DNA from: a virus
Length of the DNA stretch: 32,068 nt
IMG/VR virus record: IMGVR_UViG_3300045963_000138
Location: 1 to 32,068 of that record
Direction: 5' to 3' (one strand)
Shown here: in pieces, positions 1 through 32,068 of the stretch
Numbering within the stretch: the stretch's first letter is position 1
How the letters are laid out: each line of letters starts with the position of its first letter
Notes under the pieces: generated by a model
Seen by the model: only the letters and a program-made list of their open reading frames with translations
Databases searched by the model: none
Told to the model about the DNA's origin: nothing
Program-made: the position numbers and the translations under genes

Positions 1-139
1 TCTCGCCGCGCTGTAGTAGCGCCTTGAGCTGATCCGCAGTGCATTCGCCTGCTGACTTGATTATGGCACTGGCCAGCTTGTGCGCGCCGTCACGCCACGC
101 CAGGTCGATCAGATCGGGCGGGACATGGAAGAGGTGCAT
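1..139 (-). CDS. 5' part of a phage gene cut by the left edge (possible GNAT-like virion-associated protein)
   Basis: An open frame of 46 codons starts at an ATG that shares one base with the stop of the preceding gene (TGATG) and runs off the left edge without a stop. The translation begins MHLFHVPPDLIDLAWRDG and continues with a segment containing SAGECTADQLKALLQRG. The layout (a proline, then ID..W, an alanine-rich helix, a Gly-Glu-Cys-Thr turn and a helix ending in a glycine) resembles the N-termini of GNAT-like proteins coded next to podovirus neck genes. That resemblance is from memory, and only the N-terminus is present, so the function is a guess. It is the next gene after the gp10-like region in the late operon. 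Confidence 0.55.
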   Translation of the reverse strand, partial: MHLFHVPPDLIDLAWRDGAHKLASAIIKSAGECTADQLKALLQRGE

Positions 140-459
140 CAGTTACCTGTCAGGGTTCGCTGTTGCAACCAAGTCCCAGGGGTTCCGCCTACTGTGCAGA
201 TCCAGCCCTCGATGACGTATTTTGCCGTGACTACGCCAAGTTCCACGGGCGCCGAGTTGCGCACCTGATCGCCCTGCGCCCAGGTTCCCGTAGTCGGCGG
301 TGCAGTCAGGGCGCCATCGAATCCCGAGAAACTGCCGGCCGCCATGCGGTTGACCTTGACAGCCGTCGCCCGGAATATCTCGGCAAGGCGGACATTCAGC
401 CGGCCTCCGTAGTCGCTGCTTGGCGATACCGGCAGCAAGGGGGATTCGTTCAGCTTCAC
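139..459 (-). CDS. Small structural-type protein downstream of the gp10-like neck protein
   Basis: A 106-residue protein starting with GTG at 459, which overlaps the stop of the previous gene as GTGA. The frame is open further upstream to 540, but that part lies inside the preceding gene, and the GTGA junction matches the style of this operon. An AAGG stretch lies a few bases upstream. The N-terminus reads VKLNESPLLPVSPSSDYGG, with a middle segment on ribosylation-free, globular-looking residues, and the C-terminus holds a GW-C-x-x-GGTPGTW segment seen in several phage virion proteins of unknown role. I recognise no enzyme motif. The position between gp10-like and downstream virion genes suggests a structural or tail accessory protein. 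Confidence 0.6.
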   Translation of the reverse strand: MKLNESPLLPVSPSSDYGGRLNVRLAEIFRATAVKVNRMAAGSFSGFDGALTAPPTTGTWAQGDQVRNSAPVELGVVTAKYVIEGWICTVGGTPGTWLQQRTLTGN

Positions 460-1901
460 CGTTTGCCCGCCTTCACGACATCCGCGACCATGCCAACGAT
501 TTCCACCGGGCCGGCGAAGGTGAAAGTCCCGTAATGCCACCGGCCAGACTGGCGCAGGTCGAAACCGCTGTCGGTCTGGCTCACTGTCTTGGTGTAAACC
601 CCAATGACAGCCGCCCCCGACCGGGTGAAGCCCGCCAGGGTTGCAGATGTCGGGGCGGTCGCATACCTCAGCCGCACACGGCGAAGCATCGATGCTTCAT
701 CGTCATCACCGATGTTGCCGGTGGTCATGGTGCTGCCAGTCGAGTCGCCTGCCAGCACGACCAACTGGTGCGCCGTCGTGAATTCTCCAGGCAGTCGCCC
801 ACCGCTCAGCCAGTATTGCGAATCGAAGGAAACAAGCGGTGCCCCGTCGAATGTGCCTGGCGCGCTGTCGAATGTTACAGACTGGTTTGTGTAGTTCAGA
901 ACGCACTCGACCGATGAATCTGCCCGGCCCCACACACGCCGGCCCATGTGGTACACGAGACACCGGTCAGGGTTTCCGGTCGTGCTGGACGTGCTCGGGT
1001 AGTAGATCCGAACGAGGTTGTTACGCCGGTCGAAGCTGCAGATGGTGCGGTAGGTGAAGTCCGGGCTGATATCGTTGAACAGGGTCTGACGAACCTGCCC
1101 CTCACAGATACCCACCGGCCTGGTGCCGTCGAAAAACCACACGTTATCCTCGCCGACGAAGACATGCGCCCCGCCGACATCACACACTGCCTCGGGGCCG
1201 ACACAGCCCACCTCGCCCGGCACTGCATCCCATTGCCAGACCACAGGGGCGCCCACGTAGGTGCCACGGTAGATCGAGTGTGACTTGTAGGCGATCACTT
1301 CCTGGCCCAGCCTGGCCGCCGCAGTGATTGCCCCGCCATCCGCCACAAGCCGGCCATTCGTGGCCTGCGTCGTCAGCGATGGTGTCCAGCTTGTGTGATC
1401 TTGGAATGCAGAGCACCACCATCCATCCGTGCGGGTTCCATACGTCCCATCGACCGTATTGAAGGCAAGCACGAAGTTCGGGGCGGTGACCACGATATGC
1501 GCCACCGGAGCAGTCGCCACATCAGCGAAAGCTGCACCCGTCGATGCCTGGATAACCTCAACGCCATTGGCTGCGACTGCGGCATTTCCAAACCCGGCGA
1601 ACGACCACCGCGAATCCACAGACCCGGTATAGCTGCCGCCCCGGCTGACATCCGTCCAGACAGCCGATACCAGCTCATAGAGCTTGGTCTGTGTGCCCGC
1701 GAAGATCCGCCGAGACCCTGTCGTTGACGTCACCACGGCCGCACCACGGGCCGACGATGCCAGGGCGCCCACCGACGACGGCGCCACACCCGAAGGCGCC
1801 CCTTCCATGCCGCGCAGGCTTGGGATTAGGCCTGTGCACGCCGTGATGATGCCGGGCGTGTTCGGGTCCGCATCTGGCGCATAGCCGGCGATCTGGATCA
1901 C
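456..1901 (-). CDS. P22 gp10-like DNA stabilisation / tail neck protein
   Basis: A 481-residue protein with GTG start overlapping the previous stop as GTGA. It is rich in beta strands, with repeated short segments ending in aromatic and glycine residues (for example VFVGEDNVWFFDGTRP and RVWGRADSSVE). This is the character of the gp10-like packaged-DNA stabilisation proteins of P22-type podoviruses, which form a hexameric plug below the portal and gp4-like adaptor. Length matches that family (about 470-500 residues). It follows the gp4-like gene directly, which is the expected order. No signal peptide or membrane segment is seen. The assignment rests on fold character, size and synteny rather than a diagnostic motif. 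Confidence 0.72.
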   Translation of the reverse strand: MIQIAGYAPDADPNTPGIITACTGLIPSLRGMEGAPSGVAPSSVGALASSARGAAVVTSTTGSRRIFAGTQTKLYELVSAVWTDVSRGGSYTGSVDSRWSFAGFGNAAVAANGVEVIQASTGAAFADVATAPVAHIVVTAPNFVLAFNTVDGTYGTRTDGWWCSAFQDHTSWTPSLTTQATNGRLVADGGAITAAARLGQEVIAYKSHSIYRGTYVGAPVVWQWDAVPGEVGCVGPEAVCDVGGAHVFVGEDNVWFFDGTRPVGICEGQVRQTLFNDISPDFTYRTICSFDRRNNLVRIYYPSTSSTTGNPDRCLVYHMGRRVWGRADSSVECVLNYTNQSVTFDSAPGTFDGAPLVSFDSQYWLSGGRLPGEFTTAHQLVVLAGDSTGSTMTTGNIGDDDEASMLRRVRLRYATAPTSATLAGFTRSGAAVIGVYTKTVSQTDSGFDLRQSGRWHYGTFTFAGPVEIVGMVADVVKAGKR

Positions 1902-2518
1902 GCGCGCACCCGCATGTCGGTGCGAATCGACAGCGTCGACCCCGATTTTTGGCCTTGCTTGTCGTTGTCAAGCAGCGCATTTTGAGCCGTGGCGAACAGC
2001 TTTCCAGCCGTGGCCATCAGGTCGCCATCCTTGAGGTATTGCCCAATCTCGATGAGCATCGCGTACAGGTATACCCCTGACGCATTGGTCAAAAGGTAGT
2101 TCGTGTCTGCATCGGCCGATGGCGTAGTGAAACGGGCGTAATAGAGAAGCTCAACGTCGTAGCTGAACGTTGGGCCGAAGATCACAGCCGAACCCTGCAC
2201 CGAATAGAACGACGGCTGCCCGGTGATCACTTGGTGCGGCGCGATCTGCTCCAGCGAGCGATATTCGAGCGTGCGTTTGACGGTGCTGGATAGGCTGGCA
2301 CTCAGCCGCTCGATCTGTAGGCAGTCGGCTGGAAGTGTGCCGTCGAATGGCGTCACCGTCGTCAGCATCGCCGCCAGGCGCATTTGATCGACAGCCAGGT
2401 CAGGCGATCCGAAGTAAATCCGCTGCTCAGCCAGATCACGGAACGTGTCAAGCAACGATGTCAGGTCCGAGCGGTTCGCCCAGGCCGCAACGGCGGTTTT
2501 GAGCTGGCCGTAGTTCAT
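1898..2518 (-). CDS. gp4-like head-to-tail adaptor (neck) protein
   Basis: A 206-residue protein whose ATG overlaps the upstream stop as TGATG. It shows the plan of the podovirus adaptor family: an N-terminal helix (MNYGQLKTAVAAWANRSDL), a beta region with ADCLQIERL, then the segment ELLYYARFTTP followed by TNYLLTNASGVYLYAMLIE and a helical tail. The LYY-x-R-x-(T/P) ... N-x-LL ... YLYA signature is typical of P22 gp4-like adaptors, which bind under the portal dodecamer and close the head after packaging. It sits between the small head genes and the gp10-like gene, as expected. Confidence 0.8.
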   Translation of the reverse strand: MNYGQLKTAVAAWANRSDLTSLLDTFRDLAEQRIYFGSPDLAVDQMRLAAMLTTVTPFDGTLPADCLQIERLSASLSSTVKRTLEYRSLEQIAPHQVITGQPSFYSVQGSAVIFGPTFSYDVELLYYARFTTPSADADTNYLLTNASGVYLYAMLIEIGQYLKDGDLMATAGKLFATAQNALLDNDKQGQKSGSTLSIRTDMRVRA

Positions 2519-2823
2519 CAGCCGATGTCCTCAAGCGGGACGATGTTCACGATGCCGGCCGCTGCTACCTGAACGGCCGCGACGAAGCCACAGCCGCCGA
2601 CGGACAACACGACAGAGTCACCCGGCTGCACGAGCACATCACCAGCGGCCGCAGTCGGCGCCGTGATGCCGATCTTGACGTATGCCGCTGCAGTCGAGAC
2701 GATCCTGATGTAGTTCGGCCGGGCGCCGCTGGCCGTAACAGGGATTGCCGCGCTCGCGCTGGTGGCTGTCGTTGCGATATTCGACCCGGTCGTTGTGACC
2801 GTGATTGCAGATTCTCGACGCAT
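2518..2823 (-). CDS. Small beta-rich protein, possible head decoration or fibre protein
   Basis: A 101-residue protein rich in alanine, valine, threonine and glycine, with no charged helices and a C-terminus ending in NIVPLEDIG. I chose the ATG at 2823 because it forms a TGATG overlap with the upstream stop; a GTG one codon earlier (2826) is also possible. The composition (ITVTTTGSNIATTATSAS and PGDSVVLSVGGCGF segments) fits a beta-sandwich surface protein. In this position, next to the capsid gene, such proteins are often head decoration proteins, but I see no family signature and the role is inferred only from place and composition. Confidence 0.6.
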   Translation of the reverse strand: MRRESAITVTTTGSNIATTATSASAAIPVTASGARPNYIRIVSTAAAYVKIGITAPTAAAGDVLVQPGDSVVLSVGGCGFVAAVQVAAAGIVNIVPLEDIG

Positions 2824-3110
2824 CACATAGCTCCGGGTGCGACCCGCAGGTCAGAAAATTCAGGGGAGTTGAACATGCGCTTGGCATGCTCCGGGTTTTG
2901 AATCCACTCACGCAGCGTGATCTTGTGGACGTTGCAGTAATGTTCAACCACCACGGCCGGCAGGACCATCTTGAGCTTGAAGTCCTTCTCACCGTGAAAG
3001 CCCTCGTTGTGCCGCGCCTTGGCGTAGTCAACGATACCGGCGACATTCTGCGTGCGGCGCACGACAAAACCCGCATCACTGTGGTCGAGATATTCGGTCT
3101 TGATCGTCAT
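2823..3110 (-). CDS. Hypothetical protein after the capsid gene
   Basis: A 95-residue protein. The frame is open upstream to 3338 but that part is the shadow of the capsid gene; the ATG at 3110 follows the capsid stop and a strong hairpin. It starts MTIKTEYLDHSDAGFVVRR and ends NPEHAKRMFNSPEFSDLRV then APGAM. The C-terminal part (an HAKRM-x-NSPEFSDLR segment) is charged and looks conserved, and a central KLKMVLPAVVVEHYCNVHK may be a helix. I do not recognise the family. It lies between the capsid and adaptor genes, so a head-completion role is plausible but unproven. Confidence 0.6.
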   Translation of the reverse strand: MTIKTEYLDHSDAGFVVRRTQNVAGIVDYAKARHNEGFHGEKDFKLKMVLPAVVVEHYCNVHKITLREWIQNPEHAKRMFNSPEFSDLRVAPGAM

Positions 3111-3125
3111 GGCTTGATGGTGGAT

Positions 3126-3154
3126 GGCCCCGCCTGATTGCTCAGAACGGGGCC
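3126..3154 (-). terminator. Strong hairpin downstream of the capsid gene
   Basis: Two 7-base arms, GGCCCCG at 3126-3132 and CGGGGCC at 3148-3154, enclose a second inner pairing (CTGA with TCAG around TTGC). There is no run of T after it on the transcribed strand, so it is not a classical Rho-independent terminator. It lies 15 bases beyond the capsid stop and 16 bases before the next start. It could be a partial terminator or an mRNA-stabilising 3' structure that raises capsid yield relative to downstream genes. Confidence 0.55.
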
Positions 3155-3168
3155 GGGTTGTCACTCGA

Positions 3169-4095
3169 TCACTGGATGTCGCGCACAGCGGCCAGACCGC
3201 GTTCCTCGCGCACCTCAAGGGCATACTCGGTTTCGAGCATGTAGTTCCGCGCGGCACCGATGCGGGCGAGTTCTTGGTCTTCCATGTCGCGCAGCACAGC
3301 CAGCGCCACGAGGTCGGGGTCGACCAAGTAAGCATCACGCGAGCGGGACATCACCCGGTTCGGCACGATCTTGAAGCTGCCGAAGTCCGACTGGTACACG
3401 TCGTAAGCCGCGAACAGCTCTTTGTCCTGCCCAGGGATGAACTTCGTTCCGTTGCCGGTGAAGGTCGAGCTGATCGTCTGCTTCATCGACGGGTGCACCA
3501 GCAGGGCCGTGACGTTGCCGCCGTTTTGGTACGCGCCGAGGATGGCCGCACGGAGCAAGGTTTCGGTGAAGGTGCGCAGGGTGCCGTCAGTCGGGCCGGT
3601 ATTGGTGAGCGGGGCAGGAGCCACACCACCGACACCCAGGCTGTTATTCGTCGCCACCCAGCCGCGCAGGCCGCGGGTCACGCGCGTGGCGCCAGTGGTC
3701 AGCGTCGGGTTTTCGAGGCACGCCAGCTCCATGTCCTTGCGCAGCTCCTTGCCCTGCTTCACGAGCTGATAGCGGATTTCGGACTTTCTGCCGGCCTTCA
3801 TCACACGCTCTTGCGTGTCTGAGATCGAGAACGTCTTGCGGCTGATCTGCGTCTGGTTGCTCAGGCGCTGCGTGACCGTCACGGCGGTGTAGCTGGCATC
3901 CGCGCCTTCAGCCACCGCGTTGGAGGCCGGCGTGGCGAGAACATCGCGCTGCCATTCATGGGTGACGGCATCGGCCTTGACCTTGTCGCACATCGAGATG
4001 AGCGGTGTATCGGTCGGTGCCGTGTTCCAGATCATTTCAACGAGGTCCTCACGATTGCCGATGGCCACGTTGGTGAGAAATGCATTTGCGGGCAT
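3169..4095 (-). CDS. Major capsid protein, SU10 family (DUF5309)
   Basis: A 308-residue protein that begins MPANAFLTNVAIGNREDL, followed by a TAPTDTPLIS segment, THEWQRD and VAEGADASYT. These are hallmark features of the SU10-type major capsid family (Pfam DUF5309): the N-terminal GNREDL, the TDTP turn, the HEWQ-D strand and the EG(A/D)-D-x-x-Y loop. It has the HK97-like fold by family knowledge. Length is typical. The scaffold gene ends 4 bases upstream of its start, which is the usual scaffold-capsid order. It forms the icosahedral shell together with the portal at one vertex. Confidence 0.92.
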   Translation of the reverse strand: MPANAFLTNVAIGNREDLVEMIWNTAPTDTPLISMCDKVKADAVTHEWQRDVLATPASNAVAEGADASYTAVTVTQRLSNQTQISRKTFSISDTQERVMKAGRKSEIRYQLVKQGKELRKDMELACLENPTLTTGATRVTRGLRGWVATNNSLGVGGVAPAPLTNTGPTDGTLRTFTETLLRAAILGAYQNGGNVTALLVHPSMKQTISSTFTGNGTKFIPGQDKELFAAYDVYQSDFGSFKIVPNRVMSRSRDAYLVDPDLVALAVLRDMEDQELARIGAARNYMLETEYALEVREERGLAAVRDIQ

Positions 4096-4098
4096 GAT

Positions 4099-5304
4099 TT
4101 ACCTTTCAGTTGCTTTGAGCCAGCGCTCCACGTCTTTCATAGTGCGGCTCGATTTCATGAATATGCGTTTTGCCTCATCGTCCCGGCCGCGTATGTTCGC
4201 GTCGCCGGATGCGAGGGGCTTGGACGTTTTCGGTGCGACATTGGCTAGTTTCTTCTTCACCGACTCGGCCGAGGCGGTCGCTTTGGAAACCACACCCTGT
4301 GCCTTCGCCAGATCCCGCAGCACAAGCAGCATGCGGTGATCAGCGATGGCGCTGATGTCGTCAGGCGTGAAACCGTATTTCACGCCTATCTCGATGGCCT
4401 GGGCGCGGAACTGTGCGCGTGCGCTTTCACTGCGCAGTTCCGGCATCACCTCCACCATCTTTTGCGATTGCTCGCGCAGATACTCTGCCTGGGCGCGCTG
4501 CTGCGTGTGCTTTTGCTGTTCAGTGAGCTGGTGCCCTTGCTGGAACAACTGCTGCATGTGCTGCATGCGCTGCTCATACAAACCTTTCTGCACGAGGTAG
4601 GTCTGCGGGTCGTTTTGAGCCAGCGACAGATCAGGCGCTTGCCCGATCATCATCTGCGCCATTTGCTGCAGGACTTGCTGACTCTGCGCAAGCTGGCTTG
4701 CCAGTTGCCCGGCTTCGCGCCAAGCCCCGTCCACCTGCTTGCGCTGCTCTGCGACCTCTTGGGTTTTCCGCGTGTAGTCCGAGTGTCGAAGGAAAGCGTC
4801 TTTCAGCTCTTTCGGCACCTTGTGCTTCTTGCCCTCGTGCTCGATTTCTTCGAGTGAGTCGTCCGCATCATCGGCGCCGTCTTCGTCTTCGGGTGCTACC
4901 CGCTTGCTCTTGGGGTCGCGCTCTTGTGGCTCGGCGTCTTCATCATCGCCGTCGCCTTCGTGCTCGTCATCGGGCTCGCCTTCGTCATCGTCGGCGGGCT
5001 CTTCCTTGGTCTTCGCCTTCTCGGGCTTTTCGGCCTTTTCAGGCTTCTTGCGCTGGTCAGGCTGGTCTTGCTCTTCGTCCGGCTCTTCGTGGTCTTGTGG
5101 CTCGGCCTTGGCGGGTTCCTGCGCCTTCTTGGCCAGGTTCTTTTCCTTGGTGGCCTTTGACCGCTCGGCTTCGCGCCGGTCGAGTTCTGCCACCGCATCC
5201 GACACAGTGCCGAACGTCTTGCCCGTTTCAACAACGGCGCCGCCACCGCCCGAGGATTCACCGTCGGGCGCCATCAGCACGAAATGCCGAAAGGCTTGTT
5301 TCAT
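4099..5304 (-). CDS. Capsid assembly scaffolding protein
   Basis: A 401-residue hydrophilic protein directly upstream of the capsid gene. Residues 1-40 are glycine-rich and short; 40-160 are extremely acidic and lysine-rich with EEPDEEQDQPDQ-type runs; 160-190 carry HEGKKHKVPKELKDAFLRHS; 190-310 are glutamine-rich and likely coiled coil; the C-terminus is basic (MKDVERWLKATER). An acidic N-terminal half, a helical Q-rich middle and a basic C-terminal helix fit internal scaffolding proteins, which bind the capsid protein by their C-terminus and leave or are degraded before packaging. The start overlaps the previous stop as ATGA. The motif before the coiled coil is common to this scaffold family in SU10-like phages, from memory. 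Confidence 0.82.
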   Translation of the reverse strand: MKQAFRHFVLMAPDGESSGGGGAVVETGKTFGTVSDAVAELDRREAERSKATKEKNLAKKAQEPAKAEPQDHEEPDEEQDQPDQRKKPEKAEKPEKAKTKEEPADDDEGEPDDEHEGDGDDEDAEPQERDPKSKRVAPEDEDGADDADDSLEEIEHEGKKHKVPKELKDAFLRHSDYTRKTQEVAEQRKQVDGAWREAGQLASQLAQSQQVLQQMAQMMIGQAPDLSLAQNDPQTYLVQKGLYEQRMQHMQQLFQQGHQLTEQQKHTQQRAQAEYLREQSQKMVEVMPELRSESARAQFRAQAIEIGVKYGFTPDDISAIADHRMLLVLRDLAKAQGVVSKATASAESVKKKLANVAPKTSKPLASGDANIRGRDDEAKRIFMKSSRTMKDVERWLKATER

Positions 5305-5492
5305 GTTTCACCAGCTTGAACAACGCGGCCCGCGTCAGGGGTATGGCAAACCCCGTCAGAGGTCACCACACAATATCTGTCTGTGGCCATCACAGGGATG
5401 CCGACATCCCGCCACCGCCACATGGTGGCATGTGCTCCGGGATGGTGAATCTGTGTCACCAACTGCCCGGCTTCGCATAGTGTATCGGCCAT
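5301..5492 (-). CDS. Small hypothetical protein before the scaffold gene
   Basis: A 63-residue protein that ends in the ATGA overlap with the scaffold start. The frame is open upstream to 5690, but that part overlaps the more convincing 5507-5812 gene in another frame, so I start it after that gene, at ATG 5492. A GTG at 5498 with a GGAA stretch 4 bases upstream is an equal alternative. Sequence begins MADTLCEAGQLVTQIHH and has tryptophans and cysteines but no known motif. No function assigned. Confidence 0.5.
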   Translation of the reverse strand: MADTLCEAGQLVTQIHHPGAHATMWRWRDVGIPVMATDRYCVVTSDGVCHTPDAGRVVQAGET

Positions 5493-5506
5493 TGTCACAA
5501 GTTCCG

Positions 5507-5812
5507 TCAGCGAGTACTGAACAGGCCGGCCAGCGGTCCCGGTTTGCGTACTGCATCCCTGATCTGCGCCTTCGCCAGCTTGCCAGTTTCCACCGTCGTC
5601 ATCATGTACGCCCGAAACTTGGTCGCCGCGTCCAGCATCTGCCGGAGTTTTTCGCGGCCTTCCGCGTCTCTTAGGGGTGAGGTCTTCCATAGCTGCACGA
5701 TCTCGTTTTCGTATGCATCCAGCGCCTCGACGATGAGCGGGTTATCAAGCAGTTCGCCCGCTTGTGCGCCGCGCGCTACTTCCATCCGAGCTTGCTTGTC
5801 TTGGTCGATCAT
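5507..5812 (-). CDS. Hypothetical helical protein in the head module
   Basis: A 101-residue, mostly helical, charged protein (MIDQDKQARMEVARGAQAGE at the start; REKLRQMLDAATKFRAYM in the second half). The ATG at 5812 overlaps the previous stop as ATGA. Small helical proteins of this type are regular in portal-to-scaffold intervals of podoviruses; the function is unknown. No catalytic motif or membrane segment is visible. Confidence 0.68.
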   Translation of the reverse strand: MIDQDKQARMEVARGAQAGELLDNPLIVEALDAYENEIVQLWKTSPLRDAEGREKLRQMLDAATKFRAYMMTTVETGKLAKAQIRDAVRKPGPLAGLFSTR

Positions 5813-6675
5813 GAGTGCATCAGCAGTAGTTCAATGTCTTCTTCATCGCGCATCGCCGAAAACATTGCCAGCAGTTGCGCATACTGCTGCGAATTGTACG
5901 CCTCGTTATATCTGTCGATCTGGCCTGACACCACAGCCCAGGATTCAAGCGCCGGCAAAGGCAATTCCAGCACCGGGCCAGCCTTGCGCAGTTCAGTGGC
6001 CGCCCGCTTGCGTTGGCTGCGGGTTGTCGGCTGCGCTGGTGTAGTTTCCTGTGCAGTCGTCGCATGCATGGCCCGTAGCGCCTCGGCTGGGTCATCAAAC
6101 GCGCGGTCGGCGCCGTCGATCTCGACGTAGTACAGGCGGCGCCTGCGCTTGGTGTTTGCCCCCGCGCCAGTGCTTGCCGATCCTGTGTCGATCAGCGAAC
6201 TAATGCTGTCTGAGCCTGGCTGAAGCGCTGCGGAGAAGTCGGTCGATGTGCTGACATTGTCGACAGCCCCAGCCAGTATGTCGGCACCATCAGAAACTGC
6301 TGCCGACAGGCTGACGGTGACACCCACCGCACCCGAGAGAGTATCGGCCCCATCCTGGATGGATGCACTGAAACCGGGCGATGAGCTGACGACATCAACC
6401 GCAGCGGCGAATATGTCCGCGCTGTCTGTCGTTGCCGATGCAAACCCGACCAGCACCGAAACAGCGCCGGCCAGGGTATCGGCGCCGTCAGTGGTCGCGC
6501 CCGCGAAGGAAACAACGGGCGAAACACTGGCGGCCAGCGTATCGGCGCCATCGGTCGCTGCGCTGCTGAATCCCGCGATGACCGAGACAGCAGACGTGAT
6601 TTGATCCGCGCCCTCTGCCAGGTTCGCCGAGAAATTAGCGGAGGCGCTGCCCCCGCTGAACAGCAGCAGCATCAT
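5809..6675 (-). CDS. Virion-type protein with seven tandem DGAD repeats
   Basis: A 288-residue protein. A short hydrophobic start (MMLLLFSGGSASA) leads into seven imperfect repeats of 21-24 residues beginning at about residues 21, 42, 63, 84, 108, 129 and 153, each with the pattern (D/E)-G-A-D-T-L-x-x-A-V-x-V, then a small-residue strand. A basic segment RRRRLYYVEIDG follows near residue 180, then a charged helical C-terminal half. The repeats suggest a stacked beta structure exposed on the virion, while the YVEIDG and helical part may be the anchoring domain. I know similar DGAD-type repeats from other phage structural proteins but not their job. Repeat number could vary by slippage. Confidence 0.7.
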   Translation of the reverse strand: MMLLLFSGGSASANFSANLAEGADQITSAVSVIAGFSSAATDGADTLAASVSPVVSFAGATTDGADTLAGAVSVLVGFASATTDSADIFAAAVDVVSSSPGFSASIQDGADTLSGAVGVTVSLSAAVSDGADILAGAVDNVSTSTDFSAALQPGSDSISSLIDTGSASTGAGANTKRRRRLYYVEIDGADRAFDDPAEALRAMHATTAQETTPAQPTTRSQRKRAATELRKAGPVLELPLPALESWAVVSGQIDRYNEAYNSQQYAQLLAMFSAMRDEEDIELLLMHS

Positions 6676-6678
6676 GGC

Positions 6679-7314
6679 TTAGATGGGCATTTCAGCCCAC
6701 TCGCACCACGCCGAGATGATGTGTGTGGTGCCGGCTGCGGTGCAGCACAGAGCCATCATCGTGCCGGGCGGGATGATCAGATCCCCCTTGTGCTCCTCCT
6801 CGTGTGAGTAGATGCCGGCGCCGGCAGCCACCGCTGCAGAGCCGCCCAGGGCGCGATACGCCGTCCCTGCCGTCGAGCCGGTCACGGCCGAGTTGTTCCA
6901 GCACTTCACCACCGACGCAGCGCCGCCGCCGACAATGTTGCTCACGGGGCTGGTCGACGCGCTGGTGATGTTGGCCGGGTTCGGAACGATGTTCCAGAGC
7001 AGCGGCCCGCCGGGCGTTCCGCTGGTGGTCGTCTGCTTGGTCTTGAGCAGATGGATGTTCCGGCCGCTGTTTGCCGGGTTGTAGATCGACAGGATGGGCG
7101 TTCCGGTGCCTGCCGCCAGCGGGCTGGCATGGGTGGCCGCCAGGGTTGCAGCATTGACAAACGCCGTGAACACGAAGCCGTTCTGGTTCAGCGTCGAATA
7201 CTGTGGAGCAGTCTCGCTGACGAGCGTTTCGTTCAGCCAGCCCTGCGCCGCGTTGTTCTGGCCGCTCTTGTTGGATTGGGTCGGGATCGCACCGGCCTGC
7301 AGTTGCACAAGCAT
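6679..7314 (-). CDS. Minor virion protein, beta-rich
   Basis: A 211-residue protein starting MLVQLQAGAIPTQSNKSGQ. It has long stretches of Ala/Thr/Ser/Gly, an asparagine-rich middle (SIYNPANSGRNIHLL) and a C-terminus with HEEEHKGDLIIPPGTMMAL and ISAWCEWAEMP. The GDLI-x-PP-G-(T)-M and W-E-W-x-E endings recall receptor-like jelly-roll surface proteins of virions, but this is inference. It lies in a block of four such proteins between portal and scaffold, 3 bases after the stop of the next gene. Confidence 0.65.
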   Translation of the reverse strand: MLVQLQAGAIPTQSNKSGQNNAAQGWLNETLVSETAPQYSTLNQNGFVFTAFVNAATLAATHASPLAAGTGTPILSIYNPANSGRNIHLLKTKQTTTSGTPGGPLLWNIVPNPANITSASTSPVSNIVGGGAASVVKCWNNSAVTGSTAGTAYRALGGSAAVAAGAGIYSHEEEHKGDLIIPPGTMMALCCTAAGTTHIISAWCEWAEMPI

Positions 7315-7324
7315 GGTTTGCCTT

Positions 7325-8062
7325 TCAGTTGTTCAAGATGGTCGGGTCAGCGCGAAGAATGCCGAGTTCGTCACGAGTGCGGAACTCGGACGACAGGATG
7401 GTGTTCATGATCCTCAATTCGAGAAGGATCAGGGTGAGCAGGTCATCGTGGGAGCGCAGCACCGGCGTCGGGTCGTTGGCGACGGTGACCGGGACCGTCC
7501 CACTGATGGCCTTGCCTCCGATCTCGTTCAGAGCGACCTGGCCATTCCCGAGCGACGTGACAGCCGGCAATGTGCCGTAGGCGATGTTCAGCGTGAACTT
7601 CGTCGTCGGGCTGGCGCCGATGTTTTCAAACTGCGCCTGAAAGTAATTGCCGTTTGCCGTATAGGCCTCTGAATACGGCACTCCGGGCGTGATCGACTCG
7701 ACGATGGTGTTGCACGGGAACTGCCCAGCCGCGTCGATAAACTCGATCAGGGTCAACTCGCCCGGCTGGTCGCTCGTGGCCAGGATTGAAATCGTCTGCT
7801 GGCTCTGGATGCTCTCGACGGCGCCGACGAAGGTCTGGCCGGCGCCGAGCTGTGTCGTGCTGCTGTTCGTGCCGTTGGCCGAGAACAAGAACAGCGTGGC
7901 GGCCGGCTGAATCGGCAGGGGGCTGGCTGTGGTGACCAGCGTCTCGGCGTTGGCGTTGCTGCCGCCGTAGTCGAGTTGGACGACCTGGGTCTTGACGCCA
8001 GCGCCAAGCCGGTCAATGTCCCGGATGTTGTCGCCGCCGCTGGAAAGGCTGTTGTCGGCCAT
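7325..8062 (-). CDS. Minor virion protein
   Basis: A 245-residue protein with start MADNSLSSGGDNIRDIDRLG. The N-terminal half is Ser/Thr/Gly-rich and beta-like, the middle contains NTIVESITPGVPYSEAYTA, and the C-terminal 50 residues are helical with RSHDDLLTLILLELRIMNT. Genes with such a C-terminal LL-x-LILLE-R helix are common beside the next protein in this type of module, where they are annotated as structural of unknown role. No enzymatic motif is seen. Confidence 0.65.
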   Translation of the reverse strand: MADNSLSSGGDNIRDIDRLGAGVKTQVVQLDYGGSNANAETLVTTASPLPIQPAATLFLFSANGTNSSTTQLGAGQTFVGAVESIQSQQTISILATSDQPGELTLIEFIDAAGQFPCNTIVESITPGVPYSEAYTANGNYFQAQFENIGASPTTKFTLNIAYGTLPAVTSLGNGQVALNEIGGKAISGTVPVTVANDPTPVLRSHDDLLTLILLELRIMNTILSSEFRTRDELGILRADPTILNN

Positions 8063-8063
8063 A

Positions 8064-8468
8064 TCAGACCCCGAACGCCGTGACGGTCAACGAGGTGAAA
8101 TTACACGTCTGCCCGCTCGTGATGCTGGCGCTGGTCACGATCATGTCGGTGCCTGATGTGCCCACCGTCCCCTGCACAACGGCGTTGGTGCTCGTGGCTG
8201 CAGTTGGGTAGATGCGAAAGTAGCCCACGGTCCCGGAATTCCCAGCCGTGGCCGATGCGACAGCCGCAGCCGTCAGCACGCCGCCCGAGGCAGAGCCGAA
8301 CCCGCCAGCATTGCCCGCAAATGTCACCAGCAGAGTGCCAGTGTCGGCTGCCCCGCAGTTCGCAGGCGCCGTTCCCGACCAGATCTTGATGACTGCAGAC
8401 GCGCCGATATCGGTAGCGAGCTGCGTCATCGCATTGGTGCGGTGCGTGGTGCTGTATTGGATGCTCAT
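8064..8468 (-). CDS. Small beta-rich virion protein
   Basis: A 134-residue protein starting MSIQYSTTHRTNAMTQLA, with DIGASAVIKIWSGTAPANCG near the start and alternating polar and small residues after it, ending SLTVTAFGV. The INxxATDIGxxAxIKI(W/Y)-G-P pattern occurs in phage proteins that follow portal genes and are listed as structural. Start overlaps the portal stop as ATGA, which favours co-translation with the portal. Confidence 0.68.
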   Translation of the reverse strand: MSIQYSTTHRTNAMTQLATDIGASAVIKIWSGTAPANCGAADTGTLLVTFAGNAGGFGSASGGVLTAAAVASATAGNSGTVGYFRIYPTAATSTNAVVQGTVGTSGTDMIVTSASITSGQTCNFTSLTVTAFGV

Positions 8469-10690
8469 GCGATGCCTGCAGCGCGGCCATCAGGCCCGCG
8501 AATGATCTGTTTCGGCTTGCCCATCTGTTCAACTGCAGCCCGGAACCCGTCGATGCTGACAGCCAGAGCGCTTGTCAGGTCCTGCCCGCCTGCCGTGTCG
8601 ACTGGCGCCGCATTGCCCTGGCTCATCTGGGCGATGTAAATCTGCGTCTCGGCTTGCAGCTGGGCCTTCCAGCGCTCGAACTCGATCTCTTGCGTCCGGA
8701 TCTGCATTTGCTGGTCGGCCTTGTACTGCTCAAGCTGCATTTGCAGCTGTGCCTCTGCCTGTTTTTGCTGTGCCTCGACGTGCTGGCGGTTGGTGTCCAC
8801 CTGGGCCTGCATCGTCATGCGCTCATGCTCAAGCTGTAGCTCGGACTGCTTGCTGGCCTGGTCCGCCTGCATTTGCAACTGCGCTTGCTGTGCATCGTGC
8901 TGCATCTGCGCCTGGGCCTGCATCATCTTGGGGTCTTGGTGCGGCTGTGGCTGCTGCGCGTCGGGGAACAACTCCTCAGCCCCTTGCAGACCGGATGCAT
9001 CGACGAACTTGCGCGCCGCCAGGATCACGGCCTGCGGGCTGATCACGCCGGCCTGCGCCATGGGCGCTTGCATCTGCATGATCTGCTGCAACACGATGGC
9101 CTTCTTGTCCTTCGACCCGGTCCCCAGGCCGGCATTGACGGTGATCTGGTAGCCCTCGTCCCACTCGCGCGGATCGATTGGCACCCATTTTCCCATCAGC
9201 TCAACGATTTCCTCGACCTCTTGATACCGGCACATGCAAGCCAGCATCTTTCCAAATATCTTCCGCACGGATTCTGCCGCAACCCGGGCGATGAGTTCGG
9301 TCCGCTGGTCTGCCTTCTCTGCGATGAGAGAAACTCCCGTCGCAGTTGGGTTAAGTGCATCCGGGCTCATGCCCTGCGAATATCGCGTGTACCCCGTGCG
9401 GGTTTCTCGCCACTGCTCAGACCATTCGACCATCTGCCATGCCGATTGATCCAGACCGTTTTGAGGAACTGGAACCATCGCGCCTTGCGTCTTGACCCGA
9501 ACCACGCCGCCAGGGCGCGACATCAGCAGGTCATCAAGATTCACCTGCCCCTCGACAACGGCCGTGCGTTGGTTCACGGACAGATAGACATTGTCCAGAA
9601 TCGCCCGCATCAGCGACGTGCGCAGGCGCTGCGGCTCGATGGCCATGTCGGCCGGGCAAAGGCCGAAGAACGTATGAGGCAGCGGGATCGGGCAGAACCA
9701 GACGAAAGGGTGATCTGGAACCTTCTCCTGCTCCATCACCGTCTTGCCGATCATGAAGACGCGTAGCCACTCAGGGATGCCGTCGCCGTCTTGATCGAGT
9801 TTGATGTAGCACTCGCTGCACTTGTACCGCTGCAGTTCACCGTCTGATGCATCGTAGAAAAACGGCGTCTGCGTGTTCGCGCGCTCGATTTCCTCGATGT
9901 TCCATGAGTCCTCGGTGCTGGTGTTTGTCAGGTCGTAACCGTCCGCCTCAAGCTCGGCCCGGGTGCGGTAGAACTCGTGCGCGACGAACAGCGGATCTTC
10001 GCCGTACCGCGCGCGGGGATGAACGCGCATTTCCTCGGGGGGCACGCACTTGACGACGCAGCGATCTTCGACCTTCTCGCGCTTCACCTTGAGGTCGTAC
10101 ACCTCGATCTGCATCGGAGGCTGCTCAGGCATGCCGGGCATTTCTGGTGCCTCGATCTGGACGGTCTGAACCTCCTTCTCCAGCACCTCCACGTCATCAT
10201 CCTCGAGCATTTCCTCGACCTGCTCGGCCGTCAGTTGCTTGTATGACTCCTCAATATCTCGCCTTGATTCTTCCCAGTAGACCTTGACGAATCCGACTTT
10301 CTGCACCAGCGCATCGCGGAACATGCTGTTCAGCACACCGAAGCCGTCGTTCTTCTTCCAGAAACAGTGCCGCATGTACTCGCTGGCAAGTTTTGCCTGT
10401 GGTGCGAATCGCTCAGCAGTTGGCGTGCACTCGACGGCGTCGGGCGACGCGGCAAACACGCGGATCAGGCTGGGCAGCATCCACTCGACAGTATCCGCCA
10501 CGTCAGACGCGACGATCTGTGACCGGTCGGGGATGGACGGCGGGGCGAGCTCACCGGTCGCCTCGGCCTTGTAGTACTGCAAGTTCCGAAGGCGGAGCTG
10601 TGCCACCTCAGACGTGGGGGAACCAAGGGCCTGCTTCAGCTCCTTTTCGAGGATCGCCGCTAGCTCGCTGTCGCTATATTTCTTGGCCAT
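8465..10690 (-). CDS. Portal protein (P22/SU10-like)
   Basis: A 741-residue portal protein, the dodecameric ring at the packaging vertex. I start at ATG 10690 (MAKKYSDSELAAILEKEL); an in-frame GTG at 10717 is possible and neither start has a strong ribosome site. The core shows a long clip/stem-type acidic insert (EEMLEDDDVEVLEKEVQ), the CVPPEEMRVHPRARYGEDP segment and the PFVWFCPIPLPHTFFG and ALNPTATGVSL segments typical of large podovirus portals. The C-terminal 150 residues are glutamine-rich coiled coil, likely the barrel or an internal extension. It follows the large terminase gene, the standard order. Confidence 0.9.
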   Translation of the reverse strand: MAKKYSDSELAAILEKELKQALGSPTSEVAQLRLRNLQYYKAEATGELAPPSIPDRSQIVASDVADTVEWMLPSLIRVFAASPDAVECTPTAERFAPQAKLASEYMRHCFWKKNDGFGVLNSMFRDALVQKVGFVKVYWEESRRDIEESYKQLTAEQVEEMLEDDDVEVLEKEVQTVQIEAPEMPGMPEQPPMQIEVYDLKVKREKVEDRCVVKCVPPEEMRVHPRARYGEDPLFVAHEFYRTRAELEADGYDLTNTSTEDSWNIEEIERANTQTPFFYDASDGELQRYKCSECYIKLDQDGDGIPEWLRVFMIGKTVMEQEKVPDHPFVWFCPIPLPHTFFGLCPADMAIEPQRLRTSLMRAILDNVYLSVNQRTAVVEGQVNLDDLLMSRPGGVVRVKTQGAMVPVPQNGLDQSAWQMVEWSEQWRETRTGYTRYSQGMSPDALNPTATGVSLIAEKADQRTELIARVAAESVRKIFGKMLACMCRYQEVEEIVELMGKWVPIDPREWDEGYQITVNAGLGTGSKDKKAIVLQQIMQMQAPMAQAGVISPQAVILAARKFVDASGLQGAEELFPDAQQPQPHQDPKMMQAQAQMQHDAQQAQLQMQADQASKQSELQLEHERMTMQAQVDTNRQHVEAQQKQAEAQLQMQLEQYKADQQMQIRTQEIEFERWKAQLQAETQIYIAQMSQGNAAPVDTAGGQDLTSALAVSIDGFRAAVEQMGKPKQIIRGPDGRAAGIA

Positions 10691-10723
10691 AGGCGCCAAG
10701 TGTAGCAACACGGCCACGGACGG

Positions 10724-12010
10724 TCATCTGTACCCCATCGTTGGGTATTTGAGCACACCACCCCATTCGTCGTTGCTCATGTTGTCGACGCAGAGTGCAA
10801 GGTATCTGAACGCATCGGCACCGTGCGAATACTCATCATGCACAGGGGCGCCAGGCTCATTCGTCGATGCGCTGATCTGGCGCCTGTATCGCTTCAGGCA
10901 TTCGATCAGGCGGGCCGCGCGCTCCCTGTTGAAGTAGATCCGGCCGAACACCTCACGTGCGCGCTTGATGCCCTGTTCAATGCCTGCCTGCGGTATCCCT
11001 GGGCTTCCTGAGTCACCCGGCACATTCCACCCCAGGCCACGCAGCACGTCAGCGTCCATGCGCCCGGTCTGGTGCCGCTTGGCGAACCCATCGTGCGGTA
11101 GGTAGTGCGTTCCCCAGTTCACAGGCTCACCGTCCAGCGTCAGGGCTTTCAGGTCGGCGCTGTAACTCGCGAGTGTGCGCTGCGAATCCTCGATGTAGTG
11201 CACGATCCGGATCTCGCTGCTGACCTTTTGCACGAGGATGATTGCCATGCAGTCGTTAAACCCAAGATCCCACACGGCATGGGTCTTCAGCAGCGGGTCG
11301 TGGGGCACAGCACCGATACGCGGGCCTGCTGCGCTCATCTGGTCGAAATAGATCGCACCCTCAACAGCAGGCTTGCACTTGCCTTCCCAGGTGTGCGCGT
11401 AATCATCCGGTTTCATCGTGTTCTGTGCATGCACCCGCTCAGCCTCCAGCACAGCCGGGAAATATGGGTTGTCGTGCCAGTTCATTTCGATGCTGACCGT
11501 GCCAGGCGCCGGCTCAGTAACCGCCATCCGGTGCGTTTCATCGCTCTCAAGTTCTGGGTTGTAGGTCGCCCATATCTCGCTACCCTCCTTGCGGATCGTC
11601 GGCGTCAGGATGCGCCACGAGCGTTGCGTGATGGCTTGCGCCTCCTCGCACCAGACGATATCCACCCCCTCAAAGCTCTTGATCGATTCGGCCGTTTGAT
11701 CGCTCAGGCCTGAGAAGAATATCTGCGTCCCATTGGCGCCTCGAATCTCAGTCTGCAGCACTTGGTAAAACGCGCCCAGGCCTAGGGCCTCGATCTGGTC
11801 CCTGAGCAACTGGTGCACAGATTGCGCAATACTTTTCTGCACCTCGCGCGTGCACAGTATCCGCAGCGTCTGCGATGCTCCGCGTATCAGCAGCTTGCGA
11901 GCGACGCCCCAGCTTTTGCCTGATCCTCGACCACCACGGATGAATTTGTAGCGGGCCGGTACATCCAGACCCGCCAGCTTCTTCGGGAAACGCGCGATCA
12001 CCTCACTCAT
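10724..12010 (-). CDS. Terminase large subunit, PBSX-type
   Basis: A 428-residue packaging motor and nuclease. Walker A is RGGRGSGKS (residues 25-33), Walker B with the catalytic glutamates is VDIVWCEEA (116-124) and the coupling motif is ATYNP (148-152). The nuclease domain carries VWDLGFNDCMAI (aspartate 248) and a final DEYSHGADAFRYL with conserved acidic residues near 400. This is the PBSX/Terminase_3 family. It translocates DNA into the prohead through the portal and cuts concatemers. It overlaps the TerS-like gene by 8 bases. Confidence 0.93.
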   Translation of the reverse strand: MSEVIARFPKKLAGLDVPARYKFIRGGRGSGKSWGVARKLLIRGASQTLRILCTREVQKSIAQSVHQLLRDQIEALGLGAFYQVLQTEIRGANGTQIFFSGLSDQTAESIKSFEGVDIVWCEEAQAITQRSWRILTPTIRKEGSEIWATYNPELESDETHRMAVTEPAPGTVSIEMNWHDNPYFPAVLEAERVHAQNTMKPDDYAHTWEGKCKPAVEGAIYFDQMSAAGPRIGAVPHDPLLKTHAVWDLGFNDCMAIILVQKVSSEIRIVHYIEDSQRTLASYSADLKALTLDGEPVNWGTHYLPHDGFAKRHQTGRMDADVLRGLGWNVPGDSGSPGIPQAGIEQGIKRAREVFGRIYFNRERAARLIECLKRYRRQISASTNEPGAPVHDEYSHGADAFRYLALCVDNMSNDEWGGVLKYPTMGYR

Positions 12011-12521
12011 GCACGATACGGATCATGTGCGGTTGCTCTCCCGCATCTTCCAGCTTCTCGACCCTGGCCTTGTTCGCGGCCAACAAGTTCAAAGCGATGT
12101 GGCTGGAATCGTTGGCGAGCTTGGTCAGAACGCCGACGTTGCGCAGGCTGTCGATCGATGCCATCGGCTCGGCGTCGTCCACCTTGGCGACCTCGCTGTT
12201 TGCCAGCGCATGCAGCCGGTGTGCTGTGGCACTGCCCAACTCTGCGGCACTGGCCAGGCTCGCGCTGATGTTGCGCAGGCGTTCGGCCAGGCTAACGGCC
12301 GCGTACTGCTGCGGCACCGGCAGCGCGGCAAGTTCCGTCTGAGCGGCGGCGAGCTTCTGCGCGACAGCCCGCACCTGCGGGGTATGCGGGTTTACCTTTG
12401 CCCGCACCGATGACTCATCAACGCCGAACTCACGCGCCAGCGCCCTGACGCCTTCGCCGGCAGCGTGGCGCCTCGCCACCTCCTGCCATTGCGCCGGGCT
12501 CAGCTTAGACGGTCGAGCCAT
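12003..12521 (-). CDS. Terminase small subunit-like DNA-binding protein
   Basis: A 172-residue protein starting at ATG 12521 (MARPSKLSPAQWQEVARRH), 4 bases after the previous stop; an upstream extension to 12578 lies inside the previous gene. Residues 5-50 form a helix-turn-helix of the resolvase/homeodomain-like type (GVRALAREFGVDESSVRAKV), as in many TerS proteins that recognise the packaging site. The rest is helical and probably oligomerises. Its place directly before TerL, with overlap, supports the small terminase call. Confidence 0.78.
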   Translation of the reverse strand: MARPSKLSPAQWQEVARRHAAGEGVRALAREFGVDESSVRAKVNPHTPQVRAVAQKLAAAQTELAALPVPQQYAAVSLAERLRNISASLASAAELGSATAHRLHALANSEVAKVDDAEPMASIDSLRNVGVLTKLANDSSHIALNLLAANKARVEKLEDAGEQPHMIRIVHE

Positions 12522-12525
12522 CGAC

Positions 12526-12867
12526 TCAGGCCGCCACCCGGTAGTGATCCAGCGTGCCCGCCTCACGCGCCGCAGCAACGACCGCCGGCACCCGGCCGCG
12601 CTGGCCTTGCACGTAGATCGTGCCGTTGATGTTGTAGGTCACGGCGCCGGGCTTGGGCTCGGCCTTCTTGCGCGCTGGCTTGGTGGCCTTGACTGCGGCC
12701 TTGGTGCCCAGGTGCTCGGACGTGATGCCATGCTCAGCCATGATGGCCTTGATCTGGCCCAGCGCCTCGGATTTTTCGGCCTTGCGGGCATCCGCAATCA
12801 TGGCCTCGTGGGCGGCGAGTTGTGCGGCGAGTTCTTCGCGCTTGTTCAGCAAGTGGGTGATGCTCAT
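12526..12867 (-). CDS. H-NS-family DNA-binding protein
   Basis: A 113-residue protein with the H-NS plan: an N-terminal charged coiled coil (LLNKREELAAQLAAHEAM), the segment GQIKAIMAEHGITSEHL that closes the oligomerisation domain in betaproteobacterial H-NS proteins, a basic linker (TKPARKKAEPKPG) and a C-terminal domain with VQGQRGRVPAVVAAARE in place of the usual SGRGR-x-P-x-W loop. The GQRGR core could still insert in AT-rich minor grooves. By family knowledge H-NS proteins silence AT-rich DNA; a phage copy may counter or borrow host silencing. It sits oddly within the packaging cluster between NinG and TerS. Confidence 0.75.
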   Translation of the reverse strand: MSITHLLNKREELAAQLAAHEAMIADARKAEKSEALGQIKAIMAEHGITSEHLGTKAAVKATKPARKKAEPKPGAVTYNINGTIYVQGQRGRVPAVVAAAREAGTLDHYRVAA

Positions 12868-12889
12868 TTCATTTCCGGTTTTAGGTTGA

Positions 12890-12975
12890 TGGTGGATGCC
12901 TAGGGAATCGAACCCATGGGACCGTTAGATAGCAGATTTACTGTCTGCCCCCGCTCCATACGGGGCTATGCATCC
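12890..12975 (-). tRNA. tRNA-Tyr-like (anticodon GTA), 86 nt, possibly degenerate
   Basis: The minus strand can be read as a class II tRNA with an encoded CCA. The acceptor arms GGATGCA and GGCATCC pair at 6 of 7 positions. The anticodon stem GCAGA/TCTGC is perfect, with loop CAGTAAA (anticodon GTA). The T arm GGG-TTCGATT-CCC is clear, but the two outer T-stem pairs mismatch. The D arm pairs poorly. Position 33 is A instead of the near-universal T. The total length and long variable region fit tRNA-Tyr. The 5' end overlaps the last codons and TAG stop of ninG. It may be a decayed copy or an unusual phage tRNA. Confidence 0.6.
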
Positions 12976-13526
12976 TTGACTCGTTGTTGCTCTTTCTTTG
13001 CAAGCTCTTTGAAGTGCTCACGCAGTTCGCGCATTTGGTGCCGCGTGTATTTGCGCGGCGTCTCATCATAATCGAGTTCTTCAACGGCTTGCAATCCAAT
13101 GCGAGCAATCAGGCCAATGCGATAGCGCACTGGATCGCCACCCTTGAACTGGTTGCAGTGTTTGCACTGCCCGTGGACATTGCGTGCATCGAACTCAAGA
13201 TGTTTCGCGCTGCCGACACTGCGGAGATGGCCAGCATCGAATGCGCCGCCGACTGCCGGGCCTTGCAGTGGCTCGCCGCACGATATGCACCCCTTGTCCT
13301 TGTCGCGCAGGCGGACCCACAGGTGCATCCAGGCCTTGGCTTCGGCCTTGAGCTGCGGCAGGGTCTTCATCGACTCTCTAGCCTTCCTGTCGGCCGCGCG
13401 CTCAGACTGCTTCGCTGATCGCTTGTCTGCCGTCACCTTCGCCCTGGCGCACCGGGGGCCGCAGACGGCCTGCAGCGTGGTGTAGCGCGGCTCAAATTCC
13501 TTGCTGCAGTGCGCGCAGGTTCTCAT
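12966..13526 (-). CDS. ninG: NinG (Rap)-like recombination nuclease
   Basis: A 186-residue homologue of lambda NinG/Rap, a structure-specific endonuclease acting on recombination intermediates such as Holliday junctions and D-loops. It starts MRTCAHCSKEF with a zinc pair (C4, C7, then C22, C26), followed by a basic helix (DKRSAKQSERAADRKARES). The HNH-like core is GCISCGEPL, then FDAGHLRSVGSAKHLEFD and NVHGQCKHCNQFKGG. The order of Cys pairs and the AGH motif matches NinG. Its C-terminal codons overlap the tRNA-like element. Its start is the ATGA junction of a small-gene operon. Confidence 0.9.
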   Translation of the reverse strand: MRTCAHCSKEFEPRYTTLQAVCGPRCARAKVTADKRSAKQSERAADRKARESMKTLPQLKAEAKAWMHLWVRLRDKDKGCISCGEPLQGPAVGGAFDAGHLRSVGSAKHLEFDARNVHGQCKHCNQFKGGDPVRYRIGLIARIGLQAVEELDYDETPRKYTRHQMRELREHFKELAKKEQQRVKDA

Positions 13527-13741
13527 GCTCTTTCCCGGATCAGCCCGGCCTGCCTTGCGTATTCATCGCTGACCTTGCGCGCTGCAATCGGCCCCTCGGC
13601 GCGCTCCAGCTCGTGCAGGTACGTCACCCGGTCCATGCTGATGCGCATGCGGGTCAGATTGCTGACGTGCTTGTCGATCCTGGCCTGGGTGAAGCCCTGC
13701 TCGCCGTCCGTGTCCTCGAATTCAGGCTTTCCCATTTTCAA
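13523..13741 (-). CDS. Small hypothetical protein upstream of ninG
   Basis: A 72-residue charged helical protein (MKMGKPEFEDTDGEQGFTQ start) ending in the ATGA overlap with ninG. A second ATG at 13735 is an alternative start that shortens the overlap with the preceding gene. The segment DRVTYLHELERAEGPIAAR looks like an amphipathic helix. Family not recognised; similar short proteins often precede ninG in phages. Confidence 0.62.
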   Translation of the reverse strand: MKMGKPEFEDTDGEQGFTQARIDKHVSNLTRMRISMDRVTYLHELERAEGPIAARKVSDEYARQAGLIRERA

Positions 13742-14045
13742 CCCCAGCCAGGAGCTGCCCGGTGTCGCGCATTGACTTTGCCTTTTTCTTGACTGCAGCC
13801 ATCAGCGCATCATGCACCACATCATCAACTGTCGCAGCGAGTTTTGCCGGAGCGATACGTGCAATTTCTGCAGTGATGTCTAGCGTGTCGATGTACGCCA
13901 GCGCCTGTTTCTTCACGGCCTCATATCCTGCCCCGCCCTTTTCACCAGTGTATTTCGGCGGTGCAAACATTTCCGCCCAGCACCGGTTTACGGCATCGCG
14001 CACAGGCTGCTCACCGTCGATTGATACGCTCACGTCGATTTTCAT
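13722..14045 (-). CDS. Hypothetical protein
   Basis: A 107-residue protein starting at ATG 14045 in a TGATG junction (a GTG at 14048 is also possible). It starts [20 protein letters not shown], has an acidic-basic helical middle (EAVKKQALAYIDTLDIT) and ends with lysine-rich helix. It overlaps the next gene by 20 bases. I recognise no family; the length and helical character suggest a small cytoplasmic accessory protein. Confidence 0.58.
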   Translation of the reverse strand: MKIDVSVSIDGEQPVRDAVNRCWAEMFAPPKYTGEKGGAGYEAVKKQALAYIDTLDITAEIARIAPAKLAATVDDVVHDALMAAVKKKAKSMRDTGQLLAGVENGKA

Positions 14046-14521
14046 CACGCTGCTACCCTCATTTCTGGCTGTTGAATTGCCCGCTCATATGCATCGTGCC
14101 ACATTCTGCGGGGTAGTGCGGTCAGCAGTTGTTCATAGATATCGGCGAGCTGCAGTATGTCGGCGCGCTCAGTCCCGCTGCATCCAATCTTTCCAGTTTG
14201 CTCCATGCGCTGCGTGACGCTCGCGATTGAATGTGCGATGCGGTGCACCTCCTCGCCGGCCTGCTCCAGCGCATCGGGGTCGACCTGGCAGTGGTCCGGC
14301 TTTGCCCTGGCGATGTCGATTGCGGCGGCAAGGGAAACGATCTCGGCAGACAGGGCATGCACATGCTGCGGCTGGGCATCGTGGCTCACCACTGCATCCA
14401 CCTCGCTGCGCACGCGCAGGCCGATGGCACGAAGCATGTAGGCCGATGAGCAGAAAGGCAGTGGCGACACAAGCACGGGGCGCGGCTTGTAGGCCTTGCG
14501 GGGCCGCTTGTTCGCACTCAT
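14045..14521 (-). CDS. Hypothetical protein
   Basis: A 158-residue protein with a basic N-terminus ([15 protein letters not shown]) and a long helical remainder ([40 protein letters not shown]). ATG 14521 overlaps the dfrB-like stop as ATGA. The basic, proline-rich N-terminus could bind nucleic acid. No known motif. It is part of the same tightly coupled operon as the dfrB-like gene. Confidence 0.6.
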
Positions 14522-14718
14522 TCTGGCTCACCTGATACAAGTTTCAGAGCCTTCGCCGGGTATATCTGCACCGACCCTGGGTGAAACATACTTTCCACAG
14601 CATACCCTTCTGGCGTGAACATCGTCGAGTAGAACCCGACGATATACCCTTCCCACGCAGCGCCGCTGGTTTTGCGGACGTGTTCACCGATCTTGAACTT
14701 TGTGAATAGACTGTTCAT
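14518..14718 (-). CDS. dfrB-like: Type II dihydrofolate reductase, DfrB/R67-like
   Basis: A 66-residue SH3-barrel reductase of the R67 plasmid type, which works as a homotetramer and reduces dihydrofolate with NADPH. The core [11 protein letters not shown] (residues 14-24), [10 protein letters not shown] (34-43) and HPGSVQIYP (46-54) matches R67 nearly residue for residue. The four active-site residues of R67 (Lys32, Gln67, Ile68, Tyr69) correspond to Lys16, Gln51, Ile52 and Tyr53 here, and the structural Trp38 is kept. R67 is 78 residues; the copy here has a shorter N-terminal tail, which is disordered and dispensable in the family. I start at ATG 14718, which gives an ATGA junction. By family knowledge these enzymes are insensitive to trimethoprim; activity here is untested. 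In a phage it could support dTMP synthesis. Confidence 0.9.
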
Positions 14719-14999
14719 GCTTCCCCCGACATGACCTGTGGGTAAGACCAAAACACGCCGCTGTGTTGCCGGCAAAACTGTGGCGCTGTTTGCAGGACAA
14801 CAGGCTTTTCACCGCGCCCTGGGTTTTTCACGCCGCGCAAAAGAGCGTACCTGTTGCGGATCTGCCCATTCAGCCGGCCAGGAAGCAGGCCAGATGATGC
14901 AAGCTTCCTGGCGCCCATGCCGATGTTCTTGAGCAGAATGGCATCTTCTTCTTCCGTCCAGCCTTTCGGCGACTGCCTGATATTCCGAGACTTCGTCAT
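14715..14999 (-). CDS. Myb/SANT-like DNA-binding protein
   Basis: A 94-residue protein with a tryptophan-anchored helical domain at residues 13-55: [20 protein letters not shown], then [18 protein letters not shown]. The W-T-x-x-E-D-x-L-L pattern followed by R(T/L)-x-x-(A/Q)-I-x-x-R is a Myb/SANT-like fold found in phage and homing-endonuclease-associated proteins. The C-terminal part has no motif. ATGA junctions link it to dfrB downstream and the RHH gene upstream. Role probably DNA binding. Confidence 0.68.
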
Positions 15000-15187
15000 T
15001 TTGCATCCCTAAGTAGTTTCTCGGCACACGCCAGCTCGATCCAGCGTGTGAGATTTACCCCCTTGTCCGCCGCCATCGCGCGCCATGCATACAGATCGTC
15101 TGCGTGCAGCCGCAGCTCAAGCCTGGCAGTGCGCGCCAGGCCTGGCGGAAGGGGCTTGCGGCCCATCTTCTTCGCCGGGGTGCTCAC
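14996..15187 (-). CDS. Ribbon-helix-helix-type DNA-binding protein
   Basis: A 63-residue protein with GTG start at 15187 in a GTGA junction; upstream sequence to 15256 belongs to the previous gene. After a basic tail (GRKPLPPGLARTARLELRL) comes a strand then two helices (DDLYAWRAMAADKGVNLTRW, then ACAEKLL). This is the ribbon-helix-helix arrangement of Arc-like regulators and toxin antidotes. Likely a small transcriptional regulator. Confidence 0.62.
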   Translation of the reverse strand: MSTPAKKMGRKPLPPGLARTARLELRLHADDLYAWRAMAADKGVNLTRWIELACAEKLLRDAK

Positions 15188-15510
15188 TGCACAACAACCC
15201 GGCTGGCAGAGCCTCCAGACCGCTGCGCGCCGCACCAGCCCGTGCCGATATGCCACACACCATCGATCAGGGTCGCTTCGACGAATTGGATGGTGCAGCG
15301 GTTGCGGTAGCTGTTCGGGACGAAGCCCCAGGCGCTGTACACGCGCACCCGGCGCTTGGCGTTCTGCAGCTCGGCGGCAAGCTCCTCGACTTCATCGGCG
15401 TCGATGGCGCGCTTCGTCGACAGGCCGGGCTTGCCGAAGTTGCATGCAATGGCGGCAGTGATGACGGAAGCCGGAACGACGGGAGCGGCGAATTCAGGGA
15501 TGCGGATCAT
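15184..15510 (-). CDS. Hypothetical protein
   Basis: A 108-residue protein with a good ribosome binding site (AAGGAG, 8 bases before ATG 15510), so it probably heads a translational unit. It starts MIRIPEFAAPVVPASVITAA and contains TKRAIDADEVEELAAELQN and RNRCTIQFVEATLIDGVWH. The last part looks like a small beta domain. No family recognised. Confidence 0.62.
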   Translation of the reverse strand: MIRIPEFAAPVVPASVITAAIACNFGKPGLSTKRAIDADEVEELAAELQNAKRRVRVYSAWGFVPNSYRNRCTIQFVEATLIDGVWHIGTGWCGAQRSGGSASRVVVQ

Positions 15511-15560
15511 GATGGTGTCTCCTTGGGTGGAAGGCCCCGAAGGGACCGAAGGGCCGGTGG

Positions 15561-15806
15561 TCAGGCTTGGAAATTGCCTTTTTCATCGAAGAACTTGGCA
15601 AGCGGGCCGCGAGCCGCATCAACTTCGGCCTTCGTTGTGCAAACAATCCTGCGCGCGTTGTCCATTCCGGATGCCGGGCCGTAGCCCAGCGCATCCAACA
15701 GCGTGCGCAGGCTGGCGTGATCTTTTGCGGTTGTCCCGCGGACAGCCAATTCGGCTGCCGGCTTGCCGTTGTGGGTGATCTTGGCGGCGGTGAAGTGGGG
15801 GGTCAT
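15561..15806 (-). CDS. Small hypothetical protein
   Basis: An 81-residue protein. ATG 15806 has a GGAG ribosome site 8 bases upstream, better than the longer frame open to 15872. It starts MTPHFTAAKITHNGKPAAEL and has RTLLDALGYGPASGMDNA then KFFDEKGNFQA at the end. The alternation of strands and a helix suggests a compact cytoplasmic protein. Function not known. Confidence 0.6.
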   Translation of the reverse strand: MTPHFTAAKITHNGKPAAELAVRGTTAKDHASLRTLLDALGYGPASGMDNARRIVCTTKAEVDAARGPLAKFFDEKGNFQA

Positions 15807-15868
15807 GGTGCTTGCTCCGTTGGGTTGCTGATTCAGTGCCTTCATTCTGCACGTGCAGTCACACCATG

Positions 15869-16099
15869 TCAAGCACTATTTGCACGGCTTTCATCTTCGA
15901 CCCAATCGGCCTGCCCCACAAATTCCCGCGCCCTGGCTGCAGTCGGTGGCCTGGCTGGCTTGCGCTCCGGTCGCGGCTTGACTAGCCCCGCAAGACGGGC
16001 GCAGCGCGGCCCCCATGCCACCGTTCGGCCCTTGCTGTCGGTCAGCACGGGGGTGGATGGCCTGGGCAGCATCGGGCGCCCGCAGCGGCAGCAGATCAC
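15869..16099 (-). CDS. Small zinc-ribbon-like protein
   Basis: A 76-residue protein with GTG start overlapping the methyltransferase stop as GTGA. It begins with CCRCGRPM, a Cys-x-x-Cys knuckle, and has a second cysteine at RCARLAG. The remainder is arginine and proline-rich (KPRPERKPARPPTAARAR). It could bind nucleic acid or partner the methyltransferase that it is translationally coupled to. No family assigned. Confidence 0.6.
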   Translation of the reverse strand: MICCRCGRPMLPRPSTPVLTDSKGRTVAWGPRCARLAGLVKPRPERKPARPPTAARAREFVGQADWVEDESRANSA

Positions 16100-16995
16100 G
16101 GCATCCCCTTTGCTGCCTTCACGAACATGGCCGCGACTTGCGGGACGATGGCATTGCCGTAACCCCGCAGGCGTCCCACTCGGGCGGGTAGCCCATGAGC
16201 CAGCGGGAATGTGCCGGGTTCAACTGGCCGCCACTTTCCATCCCGGCAGGCAAGCCAGTCAGCAGCTCGCCAGAAGCTGTCAGTCGGGCCGGCTGCATGT
16301 GCATCGTGATGCTGGTCAGCGTATGCCCCCGCGTCCCGCGCGCAATCGCCCCCTCGCCGCCCGACGAGTTCCCGTCCTGCCTTAGTGGCGTCGGCCAGCC
16401 GGACAACACCGCCACCTCGTTCAGCGGTCGGGCGTTCGTTCCCCATCGCTCCAGCGTTGAGCCCTTCCAGTCCCGTGCCGCTGGTGTCGGCCAGGCCGAC
16501 ACCACACCAGTAGAGACGCTGCCTGATGTGCGGGGCGCCGACGCCCGCAGCGCACAGATCCGCAGCCCCGAAGGCGTAGCCCGCTGCTTCCAGGTCAGCG
16601 CGTACAAGGTCGAGCCACACGAGGCCGTCAGCGCTTGCAACCTGTTCGCCAAAGACGCTTGTAGGTTTGCGCTGCTCAATGAGGTGGAAGAAGGCTGGCC
16701 ATAAGTGCCGCTCGTCAGCCGTCCCGAGGCCTTTGCCTGCCGCGCTGAAAGGTTGGCAAGGGCAGGAGCCGGTCCAAACAGGTCGAGCGTCGTCCCATCC
16801 AGCCAGTCGCAGGGCATATGACCATCCGCCGATGCCGGCGAAGAAATGGCATTGGCTGAATCCGTCCAGGTCTCGCGGGCAGACATCCTCGATGCTCCTT
16901 GTGTCGACTTCACCGTCAGCGATGTGGCCGGCCTTGATGAGTTCGCGCAGCCATGCGGCGGCGCGCGGGTCGAATTCGCTGTAGTACGCGGTCAT
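16096..16995 (-). CDS. dcm: C5 cytosine DNA methyltransferase
   Basis: A 299-residue enzyme transferring methyl from S-adenosylmethionine to carbon 5 of cytosine. Motif I is FAGIGG (52-57), the catalytic Pro-Cys of motif IV is in [12 protein letters not shown] (Cys80), motif VI reads FGEQVAS with Glu117 (the usual ENV form is replaced by GEQV, as in a subfamily common in betaproteobacterial phages), motif VIII is HIRQRLYW and motif X is [10 protein letters not shown] start at ATG 16995 by the TGATG junction. The target-recognition region is short and glycine-rich with repeated LAD(T/A) units. It may protect phage DNA from host restriction. A second long frame lies inside it. Confidence 0.9.
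16119..16886 (-). CDS. Overlapping +1-frame protein inside the methyltransferase gene (WPTP / [11 protein letters not shown] family)
   Basis: A 255-residue frame lies wholly inside the C5 methyltransferase gene in the +1 frame. Its ATG at 16886 has an AAGGAG ribosome site 8 bases upstream, so independent initiation is plausible. Segments such as [53 protein letters not shown] and [18 protein letters not shown] recur, from memory, in many phage and environmental proteins of unknown function. The WPTP units are exactly the shifted reading of the methyltransferase LADT units. It could be real dual coding, or a frame kept open by the conserved methyltransferase sequence and high GC. Confidence 0.55.
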
Positions 16996-17183
16996 CACGG
17001 CATCCCCGCAGCGATGCGCCTGGCCAGCTCGGCGTCGTACTGAATGCGCCATGATCGATAGCTAACGCTGGGGCTCTTGCCATACCCCACAAGCCCGGCG
17101 CCGGCGCAGCGCCACGTGATCAGTGCGCGATGGTTCCCGGTAGCTGGGTGGTGAAAGTAGCGGGTGATGTGTGGCTTTGTCAT
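16995..17183 (-). CDS. Small hypothetical protein
   Basis: A 62-residue basic protein (MTKPHITRYFHHPATGNH at the start; SYRSWRIQYDAELARRIAAG near the end). ATG 17183 makes an ATGA overlap with the upstream gene, and its stop makes TGATG with the methyltransferase. The content of His, Arg and Tyr suggests nucleic-acid contact, but no family is recognised. Confidence 0.6.
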   Translation of the reverse strand: MTKPHITRYFHHPATGNHRALITWRCAGAGLVGYGKSPSVSYRSWRIQYDAELARRIAAGMP

Positions 17184-17377
17184 TCGTCAGCCTCCGTGTA
17201 CGGCTTGACCGGCTTGGACGTCAGCGCCCAGACCGGATTGCGGGGCACGTACCCCGCCCAAAATCCGCGCGTGTACTCGGCCATGTCACCGATGGGTGCA
17301 GAGCGCCTGCGGCCCGCCTGGCGGTCACGGTAGGCGGCTGATTCGCCGGCAACGAAGCCGTTGGCGTAGTCGCTCAT
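17180..17377 (-). CDS. Small hypothetical protein
   Basis: A 65-residue protein from ATG 17377 (MSDYANGFVAGESAAYRDRQ), overlapping the dnaC-like stop as ATGA. The longer frame open to 17527 lies within that gene. It contains two similar YxxGF(V/W)AG units (YANGFVAG and YTRGFWAG), which suggests an internal duplication of a small helical motif, known in short phage proteins. Function unknown. Confidence 0.62.
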   Translation of the reverse strand: MSDYANGFVAGESAAYRDRQAGRRRSAPIGDMAEYTRGFWAGYVPRNPVWALTSKPVKPYTEADE

Positions 17378-18237
17378 TGCGCGGCCTTCCTGGCTGTCGG
17401 CCGATAGCTCGACCAGTCGAAAGGAACCCACCTTGCGACCTCGGTCATCCGGTCGAAGATCCGCTCCCCCACATAGTCCTTGAAGCCCGCCTTGTCCTGG
17501 TTCGTCAGGAGTATTGACGGCTTGCACTCACGATATCTGCGGTCGAGCACGTCGAATATTATCGTTTGCTCGCCGTCGGTTCCGTACTGCATGCCTATTT
17601 CATCGATCACGAGCAAATCAATCCGCTCTCCGAGCTGGTTAAGCACATCCTCCTCGGATTGCTCGCTGTCCTTCCGCCATGTCCCGCGAATCATCCGGAC
17701 CATGTCCATGCAGGTGACGTATTGAGCCCAGCATGCGGTGGACATCACGGCTTGGATCACGGCTGCGCATAGGTGGCTCTTCCCGGTCCCTGGCTTTCCG
17801 GACAGCACAAGGCTTGACCCGTTCTTGCGCGATTCGGATTCGAAGCCCTCAGCGTAGTCTCGGCAGATCGTCAGCGCCCGCTTTTGCTCATCCGTCGATG
17901 CGACGAAGTTTTCAAAGCCACGGCCGACGAATCGAGCCGGAAGGCATGACTGCTTGATCAGCTCTTCACGCTGCGCCATCGCGCGCTTCATGCGCTGCTC
18001 TGCTTCATGCGCGTCAACAGCGGCTTGGTCCCGGCTTATGCAAGCAGGGCACCGCGTCCATATCTCGCGCGGCGGGTTGAACAGCGTGTACTTCCGACCA
18101 TCTGATTTATATGGGCCGTGCTCCGTGCAGGTTCTTTCTTCAGACCCGATATCGTGCGTGCTTGGTCCTTTCCCGGCTTTGTCGAAATGAAGGCCAAGCT
18201 TTGCAGCTCGAACTGCAGCATTAATTAAATGATCCAT
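17374..18237 (-). CDS. dnaC: DnaC-like helicase loader ATPase
   Basis: An AAA+ loader that delivers the replicative helicase to the origin. Numbering from the upstream ATG at 18243, cysteines and histidine (C39, H42, C65, C68) may bind zinc. Walker A is SGKPGTGKSH (about 148-157) and Walker B is LLVIDEIG (210-217), with the sensor-type segment SILLTNQD after it. The C-terminus ends in a WVPFDWSSYR segment seen in DnaC-family proteins. I prefer ATG 18237, which has GGAG 9 bases upstream; ATG 18243 is 2 codons earlier. It overlaps the initiator gene, forming the replication pair typical of lambdoid and related phages. Confidence 0.88.
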   Translation of the reverse strand: MDHLINAAVRAAKLGLHFDKAGKGPSTHDIGSEERTCTEHGPYKSDGRKYTLFNPPREIWTRCPACISRDQAAVDAHEAEQRMKRAMAQREELIKQSCLPARFVGRGFENFVASTDEQKRALTICRDYAEGFESESRKNGSSLVLSGKPGTGKSHLCAAVIQAVMSTACWAQYVTCMDMVRMIRGTWRKDSEQSEEDVLNQLGERIDLLVIDEIGMQYGTDGEQTIIFDVLDRRYRECKPSILLTNQDKAGFKDYVGERIFDRMTEVARWVPFDWSSYRPTARKAAQ

Positions 18238-18994
18238 CTTCATTCACTCCATCACGATAGTTTTTGGACTCGAAACCTGAATGTTTGCGTGATGATGCTT
18301 TGCGCCCCTCCGGCTTCAGCCAGTTCGCCTCAAGTCCTTGGCTGCCTCGACGGCACCACACCCTCAAGAACGCCTCAAGCGTCATGCCGGCCTTCTCTGC
18401 CTCTTCTCGCGCTCCGCCGACGACCGTATCGGTCACGGTGGCCCGCTTGTCTTTGCGCAGCTTGCACCAGTCAGCCCAGACCTGTGGATCGACATCGGGC
18501 GGGCACTGCAGCGGCGCAGCCGGTGCGGCGCGCTTGCGCGGCTTCTTCTCTTCTGCCTTTGTCTCTGCTGCTGATTGTGCTTTTGATACTGCTTCTGATG
18601 GCGTTAGCTTTGCGTTAGTCGGCGTTACCTGTGCGTTACGCGCCCTGTACTCGGCAACCCGAACCCGCGTCTGCTCCCTGATGATGGCCTTCGTGACCTG
18701 GGCGCGGTACTTGTGCGCGTTCAGCACATGCCAGCCGCCCGGGAACCGCTCGATACGCCGGCCTTCGTTCTCCGGGTCGCCGCTCTTTCGGTCGGGCGCC
18801 TCAAACGCCTTGATAGCCGACTCGGCATCCTCGACTGTCACCCGGGCACGCGCCGCCACGTTGTCTGCGCACGCGAACATTGCATTGCCATCCTCGTCCA
18901 TCGCAGCAAGGAACGTGATCCAGACCAGCCGGTATGGGTCTGGCGCCAGCCAGATCGATGAGTCCAATATCTTCGTGAAAAGCTTGTTGTACAT
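18221..18994 (-). CDS. Phage replication initiator-like protein (lambda O / DnaT-like role)
   Basis: A 257-residue protein from ATG 18994 (MYNKLFTKILDSSIWLAPDP). Residues 1-100 look like the winged-helix N-terminal domain of phage replication proteins (PYRLVWITFLAAMDEDGNAM; then a helical ARVTVEDAESAIKAFE and PGGWHVLNAHKYR). A linker rich in Ala, Lys and Thr follows, then a C-terminal domain with CPPDVDPQVWADWCKLRKDK. The linker is coded by DNA with four phased GCGTTA repeats, as lambda ori lies within gene O. It is coupled to the helicase loader. Binding to the repeats is inferred. Confidence 0.8.
   Translation of the reverse strand: MYNKLFTKILDSSIWLAPDPYRLVWITFLAAMDEDGNAMFACADNVAARARVTVEDAESAIKAFEAPDRKSGDPENEGRRIERFPGGWHVLNAHKYRAQVTKAIIREQTRVRVAEYRARNAQVTPTNAKLTPSEAVSKAQSAAETKAEEKKPRKRAAPAAPLQCPPDVDPQVWADWCKLRKDKRATVTDTVVGGAREEAEKAGMTLEAFLRVWCRRGSQGLEANWLKPEGRKASSRKHSGFESKNYRDGVNEDGSFN
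18601..18638. repeat. Four phased GCGTTA repeats inside the initiator gene (candidate origin iterons)
   Basis: On the plus strand GCGTTA starts at 18601, 18612, 18622 and 18633, a spacing of 11, 10 and 11 bases, close to one helical turn. All four have the same orientation. They lie in the linker-coding part of the initiator gene, beside a pyrimidine-rich and less GC-rich stretch (about 18545-18600). This is the layout of lambda ori within gene O. No DnaA box was seen nearby. Confidence 0.65.
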
Positions 18995-18998
18995 GCGC

Positions 18999-19038
18999 GT
19001 AACGCCTTTATAACGCTGCGTAACGCACCGTGCGTTAC
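18999..19038. promoter_or_regulatory. Second TAACGC repeat cluster in the initiator leader
   Basis: On the plus strand TAACGC units lie in 18999-19005, 19010-19016 and 19020-19026 (spacing 11 and 10), followed by the inverse GCGTTAC at 19032-19038. The last two form an 8-base perfect inverted repeat around CCG. A weaker CGTTAC lies at 19055-19060. The cluster is just upstream of the initiator ATG and carries the same core as the intragenic repeats, so it may let the initiator regulate its own expression or form part of the origin. Confidence 0.6.
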
Positions 19039-19124
19039 ATGCGTGCACTGTACCCGTTACCGCGTCGGTACGCCAGCCCACACAGCAGAAATATCACCGC
19101 CCGGGTGCGGAAACGAACAGACGC

Positions 19125-19148
19125 AAAAAAGCCCGCGTGGTGCGGGCT
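19125..19148 (-). terminator. Rho-independent terminator of the short early operon
   Basis: On the minus strand the sequence reads AGCCCGC, a 5-base loop, GCGGGCT and then a run of six T. The 7-base stem is perfect. It lies 15 bases past the stop of the last gene in the 19163-20478 operon and before the replication genes, so the replication genes need read-through or their own promoter in 18995-19124. Confidence 0.9.
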
Positions 19149-19162
19149 GGGTGGTTGGCGGG

Positions 19163-19360
19163 TCAGGACTTGTCGACGGGCAGGATGCGCTCGAAAAGCA
19201 GTGTCCTGCACAGCCACATAGACCACGGCGCGCCTGCGCCACAGTCGCCCGCCTGCATGGCCTGGTAACGCTCGCACGCGGCCCGCTTGGGGCATGTGTC
19301 CGTCTCGGCGGTCCAGTCGCGCCGGCCTAGGCAGCGGCAGATGTCGCCAGGCAGGGTCAT
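19163..19360 (-). CDS. Small cysteine-rich hypothetical protein
   Basis: A 65-residue protein from ATG 19360 (ATGA junction). It starts MTLPGDICRCLGRRDWTAET and has cysteines in CRC, TCPKRAACERY, GDC and LC, enough for one zinc site. Small Cys-rich proteins of this look are frequent in phage early regions. It is the last gene before the terminator. No specific function assigned. Confidence 0.62.
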   Translation of the reverse strand: MTLPGDICRCLGRRDWTAETDTCPKRAACERYQAMQAGDCGAGAPWSMWLCRTLLFERILPVDKS

Positions 19361-19590
19361 GCGGGCACCCGCTCGACGATGTAGCCTCGGCGATTGATCG
19401 CACGCTCAGAGCTTGCTAGGCCAGCGCCGCGCATGCGCAGTGCCAGGTCTTTTGATGGCGTGGTCTGGATACTATTCGGGAAGACAAGGGCCATGAAATA
19501 TTGCCCATTGGCCATCGTGTTGCCGATTACCTGCAGCACGTATTCCGGCGCCGATTTGTAGCCCGGCCGAGGTGGCCTACGACGGGTCAT
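19357..19590 (-). CDS. Small hypothetical protein
   Basis: A 77-residue protein from ATG 19590 (MTRRRPPRPGYKSAPEYVLQ), chosen because it overlaps the upstream stop as ATGA; a longer frame to 19608 lies in that gene. After the basic start comes VIGNTMANGQYFMALVFPN and a basic C-terminus ending RRGYIVERVPA. Basic and compact; possibly DNA-binding. Family not recognised. Confidence 0.6.
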   Translation of the reverse strand: MTRRRPPRPGYKSAPEYVLQVIGNTMANGQYFMALVFPNSIQTTPSKDLALRMRGAGLASSERAINRRGYIVERVPA

Positions 19591-19931
19591 ACGGGCCGCC
19601 CTGGGCACTGCCCATCAGCGCATCCGTCTACTCCGCATCGGCATGTGCGTTTCCGCACAGAGTTGGCTATCGCACCGACTGCGCCGGCCGACGTGTCGTA
19701 CCGTGGGGCGGGGCGATGCGTGCCGGCCATATGCACGCCATTGCACTGCTCGCAGCGTGCCGGGCTGGCATCGATCACGCCGCACGTGGCGCAGCCGACG
19801 CCGCAGGCCAGCGCCGGGGTGACACCACGAGCTGCCAACATGCGCCGCGTGATCTCGCGGTAGAGGATGTGCTGCACCTCTGCGGGCGCCGACCATACGG
19901 TGGACTGGTCCGGGGTGTCATCGCCCATCAT
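19587..19931 (-). CDS. Cysteine-rich hypothetical protein
   Basis: A 114-residue protein starting at ATG 19931 (MMGDDTPDQSTVWSAPAEV); an ATG one codon later is equivalent and the longer frame to 19982 lies in the upstream gene. A helical part (HILYREITRRMLAARGV) is followed by two Cys clusters, GCATCGVIDASPARCEQC and CRCGVDGCADGQC, likely two zinc sites. The function is unknown. Confidence 0.62.
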   Translation of the reverse strand: MMGDDTPDQSTVWSAPAEVQHILYREITRRMLAARGVTPALACGVGCATCGVIDASPARCEQCNGVHMAGTHRPAPRYDTSAGAVGAIANSVRKRTCRCGVDGCADGQCPGRPV

Positions 19932-20263
19932 GACGCCGCTCCCTGTTCGATCCACGCCGCCAGCGGCATACAGGGCATGCACAGGTGGAAGGCAAGGTCG
20001 TACTCAACCTTCGCGCCGCGCGACAGATCCCAGCCCTCGAGCAGCGCTACGGCATCGCACCCCATCATTGCAACGATGTCAGTGCGCATGTAGTCCGACC
20101 ATGTTGGATCTTTCGGGTGCAGGCCTTTCCGCACGAGGTCGCCGATCTCGTGCGGGTTGATGACGGTGTGGCCCAGGCCGGCGAGCTGTAGCGCTGCAGC
20201 CGTGAACGCCGGCCTGTTGCCGGCAGGTAGGCCCGTGATGGGGCCGCTGATGTAGATCATCAT
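19928..20263 (-). CDS. DUF4406 protein (nucleoside deoxyribosyltransferase-like fold)
   Basis: A 111-residue protein starting MMIYISGPITGLPAGNRPAF. The YISGPITG motif, then GHTVINPHEI, DYMRTDIVAMMGCDAVALLE and GAKVEYDLAFHL, are characteristic of the DUF4406 family, distant relatives of nucleoside 2-deoxyribosyltransferases. The acid residues in the D-(I/L)-x-x-(M/L)-x-x-CDA and GAxxE segments are in place. Such proteins are common in phages and may act on nucleotides or ADP-ribose-like molecules; no activity is shown here. ATGA junctions at both ends. Confidence 0.85.
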   Translation of the reverse strand: MMIYISGPITGLPAGNRPAFTAAALQLAGLGHTVINPHEIGDLVRKGLHPKDPTWSDYMRTDIVAMMGCDAVALLEGWDLSRGAKVEYDLAFHLCMPCMPLAAWIEQGAAS

Positions 20264-20460
20264 TTCGCTTGCTCCTTCGTTGTCCGGGCTGGCGGATATC
20301 CCCGCACAGCCAAGATTGCTTTGATCGTCGGCAGGGACACGTCAGCCCCCTGCTCGACACGGTACAGCGTGCTCCTTGAGCAGGCCGACACGCGGCTGAT
20401 TGCCGCCATCGTCCAGCCCAGCCGGTGAAGCTGCTGCATGTGCGCTTGTGCTCGATTCAT
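20260..20460 (-). CDS. Helix-turn-helix regulator (Cro/CI type)
   Basis: A small regulator heading the leftward early operon. From ATG 20460 it is 66 residues (MNRAQAHMQQLHRLGWTMAA); an in-frame ATG at 20478 gives 72. The helix-turn-helix is WTMAAISRVSACSRSTLYRV, followed by SLPTIKAILAVRGY, as in XRE/Cro-type regulators. No ribosome site precedes 20460, but a TATGAT hexamer ends 6 bases upstream, which would put the transcript start on the ATG (leaderless, like lambda cI from PRM). It faces the rightward promoter and probably controls both operons. Confidence 0.78.
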   Translation of the reverse strand: MNRAQAHMQQLHRLGWTMAAISRVSACSRSTLYRVEQGADVSLPTIKAILAVRGYPPARTTKEQAK

Positions 20461-20466
20461 GCGCAG

Positions 20467-20472
20467 ATCATA
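20467..20472 (-). promoter_or_regulatory. Candidate -10 element for the HTH regulator (leaderless start)
   Basis: The minus strand reads TATGAT, 5 of 6 consensus positions, ending 6 bases before ATG 20460. No good -35 is seen (GCGACA at a 19-base spacer is the nearest). The distance implies that the RNA begins at or next to the start codon. Confidence 0.45.
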
Positions 20473-20496
20473 CGCCATGCTGGGCCACTTTTGTCG

Positions 20497-20529
20497 CTTT
20501 TCTGTGAATCACTTGTGTCGCAGAAAAAG
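20497..20529. promoter_or_regulatory. Operator-like inverted repeat in the divergent control region
   Basis: CTTTTCTG at 20497-20504 is matched by the inverted CAGAAAAAG at 20521-20529. A direct TGTCGC repeat is present at 20492 and 20516, 24 bases apart. These lie between the regulator gene and the rightward -35 box, so a regulator bound here could act on both directions. Confidence 0.45.
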
Positions 20530-20530
20530 C

Positions 20531-20559
20531 TTGCAATGGCACATCGAACGGCCTACATT
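20531..20559 (+). promoter_or_regulatory. Rightward promoter of the recombination/accessory operon
   Basis: TTGCAA at 20531-20536 and TACATT at 20554-20559 with a 17-base spacer form a sigma-70-type promoter 47 bases before the first rightward gene. The spacing is ideal and each box matches 4 of 6 consensus bases. Confidence 0.6.
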
Positions 20560-20606
20560 TCAGTCATGCGCTGCAACACCGCAGTGGGCAACCAAGTGAG
20601 ACAGAG

Positions 20607-20837
20607 ATGCAAGACCTTACCTACATCAGCAGCGCGATCACTGGCGGCGCCGCCAGTGATGTGATCTTCGAGGCCTGCCGTGGGAACGAAGCCCGCCAGA
20701 GCCGCACCTTCCATGACTTCGGTTCTGATTTCGGCGTGACTTTCGCCCCGCTGGCGAATGGCGGCCATCAAGCGGCTGTGCGTGATGCAAGCGGCACTGT
20801 GGTCGCAATGGCCAACGTCGACGAATTCGACTGCTGA
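20607..20837 (+). CDS. First gene of the rightward operon, hypothetical
   Basis: A 76-residue protein (MQDLTYISSAITGGAASDVI) with weak purine-rich sequence before the ATG. It contains FHDFGSDFGVTFAPLANGGH and ends AMANVDEFDC. First genes of such operons are often anti-host or regulatory, but no motif is seen. About 130 bases follow without a gene; this stretch holds only a 14-codon frame with no ribosome site. Confidence 0.6.
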   Translation: MQDLTYISSAITGGAASDVIFEACRGNEARQSRTFHDFGSDFGVTFAPLANGGHQAAVRDASGTVVAMANVDEFDC

Positions 20838-20966
20838 AAGGATCACAAGATGCAGAAATGACCAACCGATCAGCCCGCCATCACACGAGGTGCGCGGGCT
20901 GACCTACCCGCAATGCCAGAGCATTGCGAGTGGGCCATGGGGCGCACATCAACAGAGGAATGCAAG

Positions 20967-21470
20967 ATGGCAGAAAACGAAATTGCCGAGCGTTGGGCAG
21001 AGCTTTGCCGCAGCGCGGAAAGCGCAGGGGCGCAATCGCTGCGCATCCTGGAGGCCGCCCTGCTGAAGGCCATGAACGACTGCGCCAGCATGGAGGCAGA
21101 CCGCAATCGCTGGGTCGACGTAGCTGGCGAGCGGGCGCTGCAGGTAGAGGGTCACCGAACGACCATCGACCAGCTGCGGGCCAGGCTCACGCCGCCCAGC
21201 CCGAAGCACGGACTGACCCGTGCGCACAACCTGCACATCAAGAACGAAGCCGGGCAATTGATCGAGGTGTCGGTTGACTATGAGATCGATCAAGAAACCG
21301 GGCATATTTTTGCACTGTACGTCTGGCTTGGGAATGTTGAAATCATGGAAATGCTTCGCCCGTGGCACGACCTGGCCATCACGAAGCAAATTCAGGCCCG
21401 GCTCGATGAAGACGCGGCCGAGATGGCTAACGAGCAGCGCGGGATAGCGCGCAAGGAGCGCGGAGCATGA
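20967..21470 (+). CDS. Hypothetical protein
   Basis: A 167-residue protein from ATG 20967 (MAENEIAERWAELCRSAESA), chosen because GAGG lies 8 bases upstream; the longer frame to 20913 lacks such a site. Residues 1-80 are helical with probable coiled coil; residues 85-140 form a beta domain (HNLHIKNEAGQLIEVSVDYE); the C-terminus is helical and acidic. No family recognised. Start of a run of genes joined by ATGA overlaps. Confidence 0.62.
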   Translation: MAENEIAERWAELCRSAESAGAQSLRILEAALLKAMNDCASMEADRNRWVDVAGERALQVEGHRTTIDQLRARLTPPSPKHGLTRAHNLHIKNEAGQLIEVSVDYEIDQETGHIFALYVWLGNVEIMEMLRPWHDLAITKQIQARLDEDAAEMANEQRGIARKERGA

Positions 21471-21688
21471 GCCGCCCGCACAAACTGCAAATCAAGATGC
21501 TTGAGTCTGTCCGCCCGATCACATACGCGGGCGGCAAGCAAGGAATGGAAATCGAGATCATCTGTGGCGAGCAGCAGCAGCGCGAAATTGCGCTGGACAT
21601 GATTGGCCGCATGGGATCGGAAGAGGCGTATCAATGGGCCAGGGCTGAATTTCCGGAATGGTTCAAAGCAGAGGAGAAAACAGCATGA
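21467..21688 (+). CDS. Small hypothetical protein
   Basis: A 73-residue protein (MSRPHKLQIKMLESVRPITY) with ATGA junctions at both ends. It has beta character at 20-35 (GKQGMEIEIICGEQQQRE) and a helical C-terminus ending EWFKAEEKTA. No family recognised. Confidence 0.6.
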   Translation: MSRPHKLQIKMLESVRPITYAGGKQGMEIEIICGEQQQREIALDMIGRMGSEEAYQWARAEFPEWFKAEEKTA

Positions 21689-22905
21689 GCAACGCTACCA
21701 GAGAAGCGCCGAACTGCGCGCTAGCCGAATACTCGCCCACTGCCGCCGCCCTGGCCGATCTGCGCCAGCGCTTTTCCGGCGTGGTGTGGGATGTGACCAC
21801 TACCAAGGGCAACAACGAGGCGCGTGCCGCCCGGCTCGAACTCGTGAAACTGCGCACCAGCCTGGAGGCCAAGCGCAAGGAGTTGAAGGCGCCGGCCCTG
21901 GAGCGCTCGCGCCTGATCGACGCCGAGGCGGCGCGCATTACCGGAGAGATAATCGCGCTTGAGAAGCCCATCGACGAGCAGATCAAGGCCGACGAATCCC
22001 GACGCGAAGCCGAGCGCGAGGCCAAGCGCCAAGCGGAAGCGCGCCGGGTGCAGGCCATTGCCGACAAGATCAACGCCATCCGCGCGCTGGCCATGCTGCC
22101 GGCCGGCACGAAGGCTGCAGACATCGCTGCCTGCATCGAGCATGCCCAGGGCTTGGAGCTGTTCCAGGCCGACTTCGAGGAGCAGCTACCGACGGCCGAG
22201 TGCGCCCGGTCCGAGGTGTTTGGCAAGCTGCAAACGCTGTACACAGCCGCCGTCGAACATGAGTCGGAACAGGCCCGGCTTGCGGCCGAGCGCGCCGAAC
22301 TGGCCCGACTGCGCGCCGAGCAGCAGGAGCGCGAGCGCATCGCCGCCAAAGCCGCCCGGGCGGAGCAGGCCCGCATCGCCGCCGAGCAGCAGGCCGAGCG
22401 CGACCGGCTGGCCGCTGAGCGCCGGCAGATCGAGGTGGCGGCGCAGGCCGAGCGCGAGCGTGTGTCAGCGCTGGAGGCAGAGCAGCGCCGGAAGCAGTTG
22501 GCAGCAGAGGCCGAGCAGCGCCGAGCCGCCCAGGCGTTGGCCGATGAGCGGGCAGAGTTCGAGCGCCGGCGGGCAGATGCCGCCGCCGCCGAGCAGCAGC
22601 GTGCGAAGGATGCCAAGGACGCCGAAGATGCCCGCTGCCTCGCGCTGGTGCTGGCCGAGCAAGCAGCCATTGCACCGGCACCGCCCCCCATGCAGCCAGT
22701 GCCGCCAGCCGCCGACGAGCCGGCAACGCTCAAGCTTGGCGACATCAACGACAGGCTTGCGCCGATCAGCCTGAGCGCTGCCGGCCTGGCAGAGCTTGGC
22801 ATCGTGCACAGAGCCACCGACAAGGCCGCCCGGCTGTACCGGCCGAGCGACTTCCGGCGTATATGTGCGGCGCTGGTGAAGCACATCGAATGGGTTGCAT
22901 CATGA
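21685..22905 (+). CDS. Long coiled-coil protein of the recombination region
   Basis: A 406-residue protein from ATG 21685, with GAGGAG upstream and an ATGA junction. The N-terminal domain (LADLRQRFSGVVWDVTTTKG, then ARLELVKLRTSLEAKRKEL) has the plan of phage proteins coded upstream of RecT/Bet-type annealing proteins. Residues 120-330 are a highly charged Ala/Glu/Arg coiled coil with repeated AAERAELARLRAEQQERERI-type units. The C-terminus has a separate domain (LKLGDINDRLAPISLSAAGL). It probably oligomerises and may organise recombination or replication proteins. The antisense frame here is a composition artefact. Confidence 0.72.
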   Translation: MSNATREAPNCALAEYSPTAAALADLRQRFSGVVWDVTTTKGNNEARAARLELVKLRTSLEAKRKELKAPALERSRLIDAEAARITGEIIALEKPIDEQIKADESRREAEREAKRQAEARRVQAIADKINAIRALAMLPAGTKAADIAACIEHAQGLELFQADFEEQLPTAECARSEVFGKLQTLYTAAVEHESEQARLAAERAELARLRAEQQERERIAAKAARAEQARIAAEQQAERDRLAAERRQIEVAAQAERERVSALEAEQRRKQLAAEAEQRRAAQALADERAEFERRRADAAAAEQQRAKDAKDAEDARCLALVLAEQAAIAPAPPPMQPVPPAADEPATLKLGDINDRLAPISLSAAGLAELGIVHRATDKAARLYRPSDFRRICAALVKHIEWVAS

Positions 22906-23297
22906 CCACCGCCCGCACCTGGCCGCCCGATGCCTACACCGTAATCACCGACGAATGGGGGTATCCTATGATGACCGAATCACTCGACGTCGATAATCTC
23001 CCCTCATACTGCCGAGGCTACTGCAACAATGGCAGCCAGCCCTGCAAGATTCCGCACGTGTGCAACAAGCGCGGGACGCTGCATCGCATCGTCGACACGC
23101 TGAGCCACCCGAGTGACGAATGGCTGCGATCCAATCAGCTAAGCCAGCCTCATGATTTGCAGATTGAATGCGATCGTGCCGCGCTGCGTGTCGTGTTTTG
23201 GTATGCGATCATGCCTGCAGCAATTATTGCCGCCGTCGTGCTGACCGGAGTTTATGCGGACGACATCGTGCTCGTACTGGCGGGGTGGATGTCATGA
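22902..23297 (+). CDS. Membrane-anchored cysteine-rich small protein
   Basis: A 131-residue protein from ATG 22902 (ATGA junction). The N-terminal half has four cysteines (C37, C41, C48, C54) in a short spacing that suggests a metal site. Residues 97-131 are hydrophobic (VVFWYAIMPAAIIAAVVLTG and a second apolar stretch), so the protein is likely anchored in the inner membrane with its Cys-rich part in the cytoplasm. No known family. Confidence 0.62.
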   Translation: MTTARTWPPDAYTVITDEWGYPMMTESLDVDNLPSYCRGYCNNGSQPCKIPHVCNKRGTLHRIVDTLSHPSDEWLRSNQLSQPHDLQIECDRAALRVVFWYAIMPAAIIAAVVLTGVYADDIVLVLAGWMS

Positions 23298-23539
23298 CAG
23301 AGCCAACATGCTTCACAGCCGCGATTGTGAAGGGCCTGATCGAGCACAACGACAAATTCAGGCACTTCGGAAGCTTGGGTGGATTTATGTATCACTTGTC
23401 AGGCGCAATCGAGCTTGGTCTTGTCAAGAGATCTGGCGACGTCACAGATAAGGGGCGCAAATGGTATGCAGACAAGCAGATGGACAAACTCCCGCAAGGC
23501 CGGGCGTATATGTGGACAAACAGAGATTGGAGCCTGTGA
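23294..23539 (+). CDS. Small hypothetical protein
   Basis: An 81-residue protein from ATG 23294 (ATGA junction). It starts MTEPTCFTAAIVKGLIEHND and contains HLSGAIELGLVKRSGDVTDK followed by GRKWYADKQMDKLPQGRAYM. The GAIELGLV-x-x-x-G-x-VTDKG pattern resembles a winged-helix edge but is not diagnostic. Function unknown. Confidence 0.62.
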   Translation: MTEPTCFTAAIVKGLIEHNDKFRHFGSLGGFMYHLSGAIELGLVKRSGDVTDKGRKWYADKQMDKLPQGRAYMWTNRDWSL

Positions 23540-23679
23540 TGACCAAACCATACGCCTGGGCCGTGTCAGTCCTGTATCGGATGTTTTTCGGCGAGTTTGC
23601 GCAGGATGACGCGATGGATGAAGCGCGGCGCTGCGGCGGCACTGCGCGGGCTTTCCCTCTCTACCTATGTAAATCATGA
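23539..23679 (+). CDS. Very small hypothetical protein
   Basis: A 46-residue frame from ATG 23539 that overlaps the preceding stop as TGATG and the next start as ATGA, so it fits the coupled operon exactly. It begins MTKPYAWAVSVLYRMFFGEF. No motif; the junctions are the main support. Confidence 0.5.
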   Translation: MTKPYAWAVSVLYRMFFGEFAQDDAMDEARRCGGTARAFPLYLCKS

Positions 23680-23849
23680 CCACTTCATTCACCCCGCTCG
23701 ATCACGGAACGAAGCCCAGCCGGAGCAGCATCATCCACTGCCTGTGCTGGCTGCCCGTCGCGCTGCTGGCGGTGTCTATGACGCTGTTGAGCATGCTTGT
23801 AGCTGCACCCTGGGCGCTTGTAGCCTGGATCGTCACCGGAAAACGCTGA
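23676..23849 (+). CDS. Small membrane protein
   Basis: A 57-residue protein (ATGA junction with the previous stop). After a polar start (MTTSFTPLDHGTKPSRSS) come residues 19-55, which are almost fully apolar (CLCWLPVALLAVSMTLLSML then VAAPWALVAWIV), long enough for two short membrane helices, ending in GKR. A role in membrane or superinfection functions is possible but unsupported. From its stop to 24063 (214 bases) I see no convincing gene; an in-frame TTG at 23851 of the next gene is the only alternative. Confidence 0.55.
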   Translation: MTTSFTPLDHGTKPSRSSIIHCLCWLPVALLAVSMTLLSMLVAAPWALVAWIVTGKR

Positions 23850-24063
23850 TTTGTGGCTGCTCGACAGATCCTGGCAAGCGCATCGGGGTCGATTGGCTTG
23901 GGACTGCATCCCCTCCTCACGCGGCCGGGTTCGGGCCGCGACAAATGCGCAAACCGACCACACGCAAGATGACTCTGCAGAGCTGACGCACTGGCTGTCG
24001 AACAGGCTCGGGGCCAGGAAGCTTGTGCGCGATGCCTGCAAGTCAATTAAAACAAGGAATGCA

Positions 24064-24234
24064 ATGGCCTACATTTACCAACCTAAAGGTGGAATGTGCA
24101 TGACATGCAAACATGCAAAACGGAACTGCTCACACCTGCCGTTTGCAGAAATGCAGGTCATCACCACACGCGGCATCGTGGCAATTGTCAAATGCACTGA
24201 GCATGCACCGAAAGATAGTAAGGGCACGAAATGA
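24064..24234 (+). CDS. Small zinc-finger-like protein
   Basis: A 56-residue protein from ATG 24064 with AGGAA 5 bases upstream. It starts MAYIYQPKGG and has a compact Cys cluster, C12, C15 and C22, with His at 17 and 24 (MCMTCKHAKRNCSH), like a zinc knuckle. The rest is a short beta segment (MQVITTRGIVAIVKC). A longer reading from TTG 23851 is possible but less likely. Its end overlaps the next start as ATGA. Confidence 0.6.
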   Translation: MAYIYQPKGGMCMTCKHAKRNCSHLPFAEMQVITTRGIVAIVKCTEHAPKDSKGTK

Positions 24235-24560
24235 ACCGAGAACTCTTACAGCGGGCGCTTGATGCGCTCGAATCATCCCGAGAGGACGTGAACGAAGTAC
24301 TTTGCACTATGCTTAACGAGGATCGCGGGGCACTGCAGGTCGTATTTCAGCGTGCGCTACTGGAAAAGCATGACGCATCCATCGCCGAACTGCACGACGC
24401 CCTGGCCGCACCCGTGGATGATGGCCGGGCACTCTACATCAGAGCAGACCATCTGCGCCATGCAGCCGGGTGGAACAATGCGCTGTGCGAGCTTTCGACT
24501 GAGCCGAGATCCGACCGGGTGAGGATCTACACCCACCCCGCACCGAAGGTGATGCCATGA
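24231..24560 (+). CDS. Hypothetical phage accessory protein
   Basis: A 109-residue protein starting MNRELLQRALDALESSREDV. The mosaic of short helices, the ALYIRADHLRHAAGWNNALC segment and the C-terminal RVRIYTHPAP are common in small phage proteins of the same kind as the downstream accessory genes (VPLYTAPP-type ends). No function known. ATGA junctions. Confidence 0.62.
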   Translation: MNRELLQRALDALESSREDVNEVLCTMLNEDRGALQVVFQRALLEKHDASIAELHDALAAPVDDGRALYIRADHLRHAAGWNNALCELSTEPRSDRVRIYTHPAPKVMP

Positions 24561-24772
24561 GCACTGAAGAACATCCCCAATTGCCTGAGATTGGATTCGT
24601 CGGGTCGTATGGATATGAGCGGGCCGACCTGATCGCATACGGCAAAGCGTACGCAGCGCAGGAAGTGGCGAAGGAGCGAGAGGCCTGCGCCAAGCTCGTC
24701 GAAAAGATGTGCTCTGGAAAATGGGTGACAGTCGACAAGATGGCGGAAGCAATCCGCTCCCGCACCGCTTGA
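24557..24772 (+). CDS. Small hypothetical protein
   Basis: A 71-residue protein (MSTEEHPQLPEIGFVGSYGY) with a helical second half (KAYAAQEVAKEREACAKLVE then a short WVTVDKMAEAIRSR). The EREACAKL-x-E pattern is frequent at the C-termini of phage accessory proteins. Its stop overlaps the -35 box of the next promoter. Confidence 0.6.
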   Translation: MSTEEHPQLPEIGFVGSYGYERADLIAYGKAYAAQEVAKEREACAKLVEKMCSGKWVTVDKMAEAIRSRTA

Positions 24773-24797
24773 CATTGCCACATCAATAGCGCATCAT
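24769..24797 (+). promoter_or_regulatory. Promoter in front of the RHH/recT genes
   Basis: A perfect TTGACA at 24769-24774 and CATCAT at 24792-24797 with a 17-base spacer. The -10 box ends 6 bases before ATG 24804, so the RNA would start at the ATG (leaderless). No ribosome site precedes that ATG. Confidence 0.6.
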
Positions 24798-24803
24798 TGG
24801 CAC

Positions 24804-24950
24804 ATGGCAACAAAGCAAACAGAGCGGCAAAACGTGTGGCTTCTCAAGATCCACATGGCCGCATTTCGCGCCTTGTCAATGATGACAGGGGTTCCGACTG
24901 TGAAATTGATCCGCCGCGCGATGGCTGAATTCTTGGAGCGCAACAAGTGA
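24804..24950 (+). CDS. Ribbon-helix-helix regulator upstream of recT
   Basis: A 48-residue protein: MATKQTERQNVWLLKIHMAA, then FRALSMMTGVPTVKLIRRAM and AEFLERNK. This is a strand plus two helices, the Arc-like ribbon-helix-helix plan. It ends in a GTGA overlap with recT, so it is translationally coupled to it. It has its own TTGACA promoter and no ribosome site. It may regulate the recombination genes or its own promoter. Confidence 0.68.
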   Translation: MATKQTERQNVWLLKIHMAAFRALSMMTGVPTVKLIRRAMAEFLERNK

Positions 24951-25930
24951 GCCAAATTGCAGTTATTGAAGGTGACATATATGGCGTCAGAGCGCAGTTT
25001 GAATCTGTCGCAGGCCCATCACTGAAGTTCGAGGCTGAAGCACGCTTCGCCATGCAGGCAATCACTGCTAGCGACTATGCCATGGGCATTGCGATGAGCA
25101 ATCGCCAGAGCGTCATCAACGCTGTTGCGAATATCGCCGCAATCGGCATCAGCCTGAACCCTGCGAAGAAGCAGGCATACCTAGTGCCGCGAGATGGCCG
25201 CATCTGCTTGGACATCAGCTACATGGGCTTGATGGATCTTGCGATGCAGGCCGGCTCGATCCGATGGGGGCAGTGCAAAGTAGTACACGCGGCCGATACA
25301 TTCGAGCTGGACGGACTGGACAAGCAGCCGACGCACAGGTATCAGCCATTTTCCAAGGATCGCGGCGATGCCGTCGGCGTGTACTGTGTCGTCAAGACGG
25401 GTGACGGCGACTACCTGACACACGCGATGAGCATCGAGGACGTGCATTCCATCCGTGATCGATCAAGCGCATGGAAGGCATGGATCGCAAAAAAGAAGTC
25501 GTGCCCATGGGTTACCGATGAAGGGGAAATGATCAAAAAAACCTGCATCAAGCAGGCATACAAATACTGGCCGCGCGTCGAGCAATCGAAGCTGGAAACC
25601 GCAATCCACTACCTTAACACCGAGGCCGGCGAAGGAATACCGCTGGATGATGACAAGCCAAAGAGCCGGCCGGCTGGCGGCAAGCAGGCCGGGCAAGATG
25701 CGCTCTCTGAGATGAGCACCGAGGATCAGAGCATCCTGCGAGAGTTGGCCGCTGAAGCTGTCGAGTCGTTCAAAGAATACGGCATCGGCCCGGCCTTCGA
25801 TTTCATCCGCGCCCAGGCTCTCGACGTCGACCAGACGGTTGCCTTCTGGTCAATGCTGCCGAGCGATTTCAGGTCAGCGCTGAAGAAGGAAAAGGCGGCG
25901 CGCGATGAGGCCGCAAAGGTGGTTGCGTGA
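24947..25930 (+). CDS. recT: RecT-family single-strand annealing protein
   Basis: A 327-residue annealing recombinase with GTG start (GTGA junction). The central region has the RecT core: [40 protein letters not shown] and [13 protein letters not shown], then [11 protein letters not shown] and the helical [19 protein letters not shown]. It anneals complementary strands after 5' resection. The C-terminal 80 residues are charged and variable. No partner 5'-3' exonuclease is visible in the window. Confidence 0.92.
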
Positions 25931-25931
25931 A

Positions 25932-26360
25932 ATGACCCGCCAGACCGTCACCCTGTACAACGCCCAGCAGGGCCACAAAGAGCTGATGCGCCTTTGGGTG
26001 TGGTGCAAGGCGATGCTTCTGGCAGAGCACCGGCTGACCATCGAAGCCAGGCCAGAGAAGCGCAGCGATGCGCAAAACCGGCTGATGTGGTCGGCCCTTG
26101 GAGACTGCGCCAGGCAGATCACATGGCACGGACAAAAGCTCGACGCTGAGGCATGGAAGGACATGGCAACGGCTGCGCTGAAGCGGCAGCGTGTGGTGCC
26201 AGGGATCGACGGTGGATTTGTGGTGCTGGGCCAGCGCACAAGCCAGATGACGAAGGCCGAAATGACTGAGCTGATCGAGTTCATCCACTGCTTCGGCTCG
26301 CACCAGGGCGTGCAGTGGTCCCCTACATCAATTGCACAAGACATGGAGCAAACCGCATGA
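25932..26360 (+). CDS. ninB: NinB (lambda Orf)-like recombination mediator
   Basis: A 142-residue homologue of lambda NinB/Orf, which helps load recombinases onto SSB-coated DNA. Key segments are LTIEARPEKRSDAQNRLMWS, ALGDCARQITWHGQKLDAEA and WKDMATAALKRQRVVPGIDG, then TELIEFIHCFGSHQGVQWSP. The SDAQNRLMW motif is diagnostic. I start at ATG 25932, one base after the recT stop. With RecT and NinG this gives a fuller recombination set. Confidence 0.9.
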   Translation: MTRQTVTLYNAQQGHKELMRLWVWCKAMLLAEHRLTIEARPEKRSDAQNRLMWSALGDCARQITWHGQKLDAEAWKDMATAALKRQRVVPGIDGGFVVLGQRTSQMTKAEMTELIEFIHCFGSHQGVQWSPTSIAQDMEQTA

Positions 26361-26749
26361 CCACCGCCACCACCGAAACACGCTGGTATGTAATAACCCC
26401 CGAAGGTCGCGCAAAATTGTGCGCCGACGAAAATGAGGCGCGCAAGGTAGCGCACGAATGGAATATGTTTCCGCCCGCCGGGAAGCCGTATAAAGCGGTT
26501 TTACTCGGCGATGTATCTGCTATTGCAGCAGAGCGCGACGCGATGCGCGAGGCGCTGCGCGACCAGCCAGGCTTGGCAGAGCGGGCATTTTTCAAGATGC
26601 AGTCCAACGACGCCAAGGCACATGCATACCGCATGGCGATGGCGCCGCCCGGGGCGTGCCCATCGTGCTACGGGGATGGCGAGCAAGGTGGCCAGTTCTG
26701 CGGCGGGTTCTGGCAGTGCGAGAGCTGCGGCGGAACAGGTAAGGCCTAA
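26357..26749 (+). CDS. Zinc-finger accessory protein ending at the first attC-like site
   Basis: A 130-residue protein from ATG 26357 (ATGA junction). N-terminal residues (TETRWYVITPEGRAKLCADE) form a small domain. The C-terminal 30 residues hold a DnaJ-like zinc pair: CPSCYGDGEQ at 101-110, then C115 and CESCGGTG at 121-128. Its TAA stop lies inside the first box (GCCTAAC) of the attC-like site that follows. Such DnaJ-type Cys pairs are frequent in small phage accessory proteins. Confidence 0.68.
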   Translation: MTTATTETRWYVITPEGRAKLCADENEARKVAHEWNMFPPAGKPYKAVLLGDVSAIAAERDAMREALRDQPGLAERAFFKMQSNDAKAHAYRMAMAPPGACPSCYGDGEQGGQFCGGFWQCESCGGTGKA

Positions 26750-26800
26750 CGCTTGAGCTAAGGGGCGCCGTCAGGCGTCCCTTTGAGCGAAGAGTTAGGC
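26744..26800 (+). repeat. attC-like site 1
   Basis: A 57-base imperfect inverted repeat. The outer boxes GCCTAAC (26744-26750) and GTTAGGC (26794-26800) are perfect complements. Inside them come a short CTT/AAG pairing, an unpaired spacer of about 5 bases on each side, then AAGGGGCGCC pairing with GGCGTCCCTT (one G-T pair) around a GTCA loop. This is the R-box, unpaired spacer and L-stem plan of integron attC sites. The first box contains the stop codon of the preceding gene. Confidence 0.7.
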
Positions 26801-26835
26801 AGCGCCTGGTGGCGAACAACGAAAGGACCGAAGAC

Positions 26836-27144
26836 ATGAAGATTGCACCGACACCCTGGGGCCGCGACAAGTACGTCAGCATCGTTGATGCGACCGGCGA
26901 GCGCGTGGAGTTGACCGGCATTGCGATGGCTACAGGCCGCATCAGCGACGACGCGCTGTGCCACGGGAATAGCGCGCTGCTTCTGGCGGCACCAAAGATG
27001 GCCGACGTGCTGCGCGCGATTGTGCGAAGCGCTGAATTGAACCAAGCGGCCGTGAACACGTTTCTGCTGATTGACGCCCGCGAAGTACTGGCGATGTTGG
27101 ATGGCGTTGAAATGCTTGCCGCGCCGGTATTGGGTGCTGCATAA
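26836..27144 (+). CDS. Cassette gene 1: phage accessory protein
   Basis: A 102-residue protein from ATG 26836 (MKIAPTPWGRDKYVSIVDAT), with GAAAGGA upstream. The pattern PTPW-x-x-D, GIAMATGRISDDALCHGNSA and LLLAAPKMADVLRAIVRSA is a very common phage accessory family of unknown function, where the middle part is usually a (N-x)-A-x-L-(I/L)-AAPxL unit. It lies between site 1 and site 2, and its TAA stop is inside the first box of site 2. Confidence 0.7.
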   Translation: MKIAPTPWGRDKYVSIVDATGERVELTGIAMATGRISDDALCHGNSALLLAAPKMADVLRAIVRSAELNQAAVNTFLLIDAREVLAMLDGVEMLAAPVLGAA

Positions 27145-27241
27145 CTACTGACATAACCGCGCCAGACCCGGCGCAAAGGAAAGACGATGAGCAAGCAAGA
27201 GTATCCCGCCGGGGCTGGTCAGGTTGATGGAACAGTTAGGC
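27139..27241 (+). repeat. attC-like site 2 (with a start codon in its loop)
   Basis: A 103-base site. Outer boxes are GCATAAC (27139-27145) and GTTAGGC (27235-27241), pairing at 6 of 7. The inner arms CCAGACCCGGC (27162-27172) and GCCGGGGCTGG (27208-27218) pair at 10 of 11, with an AACC/GGTT pairing outside them and unpaired spacers between the stems. The large terminal loop holds an AAAGGAAAG ribosome site and ATG 27187 of the next gene. Confidence 0.7.
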
Positions 27242-27546
27242 CTAGTGCCTGGATAACCGAGAGCGGCAATGAATGCCTGCAATGCGACGATGGCCAAATA
27301 CGTGCGATGCCAGCCCAGGATGAAAACTGCGGCTTCGTGGTGCCGCTGTACGGCCAAGCCGCGCTTGATGCAGCCGTGGCCGCAGAGCGCGAGCGGTTCA
27401 CAGGGGCGCGGCAGGCTGCGCTTGAGAAAGATGCGCAGCGCTACCGCAAACTACGCGCGGGCAAATACAGCATTCAGGTGGCGCGCAGCATCCTCAACGA
27501 CACTCCGCACGGAATTGATGAAACTGTGGATGCGTTGAGCCACTGA
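27187..27546 (+). CDS. Cassette gene 2: accessory protein started inside attC-like site 2
   Basis: A 119-residue protein. ATG 27187 has a strong ribosome site (AAAGG) and lies in the loop of site 2, so the first 16 residues (MSKQEYPAGAGQVDGT) are coded by the site itself and the frame runs through its GTTAGGC box. From there the body, RPSAWITESGNECLQCDDGQ and later GFVVPLYGQAALDAAVAAER, is the common phage accessory pattern ((Q/R)PSAW-x-T ... VPLYx-x-AAL-D-A). Between them is GQIRAMPAQDENC. No later in-frame ATG has a good site. Function unknown. Confidence 0.68.
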   Translation: MSKQEYPAGAGQVDGTVRPSAWITESGNECLQCDDGQIRAMPAQDENCGFVVPLYGQAALDAAVAAERERFTGARQAALEKDAQRYRKLRAGKYSIQVARSILNDTPHGIDETVDALSH

Positions 27547-27555
27547 ATTGGTGCT

Positions 27556-27611
27556 GCCTAACTACTGAGGTCACGCGCGCCGAAGGCGTCGCGTGCACCG
27601 GCAAGTTAGCC
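27556..27611 (+). repeat. attC-like site 3 (shared by convergent genes)
   Basis: A 56-base site with boxes GCCTAAC (27556-27562) and GTTAGCC (27605-27611), which differ at one pair. The arms pair as GGT, CACGCGCGCC on the left with GGCG-CGCGTG-ACC on the right, leaving an extra T and an extra C unpaired on the right arm around a GAA loop, like the extrahelical bases of attC. The TACTGAG spacer after the first box is also found at site 4. The right box contains the TAA of the minus-strand gene. Confidence 0.7.
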
Positions 27612-27770
27612 GGCTGGTGGACGAGAGCGCAGGATGACCGCGCGCAGCCACTCCAGGCCGTTGGCGTCGATCTTGGCCCACAGCGCAGGCGGCAAGCGGA
27701 TGGACCGCTGCACCAGGCATTCGGCTTCGGGTTTTGGCGGGCGCCCGCCCTTGTTCTTTGGCTGTTCCAT
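27606..27770 (-). CDS. Cassette gene 3 (reverse): small GGRPPKP regulator
   Basis: A 54-residue protein on the minus strand: MEQPKNKGGRPPKPEAECLV, QRSIRLPPALWAKIDANGLE, then WLRAVILRSRPPAG. The basic GGRPPKP start, a (V/Q)-RSIRL strand and two helices form a small RHH-like DNA-binding protein that is frequent in phages and mobile elements. Its TAA lies in the right box of site 3. A TATACT hexamer at 27778-27783 ends 7 bases before the ATG, and no ribosome site is seen. Confidence 0.7.
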   Translation of the reverse strand: MEQPKNKGGRPPKPEAECLVQRSIRLPPALWAKIDANGLEWLRAVILRSRPPAG

Positions 27771-27777
27771 GCGGCGC

Positions 27778-27783
27778 AGTATA
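27778..27783 (-). promoter_or_regulatory. Candidate -10 element of the reverse cassette gene
   Basis: The minus strand reads TATACT (5 of 6 consensus), ending 7 bases before ATG 27770. A convincing -35 box is absent. The distance implies a leaderless or nearly leaderless transcript. Confidence 0.4.
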
Positions 27784-27861
27784 CGTGATGCATAAACCGC
27801 TTGCGCGACTGATGTTTGTGTGATTCAATAACACCCATCAACACAGCAACCGGAGCGAAAC

Positions 27862-27996
27862 ATGAACAGCAAGCAAGACACCGTGACGATGACATGGCAA
27901 GCCAATGGCCGCAACTGGCGCGAGCTGCGCGCATGGAACGGCTGGGGCTTCCAGTACTTCACGCAGTACGAATACGCGCCGGGGGTGTGGCTGTGA
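27862..27996 (+). CDS. Cassette gene 4: very small tryptophan-rich protein
   Basis: A 44-residue protein (MNSKQDTVTMTWQANGRNWR, then ELRAWNGWGFQYFTQYEYAP) with GGAG 8 bases before the ATG. It has five tryptophans and four tyrosines in 44 residues. It ends in a GTGA overlap with the next gene. The 91 bases upstream are the divergent region towards the reverse gene. No family known. Confidence 0.6.
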   Translation: MNSKQDTVTMTWQANGRNWRELRAWNGWGFQYFTQYEYAPGVWL

Positions 27997-28277
27997 GCGG
28001 GGGGCGCAAGCCCATTACCGGGGCCGAGAAAGATGTTGCATGGAAGCTCGCGCAAAAACACAGCCTACTGTTCTTGGAGCAAGGGACACAAACGTTTGAC
28101 GACGCACTGTTTGCGTTCTGCGCCGATATGCTGCAGGCGTTTGGCGAAGACGGGCAGAGGTCCCGCTGGCTTGTTGAATGCAAGCATGTCCCGTGGGGAC
28201 AGGTCATCGATGCTGCGCACGCCGCTGAACACGGATTGGATGCCGCGATTGATGCGGCCAGAAGCAAGGCCGGCTAA
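27993..28277 (+). CDS. Cassette gene 5: hypothetical protein
   Basis: A 94-residue protein with GTG start (GTGA overlap). It begins VSGGRKPITGAEKDVAWKLA and continues with LFLEQGTQTFDDALFAFCAD and a helical C-terminus (VIDAAHAAEHGLDAAIDAAR). It looks helical and cytoplasmic. The TAA stop lies in the first box of site 4. I do not recognise a family. Confidence 0.62.
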   Translation: MSGGRKPITGAEKDVAWKLAQKHSLLFLEQGTQTFDDALFAFCADMLQAFGEDGQRSRWLVECKHVPWGQVIDAAHAAEHGLDAAIDAARSKAG

Positions 28278-28370
28278 CTACTGAGCTGAACCGGCCCCAC
28301 GGCGCTGCCGGTATATGCAAACTGACGAGCCGCGCCCGCCGTGGGGATCGGTTCGAGCGATAAGTTAGGC
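28272..28370 (+). repeat. attC-like site 4
   Basis: A 99-base site. Boxes are GGCTAAC (28272-28278) and GTTAGGC (28364-28370). The stem pairs CTGAACCGG with TCGGTTCGAG (one extra A on the right arm) and then CCCCACGGC with GCCGTGGGG perfectly, with a large loop. The TACTGAG spacer after the first box matches site 3. The longest and cleanest of the four. Confidence 0.72.
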
Positions 28371-28390
28371 CTGTGGGCCGGAGTGAGAAG

Positions 28391-28630
28391 ATGCGTGATA
28401 AGCAACTGAAACCGAAGCTAGTTCCGCTGCCATGCCCGTTTTGCGGCATGAAACCGAAGCTGGCGCCGCAGAACCCCGATGAGGACGGAAACGCCTGGGG
28501 CGAGGTGTACTGCGCCAGCAGCAGGTGCGCCGTGGCGCCCAGCGTGAAGGACGGCCAGGACTGCGCCGACGAGCGCGGGACGGGTGCCTACATGGACTGT
28601 GCGATTCGCCGATGGAACAAAAGGGCCTAA
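28391..28630 (+). CDS. lar-like: Cassette gene 6: Lar-like restriction alleviation protein
   Basis: A 79-residue protein from ATG 28391, with GGAG 7 bases upstream. It carries the Lar-family pattern LPCPFCGMKPKL (C15, C18), WGEVYCASSRC (C41, C46) and the ending ACAIRRWNKR-like segment YMDCAIRRWNKRA, i.e. two Cys pairs and a terminal W-N-x-R. By family knowledge Lar of Rac prophage modulates type I restriction; many phage relatives have no tested function. The TAA stop lies in GCCTAAC of the half-site. Confidence 0.78.
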   Translation: MRDKQLKPKLVPLPCPFCGMKPKLAPQNPDEDGNAWGEVYCASSRCAVAPSVKDGQDCADERGTGAYMDCAIRRWNKRA

Positions 28631-28667
28631 CTAGTCCATCGCCCGCAGTTTTGCTGCGTATGCGGGC
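28625..28667 (+). repeat. attC-like half-site 5 and hairpin ending the cassette series
   Basis: The first box GCCTAAC (28625-28631) is intact and holds the stop of the Lar-like gene, and a stem GCCCGCA/TGCGGGC (28641-28647 and 28661-28667) follows. No matching GTTAGGC-type box is found in the next 80 bases (the nearest is GTTGATT at 28695). It looks like a truncated last site. It lies between convergent operons and the hairpin may also end transcription, though no T-run follows. Confidence 0.5.
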
Positions 28668-28725
28668 CCCTGCTGCGTAATAACATGCGCAACCTGTTGA
28701 TTTGCAACGACCCCATGCATACGCA

Positions 28726-28887
28726 TCACTCCCCCGGCTTTTTCAGTGCCGTGTGATACAGACCAAGTCCCATCAGCATGTCGCGCAGCAGTTGCACATA
28801 GCTTGTGGCGTCCGTGAGGCCTGCGACCACAAGCCCGCCCCAGATCGCCAGGATCACACCGCCGATGATCATTTTCTGCTGCATCAC
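28726..28887 (-). CDS. Small membrane protein of the lysis cluster
   Basis: A 53-residue protein from ATG 28887 (ATGA overlap with the Rz-like stop). It starts MQQKMIIGGVILAIWGGLVV, a clear membrane helix, with a polar C-terminal half (MLMGLGLYHTALKKPGE). It is the last gene of the late operon. It could be a holin partner or antiholin, inferred from place only. Confidence 0.6.
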   Translation of the reverse strand: MMQQKMIIGGVILAIWGGLVVAGLTDATSYVQLLRDMLMGLGLYHTALKKPGE

Positions 28888-29375
28888 TGGCCTCTCAGCG
28901 AGTCGGCCCACTGCTCGCAGGCACGTCCTGCTGCATTTGCCTGATCAAGAGCTGCCGCAAGTTCTCCCGCAGCGCCGTCAATCCTGCTGAGCACGTCGGC
29001 AAGCATAGGGGCGGAAGCGGGTCTTGCCGGGCCTGCATCGGCAGGGCGGGAATCACCGGCGGCTGCACCACTTGCGGCGGCTTTGCGGGCAGCGTCGAGC
29101 AGGCTGACATGAGCATCGTCAGCGCGGCGAGCGTCAGCAGTCGAATGGTCACGGGCGAGCTGGGCGACATGGGCAATCTCCTGGGTGGCGTCGGTGCGGC
29201 GGTGCTCCTCGGCCCGGTAGGCCTCGGATGCGGATGCGGCGGCCTGGGCGTACTCGGCGCGGATCGCCGTGATCTGCGCCTGGCCGTACTGGCTGGCGAT
29301 GTGGTGGCCATGCGCCCAGGCCGCAGCGATCAGAGCAGCACCGGCCAGCAAGCGGTAGGGGATGGGGACCATCAT
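28884..29375 (-). CDS. Rz: Rz-like inner-membrane spanin (i-spanin)
   Basis: A 163-residue protein: an N-terminal hydrophobic anchor (YRLLAGAALIAAAWAHGHH), then a periplasmic Ala/Glu/Arg coiled coil (EYAQAAASASEAYRAEEHRR) and a helical C-terminus. This is the DUF2514/Rz spanin plan. With Rz1 it bridges the envelope and disrupts the outer membrane at the end of lysis. The Rz1 gene lies inside it in another frame. Its ATG overlaps the muramidase stop as ATGA. Confidence 0.82.
   Translation of the reverse strand: MMVPIPYRLLAGAALIAAAWAHGHHIASQYGQAQITAIRAEYAQAAASASEAYRAEEHRRTDATQEIAHVAQLARDHSTADARRADDAHVSLLDAARKAAASGAAAGDSRPADAGPARPASAPMLADVLSRIDGAAGELAAALDQANAAGRACEQWADSLRGQ
28895..29170 (-). 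CDS. Rz1: Rz1-like outer-membrane lipoprotein spanin, nested in Rz
   Basis: A 91-residue protein in a second frame inside Rz. The ATG at 29170 has AGGAG 7 bases upstream. It starts MSPSSPVTIRLLTLAALTML then MSAC, a lipobox with the acylated cysteine at about residue 24, followed by a proline-rich stretch (STLPAKPPQVVQPPVIPALP). The signal peptide, lipobox and proline-rich mature chain are the o-spanin signature. Nested Rz/Rz1 pairs are well known. Confidence 0.85.
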   Translation of the reverse strand: MSPSSPVTIRLLTLAALTMLMSACSTLPAKPPQVVQPPVIPALPMQARQDPLPPLCLPTCSAGLTALRENLRQLLIRQMQQDVPASSGPTR

Positions 29376-29839
29376 GCGGCCCTCAAGTTGTCGGCAATCC
29401 GCTTTGCCCAGCCCCGGCCGAATGTCTGCCAGGCCGGCAATGAGGCCATGAATGCTAGCCTGGCGCCGTTGAAACGGGCAATCAGCCTGGTCGGTGGCAT
29501 CGAGTTGATCGCCATCACTGTCCGCGGCCCCATCACGCCATCTTCAGCCTCGCCCACGGCTTGCTGCAGCAGCCTCACGGCCGGCCACTGGCCCGAGTGC
29601 ACCGCAGTGTCGAACAGATCAAACTTGATGGCATCCGGAACGACACCACAGCCTGCCGGTCCCCAATAGTCGCGCAGGTAGATGGCCTTGGCTCGCTCCA
29701 GCGTCATGCCGGCGATGTCCTCACCATGGTATGAGCGCTTGCTGATGCCGTACTTGGTTTCTCCGCCTGGATCGGCTGGGTCGTTGACGTAACCGCCCTC
29801 ATGGCCAATCAGTTTTTCAAATGCCGTGTCAAATTCCAT
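29372..29839 (-). CDS. GH108-type N-acetylmuramidase endolysin
   Basis: A 155-residue endolysin from ATG 29839 (TGATG junction; a GTG at 29842 is also possible). The motif HEGGYVNDPADPGGETKYGI at residues 13-32 is the GH108 active-site region, with catalytic Glu14; the C-terminal part (FDTAVHSGQWPAVRLLQQAV then DGVMGPRTV) is the peptidoglycan-binding-like half typical of the family. It cleaves the glycan of the cell wall. No signal peptide is seen, so release needs the holin. Confidence 0.9.
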   Translation of the reverse strand: MEFDTAFEKLIGHEGGYVNDPADPGGETKYGISKRSYHGEDIAGMTLERAKAIYLRDYWGPAGCGVVPDAIKFDLFDTAVHSGQWPAVRLLQQAVGEAEDGVMGPRTVMAINSMPPTRLIARFNGARLAFMASLPAWQTFGRGWAKRIADNLRAA

Positions 29840-30132
29840 CACTTGCCCCGGTGGTGCGATTGATCATCCAGCGGAATCGGCCGACTGCTCATCTTGTCGA
29901 GCCGATCCCATACCCGCTCTAGGGTTCGCTGCTCTTGCTCATGCCGGCTTGTCGACTTGATCCATTCGAATATCTTGAGCACCGTGTAGACGATGGTCAG
30001 CAGGCCAACGGCCAGGGTCACCCAATCGTTGATCTGCGACATGGTGACACTTGCCCCTGCAGCGCATTTTACCCATGCGCCCCAATCGATTGTTTGGGCT
30101 GCGCTTGCGGCGTGGTCGGATGGGGTGGTCAT
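29839..30132 (-). CDS. Holin-like membrane protein
   Basis: A 97-residue protein from ATG 30132 (TGATG junction with the tailspike). It has one clear membrane segment (INDWVTLAVGLLTIVYTVLK) preceded by a weakly hydrophobic region, and a charged C-terminus (RHEQEQRTLERVWDRLDKMS). Place between tailspike and muramidase and the charged tail fit a holin, but the number of membrane helices is one, which fits a class III or an unusual type. Assignment moderate. Confidence 0.68.
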   Translation of the reverse strand: MTTPSDHAASAAQTIDWGAWVKCAAGASVTMSQINDWVTLAVGLLTIVYTVLKIFEWIKSTSRHEQEQRTLERVWDRLDKMSSRPIPLDDQSHHRGK

Positions 30133-31997
30133 CAACCAATTCTCCAAGTCACGCCGTCCGAGTATACCGGTACGACATTTGCCCCGCCACCGACAACTGC
30201 GGCGCCGAATGTCGTTGTAGTTGCGTCGGTGACCATTGATCTGCAGACCGAATAGGTAAGCACATTTGGTAGCAGCGCAACTGTCGTGAAATCAGATTTA
30301 AGAAACTTTGACCAGCCCATATCACCTGAATTCGCCGTACCGCCCTGGTTATGCTGGCGCTGCTTTACTGTCCCGGTGCCTGTTATGCTATACGGGTTTG
30401 TCGTGTGAAGGTTTACGCATATGTTGCCAGACATCGACCGGGCTTGTGCATTTGCACCGATCAAAACGCCGATTGTCGTTGCCTGCGCACTTGACGCGAT
30501 GCAATGGTTATCGTCGACTACGGCGTCAGCATCGTCAGACTGGATATAACCTCCAGATACTGAGGTGATGTCGCGGACTGTATTTCCGCGAATTGTCGGG
30601 CGGGTTGACCCTGTGGAGTAAATACCTCGGTTCAGAGTCCCGACAATGATATTGTTTGCGCACAGCGCCTCAATGCCAGACATCAGAACACCGATACCCC
30701 CCGCACTATTGATGATATTGTTTTCAGCAGAACAGTCTGAACCATTCATGACAATCCCACCACCATTCGGGTGGTCGAGAATGAAATTCTTTGTTAGCTT
30801 CACCCCAGATGCTGCGGCATGAATATGCATGCACGGGGTGGTAGAGGTATTGCCAGTGAATGTGACTCCTTCGCATGCGCCAGCTTTGATTGCGCCCGAT
30901 GCATCGAATGTGATAATCCCATTGACAACGGAGCCCCCGTGTCCGCTTGCCGAGCCGCCCCGAATAGTCACTGCATTGCCGGCAACATCCACCGCGCCGA
31001 GCGTGTTGTTGATATACGTGTTTTCAGAAAGTACAATCTCGCGTGCGCTTGAAACATTGCTGACGACAATGCCGCGCCCTGAATTACCCTCAAGACGCAC
31101 TTTGTGCACCAGAACTCGCCCGTTGCCCGGGGTTGCAGCGCCAGAATTCGCCTCGATATCAATGCCTGCCTGCGGTGCTGTTCCATTCGTGTTTTCATAA
31201 GCCCCATAGACAATGCTGCAATCAATTGCGTTGATCACAGACATCCCCTGCCGGTATGAGTTATCGGCAAAGCAGTCGAAAAATACCATGTCCTTGCAGA
31301 ACGTCGTAATATCTGTCGGCGTGGCGGTGTTTAGGATATGCCCATCGACGCAGGCGTTAATAGATCGAACCCGCTCGATCAGACCCCGCTTGCATGACCG
31401 ATATTCAATATTATGCGCCGCTACTTCGACAGGAGTACGGTTTGCGCGGTTCCCATCAACTGTGTAGTTTTTCGCCGTGAAGTCCGTGCACGACCTGAAC
31501 GAAAGCAATTCATTGTTTGCAACCACTGCCATCCCGTTGGCCGCAATGATGGTGGCGCCTTCTCCGTCGAGCGTGAAACCAGACTTGTTTGAAACGTATG
31601 TATGTGCGGAAACCTTTATCGTCAGGCCGTCGAGAGAAACTTTCACGCCAGGGCCGAGCATCGCCAGCAAATTACCAAGCGCCGTCGTGTCGTCAGTGGT
31701 GCCGTCCCCCACGATTCCCTGATCTTTTGCGCTGATGACAATATCGCGCACCTTGTCCTGCAGCAATCTGCCGACCGCACCAGTACCTGCGGGTAGATAA
31801 CCAACCAGCGCCGCGCCCTTGCCGCTTGCGGTGCTGGCAAGGTCGGCCCTGTCGGTGATGTCCTGGTCATACAGCGCGCGGATGAATGCGCCATGCGTGC
31901 GAAAGTAGTCATCCGCCAGGTTGATCGGCTCGCCACCGGCCGGGCTGTTGCTTGCGGGGGTGGTTGAGAGGTCGGTGATGAGTGATGGTACCGGCAT
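30132..31997 (-). CDS. Tailspike with right-handed beta-helix
   Basis: A 621-residue tailspike. Residues 1-40 (NLADDYFRTHGAFIRALYDQ) and 60-90 (LVGYLPAGTGAVGRLLQDKV) form the capsid- or tail-binding head seen in many podovirus spikes. The GIVGDGTTDDTTALGNLL segment at about 93-110 opens the pectate-lyase-like helix, with repeated coils containing N-(N/I/T)-I-I- and GG-I-type turns. The last 80 residues form a separate C-terminal domain. Such spikes bind and often cleave host polysaccharide; active-site acids cannot be named from sequence alone. Confidence 0.88.
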   Translation of the reverse strand: MPVPSLITDLSTTPASNSPAGGEPINLADDYFRTHGAFIRALYDQDITDRADLASTASGKGAALVGYLPAGTGAVGRLLQDKVRDIVISAKDQGIVGDGTTDDTTALGNLLAMLGPGVKVSLDGLTIKVSAHTYVSNKSGFTLDGEGATIIAANGMAVVANNELLSFRSCTDFTAKNYTVDGNRANRTPVEVAAHNIEYRSCKRGLIERVRSINACVDGHILNTATPTDITTFCKDMVFFDCFADNSYRQGMSVINAIDCSIVYGAYENTNGTAPQAGIDIEANSGAATPGNGRVLVHKVRLEGNSGRGIVVSNVSSAREIVLSENTYINNTLGAVDVAGNAVTIRGGSASGHGGSVVNGIITFDASGAIKAGACEGVTFTGNTSTTPCMHIHAAASGVKLTKNFILDHPNGGGIVMNGSDCSAENNIINSAGGIGVLMSGIEALCANNIIVGTLNRGIYSTGSTRPTIRGNTVRDITSVSGGYIQSDDADAVVDDNHCIASSAQATTIGVLIGANAQARSMSGNICVNLHTTNPYSITGTGTVKQRQHNQGGTANSGDMGWSKFLKSDFTTVALLPNVLTYSVCRSMVTDATTTTFGAAVVGGGANVVPVYSDGVTWRIG

Positions 31998-32011
31998 GTC
32001 TTTCCTTGTGG

Positions 32012-32068
32012 TTATTGGCTGAGCAGGCCTGCGCCATATTGGCTGAGCGGGCCCGCGCCAAATCGGCC
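32012..32068 (-). CDS. 3' end of a gene cut by the right edge, with FGAGxLSQ repeats
   Basis: The last 18 codons and TAA stop of a minus-strand gene are present. They read GRFGAGPLSQYGAGLLSQ, which is two copies of an eight-residue unit (F/Y)GAG(P/L)LSQ. The tailspike start follows 15 bases later, so this is probably a virion gene of the late operon. Identity cannot be given from so little. Confidence 0.45.
   Translation of the reverse strand, partial: GRFGAGPLSQYGAGLLSQ

Follow-up and report, generated by a model that had tools for sequence, protein, structure and literature searches.

The window, by which we mean the whole stretch of 32,068 bases analysed, is a phage record, in which PHROG matches revealed portal, large terminase, NinG, DnaC-type loader and O-like replication genes. 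On its minus strand lies a C5 cytosine methyltransferase ORF (16096–17052) with a probable start at ATG 16995, where homologues begin; GTG 16998 and ATG 17052 are alternative starts. Inside this gene and in its +1 frame, ATG 16886 opens a second frame of 255 codons plus stop, which would be extended by 9 codons if GTG 16913 served as the start. The original prediction had described this frame and the AAGGAG in front of it, and both proved to be real. The same holds for its statement that the LADT units of the methyltransferase and the WPTP units of the +1 product are identical DNA read in two frames; a LADA unit in frame 0 belongs to the same pattern. The features of the locus are compiled in Table 1.

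Elsewhere in the window, two long antiparallel open frames were observed at 21658–22905 (plus strand, 415 codons) and 21663–22886 (minus strand, 407 codons). The former has matches among PHROG families of unknown function (phrog_16469, E 1.8e-41); the latter probably owes its length to the composition of Ala/Glu/Arg-rich coding.

Table 1. Features of the nested methyltransferase locus in the window; motif names follow established C5 methyltransferase usage.
Feature	Position	Strand	Basis or remark
Predicted large (catalytic) subunit, C5 cytosine methyltransferase, frame 0	16096..16995	-	299 aa; PF00145 E 3.2e-12, phrog_363 E 3.9e-84
Predicted small (target-recognition / motif IX) subunit, +1 frame	16119..16886	-	255 aa; phrog_1008, open in relatives, fourfold-site constraint
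AAGGAG, probable ribosome-binding site of +1 frame	16895..16900	-	8 nt before ATG 16886
Motif I FAGIGG, frame 0	16825..16842	-	conserved in frame-0 protein alignment
Motif IV PCQPFS, catalytic Cys, frame 0	16744..16761	-	conserved in frame-0 protein alignment
Conserved frame-0 motif between motif IV and LADT linker	16507..16530	-	frame-0 protein alignment
Frame-0 LADT linker / +1 WPTP units of putative recognition part	16276..16506	-	AF2 pLDDT; frame-0 codon periodicity lost
First WPTP unit, +1 residues 132-135	16482..16493	-	paired by hhalign with LPTP in single-chain enzymes
Second WPTP unit, +1 residues 164-167; LADA in frame 0	16386..16397	-	sequence, profile alignment
Motif IX-like segment, +1 residues 222-238	16173..16223	-	conservation, hhalign to RLAAAFPEWMMGWPAGWV, lowest fourfold divergence (0.083)
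Motif X GYGNAI, frame 0	16147..16164	-	conserved in frame-0 protein alignment

In the frame-0 product, motifs I, IV (PCQ), VI, VIII and X, which are expected of a C5 methyltransferase (PF00145), are all conserved; motif IX does not occur within this chain, and a target-recognition domain appears to be missing from it as well. The AF2 model of the protein is confident for residues 1–173, comprising motifs I–VIII, falls mostly below a pLDDT of 50 at residues 174–235 and is of higher confidence again at motif X. Its fold matched that of M.HhaI over about 167 columns. Judged from this model, the LADT linker is probably disordered. A search for the motif IX pattern in 321 family loci revealed its presence in the +1 frame of 313 loci and in frame 0 of none (0/321).

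The +1 product matched phrog_1008 with residues 6–245 (E 3.6e-37), and the same PHROG family matches the C-terminal half (residues 249–407, E 4e-49) of the single-chain enzyme Yorick gp69 as well as Goose gp79 (E 2e-88). Comparison of the +1 profile with single-chain enzymes by hhalign gave an E-value of 3.3e-6 and a probability of 87.9, not near 100, and paired WPTP with LPTP and the motif IX-like segment with RLAAAFPEWMMGWPAGWV. As hhalign and phrog_1008 both match this half of the single-chain enzymes, the +1 frame most likely supplies the portion that is missing from the frame-0 enzyme, namely target recognition and motif IX, and its product is comparable to the small subunit of M.EcoHK31I; the assignment of motif IX is based on profile match and position. 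This supports the claim of the original prediction that the overlap covers the target-recognition part of the methyltransferase. As the +1 similarity near motif IV comes partly from frame-0 conservation, only four lines of evidence were given weight: motif IX, PTP units, fourfold-site divergence and codon choice. In a diverged family, designated family B and retrieved with the frame-0 sequence of Salmonella phage ABTNLsp11242 as query, motif IX was located by pattern in the +1 frame of 50/80 loci. Inspection by eye placed it there in 29 of the 30 others, the last one being cut short, and it never occurred in frame 0. Single-chain enzymes carry motif IX in frame 0 in 23/30 cases.

Several members of family B (L389, L393-L397, L402, L406 and others) possess a recognition segment without PTP units, of the GIAWCRARTGDHRHNLED type, before the same motif IX. 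These sequences suggest that the family swaps recognition modules within the +1 frame.

An alternative reading is that the +1 product is translated and has a separate function outside the methyltransferase, for example as an accessory or anti-host protein. This would agree with the lack of a family for it in Pfam and NCBIfam and with an AF2 model unlike known folds, although the +1 chain modelled alone was poor (pLDDT 60.9, pTM 0.32) and the missing PDB match at E up to 0.001 thus refers to a model of low confidence. Nothing matched when the +1 profile and motif IX peptides were compared with the sequences of solved structures. We nevertheless regard a separate function as improbable, in view of the match to single-chain C5 enzymes over their recognition and motif IX half, the absence of the motif IX pattern from frame 0 and the strict association of the two genes: all 243 ORFs found with the +1 profile lie over a methyltransferase in the same relative frame (243/243 in 241 loci, i.e. 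80 + 80 viral and 80 bacterial loci plus the window, not deduplicated and with some contigs occurring twice). The original prediction had likened segments of the product to standalone proteins of unknown function; none of these 243 ORFs, which come from viral and bacterial contigs, stands alone.

The start of the +1 frame left its mark on codon choice in the methyltransferase. In the alignment of the +1 start, Asp is encoded by GAT, from which the ATG arises, in 203/239 distinct loci vs 2504/6145 Asp codons gene-wide. Upstream of it, Arg is encoded by AGG, which gives rise to the ribosome site, in 95/259 loci vs 688/8558 Arg codons gene-wide. An ATG was present at this site in 196/259 loci; the remaining 63/259 need another start, and an upstream in-frame ATG is visible by eye in some of them. 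In family B, where the +1 ATG starts 4 nt past the first base of the main start, Asn2 is encoded by AAT in 58/58 cases vs 295/580 over the ORFs. Apparently, codon choice keeps the +1 ATG and the putative ribosome site, and both look real. Such biased codons speak against the idea that ribosomal frameshifting after motif VIII produces a fused I–VIII–TRD–IX protein in place of a chain with its own start. A fusion of this kind would place the motifs in the order normal for such enzymes, and there are single-chain relatives such as Yorick gp69, but the product would be without motif X, which stays in frame 0. We assign this mechanism only a slight chance.

The +1 ORF overlapped the methyltransferase in the identical relative frame in 80/80 of the first viral loci, which had been found with the +1 protein. 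It was also present in 80/80 further loci fetched by a frame-0 profile, a procedure which avoids selecting on the +1 frame. Only 5 stops in 72,213 +1 codons were counted, affecting 4 loci, in those 283/321 family loci in which the frame-0 landmarks were found (they were not found in 38). Between motifs IV and X, 4 stops were observed vs 789.5 expected from synonymous-codon shuffles (302/321 family loci). Family B showed 1 observed stop vs 192.7 expected in the same interval (75/80 loci), and 1 stop in the +1 frame vs 1051 in the +2 frame (70/80 loci scored). As single-chain Yorick-type enzymes used as controls gave 127 observed +1 stops vs 149.0 expected (20/30 loci), an open +1 frame is not general to C5 methyltransferases. 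Shuffling of the window's own gene yielded a mean of 3.5 stops and a stop-free +1 frame in 0.3% of shuffles; here the shuffled region was the open overlap itself, for which zero observed stops are given by construction, and the later counts use frame-0 landmarks instead. The open +1 frame in the methyltransferase is not due to chance.

Three of the four family loci with +1 stops carry an HNH-like insert. An HNH-endonuclease-like ORF follows directly after motif IX in the +1 frame of L049 (1899-3395), L158 (3149-3640) and L239 (5751-6179), while frame 0 is open throughout the insert to motif X. PF01844 exceeded its curated cut-off only in L158 (E 9.9e-5; 0.0032 in L049 and 0.0054 in L239). The insert may be a homing element targeting the most constrained site of the overlap. 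L297 has +1 stops ahead of the conserved part, so that a later start would be needed; its recognition segment and motif IX are intact.

Divergence at fourfold sites was determined for 83 pairs with 65–96% amino-acid identity, each locus being used once. The proportion of differing frame-0 fourfold sites was 439/1080 (0.406) before the overlap and 652/1701 (0.383) from the +1 start to motif IV, fell to 562/3188 (0.176) in motifs IV–VIII and 371/2107 (0.176) in the variable region, reached its lowest value of all regions at the +1 motif IX (137/1656, 0.083), and rose again to 155/554 (0.280) from motif X to the +1 stop and 71/195 (0.364) beyond the +1 stop. The difference between the sites before the overlap and those at motif IX is highly significant (Fisher p 2.8e-91, with codons not fully independent). 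Family B showed a divergence of 0.267 in motifs IV–VIII vs 0.028 before motif X; in contrast, no dip was found in the single-chain controls (0.185 in motifs IV–VIII vs 0.336 before motif X). The +1 stretch preceding motif IV is nearly unconstrained (0.383), and its first ~40 residues may therefore matter little.

In the variable region, codon periodicity was shifted as well. Frame-0 codon positions 1/2/3 change at rates of 0.360/0.239/0.291, compared to 0.115/0.081/0.367 before the overlap, and position 1, which changes most, is the third position of the +1 codons. The proteins diverge in this region by 0.370 (+1) vs 0.438 (frame 0). These results support selection on both frames over most of the overlap. 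The synonymous-site constraint for which the original prediction had proposed a test was found, and the +1 stops in relatives that it had named as evidence against itself are nearly absent. A chance open frame might have been suspected at a local GC content of about 0.63, as an isolated open frame as long as this one is no rarity in GC-rich sequence, with the +1 homology carried over from frame-0 conservation as it partly is near motif IV; the stop counts, the fourfold-site constraint and the shifted periodicity refute this reading. A constraint on the DNA or RNA itself, such as a structure or binding site, would also reduce fourfold divergence, but it is hardly credible here, as the peak of variability shifts to what is the third position in +1 codons and stops are nearly absent only in the +1 frame.

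We have shown here that both frames are conserved, that the methyltransferase motifs are divided between them and that the +1 product matches the recognition and motif IX half of single-chain enzymes. From these sequence comparisons, one C5 methyltransferase is very probably made as two polypeptides from a single stretch of DNA, with the gene of the specificity subunit nested in that of the catalytic subunit. Translation of frame 0 would yield the large subunit with the AdoMet-binding and catalytic motifs I–VIII, a flexible linker and motif X. Translation of the +1 frame from ATG 16886 behind AAGGAG would yield the small subunit, consisting of a helix-plus-hairpin region, the WPTP recognition segment and motif IX. 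We infer that the two subunits associate into an active enzyme, in which the small subunit would select the DNA sequence and the large subunit would transfer the methyl group. The dual-coding locus of the original prediction is hence retained in so far as both frames are under selection, but the second protein, instead of being unrelated, is most likely a part of the same methyltransferase.

Full nesting with motif X in frame 0 was identified in phages of Paenibacillus (Leyra), Bacteroides (BS-TP4), Mycobacterium (Rhynn), Acinetobacter and Salmonella, and also in N15, epsilon15, BcepC6B and K1H. The nested arrangement spans phages of Proteobacteria, Firmicutes, Bacteroides and Mycobacterium. 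Some phage records (Leyra, K1H, PhiXhv-5) have both genes annotated, whereas the main frame alone is annotated in N15, epsilon15 and BcepC6B; unannotated +1 subunit genes were located in these three at 24740-25465 (N15, L335), 16085-17128 (epsilon15, L337) and 1150-2139 (BcepC6B, L338). Two methyltransferase-type features under the match were present in 7/60 records among the matches listed. The two products of the window fall into phrog_363 and phrog_1008, both labelled DNA methyltransferase, and hmmscan output gives no sign that the two families are one DNA stretch read in two frames. No description of the overlap in phages was found in the open-licence PMC papers searched. Annotation usually shows such nested phage methyltransferases as one gene, and anyone producing the enzyme from a synthetic gene recoded for the annotated frame alone would lose the recognition subunit.

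The phage enzymes can be arranged in a series. Yorick gp69 of a Mycobacterium phage has all parts in one frame. In Goose, gp80 contains motifs I–VIII, and the PTP units and motifs IX and X are encoded by gp79, a partly overlapping gene in the +1 frame; the fully nested genes form the third type. The overlap may have originated by two compensating frameshifts flanking the recognition and motif IX segment of a single-chain ancestor. Whether the nested genes represent a widespread class of phage C5 methyltransferases with an out-of-frame specificity subunit, which arose from such a pair of frameshifts and left frame 0 as a tolerated linker, appears to us an evenly balanced question. If so, a change of the recognition module would leave the catalytic subunit untouched except for its linker, and this would account for the persistence of a long overlap across distant phages. 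The series from single chain over partial split to full overlap is also a rare case in which the origin of a long overlap is traceable and testable.

Among known enzymes, those of the Yorick type show the same order of parts (I–VIII, PTP units, EWMMGWP motif IX, X), but in one frame and with a +1 frame full of stops. For M.AquI (CYCGRG), a published account assigns the catalytic motifs to one polypeptide and recognition together with motif IX to the other (PMC3404938). M.AquI resembles Goose gp80/gp79 and the window in the separation of catalysis from recognition and motif IX. It differs from the window in that motif X is part of the small subunit in M.AquI and Goose and of the large one (frame 0) in the window, which sets the window apart from the AquI type. 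Moreover, the genes overlap little in M.AquI and Goose, partially in the latter, whereas nearly the whole small gene is overlapped in the window.

The closest parallel is M.EcoHK31I (YGGCCR), part of a restriction-modification system, which is likened here to the window by its published description. Its small gene reportedly lies inside the large gene in another frame (Lee, Kam and Shaw, NAR, 1995), as does the small gene of the window. The account cited above for M.AquI describes M.EcoHK31I as two polypeptides with motifs I–VIII and X in the large one and motif IX alone in the smaller one, and it places the predicted recognition domain in the large subunit (PMC3404938). The distribution of the motifs is the same in the window. 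The recognition segment of the window probably lies in the other chain, since it reads best in the +1 frame: the low-confidence frame-0 linker in the model and the homology of the PTP units in the +1 frame argue for the small chain. By this comparison of descriptions, the window locus is probably of the same kind as M.EcoHK31I, and an enzyme known as one biochemically described oddity appears to represent a class that is common among phage enzymes.

Follow-up and report, generated by a model that had tools for sequence, protein, structure and literature searches.

What do the long inverted repeats between the recombination and lysis genes of a phage delimit, and how would the genes between them move? 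The stretch of DNA analysed here (the window) is the IMG/VR virus record IMGVR_UViG_3300045963_000138, 32,068 bases in length, and its genes for terminase, portal, scaffold, RecT, NinB, an Rz-like spanin and endolysin identify it as a tailed phage. The interval from NinB to the lysis genes contains six small ORFs on the plus strand, five of them inside the array and one preceding it, and a small minus-strand ORF. It also holds four long inverted repeats, followed by a lone GCCTAAC (Table 1). A preliminary description had taken the repeats for integron attC sites separating phage accessory genes. The array DNA matched none of the annotated phages and plasmids to which it was compared.

A covariance model of attC sites, R1, was built solely from sites beside bacterial integron integrases (IntI). 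Diaphorobacter caeni was chosen as a bacterium with a NinB gene similar to that of the window, and integrase matches (TIGR02249) were collected among 301 genomes of its family. DNA beside a sample of these IntI genes yielded 95 attCs, all of which, judged by a simple motif rule, are directed away from IntI, and 20 diverse ones were used for R1, whose E-values are rough. When both strands of the window were searched, the four best matches were exactly the four repeats, here s1 to s4, all on the minus strand and well above background. The next-best matches were the opposite strand of s1, with 14.9 bits, and a position unrelated to the repeats, with 12.1 bits. The strand asymmetry typical of attC is therefore seen for s1 and likewise for s3, which scored only 7.5 bits on the plus strand; s2 and s4 were not among the plus-strand matches listed.

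The repeats lie, with their boxes, where the preliminary description had placed them. All four follow the R''/L''/L'/R' plan: the cores are of the RYYYAAC/GTTRRRY type, those of s2, s3 and s4 deviating by one base each, and the stem is imperfect and has extrahelical bases. A strict core-plus-fold scan recovered s1 and s2, compared to 0.3 matches per 32 kb in shuffled windows on both strands; s3 and s4 escaped it only through a G/C change in one of their two cores (GTTAGCC in s3, GGCTAAC in s4). No Rfam family was reported in the window at gathering thresholds, and R1 found no site in control sequence from phages and prophages (237 kb; best match E 0.3). The four repeats are real integron attC sites. 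With four attCs in 1.6 kb and no integron integrase in the window, as had been noted before, the array qualifies as a CALIN, an integron-type cassette array that has two or more attCs within a few kb but lacks an integrase of its own; it belongs to the early operon of the phage. A complete integron, with intI, attI and Pc beside the array, is not present in this record, which may be a fragment.

Table 1. Position of the cassette array and of its neighbouring genes in the window; the arrow marks the unit boundary within a core.
Feature	Position	Strand	Evidence and remarks
recT	24947-25930	+	Phage recombination gene upstream of the array
ninB	25905-26360	+	Phage recombination gene upstream of the array
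Last gene before the array	26357-26749	+	130 aa; overlaps the end of ninB; stop codon within the first core
attC s1	26744-26800	Canonical top on -	R1 59.0 bits, E 7e-12 (14.9 bits on plus); fold
Cassette unit 1	26750-27144	+	C, s1 body, gene 26836-27144 (102 aa, PHROG 1273-like), GCATAA
attC s2	27139-27241	Canonical top on -	R1 23.1 bits, E 0.0016; ribosome site and ATG (27187) of the next gene in the loop
Cassette unit 2	27145-27561	+	s2 and gene 27187-27546 (119 aa) starting inside the attC; ends GCCTAA
attC s3	27556-27611	Canonical top on -	R1 33.4 bits, E 6.5e-6; terminal core GTTAGCC
Cassette unit 3	27562-28277	+	s3, minus-strand gene 27606-27770 (54 aa), plus-strand ORFs 27862-27996 and 27993-28277; ends GGCTAA
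attC s4	28272-28370	Canonical top on -	R1 42.4 bits, E 5.4e-8; initial core GGCTAAC
Cassette unit 4	28278-28630	+	s4 and Lar-like anti-restriction gene 28391-28630 (79 aa); ends GCCTAA
Array end, putative attI-like site	28625-28644	-	Core GCCTAA↓C, then TAGTCCATCGCC; similar end in 11 arrays
Flank past the array	28726-29842	-	Small ORF, Rz-like spanin (28884-29375), endolysin (29372-29842)

In a textbook cassette, the gene precedes its own attC on the same strand. In the window, the canonical top strand of every attC is the minus strand and the main genes are on the plus strand; each attC therefore belongs to the gene after it. The mobile unit is not gene plus attC but attC, gene and GCCTAA↓C, and this inversion, overlooked in the preliminary description, is the most unusual feature of the array. 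The one minus-strand gene of unit 3 has canonical polarity, unlike the other cassette genes of the window. Genes and recombination sites overlap: one gene starts in the s2 loop, and three end within a core, with stop codons at 27144, 28277 and 28630.

The two ends of a unit carry matching cores. Unit 3 is bounded by the two odd cores, one closing s3 and the other opening s4, a pairing expected if a cassette closes on itself; the left boundary of this unit is common to another viral array (L137). Three of the four window units match perfectly at their ends and one has a single mismatch. Across 171 units from all loci, own-end cores differed by a mean of 0.19 mismatches (145 were perfect), compared to 0.53 in shuffled pairs and 0.63 when both cores came from a single attC. 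Own-end matching thus shows that these are cassettes, whichever their polarity.

The reversal is not confined to the window. IMG/VR was searched with a relaxed attC pattern that is silent on gene direction; 58 stretches matched, and R1 confirmed 265 sites in 50 sources. The pattern used to select these loci represents a single attC sequence type, and the viral status of the loci rests on IMG/VR, supported by a terminase (PF03237) in 14 of 31 records. Gene directions were taken from coding-potential calls with their own codon model. Among 46 non-duplicate viral loci, 40 were mostly inverted, two canonical and four uncallable (40 of 42 scorable). Genes opposite to their attC outnumbered canonical ones 189:12 in the viral loci, as opposed to 7:55 in bacterial integrons (Fisher p = 9e-37). 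Twelve hits lay on the minority strand of their locus; most of these (in L118, L134, L156 and L160) adjoin genes running the opposite way and are therefore also inverted relative to their own genes. Translation started inside the attC in 54 of 149 cassettes and the stop codon was inside the core in 64. L158, which carries IntI at the contig end, looks canonical.

An exact 19-nt attC pattern had no match in IMG/VR, and the relatives found through NinB had no cassettes in common with the window. When eight viral NinB relatives (including L110) were scanned with R1, the only match was in L003 (411-467), and nothing like the window array was apparent. No attC match was obtained in annotated phages that carry similar genes (three Manatee Spring phages and one Pseudomonas phage).

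Movement of the units was followed by comparing viral arrays with one another. The Lar cassette encodes a 94% identical protein in the arrays of L107/L108 and L109, with different neighbours, and its homology stops at GCCTAAC in each comparison; relatives of this cassette in pairs of the L113/L144 and L114/L123 type have neither attC in common. The same cassettes with different neighbours, which would be looked for in a mobile array, are thus found. Where phages had a cassette and only one attC in common, it was the upstream attC that was kept: the values for the upstream and downstream attC were 1.00 versus 0.31-0.63 in L142/L166/L145, 1.00 versus 0.66 in L124/L165 and 0.76 versus 0.55 in L108/L109, with a median of 0.54 for random pairs. 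Units defined as a gene with its downstream attC had also been considered and were dropped, since homology ended at the 5' core and the attC bodies after the same gene differed. Internal homology ends between phages (n = 52, not all independent, as some loci are near-duplicates) fell at the 5' core in 15 cases (1.8% expected), at the 3' core in four and elsewhere in 33. Two pairs, L134/L142 and L129/L167, have a unit in common with both ends at the core. Judged from these alignments, cassettes pass from one phage to another, unrelated one, with the core as the breakpoint, and it seems that phages exchange reversed-polarity cassettes of their own.

The lone GCCTAAC had been described as a fifth half-site. 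The motif is present, but it ends the array and is better read as a putative attI-like site than as half of a lost attC. On the minus strand it reads G↓TTAGGC. Eleven array ends from different phages have the same core, followed 6-8 nt on by an A/T-rich triplet (A/T fractions 0.91, 1.0 and 0.82, compared to 0.64, 0.32 and 0.50 in attCs). The sequence GCCTAACTAGTCNAT was found at the array ends of L112 and L122/L168 and also in L239; in L112 and L122, homologous backbone begins exactly at the array-end core, preceded by unrelated sequence. The sequence GCCTAACTAGTC was counted among the putative attI-like ends.

The cargo of the phage arrays comprises Lar, DNA methyltransferases, an HNH endonuclease and small unknown proteins. 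The protein of window unit 4 passes the Pfam cut-off for Lar_restr_allev (PF14354) and so belongs with the Lar restriction-alleviation proteins, from which it differs in being carried by a mobile cassette; the gene of a Lar relative in L110 is not flanked by any attC. No Lar was found in the 301 host-family genomes at E 1e-12, and bacterial integron regions matched only one of 208 phage cassette proteins.

An integrase could come from elsewhere. IntI scored above cut-off in two of 42 array-bearing virus records. One phage record (G323) contains a phage integrase, IntI, an attI-side core and four attCs canonical on the plus strand with genes on the minus strand; its cassette genes therefore run towards IntI. 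In the likely host family, IntI exceeded the TIGR02249 cut-off in 129 of 301 genomes (43%), compared to none of 14 control genomes. This frequency makes IntI in trans from hosts plausible, the host family itself being only likely.

Could the repeats have a simpler origin? Ordinary intergenic hairpins, such as terminators or RNA elements, might resemble attC by chance, and the repeats do stand between genes of one operon, some including the next gene's ribosome site. Against this stand R1 scores of up to 59 bits on one strand, cassette mobility with exact exchange boundaries, own-end matching and the lack of any Rfam family over the gathering threshold, which leave this the most improbable of the readings considered. 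Hardly more credible is a recently captured piece of a host chromosomal integron, as in Vibrio and Shewanella phages. Such captures have been published (PMC9892861) and the window attCs are similar to Burkholderiales-type attCs, but the polarity is the reverse of that in bacterial arrays, phage and bacterial cassette proteins hardly overlap, Lar was absent from the host-family genomes searched, the cargo consists of typical phage genes, and some phages have arrays in both divergent arms.

Homologous recombination deserves more attention, although we regard it as unlikely to be the main process. The attCs would then be fossils or passive linkers, and exchange would be carried out by RecT and NinB at short conserved attC sequences, with no integrase now involved. 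Both genes adjoin the array and may account for some exchanges; most array-bearing records are without IntI, in L142, homology between adjacent, almost identical attCs could lead to the loss of a cassette, and the majority of exchange boundaries lie outside cores. However, units are bounded by cores at both ends between unrelated sequences with few core bases in common, own-end cores match, and a strand-asymmetric attC structure is kept in every site, a need that, according to a review, is known for IntI alone.

We therefore favour, with a probability of roughly 0.83, the reading that the array is a CALIN in the phage early operon whose reversed-polarity cassettes form a bank of accessory genes swappable by IntI acting in trans. 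Each unit would consist of an attC with its top strand on minus and a small plus-strand phage gene, ending RYYTAA↓C, so that the core also supplies the stop codon of the gene. An integron integrase from a host integron or a co-resident phage would still act on the window phage, cutting the folded attC bottom strand, which is the coding strand in the window, at GCCTAA↓C. The unit would leave as a circle and insert either into another attC or into the attI-like core that closes the array on the right (28630/28631); the predicted empty site is AAGGCCTAACTAGTCC. According to a review, the choice of the bottom strand ensures the orientation needed for expression from Pc; expression of the phage units would instead occur by read-through from a phage promoter. 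The outcome would be phages with swappable accessory genes, for example for anti-restriction proteins, methyltransferases and endonucleases. On a wider scale, we think it likely that phages of Burkholderiales-like hosts hold a reversed-polarity cassette pool of their own, apart from the bacterial one, which IntI from host or phage assembles at a resident attI-like site for anti-restriction and accessory swaps under phage promoters, the phage record G323 having its own integrase.

A phage-borne cassette array as such, which the preliminary description had considered a new route, was already reported by Qi et al. 2023 (PMC9892861), who described 17 phage attC clusters, IntI1 activity at five of six tested sites and use by IntI1 of attC bottom strands from the cultured phage PH101. 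These CALINs (PH101/H101 of Pseudoalteromonas, Tetrasphaera TJE1) resemble the window array as integrase-less attC clusters among small phage genes, with methyltransferase cargo and IntI1-usable attCs. On re-reading PH101 (KR534323) with R1, sites of 25.8, 21.9 and 16.4 bits (the last weak) were found on the plus strand with surrounding genes on the minus strand, the same reversed polarity; we assume that these are the sites recombined by IntI1. The single readable site of TJE1 looks canonical, unlike the window. The text of the paper terms the arrangement typical, is silent on gene/attC polarity and does not describe exchange boundaries, a phage-specific pool or attI-like ends. No report of reversed-polarity phage cassettes was found in a search of openly accessible journal papers, and the reversed polarity, the phage-specific cargo and the shared, putatively attI-like end appear to be new.

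Class 1 and sedentary chromosomal integrons of bacteria share the attC structure, GTTRRRY/RYYYAAC core, matching cassette ends and, putatively, an attI-like end with the window, whose gene and attC directions are opposed, with genes read towards the attI side, and which has phage-type cargo and neither IntI nor Pc. Complete phage-borne integrons likewise place integron parts in a phage genome; however, Shewanella phage M16-3 has IntI and looks canonical (one weak match and one fold), and those of Vibrio anguillarum phages are pieces of the host integron. The attG sites (Loot et al. 2024), at which a simple GTT core in ordinary DNA receives cassettes, are akin to what is proposed for 28625-28631, but the window-type site recurs at the array ends of several phages and is more like a resident attI.

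If the proposed reading is true, phages too use the integron, as a device for site-specific swaps of accessory genes, and part of their mosaicism would have a precise mechanistic explanation. The reversed polarity divides the cassette pools of bacteria and phages in a way that can be tested, and it puts the recombining bottom strand on the coding strand of the operon, which bears on when the attC can fold. Phage genes that occur with and without an attC, such as Lar, would give a handle on the birth of cassettes.

The sequence GCCTAACTAGTCNAT is common to the array ends of several phages, including the window. Between two of the comparison sequences that carry it, L239 and L122, likeness is limited to ~37 bp around GCCTAACTAGTCNAT (92%). 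The site is a candidate for a resident attI-like site.

Positions of the features discussed; L-numbers denote comparison sequences
Sequence	Position	Feature
Window	16096-17052 (-)	DNA methyltransferase, PHROG 363
Window	27606-27770 (-)	54-aa gene within cassette 3
Window	28625-28644	GCCTAACTAGTCNAT
L112	2978	GCCTAACTAGTCNAT
L122	7177	GCCTAACTAGTCNAT
L239	10680-10699	GCCTAACTAGTCNAT
L110	5999-6236	Lar gene
L118	220-2161; 8646-12926	attC arrays
L241 (KR534323)	25919-27987	PH101 attC cluster
L235 (MW202489.1)	11229-11408	180-base ORF
L234 (G323)	7549-11020	integron (also L231)

The gene within cassette 3 runs opposite to the other genes of the array; its relatives in L108, L119 and L141 share the direction of their neighbours. 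The phage methyltransferase lies outside the array, and its family is found as a cassette in L108. In L110, the protein encoded by the Lar gene is 86% identical to that of the window's Lar cassette, and no attC was found in the vicinity; it may exemplify a gene before or after its existence as a cassette. The phage ORF in L235 is annotated as an OXA-58 beta-lactamase, a label that is probably wrong because the ORF is just 180 bases long.

Phage L118 carries one array in each of its divergently transcribed arms, the attCs being inverted relative to the genes of their own arm in both. As in the window, attCs opposed to gene direction occur in the published cluster (Qi et al. 2023) of the virulent, cultured Pseudoalteromonas phage H101/PH101. 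In phage record G323, an integron integrase adjoins the phage integrase and is accompanied by an attI-side core and four attCs, with the cassette genes directed towards IntI. G323 carries a phage-borne integron with reversed cassettes.

Follow-up and report, generated by a model that had tools for sequence, protein, structure and literature searches.

A start codon in the loop of an attC-like site of a phage cassette array, and the gene it may serve

The locus described here raises the question of whether a recombination site can also provide the start of the gene that follows it. The window, that is, the whole 32,068-nucleotide stretch of viral DNA that we analyzed (IMG/VR record IMGVR_UViG_3300045963_000138), carries an attC-like site, attC2, with a ribosome site and start codon in its terminal loop. 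According to the first-pass annotation of this DNA, the site would provide a translation start for whichever cassette is inserted downstream in the right frame. We considered in turn whether attC2 is an attC, whether the next gene (gene B) is read from its loop, and how far such an arrangement extends to other cassettes.

An array of attC-like sites in a phage record

The window record, a 32-kb IMG/VR virus, includes genes for a terminase, a portal protein, a helicase loader, RecT, and NinB. It also carries four attC-like sites, all on the plus strand, at 26744 to 26800 (attC1), 27139 to 27241 (attC2), 27556 to 27611 (attC3), and 28272 to 28370 (attC4). No integron integrase (TIGR02249) was found in the window record, which may be a fragment, or in the four other array contigs discussed below. 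Because the contig combines four attCs with no integrase, we classify the array as a CALIN, a category defined by at least two attCs with no integron integrase nearby. None of 1,000 shuffles of the inner sequence folded as well as attC1 (R'' GCCTAAC, R' GTTAGGC), and the same was true of attC4; for attC3 (R' GTTAGCC), 34 of 1,000 did. A search of Rfam returned no relevant family.

The sites separate small genes. Cassette A encodes a 102-amino-acid protein (26836 to 27144, plus strand) that has its own Shine-Dalgarno (SD) sequence and an ATG at 26836, matches phrog_1273 weakly (E = 1.5e-4), and had no relatives that we could find in viral contigs. The plus-strand gene of cassette C (27993 to 28277) has its own strong SD and a GTG start, and the C-terminal portion of its product weakly resembles phrog_4029 (E = 0.019). 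Cassette D encodes a Lar-like restriction alleviation protein (28391 to 28630, plus strand; PF14354, E = 2.4e-7 on 28373 to 28627), again with its own SD and ATG. An R''-like GCCTAAC (28625 to 28631) closes cassette D with no attC after it, and an array in another phage contig, L018, ends similarly near position 1853. A 53-codon minus-strand open reading frame (ORF) (MEQPKNKGGRPPK..., 27614 to 27772), for which we found no Pfam match, runs against the array and stops at the R' of attC3.

The 103-nt attC2 has all four boxes in the order R'', L'', L', R' on the plus strand. R'' (GCATAAC, 27139 to 27145) and R' (GTTAGGC, 27235 to 27241) form the inverse repeat expected from RYYYAAC and GTTRRRY with one mismatch between the arms, position 3 of R'' being an A that departs from the strict consensus. 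L'' (CATAACC, 27152 to 27158) pairs with L' (GGTTGATG, 27222 to 27229), which leaves one unpaired, extrahelical base, and the hairpin can be folded further through an inner stem (CCCGGCG at 27167 to 27173, CGCCGGG at 27207 to 27213) that closes a 33-nt terminal loop (27174 to 27206). With the R boxes held fixed, 4 of 1,000 inner shuffles folded equally well.

We weighed the possibility that this hairpin is not an attC at all and is instead an ordinary leader or 5' end of gene B that happens to resemble one. Consistent with that idea, the fold of site 2 is less striking than those of attC1 and attC4, and its DNA folding is unremarkable on the minus strand (z = -0.6, compared with -2.0 on the plus strand). 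The weaker fold is, however, expected because the loop is as long as 33 nt. Moreover, an ordinary leader would have to account for the ordered boxes and the L stem with its unpaired base, for arms whose pairing was equaled by just 2 of 2,000 shuffles of the 3' arm, for a 5' edge that shares 18 of 19 bases with attC3 (27133 to 27151 and 27550 to 27568), and for the upstream gene terminating in R'' (gene A stop TAA, 27142 to 27144). Based on these features, we regard a chance resemblance as extremely unlikely. The attC-like character assigned to site 2 in the first-pass annotation thus held up, and attC2 looks like a credible attC hairpin; the window sites presumably still recombine.

The loop start and the N-terminus of gene B

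The terminal loop of attC2 contains the SD AAAGGA (27175 to 27180; duplex energy, -5.6 kcal/mol) and, six bases after it, an ATG (27187 to 27189). The coordinates confirm that the frame opened by this codon passes through the GTTAGGC box, read as GTT AGG C.., into the next gene, for a total of 119 amino acids (27187 to 27546, plus strand; stop TGA, 27544 to 27546). The nearest upstream stop in this frame, TAA at 27154 to 27156, itself lies within attC2. Residues 1 to 18 (MSKQEYPAGAGQVDGTVR) are encoded by attC2 and are followed by the PSAW...VPLY body of the protein; the distinct N-terminal stretch noted earlier comprises 18 residues, not 16. Among the in-frame starts, ATG 27187 alone has a usable SD, the next ATG (27307) having a negligible one. 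In the predicted RNA fold of attC2, the start codon is about 57% unpaired, and the SD and AUG are unpaired to only about 60%.

Codon use supports the body of gene B as a coding sequence, scoring 0.29 bits per codon (known genes, 0.34) against about -0.06 and -0.42 in the other two frames. The N-terminal part scores between coding and noncoding (attC-encoded codons, -0.03; the 22 codons after R', 0.04), and residues 1 to 29 were predicted to be disordered in a single-sequence AlphaFold model. When the loop of attC2 was shuffled, an SD with an in-frame start arose in 7.7% of cases, so at this site alone the coincidence is only modestly unusual.

Homologues covering the N-terminus of gene B were not found among viral contigs, phages, or plasmids. 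The viral contigs yielded one distant relative (L002), restricted to the C-terminal portion, which also weakly resembles phrog_4029 (E = 0.063); no convincing homologue was identified among phages or plasmids, and a match in one genome (L045) was rejected as spurious. Two phages related to the window through NinB (L213 and L214; 64% and 62% identical) encode P.AW...VPLY proteins shortly downstream of NinB, with a different and longer N-terminus. Their resemblance to gene B through AW...VPLY is at the motif level only (pairwise E values of 3e-4 and 0.4). These proteins are encoded near where the window carries its attC array. As judged from these sequences, the gene B protein probably includes the residues encoded immediately behind R'; if residues directly after R' belong to it, a start inside attC2 is needed.

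We conclude that translation of gene B most likely, though not securely, begins at the loop ATG of attC2, with the SD before it; attC2 is the site that belongs to cassette A. Gene B has no SD-supported start within its own cassette and is best read as "headless," borrowing a start from the attC of the preceding cassette.

Loop starts in other phage arrays

We surveyed 29 phage-borne attCs, comprising those of the window and of arrays in four other contigs (L018, L219, L216, and L221) found by pattern scans; the survey is incomplete, because the spacer used in the last viral scan was one base short for many sites. Nearly all matches in two broad pattern scans were due to chance, L018 excepted, and none from a short-attC pattern scan looked real. 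Three of the 29 attCs, attC2 included, carry an SD and start in the loop with a frame open through R' into the main ORF of the next cassette, which itself lacks an SD-supported start. The two outside the window belong to independent phage arrays. In L018, attC5 (1594 to 1717) has the SD GAGG and a GTG at 1652, giving MEKQENIEKEAGALSHLSDELG from the attC and continuing as VQNKP.... In L219, attC11 (11622 to 11740) has the SD AGGTG and an ATG at 11681, giving MTENTTQAAEAASDLNAELD and continuing as SLLEM..., and the cassette that follows has a complete attC at each side.

At L219 attC11, the attC-encoded stretch has an in-frame codon score of 0.40 (known genes, 0.32), the highest of the 12 attC 3' halves of that array (the nearest other scores 0.34), and a single-sequence model of the protein predicts one helix (residues 6 to 35) that spans the boundary between attC and cassette. 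The L219 array itself (7509 to 12069) is large: its 12 attCs, each with a small gene and with no integrase, occupy the terminal 4.6 kb or so of a phage contig of 43 kb. We found no relatives of it in phages, and only two short Vibrio matches among plasmids.

How often would such starts arise by chance? From dinucleotide shuffles of the loops, 1.06 loop starts would be expected among 29 attCs, and the probability of three or more is 0.066, a generous figure given that the window seeded the search. With about 1 of 29 expected, the evidence for loop starts is moderate. The integron of Vibrio phage p16 (L230), which served as a control, includes an attC (35771 to 35896) with an SD and an in-frame ATG that opens only a spurious-looking 36-amino-acid ORF, showing that a background of loop starts is real. 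A second test depends less on the number of cases, and in it the loop starts coincide with cassettes that lack a start of their own: among the 28 cassettes with a main ORF, 20 have their own SD-supported start and 8 do not, and a missing start was found in 3 of 3 cassettes behind a loop start versus 5 of the 25 others (Fisher P = 0.017). Because two of those five are two-gene cassettes, the rule used for scoring own starts is conservative.

These results bear on the main alternative for gene B, namely, that it lost its real 5' end during cassette formation or movement, that its frame extends into attC2 only by chance, and that the gene is a remnant or uses a weak start further downstream. The frequency of suitable starts in shuffled attC2 loops, the ambiguous codon score of the N-terminus, and its predicted disorder are all compatible with this history. 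It would leave unexplained why the layout is repeated in two other phage arrays and why loop starts accompany cassettes that lack their own, and the downstream in-frame starts on which it could draw have no usable SD. Taken together, we consider such a loss, in either form, possible but rather unlikely. Translation of gene B from the attC2 loop remains our preferred reading, and the layout recurs as a peculiarity of individual gene junctions, those at attC2, L018 attC5, and L219 attC11.

Mechanism, precedents, and portability

At each of the three junctions, translation of the upstream gene would end within or beside R'', 45 to 62 bases before the loop start. The predicted RNA hairpins expose the initiation signals to a moderate degree (unpaired fraction of 0.53 to 0.62 for the SD and 0.57 to 0.87 for the start codon). 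At attC2, we suggest that ribosomes translating gene A would halt at the TAA in R'' and unwind the mRNA hairpin at its base, while the loop would present a partly exposed SD and AUG. A ribosome initiating there would melt the 3' arm as it moved and would read on through R' into gene B, adding the 18 attC2-encoded residues. The simplest model is the known event of termination and reinitiation at an attC, modified in that the frame begun within the attC would continue into the next gene.

Parts of this model have precedents: arrays of attCs in phages have been described before, as have short ORFs within attCs and translation that crosses one. In published work, attC hairpins in mRNA are described as blocking ribosomes, and a short ORF inside the attC as relieving the block through termination and reinitiation (Jacquier et al. 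2009, as reviewed in PMC8876359). As at attC2, a start inside the attC aids translation of the next cassette, but the short ORFs described there end and ribosomes reinitiate, whereas the attC2 frame continues and supplies the N-terminus of gene B. The ORF-11, ORF-17, and ORF-18 of attI1, as presented in the same review, likewise offer a translation start, within a recombination site, to downstream cassettes without initiation signals, but they are located in attI1, act by coupling, and precede the first cassette only. An element of the ORF-11 type lies in attI and terminates in or close to the cassette core, so that the next gene reinitiates; ORF B is not of this type, since it starts in an attC and has no stop at R'.

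Fusion across an attC has been demonstrated experimentally for GCUF1-OXA-28: resistance fell when an in-frame stop was placed ahead of the second gene but not when the RBS or ATG of that gene was changed (PMC3375312). Translation there also proceeds through an attC into the next cassette; it differs from gene B in that the start is in gcuF1, before the attC of that cassette, and in that blaOXA-28 possesses an RBS and ATG itself (PMC3375312). Synthetic attCs have been built into coding sequences (Nivina et al., as described in PMC8618304) and, like attC2, place an attC hairpin within an ORF; unlike attC2, they are designed, and the account of them that we drew on describes no loop start. Clusters of attCs without an integrase are known from phages, and those phage attCs that were assayed recombined with attI1 (Qi et al. 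2023, PMC9892861). Such phage CALINs resemble the window in their phage-borne attCs, small cassette genes, and lack of an integron integrase, and the passages of that report covered here do not describe start codons in attC loops. The first-pass statement that no standard attC is known to work as a mobile start signal needs qualification: attCs with short ORFs that help translation, and an ORF crossing an attC into the next cassette, have been published.

If translation from the attC2 loop is confirmed, a single sequence would act as a recombination hairpin while also starting the next gene and encoding the N-terminus of its product. The order of cassettes would in that case set the N-termini of proteins in addition to expression levels, and some cassettes would be unable to work alone. 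In phage arrays, the output of gene callers and attC finders would need to be read jointly.

A stronger proposal is that attC2 is a portable start module and that cassette A with attC2 donates a start to any following cassette and has been selected to do so. The one hint in its favor comes from three genes: the plus-strand genes of the window analyzed for phase (A, B, and D) share phase 0 and have no stop between R' and the gene, so that A and D would also be readable in frame behind attC2. Across 27 cassette genes, however, the phases relative to R' are about even (9/11/7, counting an L216 start at 8190 in phase 1), from which it follows that only a minority of cassettes could be read in frame, and about a fifth of the others are both in phase 0 and open. 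Whereas the window loop start is in phase 0, those of L018 attC5 and L219 attC11 are in phase 1. Most cassettes carry a start of their own; such SD-supported starts, present in 20 of 28, usually lie 2 to 62 bases after R', and within the window the plus-strand genes behind attC1, attC3, and attC4 all have one. Our scans also found no second cassette behind a copy of attC2. The earlier claim that the site supplies a start to any in-frame cassette is accordingly not borne out, and a start module of this general kind appears very unlikely. The broader idea that phage arrays hold a class of attCs whose loop is kept as a site of translation initiation, with recombination altering the N-terminus and expression of in-phase cassettes, is somewhat less improbable but still doubtful. 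The loop start belongs to single junctions and is not a general start module; excision between attC2 and attC3 would separate cassette B from its start.

Further features of these arrays were observed. The loop of attC4 also contains an ATG (28315), which we rejected as a start for the neighboring gene, since it has no evident SD and opens an ORF that stops within R' and has a noncoding codon score (-0.35). That ORF (28315 to 28368) consists of 17 codons (MQTDEPRPPWGSVRAIS) with a TAG within the R' GTTAGGC, a layout like that of ORF-11 of attI1. In addition, a near-identical attC (TAACTACTGAGCTTAACACGCAAGCACTAAC...) recurs in L018 (1244 to 1335), L219 (7509 to 7599 and 10768 to 10858), L216 (6655 to 6746), and L221 (8598 to 8689). 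Its presence in four contigs, mostly behind different genes, suggests that these phages may draw on a shared cassette pool. A cassette in L221, on the minus strand between attC-like sites (about 8689 to 8290), encodes a product that by eye looks like a phage endolysin-type peptidase.
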